DNA of 38,908 nucleotides, taken from assembly GCA_013334395.1 (NCBI GenBank), contig JAAXXS010000008.1:1-38908 (forward strand). Reading direction: 5' to 3'. Every line of letters starts with the position of its first letter. The stretch's first letter is position 1. Positions 1-38,908 of this stretch are shown piece by piece. The translations under genes and the position numbers were made by a program. The notes under the pieces are model-generated. The model did not search any database. It saw nothing but the letters and a program-made list of their open reading frames with translations, and had not been told where the DNA came from. Origin of the DNA: Holophagaceae bacterium. Its GTDB lineage: Bacteria; Acidobacteriota; Holophagae; Holophagales; Holophagaceae.

Positions 1-135
1 CGCCACCCAGGGCGCAGGAACCTTAGGCGATTAATAGGTAAAAAAAGATCATGAGACCTTCCAAATCATTGGATACTCCGCGGGAGGCCATGCCATGATG
101 GGGCTTCCGCCCATCAGCCCAGGAACCTACCGCCT

Positions 136-1932
136 ATGTCTCCGTCCCAGTTGATCCTTGGCGAGGTGCTCGCCAACCGCTGTTCCCAGGTGCTCTACCG
201 CTGCCTTGAGGAAGTCGGGAGCACCAAGGGTGCGCTCTACCTCCGGCCGCCGGGAGAACGCTCCTTCGAGGTGGTGAGCTTCTACGGCTGGCCCCGCAGC
301 ACCCATCCCCCGGTCTCCATCCCCGAGGACCATCCGCTGCTGGTCCGCACCCAGCGGGAGCGTCGCGGCTTCGTGGTGAACGACCTCGCCGAGGCTCCGG
401 AGCTCACCGCCTTCGGGCAGGGGGGCGAGTGGCCGCGGTTCCTCGTGATGCCGGTCTACGTGGCGGGCGACTGGGTGGGCCTGCTGATCCAGCGCGACCG
501 CATCAAGGGCGGCACCTTCGACTTGGAGCGGGACGAGGGTCCGACCCTCGGCATCTGCGGGGACCTGGTGGCGGCCCTGAAGGAGTTCCGCCTCTACGGT
601 CTCCGACCGCCGGCGGAGCCTGTGGTCCCGCTGCCGGAGGAGGCCTCGACCGCCAACGTCGCCCTGGTGCCGGACCCGCTGCTCCTGCCCACCGCCTCGG
701 CGGTCATCAACCAGGTGGCCCCGGCCGGGGTCCGGCTGCCCGCCGACGCCGCGCACCCCTGGCACCTGCCGGAAGTGGTCCTGCCTGCCAGTGGACCCTC
801 GGAGGATGAGCGGCTGCACGGTTTTCCCGGCGGCCAGGAGACCTACGCGACCATGCCCTGGGAAGCGGACCGCACCCTGAGCGCCTGGGTGGCTCCGGCA
901 CCGGTCAACCCGGACCGGAAGCGGGGGATGGTGCCGCCCGAGCTGCGGGCCTTCTTCTGGGAGACCGCCGGTCTGCTCAGCCAGATCCTGACGGCGTCCG
1001 CGGTGGCGCTGTGGACCGACGATCCCGAGGAGATCCGCCCCATCCTCGCCTACAGCACGCTGCCGCTGGCCTCGGGTCTGCAGCAGCAGATCATGGCGCA
1101 CGCCACCTTCCACCTGCCCTCGATTCAGGAGCAGGACCTGCGGCTCATCACCCGGGTCGGCATGGCCGAGTCGCCGGAGCTCAAGGGCGCCTTCAACACC
1201 TACCTGCCCCTGCTGCTCAACGAGACCACCCAGGGCCACGACCTGCTGATGGTGTTCCGGCAGGAGGACCAGTCCTTCACCATGGCCGAGATCGAGGTGA
1301 TCGAGCACATGGGCCGGATCCTGGGGCTCCACCTGCAGGAGGCCCGCCTCCACGAGCGCTACCACCACGCGTTCCTCTCGGTGAGCCATCGGATCCTGCG
1401 GTCCAGCGAGGGACGGCTGCCAAGTCTGCGTCCCCACAGCCTCGCCACCGCCCGGCTCGCCCGGGACCTGGCGCTGAAGCTTGAGCTGACCACCGAGGAG
1501 GTGGAGGCCGTGAGCATCGCGGCGATCCTCCACGACGTCGGCCTGCTGATGCTGGATCCGGTGATGCTCGGCAAGCAGAACCTCGATGCCGAGGAGCTGA
1601 AGAAGGTCCGGAACCATCCCGAGCTGGCCGCGGTCTTCCTGAAGGACCTGCGCTTCCCCTTCGACGTGGTGAAGATGATCCGGCACCACCACGAGCGGTG
1701 GGACGGGCGGGGCTATCCGGACCGGCTGCGAGAAACCGGCATCCCCATCGGCAGCCGCATCATCGGGCTCATCGAGGCCTACGAGGTGATGACCAGCGGC
1801 AAGGGCTACCGCGCCCCCCAGGGCTTCCGCCTCGTGCTGGAAGAGCTGCAGAGCGAGGCCGGGGCGCAGTTCGATCCGCGGGTGGTGGCCGCCTTCCAGG
1901 AGCTCATGACACGGCGCGGCGAACGGGGCTAA
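136..1932 (+). CDS. GAF domain / HD-GYP-like signalling protein
   Basis: This 598-residue soluble protein has two GAF-like regions (about residues 10-150 and 270-410) and a C-terminal HD-GYP-type domain (about 430-595). No transmembrane segment is visible. Active HD-GYP proteins hydrolyse cyclic di-GMP. Visible motif residues are His466-Asp467 in HDVGL, a triple His at 517-519 and DGRGYP just after it. Two family positions look altered: the Lys of the usual HDIGK is Leu470, and the Asp of the usual D-x-Y-DAL motif is Glu547 in IEAYEVM. Activity may therefore be reduced or changed, and a sensory or effector-binding role is possible. The start is the first ATG in frame, with an AGGA about 12 nt upstream. 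The next gene begins 19 nt after the stop. Confidence 0.8.
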   Translation: MSPSQLILGEVLANRCSQVLYRCLEEVGSTKGALYLRPPGERSFEVVSFYGWPRSTHPPVSIPEDHPLLVRTQRERRGFVVNDLAEAPELTAFGQGGEWPRFLVMPVYVAGDWVGLLIQRDRIKGGTFDLERDEGPTLGICGDLVAALKEFRLYGLRPPAEPVVPLPEEASTANVALVPDPLLLPTASAVINQVAPAGVRLPADAAHPWHLPEVVLPASGPSEDERLHGFPGGQETYATMPWEADRTLSAWVAPAPVNPDRKRGMVPPELRAFFWETAGLLSQILTASAVALWTDDPEEIRPILAYSTLPLASGLQQQIMAHATFHLPSIQEQDLRLITRVGMAESPELKGAFNTYLPLLLNETTQGHDLLMVFRQEDQSFTMAEIEVIEHMGRILGLHLQEARLHERYHHAFLSVSHRILRSSEGRLPSLRPHSLATARLARDLALKLELTTEEVEAVSIAAILHDVGLLMLDPVMLGKQNLDAEELKKVRNHPELAAVFLKDLRFPFDVVKMIRHHHERWDGRGYPDRLRETGIPIGSRIIGLIEAYEVMTSGKGYRAPQGFRLVLEELQSEAGAQFDPRVVAAFQELMTRRGERG

Positions 1933-1951
1933 CCTGGAAGCCGGAGGTCTG

Positions 1952-2479
1952 ATGCCCTCGAGGCGCTCTCAGCGGGGATTCACCATGGCCCTGGCCCTGG
2001 CGATGGCCGTGGTCATGGGCATTCTGCTGCTGAAGGCCACCCCTGATGTGGTCAAACAGGTGCAGCATGAGAACGAAGCCGAGCTGATCTTCCGCGGGGA
2101 GGCCATCGCCAACGCCATCCGGATCTACTTTGCCCGGATGCACCGCTATCCCAAAGACCTGGACGAGATCATGAAGGTGCGTCCCCGCATCCTGCGGCAG
2201 AAGTACCGGGACCCGATGACCACCGACGGTGAGTGGGATTACTTGACGCAGGTTCTGCCCGGCGCCTCGGGCAGCACCGAGGGACTGCCCATTGTCGGCG
2301 TTCGGAGCCGCAGCACCAAGGACAGCATCCGCATCTACCAGAGCCAGGAACTGTACCACGACTGGAAGTTCTCCGCGGACCAGAACCTGCTGGGAATGGC
2401 TGCCGATCCCTCCTCCCGGATCAAGGCGCTCTCCAAGACGAGGGGCTCGTCCACCAAGTCCGATTCGTCGAAGAACTGA
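1952..2479 (+). CDS. Type IV pilin / type II secretion pseudopilin-like protein
   Basis: A 175-residue protein with a short basic leader (MPSRRSQRG) followed by FTMALALAMAVVMGILLL, the form of a type III (prepilin) signal cleaved after Gly and followed by the hydrophobic N-terminal helix. The rest is a small soluble domain with a region reading RYPKDLDEI and then DPMT, which resembles GspG-like pseudopilins and related prepilin-type proteins. The usual Glu5 of mature pilins is absent (Leu instead), as in some minor pseudopilins. The last 20 residues are Ser/Lys-rich and probably disordered. No pilus assembly genes lie next to it. It is 6 nt upstream of the carboxypeptidase gene and probably cotranscribed with it. 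The exact role is unknown. Confidence 0.7.
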   Translation: MPSRRSQRGFTMALALAMAVVMGILLLKATPDVVKQVQHENEAELIFRGEAIANAIRIYFARMHRYPKDLDEIMKVRPRILRQKYRDPMTTDGEWDYLTQVLPGASGSTEGLPIVGVRSRSTKDSIRIYQSQELYHDWKFSADQNLLGMAADPSSRIKALSKTRGSSTKSDSSKN

Positions 2480-2485
2480 GGCGGC

Positions 2486-3622
2486 ATGCTGCGAAAAGTC
2501 CTCGTCCTTTTCTGTGCCACCGCCATGGCGCTGCCCGCCCAGGAGTTCCGGGCCTGGGCGCGGCGCCTGGAGGCTCGGGGCGTTAGCGTGTCGGCGGGCA
2601 TCTGGGATGCTGGCACCGGGAAGGCCCTCGAGCGCCACCGGGATGATCTGGCCCTGATTCCTGCCAGCACCACCAAGGCCGTGAGCACCTATGCCCTGCT
2701 CAAGTCGCTGAAGCCCGACTTCACCCTGGAGACGGAAGTCTGGGGAGACCTCAAGGACGGGGTTGTGGAAGGTGACCTGATCTTCAAGGGGGATGGGGAT
2801 CCCCTGCTGACCACCGAGCGCCTGTGGATGCTGGTCCAGTCCCTGAAGAAGCTCGGTCTGCGGCGTGTGGCCGGCTCCATCCGTCTGGACCAGAGCGCCT
2901 TCGATTCCCAGCGGCAGCCCCAGGGCTGGGAGAACACCTCGGCCAACACGCTGCCGACGGTGCTGGCCCTGTCCGTGAACTTCAACCGGGACGAGACTGG
3001 CCGCCCGGCGGCGGATCCCGAGCGGCTGGCTCGCGAGATCCTCACACGCCTGCTCACGGAGTCAGGCATCGCCATCGAGGGCAAGCCCGGGGGGGCTGGC
3101 GTGCCGACGAAGCTGGCCAGCTGGACTTCCCCGCCCCTGCGCGCCCTGGTCATGGACATCAACAAGTGGTCGAACAACTTCATGATCGAGATGCTGGTGC
3201 GAAAATTCGGCGCCGGCTCCTGGCCCCGGGGCGTCCTGCGGATCCAGGACTTCTATCGGACCGCCTACGGTCTGGGGCCAGAAGCCGTCCACGTCACGGA
3301 CGGCTCGGGCCTGAGCAAGGAGAACCGGCTCTCGGCCCGCACCCTGGCGACGATCCTGCGAGGCGCCCAGCACGACTTCGAGGTGGGGCCCGAGTTCGTC
3401 TCCTCCCTGAAGATCATTGGGGGGGAACCCTGGAAGCTGAAGATCAAGGACCCGAACCTCACGCGCCGGGTGCGGGTGAAGAGCGGCCACCTGGACCGGG
3501 TCGACAGCCTCTGCGGCTACCTCCAGACCCCGGACGGGAAGCAGCGCGTCTTTGCCATCCTGCTCAATGGCCCCTGCGGGGATGAGGATATCTGGGAGCA
3601 GGTCTCCCGCTGGGCCAACTAG
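2486..3622 (+). CDS. dacB: D-alanyl-D-alanine carboxypeptidase/endopeptidase (PBP4, peptidase S13 family)
   Basis: A 378-residue periplasmic penicillin-binding protein that would trim or cleave D-Ala cross-links in peptidoglycan. A signal peptide (MLRKVLVLFCATAMALPA) is visible with likely cleavage after ALPA. The three active-site motifs are present: S61-T-T-K64 (SxxK), S229-N-N231 (SxN) and K332-S-G334 (KTG-type). The S13-typical DGSGLSKEN lies near residue 272. SxxK and SxN are about 168 residues apart, against about 244 in E. coli PBP4, so the inserted domains II/III are shortened. The ATG sits 6 nt after the pseudopilin stop with only a weak GAGGCGG upstream, suggesting translational coupling. 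Confidence 0.85.
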   Translation: MLRKVLVLFCATAMALPAQEFRAWARRLEARGVSVSAGIWDAGTGKALERHRDDLALIPASTTKAVSTYALLKSLKPDFTLETEVWGDLKDGVVEGDLIFKGDGDPLLTTERLWMLVQSLKKLGLRRVAGSIRLDQSAFDSQRQPQGWENTSANTLPTVLALSVNFNRDETGRPAADPERLAREILTRLLTESGIAIEGKPGGAGVPTKLASWTSPPLRALVMDINKWSNNFMIEMLVRKFGAGSWPRGVLRIQDFYRTAYGLGPEAVHVTDGSGLSKENRLSARTLATILRGAQHDFEVGPEFVSSLKIIGGEPWKLKIKDPNLTRRVRVKSGHLDRVDSLCGYLQTPDGKQRVFAILLNGPCGDEDIWEQVSRWAN

Positions 3623-3686
3623 GAAGAATCGGTGATCAATATTGAGCCTTCGGGCCTGGGGGACGATAAGCGGACCAGGAGGGTCC

Positions 3687-4058
3687 ATGACCCGGATCGC
3701 CATCGTGGACGACAGCCGGCTGGTGCGCGCCTTCGTCGCCGGGGCCCTGCGCGCCCAGGGGTCCGAGGTGGTCGAGGTGGAACCCACCTCCCTCTTCGAG
3801 GTGCTGAGGGTGCTGCGGGAGACGCCCGTTGACCTGCTGGTGGTGGACTTCCTCATGCCGGACTGCCCGGGCGAGAGCCTGGTCCGCGCCTGCCGGGAGG
3901 ACAGCGCTCTGCTTGAGCTCCCCATCCTCATGCTCTCCGCCCACCGCGATGACGACAGCCTGATCCGGCTGCAGCAGCTGGGGATCTCGGGGTTCCTGCT
4001 CAAGCCCGTGGAAGCCCAGGCGCTGGTGGCGAAAGTGGCTGAGGCCCTTGCGGGCTGA
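3687..4058 (+). CDS. Single-domain response regulator (CheY-like receiver)
   Basis: A 123-residue stand-alone receiver domain. The acidic pair Asp8-Asp9 (IVDDSRLVR), the phosphoacceptor Asp in LLVVDFLMPD, the Ser switch residue in LSAH and the Lys in LLKPV are all present, so it should be phosphorylatable. It has no output domain and probably acts by protein interaction. The start is the ATG preceded by a perfect AGGAGG (3677-3682). An upstream in-frame TTG at 3642 is rejected because it lacks such a site. No partner kinase is adjacent; the nearest histidine kinase is about 25 kb away at 28636-30972. Confidence 0.9.
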   Translation: MTRIAIVDDSRLVRAFVAGALRAQGSEVVEVEPTSLFEVLRVLRETPVDLLVVDFLMPDCPGESLVRACREDSALLELPILMLSAHRDDDSLIRLQQLGISGFLLKPVEAQALVAKVAEALAG

Positions 4059-4082
4059 GCCGGGAGCGGGAAGTCTGGAGCC

Positions 4083-4967
4083 ATGGACGTGACGCGAAGG
4101 CCGGATGCCCGGGGACTGGCCGCCCTGATTCTGGGGGCCTCCCTGCTGGGTTTCGCCGCCATGCTGGTGCGCTGGGCCGCCCCGGCCGGGCCCCTGGTCG
4201 TGGGCTTCTACCGCATGGTCTTCGCGCTGCCTCTGGTGGCCGTGCTGGCCTGGCGGAGCCGGACCCCCGGCCCGGCGGGCCCACGACTCTGGGCGGTGCT
4301 GGCCGGGGCCTGCTTCGTGGCGGATCTCTGGATGTGGCATACGGCCCTGCACCTGACCAGCGCCGCCAACGCCACGCTGCTGGTGACCCTGGCGCCGATC
4401 TGGGTGGCCCTGGTGGCTGTGCTCTGGATGGGCGCCCGGCTGCGGCGGCGCTTCTGGGCCGGCATGGCCCTGGCCACCGCCGGAGCTCTGGTTCTGGGCC
4501 TCGCCCAGGGGGCCCGCCTGGGCACGGGGCTGGGGGAGCTGCTGGGGGCCCTGGCCTCTCTGGCCTACGCCGCCTTTACCCTGGCCCTGGGGCGCGCTCG
4601 GCGAAACCTCAGCACCCTCGAGGCCCTCTTCTGGGTGGTGCTCTGCTGCACGGTCCTCTTCGGCGTTCTGGGCTGGGCCCGGGGCGAGGCCTTCACTGGC
4701 TACCCGCCCCAGGCCTGGTGGGCCCTCCTGGCCCTGGGCCTGGGTGTGCAGGTGGGGGCGTGGTGGCTCATCACCTGGGGGCTGGGCCATGTCCCCACCA
4801 GCATGGGGGCCATGGGCCTCATGACCCAGCCTGTGGCCACCGTCATCCTCGGCTGGCTGCTGCTGTCCGAGGCCATGCGCCCCGTGCAGAGCCTGGGCGC
4901 CCTCCTCGTGCTGGCCGGCGTAACCCTCTGCGCCCTCACCCCGCCTTTGCCCGAACCCAGCCGCTAA
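4083..4967 (+). CDS. EamA/DMT-superfamily transporter
   Basis: A 294-residue inner-membrane protein with about ten hydrophobic segments arranged as two EamA repeats. Typical features are the repeat-1 region around residues 30-50 (VGFYRMVFALPLVAVLAW), the segment with TSAANATLLVTLAPIWVALVA, and the second-half stretch PTSMGAMGLMTQPVATVILGWLLLSE. The family exports metabolites or amino acids. The substrate cannot be predicted. It starts 24 nt after the receiver gene, with GGAG about 6 nt upstream of the ATG. No clear terminator was seen after it; the next 200 nt hold repeat sequences. Confidence 0.85.
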   Translation: MDVTRRPDARGLAALILGASLLGFAAMLVRWAAPAGPLVVGFYRMVFALPLVAVLAWRSRTPGPAGPRLWAVLAGACFVADLWMWHTALHLTSAANATLLVTLAPIWVALVAVLWMGARLRRRFWAGMALATAGALVLGLAQGARLGTGLGELLGALASLAYAAFTLALGRARRNLSTLEALFWVVLCCTVLFGVLGWARGEAFTGYPPQAWWALLALGLGVQVGAWWLITWGLGHVPTSMGAMGLMTQPVATVILGWLLLSEAMRPVQSLGALLVLAGVTLCALTPPLPEPSR

Positions 4968-4989
4968 AGGGCTCCGTGGCGGTTGGATC

Positions 4990-5007
4990 CACAGATTTCA
5001 CAGATTT
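4990..5007. repeat. Tandem 9-mer CACAGATTT x2
   Basis: Two exact adjacent copies of CACAGATTT lie 22 nt after the EamA stop codon, immediately before the palindrome at 5015-5059. They are noncoding and AT-rich relative to their surroundings. Confidence 0.6.
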
Positions 5008-5014
5008 TAATAGC

Positions 5015-5059
5015 AACCGCAGAGGGCGCAGGTGGAGCTCTCCGGCGTCTCCTGCGGTT
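5015..5059. repeat. Imperfect palindrome with AACCGCAG arms
   Basis: The left arm begins AACCGCAGAGGGCGCAGG and the right arm ends GTCTCCTGCGGTT. The outer 8 bp (AACCGCAG/CTGCGGTT) pair perfectly and the interior pairs partially. The left arm is made of a CCGCAGAGG-like 9-nt unit. A related single arm, AACCGCAGAGGCCGCAGAG, occurs at 16943-16961 in another intergenic region. Confidence 0.6.
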
Positions 5060-5100
5060 TCAGCCCGCATTTCTAATATGTGGATATAAAGCTCTTGCAG

Positions 5101-5139
5101 TTATCCCCGTCCATCCAAGTTCTCCCCGTCAAAAAGCCC
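5101..5139. repeat. Dispersed CCCCGT repeat, related to the 17059-17187 element
   Basis: Read on the minus strand, the segment gives GGGCTTTTTGACGGGGAGAAC followed by GGATGGACGGGGATAA. The last 16 nt are identical to part of the left arm of the palindromic element at 17059-17092, and the T-run followed by CGGGGA is also shared. It is noncoding and lies just downstream of the minus-strand ABC ATPase gene. Confidence 0.6.
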
Positions 5140-5164
5140 TTGAATCAGGACCCTCGGCTGCGGG

Positions 5165-6460
5165 CTATTCCGGGGTGAGGACGCCGCGCTCCTCGCGGTA
5201 GGCGAACAGTTCGCCGAAGCGGCCCCACGCGACCACGGTCTCAAAGGTCTGCTCGGGGTCCTCCATGGGCAGGCGCGTGGCCAGCTCCTGGAGCAGCACT
5301 TCCTTGGGCAGTTCGCCCTCCTGCAGCTCGATCATCTCCCGCACCACGCGGAACAGCCGGAGCTCCAGCAGCTGGGCGCGCCAGAGGTCCTTGCGGTCGT
5401 CCATGTTGGCGTTCACGAACTTCTTGCCCAGGGCCGTGAGCAGCACCGCGCGCTTGGGGGTGTCGACCAGGTCGAGCATCTCCGCGGCCTTCACGGTGGT
5501 GAGGACCCGCTCGAAGGGCACGTGGGTGTGGGAGGCCACCTGGAAGAGGTCGCTGGTGCCGCCCTGGGCTTCCACGAACTCCAGGAGGCCCAGGATGTCG
5601 GCGCTCTGGACCTGGGGCAGGGGCTCCACCTGATCGTCCTCGGAGGCGCTGAGGATGGGGGCGGAGATCAGGACGTCCGGCAGCTCCGCGCTGGTGATGA
5701 GGTCGTGGATGTGATCCACCAGCTTCATGAACTCAGGCGAGCGGCTGTCCCGGGGGCGGGGCAGGGGGATGTCCACCACGGTGCGGAGGATGCCGGGCGC
5801 GCCGGAGAGGATGGCCACGCGGTCGGCCATGAGCAGCGCTTCGCGGATGGACTGGCTCACCATGACGATGGCGGACGGGTTGCGCTCCTTGTCCGCCCAG
5901 ATGTCCATGATCTCCGCGCGGAGGGCCTCGGCCGTGAGGGCGTCCACCTGGCTGAAGGGCTCGTCCATGATCAGGATCTCGGGATCCACCGCCAGGGCCC
6001 GGGCCACGCCGACGCGCTGCTTGGTGCCGCGCGAGAGCTCCCGGGGGAAGGCCTCCTCGAAGCCCTCGAGACCCACCTTGCGGATGGCCTGGTGGGCCTT
6101 CTCACGCACCTCGCCCTCGGGCAGGTCCCGGGCGCGGAGCACCACCCGGACATTCTCTTCCACGGTCATCCAGGGATAGAGGGCGAAGGTCTGGAACACC
6201 ATGGCGACGCCGGGGTTGAGGCCCTCGAGCTTCTCGCCGTGGTGGCGCACCTCGCCCTGGGTGGGCACCAGCAGGCCCGAGAGGATGCGCAGCAGGGTGG
6301 ACTTGCCACAGCCGTTGGGGCCGATGAGGGACAGGATCTCATCGGGCCGCACCTCGAGGCGGATGTCCTCCAGTACGCGCTGCACCTTGCCCTTGGGGCC
6401 CGAGAAGCGCATCTGGATGCCACGCAGTTCACAGATGGGAGCGCCGTAGGTTTGTTGCAT
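5165..6460 (-). CDS. ABC transporter ATP-binding protein (nitrate/sulfonate/bicarbonate type) with C-terminal AAA-associated domain
   Basis: A 431-residue cytoplasmic ATPase of an ABC importer. Residues 10-240 form the nucleotide-binding domain: Walker A GPNGCGKST (47-55), Q-loop Gln90, and Walker B ILIMDE (162-167). Residues about 290-420 match the AAA-associated C-terminal extension seen in this subfamily (PF09821-like). Two motifs are unusual: the signature reads LSRGT instead of LSGGx (142-146), and the H-loop His is replaced by Gln203 (VSQSIREA instead of VTHxxxEA), confirmed as CAG in the DNA. The start ATG has GAGG upstream and lies 7 nt after the permease stop, so the two are an operon. 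No substrate-binding protein gene is nearby. The substrate is unknown. Confidence 0.85.
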   Translation of the reverse strand: MQQTYGAPICELRGIQMRFSGPKGKVQRVLEDIRLEVRPDEILSLIGPNGCGKSTLLRILSGLLVPTQGEVRHHGEKLEGLNPGVAMVFQTFALYPWMTVEENVRVVLRARDLPEGEVREKAHQAIRKVGLEGFEEAFPRELSRGTKQRVGVARALAVDPEILIMDEPFSQVDALTAEALRAEIMDIWADKERNPSAIVMVSQSIREALLMADRVAILSGAPGILRTVVDIPLPRPRDSRSPEFMKLVDHIHDLITSAELPDVLISAPILSASEDDQVEPLPQVQSADILGLLEFVEAQGGTSDLFQVASHTHVPFERVLTTVKAAEMLDLVDTPKRAVLLTALGKKFVNANMDDRKDLWRAQLLELRLFRVVREMIELQEGELPKEVLLQELATRLPMEDPEQTFETVVAWGRFGELFAYREERGVLTPE

Positions 6461-6467
6461 GACGACC

Positions 6468-8216
6468 TCAGCGGTTCAGGGCGTAGCGGGTTTCCGCCAG
6501 CCGATAGAGGGGGACCCAGACGAGGCGGTTGAAGACCACCACCAGGCCGGCCATGAGCAGGGCGCTGGCGGCCAGGTTGGGCATGGAGCCCTGGTCCGTG
6601 GCCAGCACCACCTCGGCGCCGAGGCCGAAGGTGCGGAGGGTCTGGTGCTTGGCGGTGACGATCTCGGTGACGATGCTGGCGTTCCAGGCCCCGCCCGTGG
6701 CCGTCACCCAGCCCGTGACCAGGTAGGGGAACACCGCCGGGAAGTAGAGGGTCCAGCACCGCTTCCACAGCGACAGCCGGTAGGCCCGGGAGGCCTCGCG
6801 CAGGTCGGCGGGGATGGCCTGCGCCCCCGCGATGATGTTGAACAGCAGATACCACTGGGTGGACAGCACCATGAGCAGGACACAGCTGACGCCCAGGCCG
6901 ATGCCCATGCCCTGGAAGATCAGGATGAGGCTGGCGAAGATCAGGGAGGACGGGAAGGAGGCCGCCACCTGCACCACGGACTGGAGGCGCCGGGACCATT
7001 TCGGCGACATGCCGATCCAGAGGCCCACGGGCAGGGTCCAGAGGGTGGCCAGGAAGGTGGAGAGCAGGACCCGCGACAGGGAGGCACCGCCCGCCTTCAG
7101 CAGCTGCAGCCACTTGGCGGGGCTCACATCCACCAGCAGCCGCACTACGGAGAGCCCGCCCAGGGCCAGCAGCCCCAGCATGGCGATCAGCGCCGAGGCG
7201 GCGAACCAGGGCGCCAGCCGGCCCGGGCGCTTGAAGCTCTCCTCCGCCTGGGCGAGGAGCACGGGCCGGGGCCGCCGCCGGTGGAGGCGCTGGTTCCGCT
7301 TTGCCTCCAGCCAGCGCAGCAGCCGGGAGCGGCGCAGGAAGCGCAGCAGCCAGTTGTCGTTGGGCTCCACCTCGGCGGATTCATCCACCTGGAAGCGCTG
7401 GGACCAGGCCACCACGGGGCGCCAGACCAGCTGGTCCAGCAGGATGACCAGGGCCAGCATGGTGAGGATCGCGTAGACCTGGGCGCGGCCGTTGCCCTGC
7501 TCCACCGCGGTGTTCATGTAGGAACCCACGCCGGGGAGCTGGAAGTTCTTGTCACCGGCCTTGAAGGCCTCCGCGGTCATGAGGAAGAACCAGCTGTTGG
7601 CCACGCTCACCATGGAGTTCCACACCAGGCCGGGCGTGGCGAAGGGGATCTCGAGCCAGCGCAGCCGCTGCAGCCAGCTGAAGCCGAACAGCCCGGCGGT
7701 CTCCTCCAGATCCTTGGGCAGGGTCTTCAGCGACTGGTAGAAGCTGAATGCCATGTTCCAGGCCTGGCAGGTGACGATGAGCAGCACCGCCGAGAGCTCG
7801 AGCCCGACGTTGCTGCGCGGGAACAGCGTGAGCATCAGCAGCAGCACCGGCGGCAGGAAGGCCAGCATGGGCACGCTCTGGAGGATGTCCAGGATGGGCA
7901 CCAGGAAGCGCTCCGCCAGGGGATCCTTCGCGGCCCAGTAGGCCACCACCAGCGTGAAGGCGAGGGACACCGCGTAGGCGGCGATGGCGCGGATCAGGGA
8001 GAGCAGCACGTACTTGGGCAGGGCCCAGGCGCTGAGGTCGATCACCACCGAGGGCCGCTGCACGGCGGTCCACTCCCGGCCCACCAGCCAGAGCGCCGCC
8101 AGGGTGCTCACCAGGGCGGCGAGCACCAGCAGATCGATCCACCGGCGACGGCGGATGGGCGCTGTGATCAGGTTGGTGGCCTGGCCCCAGACGGTGTCGA
8201 GCAAGCGATGGATCAT
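6468..8216 (-). CDS. ABC transporter permease, two fused BPD_transp_1 modules
   Basis: About 582 residues with two complete permease modules in one chain. Each carries an EAA-type cytoplasmic loop: the first near residues 166-188 (LPKDLEETAGLFGFS), the second near 467-490 (IPADLREASRAYRLS). A hydrophilic, Arg-rich linker (around residues 280-330) joins them. Single-chain double permeases of this sort pair with ATPases carrying the AAA-associated domain, which is exactly the next gene. The start is uncertain: ATG at 8216 or an in-frame ATG at 8267 (17 residues longer). Neither has a clear Shine-Dalgarno sequence, so translation may be coupled to the upstream leader ORF. Confidence 0.85.
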   Translation of the reverse strand: MIHRLLDTVWGQATNLITAPIRRRRWIDLLVLAALVSTLAALWLVGREWTAVQRPSVVIDLSAWALPKYVLLSLIRAIAAYAVSLAFTLVVAYWAAKDPLAERFLVPILDILQSVPMLAFLPPVLLLMLTLFPRSNVGLELSAVLLIVTCQAWNMAFSFYQSLKTLPKDLEETAGLFGFSWLQRLRWLEIPFATPGLVWNSMVSVANSWFFLMTAEAFKAGDKNFQLPGVGSYMNTAVEQGNGRAQVYAILTMLALVILLDQLVWRPVVAWSQRFQVDESAEVEPNDNWLLRFLRRSRLLRWLEAKRNQRLHRRRPRPVLLAQAEESFKRPGRLAPWFAASALIAMLGLLALGGLSVVRLLVDVSPAKWLQLLKAGGASLSRVLLSTFLATLWTLPVGLWIGMSPKWSRRLQSVVQVAASFPSSLIFASLILIFQGMGIGLGVSCVLLMVLSTQWYLLFNIIAGAQAIPADLREASRAYRLSLWKRCWTLYFPAVFPYLVTGWVTATGGAWNASIVTEIVTAKHQTLRTFGLGAEVVLATDQGSMPNLAASALLMAGLVVVFNRLVWVPLYRLAETRYALNR

Positions 8217-8304
8217 GGCCGGTCCGGAGGATTGGAGGCGGCGCCACCAGGAGCGCCGCCATCCCATTCAGGGTGCGGATTCGGGAGAGCGGACGGGCGC
8301 CACC

Positions 8305-8358
8305 TCAGCGGGCGGCGCGTCTCGACGGAGGTTCGGAGAGGTCGGCGTGTCGTCCCAT
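8305..8358 (-). CDS. Candidate 17-residue leader peptide upstream of the ABC importer
   Basis: A short ORF reading MGRHADLSEPPSRRAAR and then TGA. Its ATG is preceded by AAAGGAGG with a 5-nt gap, one of the best ribosome binding sites in the window, whereas the permease behind it has none. A plausible promoter lies just upstream. The ORF is out of frame with the permease and ends 37 or 88 nt before it, depending on the permease start. The RHxDL string recalls short leader peptides annotated upstream of sulfur-compound transporters in actinobacteria, although the Cys of those peptides is missing. A role in translational regulation is inference. Confidence 0.45.
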   Translation of the reverse strand: MGRHADLSEPPSRRAAR

Positions 8359-8391
8359 CGGAACCTCCTTTCCGGCCTCGGGGCCAAGGCC

Positions 8392-8421
8392 AGTCTGCCC
8401 CACCCCGGAGGCGGGGGTCAA
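8392..8421 (-). promoter_or_regulatory. Predicted promoter for leader ORF and ABC importer
   Basis: On the minus strand TTGACC (8416-8421) is followed after 18 nt by CAGACT (8392-8397). The -35 matches 5 of 6 and the -10 matches 3 of 6. The implied start near 8385 leaves a short 5' leader before the Shine-Dalgarno sequence at 8363-8370. Confidence 0.4.
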
Positions 8422-8438
8422 CCCATGGACCCGAGATA

Positions 8439-9392
8439 TTACGGCCTCGGTACAGCCTGGAGCAGCTGGGTGATGACCTGGTCTGTGGTGGCACCGTCGG
8501 CCTCGCTCTCGAAGGTGAGCAAGAGGCGGTGGCGCAGCACGTCCGGGGCCAGGTCCACGATGTCCTGGGGCAGCACATGGTCCCGGCCCTGGAGGTAGGC
8601 CAGGGCCCGGGAGGCCGCCTGCAGGGACAGGGAGGCCCGGGGGCTGGCCCCGCAGCGCAGCAGCTCCTTGCCCTTCCAGGACTTGCCCTGGCCCGGCCGG
8701 GTGGCCTGGACCAGCCGCACGATGTAGGCGCGGATCGCCTCGTCCAGTCGCACCTGCTGGGCCTCGCGGCCCGCGGCCAGCAGGCTGGGGCCGTCCACCA
8801 CGGGATTCACCTCGTCACCGTTCAGGTGGGCGCGGCGCAGGACCTCGATCTCTTCCTCGTGCTTGGGGTAGTCCACCCGCAGCTTGAAGAGGAAGCGGTC
8901 CATCTGGGCCTCGGGCAGGGGGAAGGTGCCCTCCTGCTCCAGGGGATTCTGAGTGGCCAGCACCAGGAAGGGGTCCGGCAGCTTGAAGCTCTCGTCGCCC
9001 AGGGTCACCTGGCGCTCCTCCATGGCCTCCAGGAGGGCCGCCTGCACCTTGGACGGGGCACGGTTGATCTCGTCCGCCAGCACGAGGTTCGCGAAGACCG
9101 GGCCGCGCTTGGGCGTGAAGGTGAGCTGTCGGGGATCGAAGATCAGGGTGCCCACCACGTCGCTGGGCAGCAGATCCGGGGTGAACTGGATGCGGCGGAA
9201 GCTGGTGTGGCTGGCCGAGGCCAGGGTCTTGATGGTGCGGGTCTTGGCCAGGCCCGGCAGGCCCTCCAGCAGCACGTGGCCCCGGCAGAGCAGGGCCACC
9301 AGCAGCCGGTTGAGCAGCAGGGACTGGCCCACGATCACCTTGCGGCACTCGGTGAGCAGGGGTTCCAGGGAATGGGGGGCGGCGGTGGTCAT
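8439..9392 (-). CDS. MoxR-family AAA+ ATPase
   Basis: A 317-residue chaperone-like AAA+ ATPase. Visible motifs are Walker A GLPGLAKT, Walker B LVLADEIN followed by RAPSKVQAALLEAMEE, the sensor-1 region ATQNPLEQEGTFPLPEAQMDRF, and the C-terminal lid domain. MoxR proteins usually act with neighbouring DUF58 and VWA proteins in assembling or activating other complexes. Neither partner is encoded here: the next genes on this strand are the ABC importer. The ATG at 9392 was chosen because the family N-terminus begins close to it; ATGs at 9416 and 9458 are in-frame alternatives and none has a clear Shine-Dalgarno sequence. The gene is divergent from the thiolase operon. Confidence 0.88.
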   Translation of the reverse strand: MTTAAPHSLEPLLTECRKVIVGQSLLLNRLLVALLCRGHVLLEGLPGLAKTRTIKTLASASHTSFRRIQFTPDLLPSDVVGTLIFDPRQLTFTPKRGPVFANLVLADEINRAPSKVQAALLEAMEERQVTLGDESFKLPDPFLVLATQNPLEQEGTFPLPEAQMDRFLFKLRVDYPKHEEEIEVLRRAHLNGDEVNPVVDGPSLLAAGREAQQVRLDEAIRAYIVRLVQATRPGQGKSWKGKELLRCGASPRASLSLQAASRALAYLQGRDHVLPQDIVDLAPDVLRHRLLLTFESEADGATTDQVITQLLQAVPRP

Positions 9393-9459
9393 GGCGGGTC
9401 CGGGGCGTTTCCCCATCTTGACTGGAATTGGGTTCCGGGAGCGAATCCGTTGACCCACG

Positions 9460-9495
9460 GTAAGTGCTTACGAGCCTTCCGGCCGGTGCTAGGCT
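9460..9495 (+). promoter_or_regulatory. Predicted promoter and operator-like palindrome of the beta-oxidation operon
   Basis: An extended -10 box TGCTAGGCT (TAGGCT at 9490-9495) lies 16 nt downstream of TTACGA (9468-9473). The inverted repeat GTAAG-TG-CTTAC (9460-9471) overlaps the -35, a position suited to a repressor. Fatty acid degradation operons are often controlled by TetR- or GntR-family repressors, but the actual regulator is not known here. Confidence 0.4.
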
Positions 9496-9536
9496 CCTGG
9501 GAAATCCCGATCCCTGTCCCTTCCACTGGAGGCCCC

Positions 9537-10685
9537 ATGCGAACCGCAGTCATCGTCGAAGCCAAGCGCACCCCCATCGGCCGGGGCATCAAGGGCGCCT
9601 ATGCCGCCACCCGTCCCGAGCACCTCGGCGCGGCCGTGGTGGAGGCCCTCAAGCCCCTGCTCAAGGACTGGTCCGGTCTGGAGGACGTGCTCGTGGGCTG
9701 CGCCATGCCCGAGGGCGAGCAGGGCATGAACATGGCCCGGCTCATCAGCTTCCGTGCTGGCCTGCCCATCACGGCCGGGGCCGCCACCGTCAACCGCTTC
9801 TGCGGCAGCAGCCAGGAGACGATGCTCATGGCCGCCCGGGCCATCATGGCCAACCAGGGGGACCTCTTCCTGACCGGCGGCGTGGAGAGCATGTCCAAGG
9901 TGCCCATGATGGGCTTCAACCCCAGCGTGGATCCCTACCTGAACGAGCACTACCCCGAGGCCTACTGCTCCATGGGCATCACCGCCGAGAACCTGGCCCG
10001 GGAATACGGCATCACCCGGCGGGACCAGGATGAGTTCGCCTTCCAGAGCCACCAGAAGGCCGCCGCCGCCTGGAAGGCCGGGAAGTTCGCGAAGGAAGTG
10101 GTCCTCTTCGAGACCAAGGGCCTGGACGGCAAGCCCGTCACCCTGCAGCAGGACGAGTGCATCCGCGCCGAGACCACCGTGGAAAAGCTGGGCGAGCTGA
10201 AGCCCGCCTTCCTGGCGGACGGCAATGTCACCGCCGGCAACAGCTCCCCCATCACCGACGGCGCCGCCTTCATGCTGGTGATGGAAGAGGGCCTGGCCAA
10301 GTCCCTGGGTCTGAAGGCCCGGGCCCGCATCCTCGGCGGCGCGGTGGCCGGCGTCGAGCCGGAGCGCATGGGCATCGGGCCCGTGCCCGCCGTGAAGAAG
10401 GCCCTGGACCGCTTCGGCCTGACCCTGGACCAGATCGACGCCATGGAGCTGAACGAGGCCTTCGCGGCCCAGAGCCTGGCCGTCATCCGCCAGGGCGGCT
10501 ACGACCCCGCCAAGGTGAATGCCTGGGGCGGCGCCATCGCCGTGGGCCACCCCCTCGGCGCCAGCGGCGCCCGCATCCTGACCACCCTGCTCAACCGCCT
10601 CGAGACCGACGGCGGGAAATACGGCATCGCCACCATGTGCATCGGCGGCGGCCAGGGCATCGCGTCGATCATCGAGAAGCTCTGA
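9537..10685 (+). CDS. fadA: Acetyl-CoA acyltransferase (3-ketoacyl-CoA thiolase)
   Basis: A 382-residue thiolase catalysing CoA-dependent cleavage of 3-ketoacyl-CoA in the last step of fatty acid beta-oxidation. The nucleophile Cys89 lies in NRFCGSSQ, His338 in GHPLGASGAR and the second catalytic Cys368 in CIGGGQG. NEAFAAQ is also present. The length is typical. The ATG is preceded by CTGGAGG about 5 nt upstream. The open frame extends far upstream across the antisense of other genes, but homology starts at this Met. The next gene is a FadN-type enzyme 35 nt downstream, giving an operon like the fadN-fadA pair of Bacillus in reverse order. A biosynthetic acetoacetyl-CoA thiolase role is less likely given that neighbour. 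Confidence 0.92.
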   Translation: MRTAVIVEAKRTPIGRGIKGAYAATRPEHLGAAVVEALKPLLKDWSGLEDVLVGCAMPEGEQGMNMARLISFRAGLPITAGAATVNRFCGSSQETMLMAARAIMANQGDLFLTGGVESMSKVPMMGFNPSVDPYLNEHYPEAYCSMGITAENLAREYGITRRDQDEFAFQSHQKAAAAWKAGKFAKEVVLFETKGLDGKPVTLQQDECIRAETTVEKLGELKPAFLADGNVTAGNSSPITDGAAFMLVMEEGLAKSLGLKARARILGGAVAGVEPERMGIGPVPAVKKALDRFGLTLDQIDAMELNEAFAAQSLAVIRQGGYDPAKVNAWGGAIAVGHPLGASGARILTTLLNRLETDGGKYGIATMCIGGGQGIASIIEKL

Positions 10686-10720
10686 TCCGACCACGCGACA
10701 TTGAGACCTGGAGGTTGGAC

Positions 10721-13084
10721 ATGAAAATCCAAAAGATCGGCATTCTCGGCTCGGGTGTGATGGGCTCGGGCATCGCGGCGCATGTGGCGTCCGCGGGCTG
10801 CCAGGTGGAGCTGCTGGACATCGTCATCGACGAGGCGGCGCCGGACAAGCTGGCGCAGGGAGCCCTGGCGGCCTTGGCCAAGAGCAGGCCCGCGCTGGCC
10901 ATGCACCCGTCGTTCCTGAAGCGGATCCGCCCCGGCAACCTGCGGGACCACCTGGATCGCCTCTCGGACTGCGACTGGGTCGTGGAGGTGGTCAAGGAGG
11001 ACCTGGCCATCAAGCGCGAGCTCTACGGCCGCCTGGAGCCGAAGCTCAAGCCCGGCGCCTGGATCAGCTCGAACACCTCGGGCATCCCGCTGAAGCTGCT
11101 GGTGGAGGGCCGCGCTGACGCCTTCCGCAGCCACTTCGTCATCACCCACTTCTTCAACCCTGTGCGCTACCTGCGCCTGCTGGAGTTCGTGACCGGCCCC
11201 GAGGTGGACGCCGTGGAGGCCCAGGCCTTCCGCGTCTGGCTGGAGGAGAGCCTCGGCAAGGAGGTGGTGCCCGCCTTCGACAGCCCCACCTTCATCGGTA
11301 ACCGCATCGGCATCCACAGCATCATGGCCACGCTGCACATGGCCCTGGCAGAGAAGATCCCCTTCGAGGTCGTCGATTCGGTGCTGGGCGACGCCGCCGC
11401 CCGGGCCAAGAGCGCCGCCTTCCGCACCGCGGACCTGGCGGGCGTGGACATCCTCGCGGCCACCGCGAAGAATGTCTATGACCTGTGCCCCAACGACGAG
11501 GTCCGGGACGCCTTCAAGTTCCCGGAGTTCCTGCAGTACATGCTCGACAACAAGCTGCTGGGCAACAAGACCAAGCAGGGCTTCTTCAAGAAGGGCCCCA
11601 AGGACGCCAAGGGCAAGAAGTCCTTCATGGCCCTGGACCCCGCCACCCGCGAGTACGTTCCGCAGGTGAAGCGCGACTGGCCGATCCTGAAGGAGCTGAA
11701 GGGCATCGATGACCCTGCGGAGAAGGTGAAGACCCTCCTCACCAGCGACACCGAGGCGGGCAAGCTGGCCTGGCGCTGCATCGCCCCGAACCTGACCTAC
11801 GCGGTGAACCGCCTGGGCGAGGTGACGGACGGCCCCCTGAACGTGGACCGCGCCATCAAGAACGGCTTCGCCTTCGAGCTGGGCCCCTTCGAGCTCTGGG
11901 ACATCCTGGGCCTGGAGCGCGTCGCCGCCCGCATGAAGTTCGAGGAGATGCCCCTGGCCCCCCTGGTCGAGCAGATGCTTGCCAAGGGCATTCCCGGCTT
12001 CTACCGCTGGGAGCACGGAGTCCCCGTGGCCCAGCTGAACCCCAAGACCCTGGCCTTCGATCCCATCCTCGAGGACCGGCGCGTGACCATCCTCAAGCGC
12101 CAGGAGGGGCAGGGCAAGGTGGTGGCCGAGAACGGCAGCTGCCAGCTCATCGACCTGGGCGACGACGTGGCCTGCCTGGCCTTCCGCAGCAAGATGAACG
12201 CCCTGGACGACGGCATCATCGGGCTCATGGAGGAGACCATCCAGAAGCACATCCCCGGCCGCTTCAAGGGCCTGGTGGTGGGCAACCAGGGCCAGCACTT
12301 CAGCGCCGGCGCCAACCTGGTCATGGTGCTCAACGCCGCCCGGGAAGGGAAGCTCGACCTCATCGAGGAGGTGGCCCGCCGGCTGCAGTACGCGGCCCGC
12401 ATGCTCACCTACGCGCCCTTCCCCACGGTGGCGGCGCCCTTCAACCTGGCCCTGGGCGGCGGCTGCGAGCTGACCATGGCCTGCCAGCGGGTGGTGGGCC
12501 ACGCGGAGCTCTACATCGGGCTGGTCGAAGTCGGCGTGGGCGTCATCCCGGCGGGCGGCGGCTGCCTCCAGATGCTGCTCCGCATGGAAGACGCCATGGC
12601 CGCCCAGGGTCAGCTGGGGCCCATGCCCAAGGTGAAGGCGGCCTTCCAGGGCATCGGCACCGCCACGGTGCACACCAGCTTCGACGAGGCCCAGCGCAAT
12701 GGCTACCTACGGCGCACGGACCGCCGGGTCATGAACAAGGCCTTCCTGCTCTTCGAAGCCAAGCAGGAGGTGCTCAAGCTGGCCGAGGACTTCCAGCCCG
12801 TGAAGGAGCGCACCCTGCGCCTGCCGGGCCGGGGCGGCGCCGAGGCCCTCAAGTGCGCCGTGCGGGACTTCCAGCTCCAGGGGCTGGCTTCCGAGCACGA
12901 CGGCATCATCATGGGCGAGCTGGCCACCATCCTGACGGGCGGCGACATCAGCCCGGTCCAGGAGGTTACCGAAGAGCGGATCCTCGAGCTGGAGCGGCAG
13001 GCCTTTGCCCGCCTCTGCGGCTACGAGAAGACCCAGGCCCGCATGGACGCCATCCTGAAGACGGGCCGTCCGCTTCGAAATTAG
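10721..13084 (+). CDS. fadN: 3-hydroxyacyl-CoA dehydrogenase / enoyl-CoA hydratase (FadN type)
   Basis: A 787-residue bifunctional beta-oxidation enzyme with the dehydrogenase first and the hydratase last, the order found in FadN rather than FadB. The N-terminal NAD-binding motif is GILGSGVMGSGIAAH. The dehydrogenase His lies in THFFNPVRYL and its Glu in LLEFV. The C-terminal crotonase domain (about 490-690) keeps the oxyanion-hole region HFSAGAN and both catalytic Glu positions, in GGGCELTMAC and in GLVEVGVGVIPAGGG. GGAGG lies 6 nt before the ATG. Together with the thiolase it supplies three of the four beta-oxidation steps; no acyl-CoA dehydrogenase is in the window. A strong terminator follows. 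Confidence 0.93.
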   Translation: MKIQKIGILGSGVMGSGIAAHVASAGCQVELLDIVIDEAAPDKLAQGALAALAKSRPALAMHPSFLKRIRPGNLRDHLDRLSDCDWVVEVVKEDLAIKRELYGRLEPKLKPGAWISSNTSGIPLKLLVEGRADAFRSHFVITHFFNPVRYLRLLEFVTGPEVDAVEAQAFRVWLEESLGKEVVPAFDSPTFIGNRIGIHSIMATLHMALAEKIPFEVVDSVLGDAAARAKSAAFRTADLAGVDILAATAKNVYDLCPNDEVRDAFKFPEFLQYMLDNKLLGNKTKQGFFKKGPKDAKGKKSFMALDPATREYVPQVKRDWPILKELKGIDDPAEKVKTLLTSDTEAGKLAWRCIAPNLTYAVNRLGEVTDGPLNVDRAIKNGFAFELGPFELWDILGLERVAARMKFEEMPLAPLVEQMLAKGIPGFYRWEHGVPVAQLNPKTLAFDPILEDRRVTILKRQEGQGKVVAENGSCQLIDLGDDVACLAFRSKMNALDDGIIGLMEETIQKHIPGRFKGLVVGNQGQHFSAGANLVMVLNAAREGKLDLIEEVARRLQYAARMLTYAPFPTVAAPFNLALGGGCELTMACQRVVGHAELYIGLVEVGVGVIPAGGGCLQMLLRMEDAMAAQGQLGPMPKVKAAFQGIGTATVHTSFDEAQRNGYLRRTDRRVMNKAFLLFEAKQEVLKLAEDFQPVKERTLRLPGRGGAEALKCAVRDFQLQGLASEHDGIIMGELATILTGGDISPVQEVTEERILELERQAFARLCGYEKTQARMDAILKTGRPLRN

Positions 13085-13111
13085 GCTCAAACCATCGTTA
13101 TTTTGTGACTT

Positions 13112-13141
13112 ATGCCGCCTTTTCAGAGGCGGCATTTTTTT
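13112..13141 (+). terminator. Rho-independent terminator after fadN
   Basis: Perfect 8-bp stem ATGCCGCC/GGCGGCAT with an 8-nt loop, followed by a run of T, 27 nt after the stop codon. Confidence 0.85.
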
Positions 13142-13145
13142 AGTG

Positions 13146-13198
13146 TTGCCAGGGTGTGACGGGCTCGGAACACTTGGTTCGGTCTCATTCTGAACCAA
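13146..13198 (+). promoter_or_regulatory. Predicted promoter with overlapping inverted repeat for the EF-G-like gene
   Basis: TTGCCA (13146-13151) and AACACT (13169-13174) are 17 nt apart. An inverted repeat TTGGTTC...GAACCAA (13174-13180 and 13192-13198, 11-nt loop) starts at the -10 box, so it could be an operator or a 5' UTR hairpin just before the AGGAGG at 13205-13210. Confidence 0.35.
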
Positions 13199-13214
13199 TC
13201 AGCCAGGAGGCACT

Positions 13215-15254
13215 GTGAGCGGGAATTCTCAGTCAACGCCACGGGTAGCGGCCATCGTGGGTCCCTACCTCTCTGGAAAGACCTCCTTGATGGAGAGCCT
13301 CCTGTTCGTGGCGGGTGCCCTGCCGCGCAAGGGCACCGTCAAGGAGGGCAACACGGTCGGTGACGCTTCGCTGGAAGCGAAGGCCCGGCAGATGAGCGTG
13401 GAGGCCAGTCTGGCCGCCTGCACCTACCAGGGCGAAGCCTGGACCCTGATCGACTGCCCGGGCTCCGTGGAGTTCAGCCAGGAGGGCGCCCACGCGCTCA
13501 TGGCCGCGGACATCGCGGTGGTGGTGTGCGATCCCGATCCGAACCGCGCCCTGATGGTGGCGCCCACCCTGAAGTTCCTCGATGACCACCAGGTGCCCCA
13601 CGTGGTCTTCGTCAACAAGATGGAAGCCCCCGGCAGCGGCGGCAAGCTGAAGGATGTCCTGAACGCCCTTCAGCAGGTCTCCGAGCGGCCCCTCGTCCTG
13701 GTCGAAGTCCCCATCCGCGAAGGCGAGCAGATCACGGGCTACGTGGACCTCATCAGCGAGCATGCCTACAAGTACGAAGCCGGTCAGGACGCGGACCTGA
13801 TGCAGATGCCCGAGTCCGTGCTGCCCGAGGAACTCGAGGCACGGCAGGTCCTGCTGGAGAAGCTGGCGGACTTCGACGACCACCTCATGGAAGAGCTGCT
13901 CAGCGACATGGCGCCCTCCTACGAGGAAGTCAGCGAGGACATGGCGAAGGACGTGCAGGCCGACCTGCTCGTGCCCGTCTTCTTCGGCTCCGCGGACAAG
14001 GACACCGGCGTGCGCCGGCTGTTCCAGGCCCTGTGCGACGAGGCCCCCCGGGTGGATGTCACCGCCGCGCGGCTGGGCATTCCCGATGGCAAGGAGACCC
14101 TGGTCCAGGTCATCAAGACCGTCCACGCGCAGCACGTGGGCAAGCTGAGCATCTCCCGCGTGTGGCGGGGCGAGGTGGTGGACGGCAGCAGCCTGGCCGG
14201 CAACCGGGTCAGCGGCATCAACAAGCTCTTCGGCTCGCAGCAGATCAAGCAGCCGAAGGCCGGGGCCGGCGAGATCGTGGCCCTGGGCCGCATGGACGAG
14301 GTCCACACCAGCGAGGGCCTCAGCCCGTCCACCCGGGTGGAGCTCGACTGGCCCGCGCCCATGCAGCCGATGCTGGCCCTGAGCCTGCACACCGTGAAGA
14401 GCGGTGACGACGTGAAGCTGTCCCTGTCCCTGCAGAAGCTCTGCGAAGAGGACGCCTCCCTGCAGGTGGAGCAGAACGCCGAGACCCAGGAGCGCATCCT
14501 CTGGGGCCAGGGCGAGGTGCATCTCAAGTGCGCCCTGGACCGCCTCAAGAGCCGCTTCGGCCTCGACGTCAACCACCATCCCCCGATGGTCCCCTACCGC
14601 GAGACCTTCACCAAGGGCACCAAGATCCACGGCCGCCACAAGCACCAGACCGGCGGCCATGGCCAGTTCGGCGACGTCTGGTTCGAGATCAAGCCCCTGC
14701 CGCGCGGGAGCGGGTTCGTCTTCGAGGAGCGCATCGTTGGCGGCGTGGTGCCGAAGAACTTCTTCGGCGCCATCGAGCACGGCGTGGTGGACTGGATGAA
14801 ACGCGGCCCCCTGGGCTTCCCCGTGGTCGATATCCACGTGGCCCTGGTGGACGGCAGCTACCACACCGTGGACAGCTCCGACATGGCCTTCAAGACCGCC
14901 GCCCGCATCGGCATGAGCGAGGGCGCCCCCCTCTGCCATCCCGTGCTGCTGGAGCCCATCTCCGAAGTGCACATCGCGGTGCCCAGCGAGTTCACCCCCA
15001 AGGCCCAGCGCCTGGTGACGGGCCGCCGCGGCGGGCAGGTGCTCGGCTTCGACGCCCGGCCCGGCTGGACCGGCTGGGACGTGGTCTCCGCCTACATCCC
15101 CCAGGCCGAGATGAGCGATGTCATCGTCGAGCTGCGCAGCCTCACCATGGGCGTCGGCTCCTTCACCTGGGCCTTCCACCACCTGCAAGAGCTCGTCGGC
15201 CGCGATGCCGACAAGGTGGTCGAGGCCAGGAAGCAGACGAAGGCGCCGGCTTGA
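13215..15254 (+). CDS. Elongation factor G-like GTPase (EF-G2-type paralogue)
   Basis: A 679-residue five-domain translation-factor-like GTPase. G1 is GPYLSGKT (16-23), G4 is NKME (134-137), and EF-G domains III-V follow, including GQFGDVWFEIKPLP and the domain V region PSEFTPKAQRLVTGRRGGQV. It differs from canonical EF-G: the G3 motif reads DCPGS (80-84), so the catalytic His of DTPGH is Ser, and the switch I RGITI motif is replaced by RQMSVEAS. These changes fit the bacterial EF-G-like paralogue group rather than the main translocase. Its function is not settled; ribosome-associated stress or recycling roles are possible. The start is GTG with AGGAGG 5 nt upstream. It is monocistronic, with terminators on both sides. 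Confidence 0.85.
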   Translation: MSGNSQSTPRVAAIVGPYLSGKTSLMESLLFVAGALPRKGTVKEGNTVGDASLEAKARQMSVEASLAACTYQGEAWTLIDCPGSVEFSQEGAHALMAADIAVVVCDPDPNRALMVAPTLKFLDDHQVPHVVFVNKMEAPGSGGKLKDVLNALQQVSERPLVLVEVPIREGEQITGYVDLISEHAYKYEAGQDADLMQMPESVLPEELEARQVLLEKLADFDDHLMEELLSDMAPSYEEVSEDMAKDVQADLLVPVFFGSADKDTGVRRLFQALCDEAPRVDVTAARLGIPDGKETLVQVIKTVHAQHVGKLSISRVWRGEVVDGSSLAGNRVSGINKLFGSQQIKQPKAGAGEIVALGRMDEVHTSEGLSPSTRVELDWPAPMQPMLALSLHTVKSGDDVKLSLSLQKLCEEDASLQVEQNAETQERILWGQGEVHLKCALDRLKSRFGLDVNHHPPMVPYRETFTKGTKIHGRHKHQTGGHGQFGDVWFEIKPLPRGSGFVFEERIVGGVVPKNFFGAIEHGVVDWMKRGPLGFPVVDIHVALVDGSYHTVDSSDMAFKTAARIGMSEGAPLCHPVLLEPISEVHIAVPSEFTPKAQRLVTGRRGGQVLGFDARPGWTGWDVVSAYIPQAEMSDVIVELRSLTMGVGSFTWAFHHLQELVGRDADKVVEARKQTKAPA

Positions 15255-15302
15255 GATTGCGCCAGGCTCCAGCCTTGGCAGGCCGGAGATAGAAAAAGAC
15301 TG

Positions 15303-15331
15303 AAGATCGGCCCTGCGGGGCCGATCTTTTT
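15303..15331 (+). terminator. Rho-independent terminator after the EF-G-like gene
   Basis: Perfect 9-bp stem GATCGGCCC/GGGCCGATC with loop TGCG followed by TTTTT. Confidence 0.85.
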
Positions 15332-15387
15332 GTCAGTGGAGGTCCGTCCCCCTCGGCTGGCCGACGGCCAGACCCTGTCAATATCAA

Positions 15388-15416
15388 GCTCGGAATCCGC
15401 GCAGCGGATTCCGAGC
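15388..15416 (+). promoter_or_regulatory. Perfect 13-bp hairpin abutting the Shine-Dalgarno of the radical SAM gene
   Basis: GCTCGGAATCCGC (15388-15400), loop GCA, and GCGGATTCCGAGC (15404-15416) form an exact inverted repeat. The Shine-Dalgarno AAGGAG begins at the next base (15417). There is no T-run, so it is not a terminator. It could protect the transcript or control ribosome access. A smaller hairpin CTGGCC-GAC-GGCCAG lies just upstream. Confidence 0.6.
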
Positions 15417-15428
15417 AAGGAGCGGCAC

Positions 15429-16907
15429 TTGGCCCAGACAGGCGTACAGATCATCTCCGTGGAACCCGGCAGCCTGGCCGAGGAGGCTGGCATCCGGCCG
15501 GGCGACACGCTGCTGGAGATCCACGGCGAGGCGGTGCTGGACCAGCTGAGCTACCAGTACCTCATCAGCCGGGAGGACGAGGCCACCCTGCGGCTGCGCC
15601 GGCCGGATGGCAGCACCTTCGAGACCGACCTGGAGAATGGCGGCGAGGGCATCGGTGTGGACCTGGCCCAGGACGAGGTCAAGGTCTGCCGCCAGAACTG
15701 TGTCTTCTGCTTTGTGCACCAGATGCCCAAGGGCTTCCGGAAGTCGCTCTACCTGAAGGACGAGGACATCCGGCTGTCCTTCCTCTACGGCCACTTCACG
15801 ACGCTGTCGAGCAGCGATGACGCGGAGCTGGACCGCATCGTGCGCGAGCGCCTGAGCCCCATCCACGTGTCGGTCCACGCCACGGAGCCCGCGGCCCGGG
15901 TCCGGGTGGTGGGCAACCCCCGCGAGGGCGACATCCTGCGCAAGATCGACCGCCTGCTGGCCGGGGGCATCGATGTCCACACCCAGGCGGTGGTGGCCCC
16001 GGGTCTCAACGATGGCGCCATCTGGCAGCAGACCCTCGACGACCTCTGGGCCCGGCGGCGGGAGGGCCGGGGCAGCGTGCTCAGCCTCTCCTGCGTGCCC
16101 GTGGGCCTCACCGCGCACCGGGACGGGCTGCCCTTCGTGCAGGACGTCGATCCCGCCTTTGCCCGGGACTGGGCCCTGCGCTGGAAGCCCGAGGTGCGAC
16201 GACTCGCCGCGGCCAACGTCGGGGAGCCCTGGCTGCTGCTGGCGGACGAGTGGTTCACCCGGGCGGGCCTCGAGGTGCCGGGCCGCGCCTTCTACTCAAG
16301 GTCCTGGGCGCAGCTGGAGAACGGCGTGGGCCTGGTGCGGCGCTTCCTGGAGCACAGCCGCCGCTTCATCCGCAGCCCGCGGGCCCAGGGCTTCAAAGGG
16401 CGGCGGGTGCTGCTGCTCACCGGGCCGAGTTTCGCGCCGACCCTGAGCCGCGTGGCGGCGGAGCTGAACCGTGCCGTGGGCAGTCACCTGCGGGTGGTGG
16501 CCGCCAAGAACTTCAGCTTCGGCGAGAGCGTCACCGTGGCTGGCCTGCTCTGCGGCGCCGACCTGAAATACGCCGCCCATGCGGACCGCGACGCCCAGGG
16601 CGGCCGCGCGGACTGGGTGGACGCGGTGGCGGTGCCCTCCTCCAGCCTCCGCACGCACACCGGACCCACGGACCAGTACACGCTGCGGGGCGTGGTGGTC
16701 CGCGAAGAGGGCACCTTCCTGGACGACCTGACGCTGCCCCAGCTGGCGGCGGACCTGGGCGTGCCGGCCGTGCCCAGCGGCGCCAACCTGTCCCACCTGC
16801 TGGACCACCTCGAGGCCGCCGACCGCGGCGCCTTCCACGGCGGCGCCCTGCAGTCCGCCTTCCACACCGCCGGCCTGAACCAGCCCCAGGGCGCCTACAA
16901 CCCCTGA
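15429..16907 (+). CDS. PDZ and radical SAM protein of the DUF512 family
   Basis: A 492-residue protein with an N-terminal PDZ-like domain (IISVEPGSLAEEAGIRPGD), a radical SAM-like cluster motif C87-x3-C91-x2-C94 (CRQNCVFCFVHQMPKG) with the family string SLYLKDEDIRLSFLYGHFTTLS after it, and a C-terminal DUF512 domain. The reaction is unknown. The start is taken as TTG at 15429, because AAGGAG lies 6 nt upstream and the PDZ domain starts directly after it. An earlier in-frame TTG at 15330 falls inside the terminator of the previous gene. A stable hairpin sits immediately before the ribosome binding site. Confidence 0.85.
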   Translation: MAQTGVQIISVEPGSLAEEAGIRPGDTLLEIHGEAVLDQLSYQYLISREDEATLRLRRPDGSTFETDLENGGEGIGVDLAQDEVKVCRQNCVFCFVHQMPKGFRKSLYLKDEDIRLSFLYGHFTTLSSSDDAELDRIVRERLSPIHVSVHATEPAARVRVVGNPREGDILRKIDRLLAGGIDVHTQAVVAPGLNDGAIWQQTLDDLWARRREGRGSVLSLSCVPVGLTAHRDGLPFVQDVDPAFARDWALRWKPEVRRLAAANVGEPWLLLADEWFTRAGLEVPGRAFYSRSWAQLENGVGLVRRFLEHSRRFIRSPRAQGFKGRRVLLLTGPSFAPTLSRVAAELNRAVGSHLRVVAAKNFSFGESVTVAGLLCGADLKYAAHADRDAQGGRADWVDAVAVPSSSLRTHTGPTDQYTLRGVVVREEGTFLDDLTLPQLAADLGVPAVPSGANLSHLLDHLEAADRGAFHGGALQSAFHTAGLNQPQGAYNP

Positions 16908-16942
16908 GTGTCCGGTCAGTGTTCGGGAAAGAAACAAAGGCC

Positions 16943-16961
16943 AACCGCAGAGGCCGCAGAG
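16943..16961. repeat. Single-arm copy of the AACCGCAGAGG repeat
   Basis: AACCGCAGAGGCCGCAGAG shares AACCGCAGAGG and the following CGCAG with the left arm of the palindrome at 5015-5059. It is made of two CCGCAGAGN 9-mers. No clear inverted partner is present here. Confidence 0.55.
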
Positions 16962-17026
16962 AAAGGCTGGCAGTGGGCTACCTGCGACTTGCCTGGTCCG
17001 GAGTGCTCCCACCATGAGCGCTCCCA

Positions 17027-17058
17027 GGGCATTCCTGAGCCTTCTGAAGCCCTTTTTT
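17027..17058 (+). terminator. Probable terminator downstream of the DUF512 gene
   Basis: GGGC-A-TTC pairs with GAA-GCCC (7 bp with one bulged A, 11-nt loop), followed by TTTTTT. It lies 120 nt after the stop codon and directly borders the palindromic repeat element. Confidence 0.45.
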
Positions 17059-17187
17059 AGCCGGGGATGAACGGGGATGGACGGGGATAAGGAGGAGTGC
17101 CTCCGCCTGATTGTCAGGCTCGAAAGGAGCTACGCCCTTGCCCCGATGCGCTTTTTCATCCCCATTTATCCCCGTTCATCCCCAGCC
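17059..17187. repeat. Palindromic element with arms of tandem 10-mers (CGGGGATGAA)
   Basis: The left arm (17059-17092) consists of the 10-nt units CGGGGATGAA, CGGGGATGGA and CGGGGATAAG. The right arm (17152-17187) read on the minus strand is TGGGGATGAA, CGGGGATAAA and TGGGGATGAA. The arms are inverted with about 60 nt between them, including a small hairpin GCCTGA-TTG-TCAGGC. The element lies inside a 439-nt gene-free stretch (16908-17346) that otherwise holds only the repeats and terminator listed here. A related half-copy is at 5101-5139. Confidence 0.65.
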
Positions 17188-17346
17188 AAATGCTTTTCTG
17201 TCTTATGCCACGACTCCTAGAGAGAACCCGCGAGCACCTTCTGCACCGGTGCGCTCTTTGCGGGGAGAACTTCTTCACCAAAATCCCGGAAGACCCTTTT
17301 TTCGGCCACTCCTTCCTGTCGCCTTGGCCGGGGTATTCCAGGCAGG

Positions 17347-18255
17347 ATGGAGGACATGCCTTCCGCCGCCGCCGCCCTGTCTCGCCGCCGCATGGTGGCG
17401 CGGGCGCAGCTGGCCGGGTCGGCGCTGTGCTTCGGACTGATGGCGATCCTGGCCCGGAAGCTCACGCTGCCGGGCATGGGCTTCTCGGCGGGCCATCTCG
17501 CGGTCATGCGCTTCGTGGTGGGGGCCCTCCTCAGCCTGGTGGCCTTCGGGCTCATCCCCGGCCTCTACCGGCCCAGCAACTACCGGCTGCTGGTGACCCG
17601 CGGCCTCTCGGGCGGGGCCGTGGTGGTGCTCTACTTCTACGCCCTGGCCCACATCCCCGCGGGTGAGGCGGGCATTCTCTACAACGTGTTCCCGGTGATC
17701 GCCACGGGCATGTCGCTGGTGCTCTTCAAGGAGCGCCCCACCCTCCACCTCTGGCTGGCCATCCTGGCTGCGTCCCTGGGTGTGGCGCTGGTGCTCAGTC
17801 AGGGCCATCTGGGCCTGAGCTTCGGCCGGGGCCAGCTGGCGGCGCTGGCCGCCGCGGTCTTCGCCGCCACCAGCGCCAACGCCATCCGGGCCGTGCGGCA
17901 CACGGATAACGCCGCCACGATCTTCTTCTTCTTCTGCGTGGCGGGACTGCCCGTGGTGCTGCCCTTCGCCCTGACCCCCTGGCCCGGCGGGCTGGGACCC
18001 TGGTCCCTGGCCATCCTGATGAGCCTGCTGGCCTACGGGGGCCAGATCCTCATGTCCCAGGCCTACGGCACCCTGGCCGTCTCGGAGGCCGCCATCTGGC
18101 TCCAGCTGCTGCCCATCATCCAGTACCTGCTGGCCATGCCCCTGCTGGGGGAGCGGGCCACGCTGCCCGGGCTGGCGGGCGTGCTCATCACCGTGGCGGG
18201 GGTGGCCTACGGTACGGTGCTGGGCCAGCGCCGGAAGCCGGTCCCCGCCGTCTGA
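17347..18255 (+). CDS. EamA/DMT-superfamily transporter
   Basis: A 302-residue inner-membrane protein with about ten hydrophobic helices in two EamA repeats, not closely similar to the transporter at 4083. Typical segments include LAGSALCFGLMAILARKL at the first helix, a loop with AHIPAGEAGILYNVFPVIATGMSLVLFKE, and a second-repeat end with QLLPIIQYLLAMPLLGERATLPGLAGVLI. The transported compound is unknown. The ATG at 17347 is used; an in-frame ATG at 17356 preceded by GGAGG at very short range is an alternative. A TATTCC 8 nt before the first ATG leaves room for a very short leader only. It converges on the M4 protease gene. Confidence 0.85.
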   Translation: MEDMPSAAAALSRRRMVARAQLAGSALCFGLMAILARKLTLPGMGFSAGHLAVMRFVVGALLSLVAFGLIPGLYRPSNYRLLVTRGLSGGAVVVLYFYALAHIPAGEAGILYNVFPVIATGMSLVLFKERPTLHLWLAILAASLGVALVLSQGHLGLSFGRGQLAALAAAVFAATSANAIRAVRHTDNAATIFFFFCVAGLPVVLPFALTPWPGGLGPWSLAILMSLLAYGGQILMSQAYGTLAVSEAAIWLQLLPIIQYLLAMPLLGERATLPGLAGVLITVAGVAYGTVLGQRRKPVPAV

Positions 18256-18270
18256 GCCAGCCGGACAAAG

Positions 18271-18298
18271 GAGGAGGGCCGCCGCGGCGGCCCTCCTC
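18271..18298. terminator. Bidirectional hairpin between convergent genes
   Basis: Perfect 12-bp stem GAGGAGGGCCGC/GCGGCCCTCCTC with loop CGCG, 15 nt after the EamA stop and 21 nt from the protease stop. There is no long T-run on either side, but its position between convergent genes supports a terminator role. Confidence 0.6.
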
Positions 18299-18319
18299 TG
18301 TCGTTGGAACCTGATTGAT

Positions 18320-20959
18320 CTAGCGGCTGATGGTCAGGGTGTAGCCGTTCCTGGCGTCGAAGGACTTGGCGTAGCCGACGACCTTGATGTAGAACACCGC
18401 CGTGGCGCCCGTATTCTGGAAGCTCAGCGTCTCCGTGCTGGAGAAGGTGGAGCTGTAGCGCAGGGCGGTGCCGGTGCTTTTGAGCAGGTAGAGGTCGAAG
18501 TCCTTGCCGGCGGGGCCGGTCATGCTCACGGTCACGGTGCGGCCGGCGCCGACGGTGAGCTTGAAGAAGTCCTGGTCGGTGCTGCTGCCGAGGGTGCCGG
18601 TGACCTTGGTGATGGTGTTGGCAAGGACGTTGGCGGTGGCCAGCAAGTTGTTGCTCTCGACCTCGCTGTAGGAGGAGACGACGCTGGCGTTGTAGACGAC
18701 GAAGGCTGCGGCGGCGGAGGTGCCGACGTTGCCGGCGGCGTCATAGGCCTTGATCACGAGGCTGTGCGAAGCGTTGGCGAGGGTCTTGGAGTCCAGGCCC
18801 AGGGCGTGGGGGGCTGCGGTGGTCGTGCCCTTGAGGGTGCCGTCGACGTAATACTCGACCCGGGTGACGCCGACGTTGTCGGTGGCCGTGGCGGAGAGGC
18901 TGATGGTCCCGGCGCTGCCGGTGACGCAGCCGGCGGCCTTGGGGGCGATGGTGTCAGGAACAGGGTTGCTGATGACGAAGGAGACGGTGGCCGAGGTGCC
19001 GACATTGCCGGCGGCGTCGTAGGCCTTGATCACGAGGCTGTGGGTGGCGTTGGTCAGGGTCTTGGAGTCCAGGCTCAGGGCGAAGGGGGCGGCGCTGCTG
19101 GTGCCCTTGAGGCTGCCATCCACGTAGAACTCGACCCGGGTGACGCCGACGTTGTCGGTGGCCGTGGCGGACAGGGTGATGGTGCCGGCGGTGCCAGCCT
19201 CAGCGGCCTTGGCGGTCGGAGCGGTGGTGTCGGAGCTGAGGCTGGTCCAGGCCGAGCCCACGTTGATGCCATGGAAGGCGTTCCACACGGCCTGCTCCTC
19301 CGTGCTGCCGGCGCCGTAGAGATCCTTGGCGGCGCTGATGGCGGCGGTGCGCGCGGCGGCGTAGTTGGAGGTGCTGGTGAGGTAGGTGGTGAGGGCGCGG
19401 AACCAGATGGCCGCGGCTTTGTTGTTGCCCAGGCCCACCATGCCCGTAGGCAGGTAGCTGGTGCTGGTGTGGCCGGTGCTGGTGGCGCCCTGGCTCAGGA
19501 AGTAGAAGCAGCGGTTCATGGGGCCGCTGGAGTAGTGCACGTCCAGGCTGCCGAGGGAGGCGCTCCAGGCATCGGGGCTGTGGCCGTCCAGGCTGGGCTT
19601 GTACATGTAGCGGAGGGGGGCGGAGGAGAGCTGCTCGCCGATGGTCCAGTTGCCGCCGGTGTTGCCGATGTTGGCGCCGGATCCGCCCCGGGCATAGAAC
19701 TCGATCAGGGTGCCGAAGATGTCGGAGTTGGCTTCGTTCAGGCCGCCGGACTCGCCGCAGTAGACCAGGTTCGCGGTGCGGGCGCAGACGCCGTGGCTCA
19801 GCTCGTGACCCGCCACATCCAGGGCCGTCAGGGTGGTGAAGCCGTTGCCGTCGCCGTAGGTCATGCAGAAGCAGCTGTCGGACCAGAAGGCGTTGTCGTA
19901 GGCGTTACCGATGTGCACGCGGCTGTAGGTGGCGGTGCCCTTGCCGTCGATGCCGTTGCGGCCGAAGACGTTCTTGTAGAAATCCCAGGACTTGGACATG
20001 CCGAACATGGCGTCCACCGCGGCGGTCTGGCCGTTGGGGGCGGTGGTGGAGGTGTTCTCGACGTAGTTGGCGCCGTCGCCCCAGGTGTTGGTGGCGCTGG
20101 TGTAGATGGTGCCGGCAGCGGTGGAGCTGGTGGCCGCGTGGGCGGCGTTCGTCACCACGTTGCTGCCGAAGGTGCCGCCGGTGCCGCGGGTCAGGTCACG
20201 CAGCTCGAAGCCGGTGGCGGTGCTGTTGGTGTTGACTGTGACTTCGCCCGAGTATTGGCTCTTGCCGGTACCCGTGGCGCCGCTGGTGTGCAGGCTGTTC
20301 CACTGCTGGAGGATCGCGCCGGTGTGGGCGTTCACGAGGTAGTCGGTGTGCCGGATGCCGTCCTGGGCGTTCTCGAGCTCGGTGTGGATGTGGTAGGCCA
20401 GGGTGTGGCGGACCACCACCTGCTCCACGCCGGTGGCATCCAGGTCCTGGTCCAGGGCGCGGCGGGACGACTTGCGGACCACGAGGCTGGTCTCGGGGTA
20501 GACCACCAGCTCGGTGGTGGGGGCCACGGCGAAGGCGCCGAGGGGGGCCAGGTCCTGGAGGACCGCCGCGAGCGCTTCGCCGGCACCCAGGGAGGGCGTG
20601 ACGTTCAGCCGGATGTTGCGCTTGAGGGCGTCGGTGACGGGCAGTTCGACGCCGTGGCGGTCCAGGTGGGTGATGGCGTCGCCGCCCCAGACCCGGACGC
20701 CCCGGTAGAGCTGGCTGTGGTGGCCGTGGGTCTGGCCCAGCTCGTCGGCATGGGAGCCGCGCACACGGAAGGCATGGTCCGCGTCCAGGCCCAGCTCGGC
20801 GCGCCTGGCGATTAGGCCCTCGGTGGAGGCCCTCACCAGACGGGGGGACTCCAGCTCGGTGCGGGTGGAGGGGGTACCCGCGGCCAGGGTGACGGCCAGG
20901 AAGGAGAGGGTGAGCCAGAAGGAGGTGCGGGTCAGGGAGAGGGACTGGGAGGGGGTCAT
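18320..20959 (-). CDS. Secreted M4 (thermolysin-like) metalloprotease with two Ig-like domains and a PPC domain
   Basis: An 879-residue secreted zinc protease. Domains in order: signal peptide (about 1-28), FTP/PepSY-type propeptide (about 30-225), M4 catalytic domain (about 235-580), two Ig-like domains (about 590-680 and 690-770) and a C-terminal PPC-type domain (about 780-879). The zinc motif is H385-E-L-S-H389, the third ligand lies in GGLNEANSD, and the later catalytic His is in DVHYSSGPMNRCF. The two Ig-like domains are nearly identical in DNA, a recent tandem duplication. The start ATG has AGGAG 8 nt upstream. The PPC domain is often removed after secretion. Probable role: extracellular protein degradation. 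Confidence 0.93.
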   Translation of the reverse strand: MTPSQSLSLTRTSFWLTLSFLAVTLAAGTPSTRTELESPRLVRASTEGLIARRAELGLDADHAFRVRGSHADELGQTHGHHSQLYRGVRVWGGDAITHLDRHGVELPVTDALKRNIRLNVTPSLGAGEALAAVLQDLAPLGAFAVAPTTELVVYPETSLVVRKSSRRALDQDLDATGVEQVVVRHTLAYHIHTELENAQDGIRHTDYLVNAHTGAILQQWNSLHTSGATGTGKSQYSGEVTVNTNSTATGFELRDLTRGTGGTFGSNVVTNAAHAATSSTAAGTIYTSATNTWGDGANYVENTSTTAPNGQTAAVDAMFGMSKSWDFYKNVFGRNGIDGKGTATYSRVHIGNAYDNAFWSDSCFCMTYGDGNGFTTLTALDVAGHELSHGVCARTANLVYCGESGGLNEANSDIFGTLIEFYARGGSGANIGNTGGNWTIGEQLSSAPLRYMYKPSLDGHSPDAWSASLGSLDVHYSSGPMNRCFYFLSQGATSTGHTSTSYLPTGMVGLGNNKAAAIWFRALTTYLTSTSNYAAARTAAISAAKDLYGAGSTEEQAVWNAFHGINVGSAWTSLSSDTTAPTAKAAEAGTAGTITLSATATDNVGVTRVEFYVDGSLKGTSSAAPFALSLDSKTLTNATHSLVIKAYDAAGNVGTSATVSFVISNPVPDTIAPKAAGCVTGSAGTISLSATATDNVGVTRVEYYVDGTLKGTTTAAPHALGLDSKTLANASHSLVIKAYDAAGNVGTSAAAAFVVYNASVVSSYSEVESNNLLATANVLANTITKVTGTLGSSTDQDFFKLTVGAGRTVTVSMTGPAGKDFDLYLLKSTGTALRYSSTFSSTETLSFQNTGATAVFYIKVVGYAKSFDARNGYTLTISR
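18650..19240. repeat. Tandem duplication of about 300 bp encoding two Ig-like domains
   Basis: Two adjacent units inside the M4 protease gene share long identical stretches, for instance around 18850-18900 and 19140-19180 (coding TRVEFYVDG or TRVEYYVDG, and ATATDNVGV). Identity over the unit is estimated by eye at nearly 90%. Confidence 0.75.
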
Positions 20960-21230
20960 GGAGCACTCCTGGTGGAACGGTTGGGGTCTGGAGCTGGCAT
21001 CCCGGATTCGTGAGGGGAAGGTGGTGAATCCACAACCACAGTGTTCAACCCGATCTACGACAGCGAAATACGCTTGATGGCCTACCAGTCACCCCCTCCT
21101 TTCAGGACGTTTTGGGGCCCCTTTTCCAGGTCCGACCGGCGCCGAGAGGGGCTCAATTGTGTCCAAATATATGAATGGTAATACTTAGACAAATCGGCCC
21201 GGCTACGTGGTTTTCGCTATACCAGGGCGC
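20960..21230. other. Upstream region of the protease gene, including an AT-rich island
   Basis: This noncoding stretch precedes the protease gene on the minus strand. Positions 21160-21195 are strikingly AT-rich for this genome (CCAAATATATGAATGGTAAT and flanks) and probably hold a promoter, but no pair of boxes is convincing on either strand. AAAGGAGG occurs on the minus strand at 21096-21103, in front of a possible 15-codon ORF. Confidence 0.35.
21045..21092 (-). CDS. Possible 15-residue leader ORF upstream of the protease
   Basis: GTG-initiated ORF (VTGRPSSVFRCRRSG, stop TGA) just after AAAGGAGGGG on the minus strand, about 85 nt before the protease start. The gap between the Shine-Dalgarno core and the GTG is only 2-3 nt, which is too short for efficient initiation, so this is a weak call. 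Confidence 0.2.
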   Translation of the reverse strand: MTGRPSSVFRCRRSG

Positions 21231-21261
21231 AAAAAACCAGGGCCCCGACTGGGGCCCTGGT
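21231..21261 (-). terminator. Rho-independent terminator of the tonB-exbB-exbD-exbD operon
   Basis: Perfect 11-bp stem ACCAGGGCCCC/GGGGCCCTGGT with loop GACT. On the minus strand it is followed by TTTTTT. It lies about 30 nt after the last exbD stop. Confidence 0.9.
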
Positions 21262-21289
21262 GAAAATAGTTGGAACCTTTTTGGCGGAA

Positions 21290-21781
21290 TCAGGTGGTGG
21301 GGGCTCCTGGCCGCTTCTTGAGGGAGACGGCGACCTTGACGTCCCCGCCGTCCTGGCCCTGGAACTTGTCGAGCTGCTCGAGGGACTTCTTCTTTGCGGT
21401 ATCCGAGGCGGCGCGGATCGCGTCGAGCACGTCCACCATCACCTGGAACTTCACGTCCTCATCAACCTTCAGGAAGACCTTGCGGTAGTTGAGGGGCTGC
21501 AGCATGACGGCGTCAGGGATCTTGTCCTTGAGGCCCTGGGCGTCGATCTTGTCCTGCTGGAGCGTGATGGTCCCGTCCTGGTCCACCTGGATCAGGATGT
21601 TGTTGGGATCAGGCTTGGGCGGGGTGGCAGTCTGGACCACCTGAGGCACCACCACCTTCATGGCCTTGCTCAGGCCCGGCACCATCACGATGAAGACGAT
21701 GAGCAGCACCAGCACGATGTCGATCAGGGGGGTGACGTTGATATCGGATTTCTGTTTGCCCTTGGCACCACCGGTATCCAT
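21290..21781 (-). CDS. exbD: ExbD/TolR-family protein (second copy)
   Basis: A 163-residue inner-membrane protein of the proton-driven ExbB-ExbD-TonB motor. A short cytoplasmic N-terminus (MDTGGAKGKQKSDINVTPL) precedes a single transmembrane helix with the essential Asp in PLIDIVLVLLIVF, then a periplasmic domain. The first 35 residues are almost the same as in the upstream ExbD, so the pair arose by duplication, but the periplasmic domains differ. The start ATG overlaps the stop of the upstream exbD by one base (TGATG), showing tight translational coupling. A terminator follows. Confidence 0.9.
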   Translation of the reverse strand: MDTGGAKGKQKSDINVTPLIDIVLVLLIVFIVMVPGLSKAMKVVVPQVVQTATPPKPDPNNILIQVDQDGTITLQQDKIDAQGLKDKIPDAVMLQPLNYRKVFLKVDEDVKFQVMVDVLDAIRAASDTAKKKSLEQLDKFQGQDGGDVKVAVSLKKRPGAPTT

Positions 21782-22281
21782 CAGTTACCCCCTTCCTTCT
21801 TTTCGCCCTTGTCTTCGCTGGTCACGATGGACGCCTCGTCGGCGCCCCCCTTGCGGCAGGTCTGGAAGAGCTCGTTGATGTACTTGAAGGGGAGATCGGC
21901 ATCGGCCTTCACGAACACGCGCTTGTCGTTGAGCTGCGAGACGTTGCGGCTGATGAAGTCCTCGAGCTGCTGGCGCTGGGCCTCGTTGTTGATGAAGAAA
22001 CGAATGTCCTTCGCGTCCTTGTCGTCAATGAGGATGGCGCCGGGGCCGATCACTTCGTACTTCTCGTTGCGCTTGGAGGTCAGCATGAGGGTCAGGTACT
22101 TCTGACCCGAGTCCTGCTGCTGCTCCACCTTCGGGGCGTGCTTGGCCAACGGCAACTTCACGGCGTTGTTCACGGCGGGTGTGATCACGATGAAGATGAT
22201 CAGCAGCACCAGCACGATGTCCACCAGCGGCGTGACATTGATGTCGGCCTTCATTCCACCCTTGGAACCACCTGTATCCAT
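21781..22281 (-). CDS. exbD: ExbD/TolR-family protein (first copy)
   Basis: A 166-residue ExbD-type protein with N-terminus MDTGGSKGGMKADINVTPL, one transmembrane helix carrying the proton-path Asp (PLVDIVLVLLIIF), and a periplasmic domain of about 120 residues. The C-terminus is a charged tail (EDKGEKKEGGN). The start ATG has an AGAGGAG about 6 nt upstream. It follows exbB by 60 nt and is coupled to the second exbD. Two ExbD subunits of different type in one operon suggest a heteromeric ExbD pair in the motor. Confidence 0.9.
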   Translation of the reverse strand: MDTGGSKGGMKADINVTPLVDIVLVLLIIFIVITPAVNNAVKLPLAKHAPKVEQQQDSGQKYLTLMLTSKRNEKYEVIGPGAILIDDKDAKDIRFFINNEAQRQQLEDFISRNVSQLNDKRVFVKADADLPFKYINELFQTCRKGGADEASIVTSEDKGEKKEGGN

Positions 22282-22341
22282 GGTGTGTTCTCCTCTGAAT
22301 GACCCGGGGACTCGCGCCCCCGGGCGGGGTGGGGAAGCAGC

Positions 22342-23070
22342 TTAGTTCTGGCTCTCTCGGCGGATGAACTCGTCGATCATCTGGGAGGCGGCGTTGTTGA
22401 TGTTGGTGACCACCACGTCCTGCTTGTTCACCAGCAGGTTGTAGATCCACACGGCGGGGATGGCGACGAAGAGGCCGAGGGCGGTGGTGGCGAGGGCCTC
22501 ACCGATGGAGCCAGCCAGCGCGTTGATGTCGCCCGCGCCCTTGGTCTTCAGGTCGGAGAAGACCTTGATGATGCCGATGACGGTGCCGAGCAGGCCGATG
22601 AAGGGGGCCAGCGCGCCGATGGTGCCCAGGCCGCTCATGCCCTTCTTGAGGAGCTCGAGGACTTCGGCGGTGCCGCGCTGGATGGCGCGCTCCACGGGCT
22701 GGATGGCATCGTGGTGGGGATTCATGGTCTTGAGCTGCTTCTCGTACTGGAAGATGTCCAGGCCGTGCTTGAGGACGAGGGCGATGTGGCTCTTGTTGTG
22801 GGTGGTCGCGGCGCGCTTGGCGGCCTCGAAGTCACCACGACGGAGGGTGTCCATGAAGAGCTTCAGGAACTTGTCGGAGGCCTGCTTGCTCTGCGCGTAG
22901 GTCACGAAGCGCTCGACGGCCACGTAGACCTGATAGCAGAACAGGAAGAGGAGCAGGATGATGATGCCCTTGTTGGCGGGGGAGGCCGCCATGAAGAGCT
23001 CGCGGGGGGAGAAGCTGTCTTGGCCGCCTTCGGCCAGGGCGAGCATCAGGGGGGAGGAGAGCAGGTTCAT
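22342..23070 (-). CDS. exbB: MotA/TolQ/ExbB proton channel family protein
   Basis: A 242-residue inner-membrane protein with three hydrophobic helices: about residues 35-52 (GIIILLLFLFCYQVYVA), 143-170 (GLGTIGALAPFIGLLGTVIGIIKVF) and 185-215 (ALATTALGLFVAIPAVWIYNLLV). The second and third contain the family's conserved small and Thr residues lining the proton channel. A cytoplasmic region of about 80 residues lies between helices 1 and 2. It forms the stator with the two ExbD proteins encoded next and powers the TonB encoded just upstream. Confidence 0.92.
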   Translation of the reverse strand: MNLLSSPLMLALAEGGQDSFSPRELFMAASPANKGIIILLLFLFCYQVYVAVERFVTYAQSKQASDKFLKLFMDTLRRGDFEAAKRAATTHNKSHIALVLKHGLDIFQYEKQLKTMNPHHDAIQPVERAIQRGTAEVLELLKKGMSGLGTIGALAPFIGLLGTVIGIIKVFSDLKTKGAGDINALAGSIGEALATTALGLFVAIPAVWIYNLLVNKQDVVVTNINNAASQMIDEFIRRESQN

Positions 23071-23125
23071 GGGAGTTCCTTGTGGAAGAAGAGGAAGAGA
23101 GATGGGATGACGAAGGTCAGGTGGA

Positions 23126-23923
23126 CTACCGGAGCCGGAACGGCATGGTCAACTTGAAGCGGGCGTACTGCGGCTGGCCGTTCAGCAAGGCTGGCTCGAA
23201 CTTCCACTGCATGGCGTAGGCCTCGGCGGTGGGGCGGAGCTGGGGCGGGCCTTCCTTGGCGCTGGCCGAGGTGGGAATGCCATCGGGGCCCACGACGATC
23301 TCAACGACCACCGTCCCCTGGATCTTCGCGATCTTGGCCAGAGCCGGGTAGGGGGGGGCGGGGGGCTGATACTTCACCTTGATCTGGCTGAAGTCGAAGT
23401 CCACCACCTTGCCTGTGCCGCCGGCTACGCCGCCGATGACGCCACCCACGACGCCGCCGATGACACCGCCAGGCACACCGCCGGGCACGCCGCCCGGAAC
23501 GCCACCCAGGGAGTGATCCTGCTTGGGCAGTTCCTTGGGAGCCTGCTCAGGCACCACTTCCTGCCGGGGGTCGATGGGAGTCGTGTCCGCCTTGGACGTG
23601 GCCGCCATGGGCGGCGGAGGCGGAGGCGGCGGCGGCGGAGGAGGCGGAGGCGGCGGCGGCGGGGCGGCGTCAGCCTGCTCCGCGAGGTCGATGCCGACCG
23701 TCTTCAGCTTCTCCTTGACCACCTGCGACTGCTTCGCGAGCTGGAAGGCCACTACTGAGAACAGCACATACATGGCCACCGTCGTCGGGATGGTGACCAT
23801 GGGATTGCCCCGCCTGATCTCTTCGTTCCCGGCGACGAGGGACGTCTTGTAGACGGCGTCCTCCAGCGTCTCGACGGGAGCGGCCGGTTTGGCTGGAACA
23901 GATTTGTTGGGGTCTTTGCTCAT
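23126..23923 (-). CDS. tonB: TonB-family energy transducer
   Basis: A 265-residue protein that transmits proton-motive-force energy to outer-membrane receptors. A long cytoplasmic N-terminus (about 42 residues) precedes the single transmembrane anchor (about 43-63, VTIPTTVAMYVLFSVVAF). Then come 18 consecutive Pro (88-105), a linker, a GGVx repeat stretch (about 140-170) and the TonB C-terminal domain (about 185-265) with YPALAKIAKIQGTVVVEIVVGPDG. Most TonB proteins have Pro-Glu/Pro-Lys repeats here rather than pure Pro. The start ATG has GGGAG 6 nt upstream. No receptor gene is in the window, so the ligand (iron, cobalamin, sugar) is unknown. Confidence 0.92.
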   Translation of the reverse strand: MSKDPNKSVPAKPAAPVETLEDAVYKTSLVAGNEEIRRGNPMVTIPTTVAMYVLFSVVAFQLAKQSQVVKEKLKTVGIDLAEQADAAPPPPPPPPPPPPPPPPPPMAATSKADTTPIDPRQEVVPEQAPKELPKQDHSLGGVPGGVPGGVPGGVIGGVVGGVIGGVAGGTGKVVDFDFSQIKVKYQPPAPPYPALAKIAKIQGTVVVEIVVGPDGIPTSASAKEGPPQLRPTAEAYAMQWKFEPALLNGQPQYARFKLTMPFRLR

Positions 23924-24031
23924 GCGACTCCCTTGAAAAATCCACAGGGAAAAAACAGCGAGCCGAGCCGAGGGGAAAATCGGTTCGGCATCAGCGAATT
24001 AGGATAAAGATCTGGGTCAAGCCCAACGGCT

Positions 24032-24060
24032 AAGATGGCAAAGGGTCGTCGGCAGGTCAA
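24032..24060 (-). promoter_or_regulatory. Predicted promoter of the tonB operon
   Basis: On the minus strand TTGACC (24055-24060) and CATCTT (24032-24037) are separated by 17 nt. A second GCTTGACC occurs 40 nt closer to the gene (24015-24022) without a well-spaced -10. The leader would be about 100 nt. Confidence 0.35.
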
Positions 24061-24188
24061 GCCTTGAAACTCGGGGCCATCCTCCCGGTTTGAGGCGGCC
24101 CAGCTGATATCCCCGGGAGCCACGTCCTTGTTAATGCGGCCCGCTGCGCGGAAGTGCCAATCATTGTTGTGAAAGCCGAGTCCCTATC

Positions 24189-25337
24189 ATGCCACATCAA
24201 GCAGAGCGATCTTGCGCATACCGCACCGAGGCCAATTGCCCGGAAACCCCCGCCCGCGCGGGGTCCTTCCAGACCGGTCACGGACCGGTCCTGACGCCGG
24301 CCTTCATGCCCGTGGGCACCCAAGGCACGGTCAAGGGCATCACGCCGGTCCAGCTCCGGGAGCTTGGCCCGCAGGTCATCCTCGGCAATACATACCACTT
24401 AGGCCTGCGGCCGGGGGATGAGCTGGTGGCCCGGCTGGGGGGGCTGCACCGCTTCATGGGCTGGGATGGCCCCATCCTCACGGACTCCGGGGGCTTTCAG
24501 GTCTTCTCCCTGGCTTCCCTGCGGAAGATGACGGAAGAGGGGGTCACCTTCCAGAGCCACATCGACGGCAGCCCCCAGTTCCTCTCCCCGGAGCGCAGCC
24601 TGGAGATCCAGCGGAACCTGGGCTCGGACATCTGCATGGCCCTGGACGAGTGCCCGCCGGGGCAGTTGGAGCGCTCGAAGCTGGAGATCAGCATGGCCCG
24701 CACCACCCGCTGGCTGGCCCGCAGCCGGGCTGTGCCCCTGCAGGACTACCAGGCCCTCTTCGCCATCAACCAGGGGGGCACTCACCTGGACCTGCGCCGC
24801 CGGCACCTGGCCGAGGCCCTGGAACTGGACGCCAAAACCCCCTTCCAGGGCTTCGCGGTGGGTGGCCTCAGCGTGGGGGAGCCCAAGCCCGAGATGAACG
24901 CCCTGCTGGCGGAGTTCGTTCAGGAGCTCCCCGCGGACCGGCCCCGCTACCTCATGGGGGTGGGCACGCCGGAGGACCTGATCTTCGGCATCGAGCACGG
25001 GGTGGATCTCTTCGACTGCGTGCTGCCCAGCCGCGAGGCCCGGCACGGCCGCGCCCTCACCAGCCGGGGGCGGCTGAACCTCAAGAACGCCCGGCACCGG
25101 GATGCGGACCGGCCCCTGGATCCCGCCTGCGCCTGCTACACCTGCGCCACCTTCAGCCGGGCCTACATGCACCACCTGTTCCGCTGTGGGGAGCTTCTGG
25201 GGTTCACGCTGAACACGATCCACAACCTGAGTTACACTGTGGGGCTCACCCGCGCCGCAAGGCAGGCATTGCTGGAAAACAGGTTTCCCGCCTTTGCCCA
25301 ATCCACGCGCGCCGGGTGGTTGACCGAGGAGCCTTAA
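24189..25337 (+). CDS. tgt: tRNA-guanine transglycosylase (queuine tRNA-ribosyltransferase)
   Basis: A 382-residue enzyme that exchanges guanine 34 for a queuosine precursor in tRNAs with GUN anticodons. The family start region TPAFMPVGTQGTVKGI is at about residue 37. The catalytic Asp of DSGGFQ, the loop GGLSVGEPK, the nucleophile region HGVDLFDCVLPSREARHG, and the zinc motif CACYTC followed by a His in YMHHL are all visible. The start is the only ATG in frame near the family N-terminus. No Shine-Dalgarno is clear, and a TATCAT overlaps the ATG, so the true translation signal is uncertain. The stop is directly followed by the yajC ATG, in the usual tgt-yajC-secDF order. Confidence 0.95.
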   Translation: MPHQAERSCAYRTEANCPETPARAGSFQTGHGPVLTPAFMPVGTQGTVKGITPVQLRELGPQVILGNTYHLGLRPGDELVARLGGLHRFMGWDGPILTDSGGFQVFSLASLRKMTEEGVTFQSHIDGSPQFLSPERSLEIQRNLGSDICMALDECPPGQLERSKLEISMARTTRWLARSRAVPLQDYQALFAINQGGTHLDLRRRHLAEALELDAKTPFQGFAVGGLSVGEPKPEMNALLAEFVQELPADRPRYLMGVGTPEDLIFGIEHGVDLFDCVLPSREARHGRALTSRGRLNLKNARHRDADRPLDPACACYTCATFSRAYMHHLFRCGELLGFTLNTIHNLSYTVGLTRAARQALLENRFPAFAQSTRAGWLTEEP

Positions 25338-25652
25338 ATGAACTTTGCCCTTATCGAACAGGCCCAGGCTGGCGGCCCTCCGGGCTGGACCCAGTTCGTC
25401 TTCATCGGCGGCATGGCCCTGATGTTCTACTTCCTCCTCATCCGGCCCCAGAGCAAGGCCCGGAAGGCCCAGGAAGAGCGCCTCGCCAAGCTGAAGGCCG
25501 GGGACGAGGTGGTCCTGAGCTCGGGCCTCTACGCCACCATCGACCGCGTCGAGGACAAGGACCTCTGGCTCAAGCTCGGCGGCTCCGTGGTCAAGGCCCG
25601 GCGCTCGGCGGTGGCTTCTCTGGCGACCGAGCCCGAAACCAAGCAGAACTGA
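25338..25652 (+). CDS. yajC: Preprotein translocase subunit YajC
   Basis: A 104-residue accessory subunit of the Sec holotranslocon. A single transmembrane helix (about residues 19-36, FVFIGGMALMFYFLLIRPQ) is followed by the family sequence ending LKAGDEVVLSSGLYATIDRV. The ATG directly follows the tgt stop (TAAATG) and uses GAGGAG inside the end of tgt as its ribosome binding site, so it is translationally coupled. Confidence 0.95.
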   Translation: MNFALIEQAQAGGPPGWTQFVFIGGMALMFYFLLIRPQSKARKAQEERLAKLKAGDEVVLSSGLYATIDRVEDKDLWLKLGGSVVKARRSAVASLATEPETKQN

Positions 25653-25707
25653 ACCTCCTGACCTTCCGGGCCGGATCCTCCGGCCCGCATTCTGTAAGGA
25701 GCGCCCC

Positions 25708-28554
25708 GTGACCAAGCGGAGCCTCTGGCGCCTCACCATCGTCCTCGCCGTGCTGTTCGGCTGCGGATACTTCTTCACCCCGCTCTCCAAAGTGAAGCTG
25801 GGCCTCGACCTTCGGGGTGGCGTCCACTTTGAGCTGGAGGTCCAGGGCCAGGAGGCCCTCGCCGCCGACCTGCGGGACAGCAAGGACCGCATGACCTCGC
25901 GGCTGCGCGAGAAGAACCTCCCCGGCGCCACGGTGCGAGTGGAGGGCGAGGCCATCCGCGTGGATGGCGTCAGCGCCGACCAGAAGGCCACGGTCGAGAA
26001 GGTCGCCAAGGACTTCTTCCAGGGCTATGCCCTGACGGCGGAAGGGGACGTCTACCGGCTCACGCAGAAGGCCGACTACCAGAAGAACCTGAAGGACGAC
26101 GCCAACAAGCGCGCCCTGGAAGTCATCGAGAAGCGCATCCGCGACATCGACCCCGCCAACGTGCTGGAGCCCGAGATCACGGCCAGCGGTGCCGAAGGCA
26201 ACCGCATCGTGGTGGAGATCCCCGGCATCGAGGAAGGTGACCGCGAGCGCATCAAGAAGCTGCTGGCCACCCCGGGCCGCCTGGAACAGCGCCTGCTGGC
26301 CAAGGCACCGCAGCTCTACTTCACCTCCAGGGAAGAGGGCCTGGCCTTCTACAAGGGGGCGATTCCGCCGGAGTTCGAGCTGCTGCCCGAGATCGAAAGC
26401 GAGCGCCAGGCCAAGCGGTCCGGCCAGCCCGTGGTCAAGGCCAAGCCCGGCGAAGAGAAGATCAGCCGCTGGGTGCTGCTCGAGAGCCGGGTCGCCGTGG
26501 ACGGCGCCGACATCATCGACTCCCACCGCGCCTCCAACTCCCAGACCGAGGCCAATGAGGTCAACTTCACCCTGAACAAGAAGGGCGATGACGACTTCGC
26601 CCGCCTGACGGGCACCGCCTCCGAGGAGAACCGCCTCATCGCCATCGTGCTCGACCGCAAGGTCGTCACCACCCTCAGCGCCAAGGAGAAGATCATCGGC
26701 GGCGCCGTGCGGGTGAGCGGCAGCTTCTCCGCCCAGGAGGCCGATGACCTCGCCAGCCAGCTGCGCAGCGGCGCCCTCCGGGCCCCCATGAAGTTCCTGG
26801 AAGAGCGCGTCGTGGGCCCCGGCCTGGGCCGCGACTCCATCCATGCCGGCGTCCGCGCCGCCGTGCTGGGCTTCGTCACGATCATCGCCTTCATGGTGTT
26901 CTTTTACCACTGGTCCGGCGCCAACGCGATCATCGCCCTCACCGTGAACGTCATCGTCATGATGGGCCTGCTGGGCTCCTTCCGCGCCACGCTGACCCTG
27001 CCGGGCATTGCCGGCTTCGTGCTCACCTTGGGCATTGCCGTGGATGCCAACATCCTCATCTTTGAGCGAATCAAAGAGGAACTGGGCCTGGGCAAGAGTG
27101 TCTCTGGGGCCATCGATGCGGGCTTCAATCGGGTGTTCTGGACCATCGTGGACAGCCACGTGACCCAGCTGTTCGCCGCCCTGCTGCTCTTCATCTTCGG
27201 CACAGGTCCCGTCAAGGGCTTCGCGGTGACCCTCACCGTGGGCGTCGTGGCCTCGCTGTTCACCAGCATCTACATCAGCCGCTTCATCTATGACTGGATC
27301 CTGGAGCGGCACCCGGGCACCAAGGCGCTGTCCGTGGGCACCCACACCTTCTTCAAGGGCAGCACCTACGACTTCATGAAGTACAAGGGCACGGCCCTGG
27401 CCGCCACCTGGGGCATCATCGTGCTCACGTTCCTCTGGGTCCAGCCCTGGAACCTCACCCACAACAAGCGCATCCACCTGGGCATGCAGTTCGTGGGCGG
27501 CAACGACATGACCGTCCGCTTCCGCGGCGCCATGGAGCCCGAGACCATCCGGGCCACCCTGGCCAAGAGCGGCTATCCCGATGCCACCGTGGTGGCCTAC
27601 GAGAACGCCGACAAGGGCATCCGGGACTTCTCCGTCAAGGTGAAGGCCAAGAAGGACGGCGACCAGAAGGACAGCACCATCCAGGCCAACGCCCTGCGCG
27701 CCATCTTCAAGCAGATGGATCCCGAGGCGGCGGGCAGCACCCTGCCCATGCTCAACCTGGAAGGCTCCAAGAACCTCACGGACGTGCTGGCCAAGGCCAA
27801 CCCCCTGCGGCTGCCCGGTGACGACCAGGCGCTCCTGGTGGCTTACGCGCCGCTGGCGGAGAAGGCCATTGCCGGTCGCGACAAGCTGTCCTCGGGGCTC
27901 TACCAGACCTTCAACGATCTGCCGAAGGACCTGCCCGAGGCCGTCAAGGACACGGTGCAGAAGAACTACCGCATCGGCGGCGTGGGCATCCTCAAGGATG
28001 AGAGCTTCTCACCCAGCATCTCGGGCGAGTGGACGAGCAAGACACTCACCGCCGTCGGGTTCGCCATGCTGGCCATCCTGATCTACGTGATCTTCCGCTT
28101 CACCACCAGCTTCGCGGTGGGCGGCATCGTGGCCCTCGTCCACGACATCCTCATGGCCCTGGGGCTCTTTGCCGCCTTCGGCTACGAGTTCAACGTGCCT
28201 GTGGTCGCGAGCTTCCTCACCCTGATGGGCTACTCCATGGCCGACACCATCGTGGTCTTCGACCGAATCCGCGAGAACAGCCACCGCCCCGAGTACCGGC
28301 GGGCGTCCATCACCAAGCTGGTGAACGACTCCATCAACCAGACCCTGGGCCGGACCATCCTCACGTCGCTGTCCGTGCTCTTCGTGTCCGTCTGCCTCTG
28401 GCTCTTCGGCGGCCCGGCCCTCAAGGACCTGGCCTTCCCGCTGGTCATCGGCGTCATCACCGGCACCTACTCGTCCATCTACATCGCGAGCCCCGTGGTG
28501 GTCTACTGGGACCAGTGGTTCGGCGGCAAGGACAAATTGAAGCAACATGCATGA
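25708..28554 (+). CDS. secDF: Fused protein translocase subunit SecDF
   Basis: A 948-residue fusion of SecD and SecF, the proton-driven motor that helps pull secreted proteins out of SecYEG. The SecD half (about 1-545) has an N-terminal helix, the LGLDLRGGVHFELEV motif, a large periplasmic region and a membrane part with the proton-path Asp in GIAVDANILIFERIKEEL. The SecF half (about 555-948) has HLGMQFVGGNDM and MGYSMADTIVVFDRIREN. Genes are separate in E. coli but fused in many bacteria. The start is GTG with TAAGGAG 6 nt upstream, 55 nt after yajC. A strong terminator follows the stop. Confidence 0.95.
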   Translation: MTKRSLWRLTIVLAVLFGCGYFFTPLSKVKLGLDLRGGVHFELEVQGQEALAADLRDSKDRMTSRLREKNLPGATVRVEGEAIRVDGVSADQKATVEKVAKDFFQGYALTAEGDVYRLTQKADYQKNLKDDANKRALEVIEKRIRDIDPANVLEPEITASGAEGNRIVVEIPGIEEGDRERIKKLLATPGRLEQRLLAKAPQLYFTSREEGLAFYKGAIPPEFELLPEIESERQAKRSGQPVVKAKPGEEKISRWVLLESRVAVDGADIIDSHRASNSQTEANEVNFTLNKKGDDDFARLTGTASEENRLIAIVLDRKVVTTLSAKEKIIGGAVRVSGSFSAQEADDLASQLRSGALRAPMKFLEERVVGPGLGRDSIHAGVRAAVLGFVTIIAFMVFFYHWSGANAIIALTVNVIVMMGLLGSFRATLTLPGIAGFVLTLGIAVDANILIFERIKEELGLGKSVSGAIDAGFNRVFWTIVDSHVTQLFAALLLFIFGTGPVKGFAVTLTVGVVASLFTSIYISRFIYDWILERHPGTKALSVGTHTFFKGSTYDFMKYKGTALAATWGIIVLTFLWVQPWNLTHNKRIHLGMQFVGGNDMTVRFRGAMEPETIRATLAKSGYPDATVVAYENADKGIRDFSVKVKAKKDGDQKDSTIQANALRAIFKQMDPEAAGSTLPMLNLEGSKNLTDVLAKANPLRLPGDDQALLVAYAPLAEKAIAGRDKLSSGLYQTFNDLPKDLPEAVKDTVQKNYRIGGVGILKDESFSPSISGEWTSKTLTAVGFAMLAILIYVIFRFTTSFAVGGIVALVHDILMALGLFAAFGYEFNVPVVASFLTLMGYSMADTIVVFDRIRENSHRPEYRRASITKLVNDSINQTLGRTILTSLSVLFVSVCLWLFGGPALKDLAFPLVIGVITGTYSSIYIASPVVVYWDQWFGGKDKLKQHA

Positions 28555-28571
28555 CCTAGCTTCTTACCCAT

Positions 28572-28604
28572 AAAAATCGTGGCCCAGTTGGGCCACGATT
28601 TTTT
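28572..28604. terminator. Bidirectional terminator between secDF and the hybrid kinase
   Basis: Perfect 14-bp stem AAAAATCGTGGCCC/GGGCCACGATTTTT with loop AGTT. The A-tract and T-tract make it functional on both strands, which suits the convergent genes on either side. Confidence 0.93.
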
Positions 28605-28635
28605 GTTGCGCTGCGCGCCGCCGGAACCTCCACCT

Positions 28636-30972
28636 TCAGAGCCACCCTGAAAGGACCTGCTCCAGCTCCAGGGCCGAGAAGGGTTTCTTGAGGACCCTGA
28701 CATCGGGGAAGCGGCTCAGGATATGGGGGATCCGGTCATCCGCGAAGCCGGTGGCGAACAGGACGGGCTGGCGAGGCCGGAGGCGCCGGAGGCGCTCCAG
28801 GGTCTCGCTGCCATCCATGCCCGGCATGCTCAGATCGAGGACCACCAGATCAGGGTTCGCCTCGGCCTGCAGCTGCTGCAGGGCCTCCCGGCCGCCCGCC
28901 GCGATCTGGACCTCATGCCCCAGGAGCTCCAGCAGCCGCTGGACCGCCGTGCGGATGAGCTCCTCATCGTCCACCAGGAGGATGCGGAGCGACCGGGAGG
29001 GCAGTGGCTGACTGGGCACCGGGGTGATTGCGTGGGGTGCGTCCTCTTCCACCGATGGAAAGGTCAGCCGGACCTGCGTGCCCAGGCCGGGTCGGCTCTG
29101 GATGTCCACGGTGCCGCCGTGGGCCTTCATGGTGCCGTAGACCTGGGACAGGCCGAGGCCGGTGCCCTTGCCGAGCGCCTTGGTGGTGAAGAAGGGCTCC
29201 AGGGCCCGGTTGAGGACCTCGGGGCTCATCCCCTCGCCGTTGTCCTCTATGGAGAGTTCCAGGTGGCCATGGCCGATCCTGCGTGTGCGGAGGTGGATCC
29301 TGCCGCCCTGGGTCAGGGCGTCGCAGGCGTTCATGCAGACGTTCATCAAGGCATTCCTCAGGGCGCTGCTCTCCCCGAAGACGGGCGGCAGCCCCGCTTC
29401 CAGGTCCAGCTCGAAGGCCACCTTCTTGAGCGTGGTCCGCTCCAGGAGGTCCACCTCGCCCCGCACCAGCTCGTTGAGGTCCAGCTCGGTGGCCGACTCC
29501 AGCTCCTTGCGGCTGAAGTCCCGGAGGTTCCGAACCAGGTCCCGGCCACGGATGGCCGCCCGCAGCAGCAGGTCCGCGTCCTTCAGGATCTCGGGCCGGT
29601 CCCGGTGGCGCTCCTTCAGGATCGAGCCCACGGCCATGATGGTGGAGAGCACGTTGTTCATGTCATGGGCGACCCCGCCCGCCAGCCGACCCACGCTCTC
29701 CATGCGCTGGAGGTGCTGGACCTGGGCCTCGAAGGCGGCACGCTCCTTCTCGATACGGCTGCGCTCGGTGATGTCGAAGCAGGTGACCACTGCACCCACC
29801 AGGGCGCCTTCCTGATACTGGGGGTAGGACCAGTATTCCACCGGGATGCAGGTGCCATCGGCCCGCCAGAACACCTCCTCCCCGCTGTTGCTGCCCTTGC
29901 CTTCGGCGAGGGCCCGGAAGATCCGGCAGGCCTCCATCGGGTGGGGCGAGCCGTCCGGGCGGGAGTGGTGGATGACCTGGTGCATGTTGTGGCCCACCAG
30001 GGCCGAGGCCTCCGGGTAGCCGAGGATCTCCAGGAGGGCCCGGTTGCAGAAGGTGCACCGGCCCTGCAGGTCGATGCCGAAGATCCCCTCGGTGGTGGAA
30101 TCCAGGACGCTGGCGAGGAGGGCCGTGCGCTGGGTCAGGCTCAGCTCGGCCTGGCGGCGCTGGGTGATGTCGATGGCGGTGCCGATGTAGCGGACCAGGT
30201 TGCCCGCGGGATCCAGGACCGGGTAGGCCCGGGACAGAAGCCAGCAGTCGGCGCCATCGGGGCGGTTCACCCGCCACTCGAAGTCCAGCTCGGCCTTCTG
30301 CCCGACTCCGTTGCTCACGATGGCGGTGACGCGCGAGCGGTCCTCGGGATGGATCGCCTGGATCCAGGCCTCGTAGGAGGGGGCCACGCTGCCCGGCTCC
30401 AGGCCATAGAGGCGGAAGAGGTTGTCCGACCAGTCATTCCGGTTCGACCCGAGGTTCCAGGTCCACCAGCCGATGGTCGCCAGGTTCTCGGTCATCTTCA
30501 GCAGCGCCTCCTCCTCCCGGAGGGCCATGGCCTTCTCCTGGTAGCGCTGCTTCAGGTCGCGGGTGAGCGTCGCCAGCTCATTGGAGGTGCCGCTGAGCAC
30601 ATCCAGGGCCTGGGCGGTGGCTGGCAGGATGCGCTCGCCGATGAGGATGGACTGACCCAGGTAGGGGAAGCAGTAGGCATGCAGGGAGGTGCCGATGACC
30701 TGGGGATCCACCAGCTTCAGGTGGCTGGGGTGCTGCTCGAAGGCCCGGGGATCCGGTTCCACCGGGCGGCCATCCTGCCTCAGGACAAACCGTGACAGGG
30801 GCTGACCTTCCAGAGTCTCTTCCCGGGACGGGAACAGACTCTGGAAGGCGGCGTTGCACTCCTGGAGCCGTCCGTTCTCGTCCATGCGGACCAGCACCAC
30901 CGACTTGGAGACGCGCGCCAGGAAGCCCGCCAGCAGCGAGACCAGGGGGGGATCGATCTCAGTCCAGCTCAT
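28636..30972 (-). CDS. PAS-domain hybrid histidine kinase with C-terminal receiver
   Basis: About 778 residues with no transmembrane helix, so a cytosolic sensor. Order: an N-terminal PAS-like region (10-110), a coiled-coil stretch (about 150-180), PAS 2 (190-300, ending YIGTAIDITQRR), PAS 3 (300-420, ending TCFDITERSRIEKE), the HisKA helix with phospho-His436 in GGVAHDMNN, an ATPase domain with NVCMNACDAL, DNGEGM and GTGLGLSQVYG, and a receiver with phospho-Asp713 in VVLDLSMPGMDG and Lys in VLKKPF. The ATG at 30972 is chosen because MSWTEIDPP begins the domain region and overlaps the preceding gene by 14 nt. Upstream in-frame sequence is antisense-like Arg/Pro/Ser-rich translation of that gene. 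It is coupled to the B12-binding protein. Confidence 0.9.
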   Translation of the reverse strand: MSWTEIDPPLVSLLAGFLARVSKSVVLVRMDENGRLQECNAAFQSLFPSREETLEGQPLSRFVLRQDGRPVEPDPRAFEQHPSHLKLVDPQVIGTSLHAYCFPYLGQSILIGERILPATAQALDVLSGTSNELATLTRDLKQRYQEKAMALREEEALLKMTENLATIGWWTWNLGSNRNDWSDNLFRLYGLEPGSVAPSYEAWIQAIHPEDRSRVTAIVSNGVGQKAELDFEWRVNRPDGADCWLLSRAYPVLDPAGNLVRYIGTAIDITQRRQAELSLTQRTALLASVLDSTTEGIFGIDLQGRCTFCNRALLEILGYPEASALVGHNMHQVIHHSRPDGSPHPMEACRIFRALAEGKGSNSGEEVFWRADGTCIPVEYWSYPQYQEGALVGAVVTCFDITERSRIEKERAAFEAQVQHLQRMESVGRLAGGVAHDMNNVLSTIMAVGSILKERHRDRPEILKDADLLLRAAIRGRDLVRNLRDFSRKELESATELDLNELVRGEVDLLERTTLKKVAFELDLEAGLPPVFGESSALRNALMNVCMNACDALTQGGRIHLRTRRIGHGHLELSIEDNGEGMSPEVLNRALEPFFTTKALGKGTGLGLSQVYGTMKAHGGTVDIQSRPGLGTQVRLTFPSVEEDAPHAITPVPSQPLPSRSLRILLVDDEELIRTAVQRLLELLGHEVQIAAGGREALQQLQAEANPDLVVLDLSMPGMDGSETLERLRRLRPRQPVLFATGFADDRIPHILSRFPDVRVLKKPFSALELEQVLSGWL

Positions 30973-32065
30973 CACCGGCCTCGAACCAGGACTCGGCGAG
31001 CAGACAGGCCCCGGCGGCATCCCTGGCCTCCCCGTCCGCGCCGATGCTTGCCGCGAGCCCCGGCGTGTCCTGGAAGACCCGTCCCCCGACCATGATCCGG
31101 GGGGTCCAGTCCCCCGCATACTGGCGGATCCTGGCAATGAGCTCGGCGGTATTCCGGAGGTTGAAGGACATGGTCACCGAGAGGGCCAGCACGGCCGGGC
31201 GGAAGTCGTCCAGGGTCGACAGGAGCGCCTCGGAGGGCGTGTCGGCCCCGAGGAAACGCGTCTGCCAGCCCCGCACCTCCAGCAGATCCGAGATCATCCA
31301 GGCGCCGATCTGGTGGTGCTCGTTGGGGCTTGCGCTCACCACGCAGCGCTTCCTGGGGTGGCTCGGGGAGTCGATCTTGGCGAAGGCCTTCGACATCATC
31401 CGGATCACCAGGGACGACGCCATGTGCTCCTGGGCCGTGGTGATCCGGGCCTGCTCCCAGAGCCGCCCGATCTCCCGCATGGCGGGGTCCAGCATCTCCA
31501 GGTAGAAGCGCTCCAGGTCCTGGGGCGCGGCCATGTAGTCCCGGGTCACGGCGTCCGTCCAGGTGGGATCCCCCGTCACCAGCGACTCGACGAAGGCCGC
31601 CAGGGTGCTGCCGTCTGGTGCGGGTCCCGCGGCGGAATCATCGGGCTGACTGGCGGCTTCGATCAGGTCGGTGTGGTGGTCGAGCATCCAGTCGTAGACC
31701 GCCAGGAGCGGGGCGGCGGCCGGGCCAGGAATCTGCTCGGTGATGGCTTGCTGCCAGGCCCGCAGCTCGACGGGGAAGTAGTCCATGGAGACCCCGCGGG
31801 CGCCATAGACCCGGTAGACCCAGGGGAGGGTCTTCACCAGCAGCTGCGTGTTCCCCAGAAAGAAGACGTTGTCCATGAACTTGGCGTGGTTCGCGTGGTT
31901 CTGCTGGATGAGGTCGAAGGGGTTGGGTCCGATGAGCTGGCCCAGCTGGGGGTGGTGGAGGACCGCCTGGTCCACCGCCGCGGCCAGCTGGTCGCGGCCC
32001 TGGTGGTAGGCGAGGCTCGAGGCCGCAGGAGGCATGACTGGACCTGCGTTCGCGCCGACCCCCAT
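30959..32065 (-). CDS. Cobalamin-binding sensor-like protein (B12-binding domain)
   Basis: About 368 residues. The C-terminal half has a four-helix cobalamin-cap module with W203-x9-E213-H214 (LWEQARITTAQEHMAS) and a B12-binding Rossmann fold with E249-x-H251-x-x-G254 (NEHHQIG), followed by a glycine-containing MVGGRVF strand. These are the signatures of CarH/LitR/AerR-type B12 sensors. There is no MerR DNA-binding domain. Instead the N-terminal 130 residues form an unrecognised helical domain (LPWVYRVYGARGVSMDYF). The gene overlaps the hybrid kinase gene, so it probably feeds a light or cobalamin signal into that kinase. The start ATG at 32065 has GGGGGT upstream; an in-frame TTG at 32110 and ATG at 32035 are alternatives. 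Confidence 0.85.
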   Translation of the reverse strand: MGVGANAGPVMPPAASSLAYHQGRDQLAAAVDQAVLHHPQLGQLIGPNPFDLIQQNHANHAKFMDNVFFLGNTQLLVKTLPWVYRVYGARGVSMDYFPVELRAWQQAITEQIPGPAAAPLLAVYDWMLDHHTDLIEAASQPDDSAAGPAPDGSTLAAFVESLVTGDPTWTDAVTRDYMAAPQDLERFYLEMLDPAMREIGRLWEQARITTAQEHMASSLVIRMMSKAFAKIDSPSHPRKRCVVSASPNEHHQIGAWMISDLLEVRGWQTRFLGADTPSEALLSTLDDFRPAVLALSVTMSFNLRNTAELIARIRQYAGDWTPRIMVGGRVFQDTPGLAASIGADGEARDAAGACLLAESWFEAGDELD

Positions 32066-32160
32066 AAGAGACCCCCGGATAAACAGATTTCTCGGCAGGG
32101 GTGGGGGCAATCCTTAAATTAATTCGTTAAAAATTATCGATATTTTCTGAAGTCAGCCCA

Positions 32161-33057
32161 CTAGAGGCTGCCCTCCCAGCTCACCCAGCCAGCCCGACCC
32201 GGGATTTCCCGGCGGACGAGGGTCTTGGCGGGGGGCTTCGCGGCCAGCAGCTCGGGCAGCCACTCGGCGTGGGTGCGGGCCTGGACGCCGCGGTCGTTGA
32301 GGCCCGCGAGGAAGGCGTCGAAGGTCTCGAAGAGGGCCCCGCCCTCGACCTCGGTGTGGAGGGCGTAGACGTTCAGGGCGTCTTCGCGCACCAGGTCCCA
32401 GACCTCGCGGTTCACCTGCTGCGGCGTGCGGCCATCCAGGCCCAGCAGCTCGTCCAGGGTGGGCAGGGTGGTGGGGATCTGCAGGGTGCCGAGGATCTTC
32501 CCCTGCACGAGGGGGTAGAAGGGCGCCAGCCCCCGGCAGTCGCCGGCGTAGGCCAGACCGTAGGCCTCCTGCAGCTCCAGGGTGGTGTCGTTGCAGCGCC
32601 AGGCGGGGCTCACGGCGCCCAGGGGCTTCTCCCCGAACACGGTGCCGAAGGCCTCGTGGGCCTGGGTGTACCAGTCCGCCAGCCAGCGGCGGGACTTGCG
32701 GTCCAGCAGGTCGTGGTACTGCACATGGTCCCAGGCGTGGATGCCCACCTCGTGGCCGGCGGCCCGGGCTGCCAGCATCTGGGTGGCAGCCTGTTTCCAG
32801 ATGATGGGCGCCGGCAGCAGCACGCCGTACATCAGGGTCTTCAGGCCGTAGAGCTTCACGCCGTTGGTGCGCCGCATCTTGGCCAGGAAGCCCTTGCGGA
32901 AGATGCGCCGGATGGCCTTGCCGCTGTTGTCGGGGCCGAAGCTGAAGTAGAAGCTGGCGCGCATCCGGTGCTTGTCCAGCAGGCGCAGCAGGGTCGGGAT
33001 GCCCGTGAGGGAGCCTTCAAGAGTGTCCACGTCGACGCGGAGGGAGATGGTCTTCAA
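32161..33057 (-). CDS. arnD: 4-deoxy-4-formamido-L-arabinose-phosphoundecaprenol deformylase (ArnD-like)
   Basis: A 298-residue polysaccharide-deacetylase-fold protein, almost the same length as E. coli ArnD (296). Shared strings include LRVDVDT at the N-terminus, SFGPDNSGK, HEVGIHAWDH (metal-binding His-x3-His), SPAWRCND, GDCRG..PF.PL and TLQIPTTLPTLDE. ArnD removes the formyl group before aminoarabinose is transferred to lipid A, giving resistance to cationic peptides. The start is TTG at 33057, with GAGAGG 7 nt upstream, placed just before KTISLRVDVD. Upstream in-frame sequence is repeat-derived. No other arn genes are in the window, so a related deacetylase role on another undecaprenyl-linked sugar is possible. 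Confidence 0.85.
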   Translation of the reverse strand: MKTISLRVDVDTLEGSLTGIPTLLRLLDKHRMRASFYFSFGPDNSGKAIRRIFRKGFLAKMRRTNGVKLYGLKTLMYGVLLPAPIIWKQAATQMLAARAAGHEVGIHAWDHVQYHDLLDRKSRRWLADWYTQAHEAFGTVFGEKPLGAVSPAWRCNDTTLELQEAYGLAYAGDCRGLAPFYPLVQGKILGTLQIPTTLPTLDELLGLDGRTPQQVNREVWDLVREDALNVYALHTEVEGGALFETFDAFLAGLNDRGVQARTHAEWLPELLAAKPPAKTLVRREIPGRAGWVSWEGSL

Positions 33058-33107
33058 GGGGCAGCCTCTCAGGCCTATTCGCAATGAATAGAGGAAAAAC
33101 AACTTTG

Positions 33108-33184
33108 CCACCAAGCCACCAAGGCACCAAGAAAAACGGCAGATCTCCAACTTGGCGGTTTTTGGTGTCTTGGTGTCTTGGTGG
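33108..33184. repeat. Palindromic element with arms of tandem 8-mers (ACCAAGRC)
   Basis: The left arm (33108-33137) contains ACCAAGCC, ACCAAGGC and ACCAAGAA. The right arm (33158-33184) read on the minus strand contains ACCAAGAC, ACCAAGAC and ACCAAAAA. The arms are inverted around a 20-nt centre. The element occupies the space between the divergent arnD and POT transporter genes and would form a long hairpin. Confidence 0.7.
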
Positions 33185-33257
33185 TGATCCTTTCCTTTTG
33201 AAAATCGGAATCGATTCACCCTTGCATCCGCGAAGCCGCCGGAGAGCGAGGCGCCGG

Positions 33258-33263
33258 TATACT
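33258..33263 (+). promoter_or_regulatory. -10 box TATACT for a probably leaderless transcript
   Basis: TATACT (5 of 6 matches to TATAAT) ends 6 nt before the ATG of the POT transporter gene, which places the expected transcription start at or beside the A of ATG. No Shine-Dalgarno and no convincing -35 box were seen. Confidence 0.5.
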
Positions 33264-33269
33264 CGCCGG

Positions 33270-34745
33270 ATGTCGACTCCACGTCCTGCCGGAATCCTGC
33301 GATCCTTCCCGCCCGTCTTCTGGCTGGCGAATGTCATGGAGCTCTTCGAGCGGGCCGCCTACTACGGGCTCAACTCGGTGCTGGCGGTCTACCTGACGAA
33401 CCAGGTCGCCGCCGGGGGCCTGGGCTTCACGGAGCAGTCCGTGGGCTTCCTGCAGAGCCTGATCTACGCATTCACCTACGTGATCCCCATCGCCGGCGGC
33501 GCCCTGGCGGACCGCTACGGCTACCGGCGCATGCTGCTGTTCGCGTTCTCGATCCTCAGCACGGGCTACTTCATCGCGGGCAACGTGACCAGCTACGGGG
33601 CCGTGTTCGCCGCGCTGCTGCTCATGGCCACGGGCGCGGGGCTGTTCAAGCCCATCATCTCCGGCACCCTGGCCCGTACCACCACCGAGGAGAACTCGGG
33701 GTTCGGCTTCGGCATCTACTACTGGATGATCAACATCGGCGCCTTCCTCGCCCCCCTCGTCGTGAGCGTGCTGAAGGGCTTCTCCTGGCGCTACGTCTTC
33801 ATCGCCTCGGCGCTCTACTGCGCCGCCATGCTGCTGCCGACGGTGTTCCTGTTCAAGGACCCCCCCAAGCCCGAGAACTCCAAGAGCCTGCGCGAAGTGG
33901 CCCACAGCGCGGCCATGGTGCTGGGCGACGCCCGCTTCATGCTGATGATCGTGGTCTACTCGGGCTTCTGGATCCTCTACTTCCAGAACTTCGGATCCGT
34001 GCTCTGGTACCTCCGCGACTTCGTGGACGCCACGCCCGTGAACCGCTTCTTCGCCTCCTTCGGCGTGCCGCTCAAGTTCGACGCGGAGCACGTCACCGTG
34101 GTCAACGGCGGCACCATCATCCTGCTGCAGGTGCTGGTCAGCCGCATCGTGAAGAAGTTCCGCCCCCTGCCGACCATGGTGGGCGGCATCGTCATCGGCA
34201 CCCTGGGCTTCCTGTGCCTGGCGGCCTCCACCAACGTCTGGATCTTCATCCTCGGCATCTCCGTGTTCTCCATCGGGGAGATGACCGCCCACCCGAAGTA
34301 TTACAGCTACGTGGGGCTGGTGGCTCCCGAGGACAAGAAGGCCGTCTACATGGGCTACGCCTTCCTCTATGGCGTCATGGGCAGCCTCATCGGCTCCAGC
34401 CTGGGCGGCTCCCTCTACGGCTCCATGCTCAAGCCCCTCGTCGGCCAGCCAGGCGCCGCCGCTGCCGCGCGGCAGTTCTGGCTGCTCTTCGTGGTCCTGA
34501 ATGTCGCCGCCGCCGTGGGGCTGGTCCTCTACGACCGGGTCTTCGCCAAGGAGACGCCGCGGACCAGCGAGCTGGCCCGGAAGGTGATGCTCGGGATCTA
34601 CCTGCTGCTCCTGGCCCTGGGCGTGCTCTTCGTCAGGTCGGCGCTCTTTGGCGGCTCCGAGATCTCCTACAAGACCCTGGTCCAGGCCGTGATCATGCTG
34701 CTGCTGGGCGCCAGCGGAACCCTGGTCAGCCTGAAGAAGCGTTGA
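33270..34745 (+). CDS. POT-family (proton-dependent oligopeptide) MFS transporter
   Basis: A 491-residue inner-membrane carrier with about 12-14 transmembrane helices. The N-terminal ELFERAAYYG motif (ExxER type) is the proton-coupling and peptide-site signature of the POT family. GALADRYGYRRMLLF is the MFS loop motif, and FGFGIYYWMINIGAFLAPL matches the PTR2 signature region. Family members import di- and tripeptides with protons, which fits the secreted protease elsewhere in the window, although the two are not linked. Nearly all the visible POT signature residues are present. The gene appears to be transcribed without a leader. Confidence 0.9.
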   Translation: MSTPRPAGILRSFPPVFWLANVMELFERAAYYGLNSVLAVYLTNQVAAGGLGFTEQSVGFLQSLIYAFTYVIPIAGGALADRYGYRRMLLFAFSILSTGYFIAGNVTSYGAVFAALLLMATGAGLFKPIISGTLARTTTEENSGFGFGIYYWMINIGAFLAPLVVSVLKGFSWRYVFIASALYCAAMLLPTVFLFKDPPKPENSKSLREVAHSAAMVLGDARFMLMIVVYSGFWILYFQNFGSVLWYLRDFVDATPVNRFFASFGVPLKFDAEHVTVVNGGTIILLQVLVSRIVKKFRPLPTMVGGIVIGTLGFLCLAASTNVWIFILGISVFSIGEMTAHPKYYSYVGLVAPEDKKAVYMGYAFLYGVMGSLIGSSLGGSLYGSMLKPLVGQPGAAAAARQFWLLFVVLNVAAAVGLVLYDRVFAKETPRTSELARKVMLGIYLLLLALGVLFVRSALFGGSEISYKTLVQAVIMLLLGASGTLVSLKKR

Positions 34746-34751
34746 CCGCTT

Positions 34752-34774
34752 ATTTGAGACTCAGTCTCTCAAAT
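34752..34774 (+). promoter_or_regulatory. Inverted repeat resembling a Fur-type 7-1-7 box
   Basis: ATTTGAGA (34752-34759) and TCTCAAAT (34767-34774) form a perfect 8-bp inverted repeat. Read as 7-1-7 the core is TGAGACT-C-AGTCTCT, one mismatch from a perfect palindrome. It starts 7 nt after the POT stop and lies about 150 nt upstream of the AOR operon. It could be an operator for that operon or a weak hairpin terminator without a T-run. Confidence 0.4.
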
Positions 34775-34922
34775 TGAGGTCGCCTGAGCGCCCTGAAAGC
34801 CCCGCTGCCACTGCATCTGCGGGGGCGGATGGAATTCGCCGAAAAAGACCCGATATTGGGCGTTATCCGAATTATGATCAACGGCATCCCCGTCGCTGTC
34901 CCCGTCTCAAGGAGGTTCCACC

Positions 34923-35399
34923 ATGCAGAAATCCCTCCACATCGATCCCAACAAGTGCACGGGCTGTCTCCAGTGCGAGATGGCGTGCTCCTGGGAGAAC
35001 CACCGCAGCTTCACCATCGCCAAGTCCCGCATCAAGGTGTTCTCGTTCCACGAGGCCGCGCGCTTCGTGCCCTACACCTGCACCCAGTGCGACGAGGCCT
35101 GGTGCATGATGGCGTGCCCCACGGAGGCCATCAAGCTGGACCCGGTCACCGGCGCGAAGATCGTGCTGGATCCCACCTGCGTCGGCTGCAAGGTATGCAC
35201 CATCGCCTGCCCCTTCGGCACCATCAACTACGTGGCCTCCAGCGGCAAGGTGCAGAAGTGCGACCTCTGCGGCGGTGCGCCCGCCTGCGCCAAGGCCTGC
35301 CCCACGGGCGCCATCACCTTCGTGGACGCCGACTGGACCGGACTGGAAAAGATGCGCCAGTGGGCTGACAAGACCGACACCAACCCGGCAACGGTGTGA
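34923..35399 (+). CDS. aorA: Four-cluster ferredoxin-like subunit of aldehyde oxidoreductase (AorA-like)
   Basis: A 158-residue Fe-S protein with 16 Cys arranged for four [4Fe-4S] clusters: CTGCLQCEMAC, CTQCDEAWCMMAC, CVGCKVCTIAC and KCDLCGGAPACAKAC. This is the DmsB/HycB-type fold. Being directly before the tungsten enzyme gene it matches AorA of Aromatoleum aromaticum, which transfers electrons between the W-pterin subunit and the FAD subunit and stacks into filaments. AGGAGG lies 6 nt before the ATG. A 12-nt gap leads to aorB. Function as a generic electron carrier cannot be excluded from sequence alone. Confidence 0.88.
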   Translation: MQKSLHIDPNKCTGCLQCEMACSWENHRSFTIAKSRIKVFSFHEAARFVPYTCTQCDEAWCMMACPTEAIKLDPVTGAKIVLDPTCVGCKVCTIACPFGTINYVASSGKVQKCDLCGGAPACAKACPTGAITFVDADWTGLEKMRQWADKTDTNPATV

Positions 35400-35411
35400 G
35401 GAGCGACTGCC

Positions 35412-37262
35412 ATGGCATGGACTAAGAAGGTTCTTCGCGTAAACCTCACGGCGGGCACCTGCAGCACCGAACCCCTGAACCAGCAGTGGGCCCAGGACTA
35501 CCTGGGCCAGCGGGGCCTGGCCACCAAGTATCTCTGCTCCGAGATCGATCCCAAGGTCGATCCCCTGGCCGAAGGGAACAAGCTCATCTTCGTGACCGGT
35601 CCCCTCACGGGCACTATGGCCGCCACGGGTGGCCGCTACTCCGTGGTCACCAAGGGGCCCCTCACGGGCGCCATCGCCTGCTCCAACTCCGGCGGCTACT
35701 TCGGCGCCGAGCTGAAGTTCGCGGGCTGGGACATGGTGATCTTCGAGGGCCGCTCCGCAAAGCCGGTCTACCTGCTCATCATCGATGGCAAGGCCGAGCT
35801 GCTGGACGCCTCCCACCTGTGGGGCACGACCACCTGGCACACCGAGGAGACCATCAAGAAGCAGCACCAGGATCCCCAGATCCGCGTGGCCTCCATCGGC
35901 CGCGCCGGTGAGTCGGGCGTCATGTATGCCGCCATCGTCAACGACCTCCACCGCGCCGCGGGGCGGTCCGGCGTGGGCGCGGTCATGGGCTCCAAGAACC
36001 TCAAGGCCGTGGCGGTGCGCGGCACGCTCACCGACGCCTACCAGGTGGCCAATCCCGAGGCCTTCTTCACCGCCGTGGACGCGGGCAAGGCCGTGCTGGC
36101 GGCCAACGGTGTGACCGGCGTGGGCCTGCCCACCTACGGCACCCAGGTGCTCATGAACATCATCAACGAGCTGGGCGCGCTGCCCAGCTACAACCACCGC
36201 GAAGCGCAGTTCGAGGGCGCGAACGCCATCGGCGGCGAGGCCATGCATGAGAAGCGGCCCACGGATGGCAAGCCCAACCTGATCAAGAACGGCGCCTGCT
36301 TCGGCTGCACCATCGCCTGCGGCCGCATCTCCCGCATGGATCCGAACCACTTCAGCGTGAAGGACAAGCCCCAGTACCACGGCGCCTCCGGCGGCGTGGA
36401 GTACGAGGCCGCCTGGGCCCTGGGCGCCGCCAACGGCGTGTCGGACCTGGAAGCCCTCACCTACGCCAACTTCCTCTGCAACGAGGACGGCTACGACCCC
36501 ATCTCCTTCGGGGCCACCGTGGGCGCGGCCATGGAGCTTTACGACCTGGGCATCCTCACCGAGGCCGAGGTGGGCCTCAAGCTGACCTGGGGCTCCGCGG
36601 AGGCCCTGGTCAAGCTCGCGGAGTGGACTGCCGTCGGCGAAGGCTTCGGCAAGATCATCGGCCTCGGCTCCAAGCGGCTCTGCGCCAAGTACGGCCGCCC
36701 TGAGCTGTCCATGACCGTCAAGGGCCAGGAGTTCCCGGCCTACGATGGCCGCGGCCTGCAGGGCATGGGCCTGGAATACGCCACCAGCAACCGCGGCGCC
36801 TGCCACGTCCGCGGCTACATGGTCTCTCCCGAAGTGCTGGGCATTCCCGTGAAGATGGAGCCCCAGGCCACCGAGGGCAAGCCTGCCATGCTGAAGGCCT
36901 TCCAGGACCTCACCGCCGTGGTGGATTCTGCCGGCATCTGCCTCTTTACCACCTTCGCCTGGGGCCTGCAGGACATCCAGCCCCAGATCCAGGCCGCCTG
37001 CGAGGGCGACTGGTCTGAGGAGCGGCTGCTCCTGGTGGGCGAGCGCATCTGGAACCTGGAGCGCGAGTTCAACCTGGGCGCAGGCCTCAGCAAGAAGGAC
37101 GACACCCTGCCGCCCCGCCTGCTGACGGAGGCCATCAAGACCGGTCCCCAGAAGGGCGCCGTGTGCCACCTGGACAAGATGCTGCCGGAGTACTATGAGG
37201 TCCGCGGGTGGACCGCCGAAGGCGTGCCGACCCCCGCCACCCGCACCCGTCTCAGCCTCTGA
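35412..37262 (+). CDS. aorB: Tungsten-containing aldehyde:ferredoxin oxidoreductase, catalytic subunit (AorB-like)
   Basis: A 616-residue enzyme of the AOR family, carrying a tungsten bis-pyranopterin cofactor and one [4Fe-4S] cluster. Cluster Cys are C296-x2-C299-x3-C303 (CFGCTIACG) and C510 (DSAGICLF). Candidate active-site residues are Glu332 (GGVEYEAAW) and His465 (RGACHVRGY), aligned by eye with the Glu and His of archaeal AOR. The family opening region KVLRVNLTAGTCSTEPL and the pterin region GPLTGAIACSNSGGYFGAELK are present. It would oxidise aldehydes to acids or run in reverse with low-potential electrons. GAGGAG overlaps the aorA stop and serves as the ribosome binding site. Substrate preference and the metal (W, not Mo) are inferred from the family. 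Confidence 0.93.
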   Translation: MAWTKKVLRVNLTAGTCSTEPLNQQWAQDYLGQRGLATKYLCSEIDPKVDPLAEGNKLIFVTGPLTGTMAATGGRYSVVTKGPLTGAIACSNSGGYFGAELKFAGWDMVIFEGRSAKPVYLLIIDGKAELLDASHLWGTTTWHTEETIKKQHQDPQIRVASIGRAGESGVMYAAIVNDLHRAAGRSGVGAVMGSKNLKAVAVRGTLTDAYQVANPEAFFTAVDAGKAVLAANGVTGVGLPTYGTQVLMNIINELGALPSYNHREAQFEGANAIGGEAMHEKRPTDGKPNLIKNGACFGCTIACGRISRMDPNHFSVKDKPQYHGASGGVEYEAAWALGAANGVSDLEALTYANFLCNEDGYDPISFGATVGAAMELYDLGILTEAEVGLKLTWGSAEALVKLAEWTAVGEGFGKIIGLGSKRLCAKYGRPELSMTVKGQEFPAYDGRGLQGMGLEYATSNRGACHVRGYMVSPEVLGIPVKMEPQATEGKPAMLKAFQDLTAVVDSAGICLFTTFAWGLQDIQPQIQAACEGDWSEERLLLVGERIWNLEREFNLGAGLSKKDDTLPPRLLTEAIKTGPQKGAVCHLDKMLPEYYEVRGWTAEGVPTPATRTRLSL

Positions 37263-37279
37263 CCCAGCCCAGGATCCCC

Positions 37280-38524
37280 ATGCGACACGTCATCATCGGA
37301 AGCGGTCCCGCGGGTGTGGTTGCCGCGGAGACCCTGCGCAAGGCCGACCCCGCCGCAGAGGTCTTCATGCTCTGCGGCGAAGGGGAGGCACCCTACTCCC
37401 GCATGGCCATCCCCTACCTGCTGAGGGGGGACATCGGCGAGGAGGGCACCCACCTCCGGAAGACCGCAGACCACTTCCAGCGGCTGCGCATCGGGCTGGT
37501 CCAGGCCCGCGCCCACGCCGTGAATGCCGCCGCCCGCACCGTGGATCTGGGCGAGGGCCATCTCCTCGCCTATGACCGCCTGCTCATCGCCACGGGCTCG
37601 CGACCCAGCCTCGAGAAGATCCCGGGCATCGACCTGCCCGGGGTCCAGGCCTGCTGGACCCTCGCCGATGCCCGCGCCATCCTGGCCAAGGCCCAGCCCG
37701 GCACCCGCATTGTCCAGATGGGCGCCGGCTTCGTGGGCTGCATCATCATGGAGGGCCTGCTCTCCAAGGGCGTGGACCTGACAATCCTGGTCCGCAGCGG
37801 CTACATGGTCCGCCGCATGATGAACCCCGCCGCCAGCAACATGCTGCGCCGCTGGTGCGAGGCCAAGGGCGTGAAGATCCTGACCCGCACCCAGCCCAAG
37901 GGTCTGAGCCAGCAGGACGGTGTCCTCCAGGTGGACCTGGGCGAGGGACGGGTGCTGCCCGCCGACGTCTACCTCAGCGCCGTGGGCGTGGACCCGAACC
38001 TGGAGTTCCTGGCCGGCAGCGGCATCGAGATCAACCACGGCATCGTGGTGGACGCGCACCTGCAGAGCAGCGTGCCCGGCATCTACGCCGCCGGGGACGT
38101 GGCCGAGTCCGTGGACTGCCTCAGCGGCAAGCGCCAGGTCAACGCCATCCAGCCCAACGCCGTGGAGCAGGGCCGCATCGCGGCGCTGAACATGGTCGGC
38201 AAGCCCACGGCCTTCCAGGGCAGCCTGGTGTTCAACGTGCTCACCACCCTGGGCCTCATCTCCTCGTCCTTCGGCGAGTGGGAGGGCGTGCCCGGCGGCG
38301 AGTCCACGGAGCTGCTAGACGAGGCCCGCTACCGCTACATGAACCTGCAGTTCGACGGCGACCGCCTGGTCGGCGCCAACACCGTGGGCTTCACCGATCA
38401 CGTCGGCGCCCTGCGCGGACTCATCGAAGGGAAGCTGCGGCTGGGCCCCTGGAAGCAGCGCCTGCTGGACGATCCCACGCTGGTCATGCCGGCCTACCTC
38501 GCGGCGGCTCACCGCCTGGCATGA
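37280..38524 (+). CDS. aorC: FAD/NAD(P)-binding oxidoreductase subunit (AorC-like)
   Basis: A 414-residue flavoprotein with an N-terminal FAD motif (VIIGSGPAGVVAAETLR), a central NAD-binding motif (IVQMGAGFVGCIIMEGL) and the C-terminal FAD motif GIYAAGDVAE. This is the pyridine nucleotide-disulphide oxidoreductase fold without the redox-active Cys pair. In the Aromatoleum enzyme the equivalent AorC joins the complex to NAD+/NADH. It begins 17 nt after aorB with AGGAT in front of the ATG, and its stop overlaps the MoaD-like gene by ATGA. An upstream in-frame Met at 37208 is rejected, being inside aorB and giving a non-homologous Arg/Pro-rich leader. Confidence 0.9.
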   Translation: MRHVIIGSGPAGVVAAETLRKADPAAEVFMLCGEGEAPYSRMAIPYLLRGDIGEEGTHLRKTADHFQRLRIGLVQARAHAVNAAARTVDLGEGHLLAYDRLLIATGSRPSLEKIPGIDLPGVQACWTLADARAILAKAQPGTRIVQMGAGFVGCIIMEGLLSKGVDLTILVRSGYMVRRMMNPAASNMLRRWCEAKGVKILTRTQPKGLSQQDGVLQVDLGEGRVLPADVYLSAVGVDPNLEFLAGSGIEINHGIVVDAHLQSSVPGIYAAGDVAESVDCLSGKRQVNAIQPNAVEQGRIAALNMVGKPTAFQGSLVFNVLTTLGLISSSFGEWEGVPGGESTELLDEARYRYMNLQFDGDRLVGANTVGFTDHVGALRGLIEGKLRLGPWKQRLLDDPTLVMPAYLAAAHRLA

Positions 38525-38775
38525 AGATCACGCTCAAGCTGTTCGCGTCCCTCAGCCTCCGCCTCCCTGCGGAGGCCCGCTCCAGCCACTGCCTGGAGCT
38601 GGAGGTCGATCCCGGCACCACCGTGCTGGACGTGATCCTGCGCATGGGGCTGCAGTCGGCGGAGTGCGCCATCGTGCTGGTGGACGGCGTCTGGGTGGCC
38701 ACGGGCGACCGGGCCACGAAGGTGCTGGAAGCGGGCCAGGCGCTTGCCATCTGGCCGCCCGTCGCCGGTGGCTAG
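38521..38775 (+). CDS. aorD: MoaD/ThiS-family sulfur carrier protein
   Basis: An 84-residue ubiquitin-fold protein ending in Gly-Gly (PPVAGG), the thiocarboxylate site of MoaD and ThiS. The N-terminus ITLKLFASLSLRLP and the TTVLDVI segment are typical of MoaD. A dedicated copy inside AOR operons is thought to provide sulfur for the tungsten pterin cofactor of this enzyme. Its ATG overlaps the stop of the flavoprotein gene (ATGA), and the following ORF begins within its last codons. Confidence 0.88.
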   Translation: MKITLKLFASLSLRLPAEARSSHCLELEVDPGTTVLDVILRMGLQSAECAIVLVDGVWVATGDRATKVLEAGQALAIWPPVAGG

Positions 38776-38908
38776 GGACGAAGCGCCCCGGGACCAGCGG
38801 CTGAGCCTGGAGATGACCATCAGCCGGGAGGACTTCCTGCGCCTGCTGCCCGAGGCCGTGGGGCTCACGCCGCAGGCCGGGGCGGATGGGGTCTTCCGGC
38901 ACGCGGAG
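38768..38908 (+). CDS. Fifth AOR-operon gene, 5' part only (cut by window end)
   Basis: An open frame from GTG at 38768, overlapping the end of the MoaD-like gene by 8 nt and running off the window after 47 codons. The visible N-terminus is VARDEAPRDQRLSLEMTISR followed by EDFLRLLPEAVG. I do not recognise a domain. The position matches that of aorE in known AOR operons, usually thought to help cofactor maturation, but identity is inference. Confidence 0.5.
   Translation, partial: MARDEAPRDQRLSLEMTISREDFLRLLPEAVGLTPQAGADGVFRHAE

Follow-up and report, generated by a model that had tools for sequence, protein, structure and literature searches.

The DNA analyzed here, referred to below as the window, is a stretch of 38,908 nt from a Holophagaceae bacterium. 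Two overlapping genes on its minus strand, one for a globin–B12 sensor and the other for its partner kinase, lie between secDF and arnD (28555-32160), and their features are collected in Table 1. Use of ATG 32065 as the start of the sensor gene is supported by a conserved GGGG approximately 7 nt upstream and by conservation of the extension in three relatives; sensor residues are nevertheless numbered here in the 358-aa form that begins at the internal ATG 32035. The sensor stop codon is at 30961–30959 and the kinase ATG at 30972, which gives an overlap of exactly 14 nt, with every base identical in three close relatives. The original prediction of such an overlap with a hybrid histidine kinase gene was exact: the product has the PAS/HisKA/HATPase_c/REC arrangement, with the His of HisKA and the Asp of the receiver in place.

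Table 1 Features of the sensor and kinase genes
Feature	Residues	Coordinates	Strand	Length or basis
Globin–B12 sensor gene		30959..32065	(-)	368 aa from ATG 32065
Photoglobin domain, seven helices	1-128	31652..32035	(-)	Profile and fold model
Residue aligned with biliverdin-anchoring Asp270 of SasPcob	N46	31898..31900	(-)	Alignment
Residue aligned with biliverdin D-ring Trp296 of SasPcob	W72	31820..31822	(-)	Invariant, 51/51
B12-binding four-helix bundle (B12-binding_2)	144-218	31382..31606	(-)	Pfam and model
Adenosyl-pocket motif, W193-x9-E203-H204		31424..31459	(-)
B12-binding Rossmann domain	228-350	30986..31354	(-)	Pfam and model
Expected lower axial ligand of cobalt	H241	31313..31315	(-)	Invariant, 51/51
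Overlap of sensor stop and kinase start		30959..30972	(-)	14 nt; kept in close relatives
Partner hybrid histidine kinase		28636..30972	(-)	778 aa; Pfam and reading
Kinase linker helix with S-N-E-L motif	122-145	30538..30609	(-)
Two PAS domains of kinase	about 180-403	29764..30435	(-)
HisKA (H436 at nt 29667) and HATPase_c of kinase		29053..29691	(-)
Receiver domain of kinase (D713 at nt 28836)		28654..28983	(-)

The sensor was found in four of 47 genomes of the genus, and the kinase in all four. Because secDF and arnD flank a different stretch in G002, G032, and G118, where the unit is missing (in G002 and G032 the stretch encodes an alpha/beta-hydrolase), the unit is judged from these comparisons to occupy a variable spot. 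Neither a cobalamin riboswitch nor any other Rfam family was found in the window. By reading only, genes for a ferredoxin, an aldehyde:ferredoxin-oxidoreductase-like protein, a flavin oxidoreductase, and a MoaD-like protein stand in a row at 34923-38775.

Domains of the sensor

The original prediction described a CarH-type B12 domain bearing W-x9-EH and E-x-H-x-x-G motifs and joined to no DNA-binding domain. Both motifs were found, as W193-EQARITTAQ-E203-H204 and E239-x-H241-x-x-G244, in an intact B12 domain, and there was no MerR match. They are not chance occurrences, since Pfam matched B12-binding_2 (3.2e-12) and B12-binding (7.8e-18), and the NCBIfam CarH model matched at 2.2e-16, over the B12 part only and far under the model cut-off. 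W193, E203, and H241 were invariant among 51 relatives, and H204 was present in 50 of them. The W-x9-EH adenosyl pocket has been published as the hallmark of light-responsive B12 domains (PMC11796333), whose full signature is GxxW/EH/GxxH/GxxxP (SignatureFinder; PMC11796333). The sensor fits three of these four places (G190-R-L-W193, E203-H204, and G263-A-D-T-P267); GxxH is absent and reads N238-E-H-H241, a change also seen in three relatives (L044, L075, and L076). At the position of CarH His132 the sensor has Glu194, and a bis-His light adduct is therefore not expected.

In sequence, the nearest relatives of the B12 domain were the photocobilins (8j2w/8j2x, about 5e-16). In fold, the B12 half was nearest to 8j2y (Z 25.3) and 8j2x (24.8), with CarH and methionine synthase behind. 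Foldseek with the model of the full sensor (pLDDT 91.2) did place CarH at the top; that ranking, probably a consequence of the permuted domain order in the solved photocobilins, was overruled by a second structural comparison and a domain-only model. Assignment to CarH was rejected because the MerR-type DNA-binding domain is absent and the N-terminus is a globin.

The N-terminal domain had been called unrecognised, which proved wrong once the profile search suggested with that claim was run. Pfam was silent on this domain, and phmmer with the single N-terminal sequence found no match in the PDB. Family profiles were then built with 51 relatives of the sensor. The full profile matched SasPcob in two stretches and also reached allophycocyanins; the N-terminal-only profile matched the C-terminal globin of SasPcob (8.9e-12), AbDPcob (9e-9), allophycocyanin (2.6e-8), and smURFP (3.9e-5). 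A profile made without the sensor's own clade still recovered its N-terminal domain (E 2.5e-9). The domain-only model (pLDDT 88.6) was nearest to smURFP (Z 15.5), allophycocyanins (about 14), and SasPcob (12.9), but Foldseek E-values for the globin alone were weak (best 0.04), so the assignment rests on the sequence profile. By profile and model, then, the N-terminal domain is a photoglobin, a phycobiliprotein-type domain related to the globins that bind pigment in cyanobacterial antennae.

The chain thus combines a photoglobin with a CarH-type B12 domain that has W-x9-EH and E/DxH. Placing it in a B12 receptor class of its own was rejected, as it is one of the photoglobin–B12 ('photocobilin') proteins, a group described earlier (PMC10979010). 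From the profiles and models the sensor is a standalone protein of this type with its domain order reversed relative to SasPcob, in which B12 comes first; both orders have been described (PMC10979010). The membership proposed is one of photoglobin–B12 architecture, with two-chromophore function set aside.

Chromophores and cofactors

In SasPcob, biliverdin is held by Asp270 and Trp296 (PMC10979010). Alignment to SasPcob, in which Trp61/Glu71/His72 served to set the six-residue offset, placed these residues at N46 and W72 of the sensor. The Trp column was Trp throughout the family. In the Asp270 column, most kinase-linked members had D, the Holophagaceae clade had N, and a clade without kinase neighbors had mostly H. 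Retention of the Asp is not strictly a defining trait of photocobilins: AbDPcob has His there and is still counted as one, with a biliverdin occupancy of only about 20% (PMC10979010). Because N46 replaces the Asp, and His at this place weakens binding in AbDPcob, biliverdin binding by the sensor globin is doubtful.

The supposition that every host makes biliverdin with heme oxygenase failed: heme oxygenase (PF01126) was present in only 5 of 48 genomes holding the sensor family, and gaps in the MAGs account for only part of this scarcity. Within the genus it was found in two of the four genomes with the sensor and in none of the 43 without it, a contrast among near kin that is not counted as proof. 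The sensor's own genome, in which no phytochrome was found, encodes a heme oxygenase that carries a globin-like domain at its C-terminus (L133:3679-4941, contig C271), and such fusions occurred in 3 of 77 family genomes (this one, L115, and L132:361-1707). The globin-like domain gave profile E-values of 4.5e-5 (G140) and 0.0024 (G000) in a small search and 0.023 in a larger one, with a profile–profile probability of 71%. Both biliverdin-pocket residues, the Asp and the Trp, appear to be retained in this domain, whereas the sensor globin keeps the Trp only. Two myxobacterial loci (L092 and L099) contain heme oxygenase, a B12 protein, and a double globin, like the clusters in PMC10151467.

These data bear on a stronger form of the sensor–kinase explanation, compatible with it, in which the globin binds biliverdin from the host's own heme oxygenase and sensing reaches red light. 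The nearest folds are bilin-binding globins, W72 is invariant, the host's heme oxygenase fusion has no phytochrome to explain it, and in the family-mate G140 the fusion gene precedes a B12-protein gene. We nonetheless consider this form rather unlikely, given that Asn replaces Asp270 throughout the Holophagaceae clade as well as in the globin of G143, that heme oxygenase is missing from half of the genus members with the sensor, and that binding is so incomplete in AbDPcob.

Several of the host groups are usually thought to be anaerobic, and light sensing is not obvious there. In another reading, the protein is a corrinoid-status or redox sensor that informs the kinase of how much AdoCbl is available, or of AdoCbl as against aquo-cobalamin, and light is incidental. 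This reading accords with hosts that include, by record label, Anaerolineae, Cloacimonas, Treponema, and Lokiarchaeota, with the lack of heme oxygenase in most of them, and with the altered GxxH. It fits poorly with an invariant W-x9-EH pocket of the kind published as a mark of light response (PMC11796333), with the close kinship to photocobilins, and with the presence in the same genome of two CarH/LitR-like MerR–B12 proteins that have W-x9-EH and GxxH (L151:900-1889 and L152:1149-2006); we regard it as unlikely. The host encodes a PduO-type cobalamin adenosyltransferase and on that basis can make AdoCbl.

Association with a histidine kinase

The original prediction was to be abandoned if related genomes lacked a conserved kinase neighborhood. 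We surveyed 80 loci, of which 56 were informative relatives with the sensor itself counted, and scored as paired any same-strand histidine kinase ORF whose start overlapped the sensor end or lay within 35 nt of it. A histidine kinase gene was directly downstream in 37 of the 56, many with 4-nt ATGA overlaps, and L061, a single 955-aa chain with the order globin–B12–NNEL linker–HK–REC, brought the total to 38; the prediction withstood this check. At a background of 0.05 kinases per gene, the rough binomial P for 38/56 was about 1e-35, uncorrected for kinship. The paired relatives came from at least 10 phyla by record label (Acidobacteriota, Chloroflexota, Bacillota, Pseudomonadota, Spirochaetota, Armatimonadota, Cloacimonadota, Gemmatimonadota, and Myxococcota, as well as one Lokiarchaeote). 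On the tree, the kinase-neighbor label was clustered, with 8 changes versus 18 in shuffles.

Other arrangements were also found. The gene order in L079 is B12, globin, kinase. In G143, which belongs to the same family, the components are encoded separately within a single operon (L131:5832-8221): a B12 protein, a PAS kinase, and a globin of the Asn type, together with a hybrid kinase. This is an unfused form of the sensor–kinase unit. The L061 locus (5908-8775) reads globin–B12–HK–REC–REC; its record label, a Klebsiella pneumoniae MAG, looks mistaken because the protein falls among Sulfuritalea and Competibacter-type relatives. One well-supported related clade of 13, with 12 informative members, had no kinase neighbor. 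Members of this sister clade (L080, L084, L086, L087, L089, L090, L093, L096, L097, L107, and L114) mostly have His at the biliverdin Asp, an NxHD-type cobalt motif, and His at the CarH His132 position.

The partner kinases also share a sequence feature. An [NST]NEL linker was present in 29 of 37 partner kinases versus 2 of 43 other kinase ORFs found at these loci (with near copies counted, P about 4e-12). The typical linker is LSRLNNELVxLQRELAKKN, and the partner of the sensor studied here has LSGTSNELATLTRDL. In the L061 fusion the NNEL motif joins the B12 domain to HisKA. We infer that this helix is the point where the sensor acts on the kinase.

That the sensor has a different target, with no role for the adjacent kinase, as the sister clade without a kinase and the variable location within the genus might suggest, is very improbable in view of pairing over at least 10 phyla, translational overlaps, a natural fusion, the family-mate operon with separate genes, and a partner-specific linker. 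The analysis establishes which domains are present, that the pocket residues are intact, that the two genes overlap, that the pairing is conserved, and that a linker motif and one natural fusion exist, and from these comparisons we conclude that sensor–kinase coupling is real and widespread.

A proposed model for the sensor–kinase unit

We think it fairly likely that the two genes form a unit in which a photoglobin–B12 sensor acts in trans on its partner kinase. Light releases the adenosyl group from the AdoCbl bound by CarH and SasPcob, and both proteins dissociate into monomers; light-state SasPcob activates a separate diguanylate cyclase via protein contact (PMC10979010), the precedent for control in trans. 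By analogy, the sensor would take AdoCbl in its CarH-type pocket and in the dark form a head-to-tail dimer like those of CarH and SasPcob. Green or blue light would break the Co–C bond, expel the adenosyl group, and open the dimer. The globin would lie against the corrin edge, either holding a linear tetrapyrrole or serving as a structural lid. The changed surface of the sensor would then act on the kinase, probably at the N-terminal PAS/[NST]NEL linker helix leading into the HisKA dimer, and would shift the autokinase/phosphatase balance, with phosphate passing from H436 to D713 and on to an unlinked Hpt or response regulator.

Light sensing by adenosylcobalamin is likely, and the sensor probably turns its partner on or off; AdoCbl binding, the light response, the contact in trans, the direction of control, and the output genes are all inferred. 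The unit is favored by the photocobilin-like B12 domain with its invariant pocket, the photoglobin, the pairing, the fusion, the linker, and the adenosyltransferase. The model is weakened by NEHH in place of GxxH, by Asn46 in place of Asp270, by the absence of heme oxygenase from 43 of 48 genomes, by the related clade without a kinase, and by the fact that no light-regulated output gene was identified.

Among known systems, SasPcob (the standalone photocobilin of Saccharothrix syringae, PDB 8J2W/8J2X) shares with the sensor a photoglobin, a CarH-type B12 domain with W-x9-EH, the axial His, the bilin-pocket Trp, and a chain with no output domain; the sensor differs in being globin-first, in Asn46, in Asn238 at the Gly of GxxH, and in having a kinase partner next door. 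AbDPcob (PDB 8J2Y), a photocobilin–diguanylate cyclase fusion, has the same two sensory domains and likewise a replacement of Asp270, but carries its GGDEF output in the chain, whereas the sensor has a separate histidine kinase. Both photocobilins, like the sensor, have no His at the CarH His132 position. CarH/LitR proteins (PDB 5C8D and others) share the B12 domain fold and adenosyl pocket, but the sensor has a globin instead of their MerR DNA-binding domain, and lacks the His132 equivalent. AerR (PDB 7TE2) is also a B12 protein that has no DNA-binding domain and works via a partner protein (PMC6199135); it has no globin, its partner is the transcription factor CrtJ, and its sequence match is far weaker. 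The BBAG-2 clusters (PMC10151467) bring together globin, B12 protein, and heme oxygenase, and their globin lineage includes photoglobins; there globin and B12 are separate genes, whereas the sensor is one chain with a kinase.

The class of the sensor protein is already known; the putatively trans-acting, kinase-coupled photoglobin–B12 sensor is the new part. The abstract of the 2022 photoglobin survey by Schneider et al. reportedly speaks of association with signal-transduction domains, and the histidine-kinase pairing may already be recorded there. Histidine kinases are unmentioned in the main text of PMC10979010, which demonstrated photocobilin function with a fused diguanylate cyclase and described the part played by standalone photocobilins as less clear. 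For these standalone proteins, a conserved kinase partner, a linker motif, and a natural fusion now provide a testable target, and the near-absence of heme oxygenase in the hosts poses the question of whether the globin has a ligand or only a structural role. The sensor–kinase pair is also a ready candidate for green-light two-component optogenetics.

More tentatively, and at somewhat less than an even chance, the unit may represent a two-protein class in which sensor and kinase are separate, action in trans goes via a dedicated [NST]NEL linker helix of the kinase, and the globin, having lost its biliverdin anchor in the clade studied here, is either a lid or the binding site of some other tetrapyrrole. 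If true, this would be a two-protein, B12-driven, light-gated phosphorelay in organisms without heme oxygenase, and a widespread photoreceptor class.
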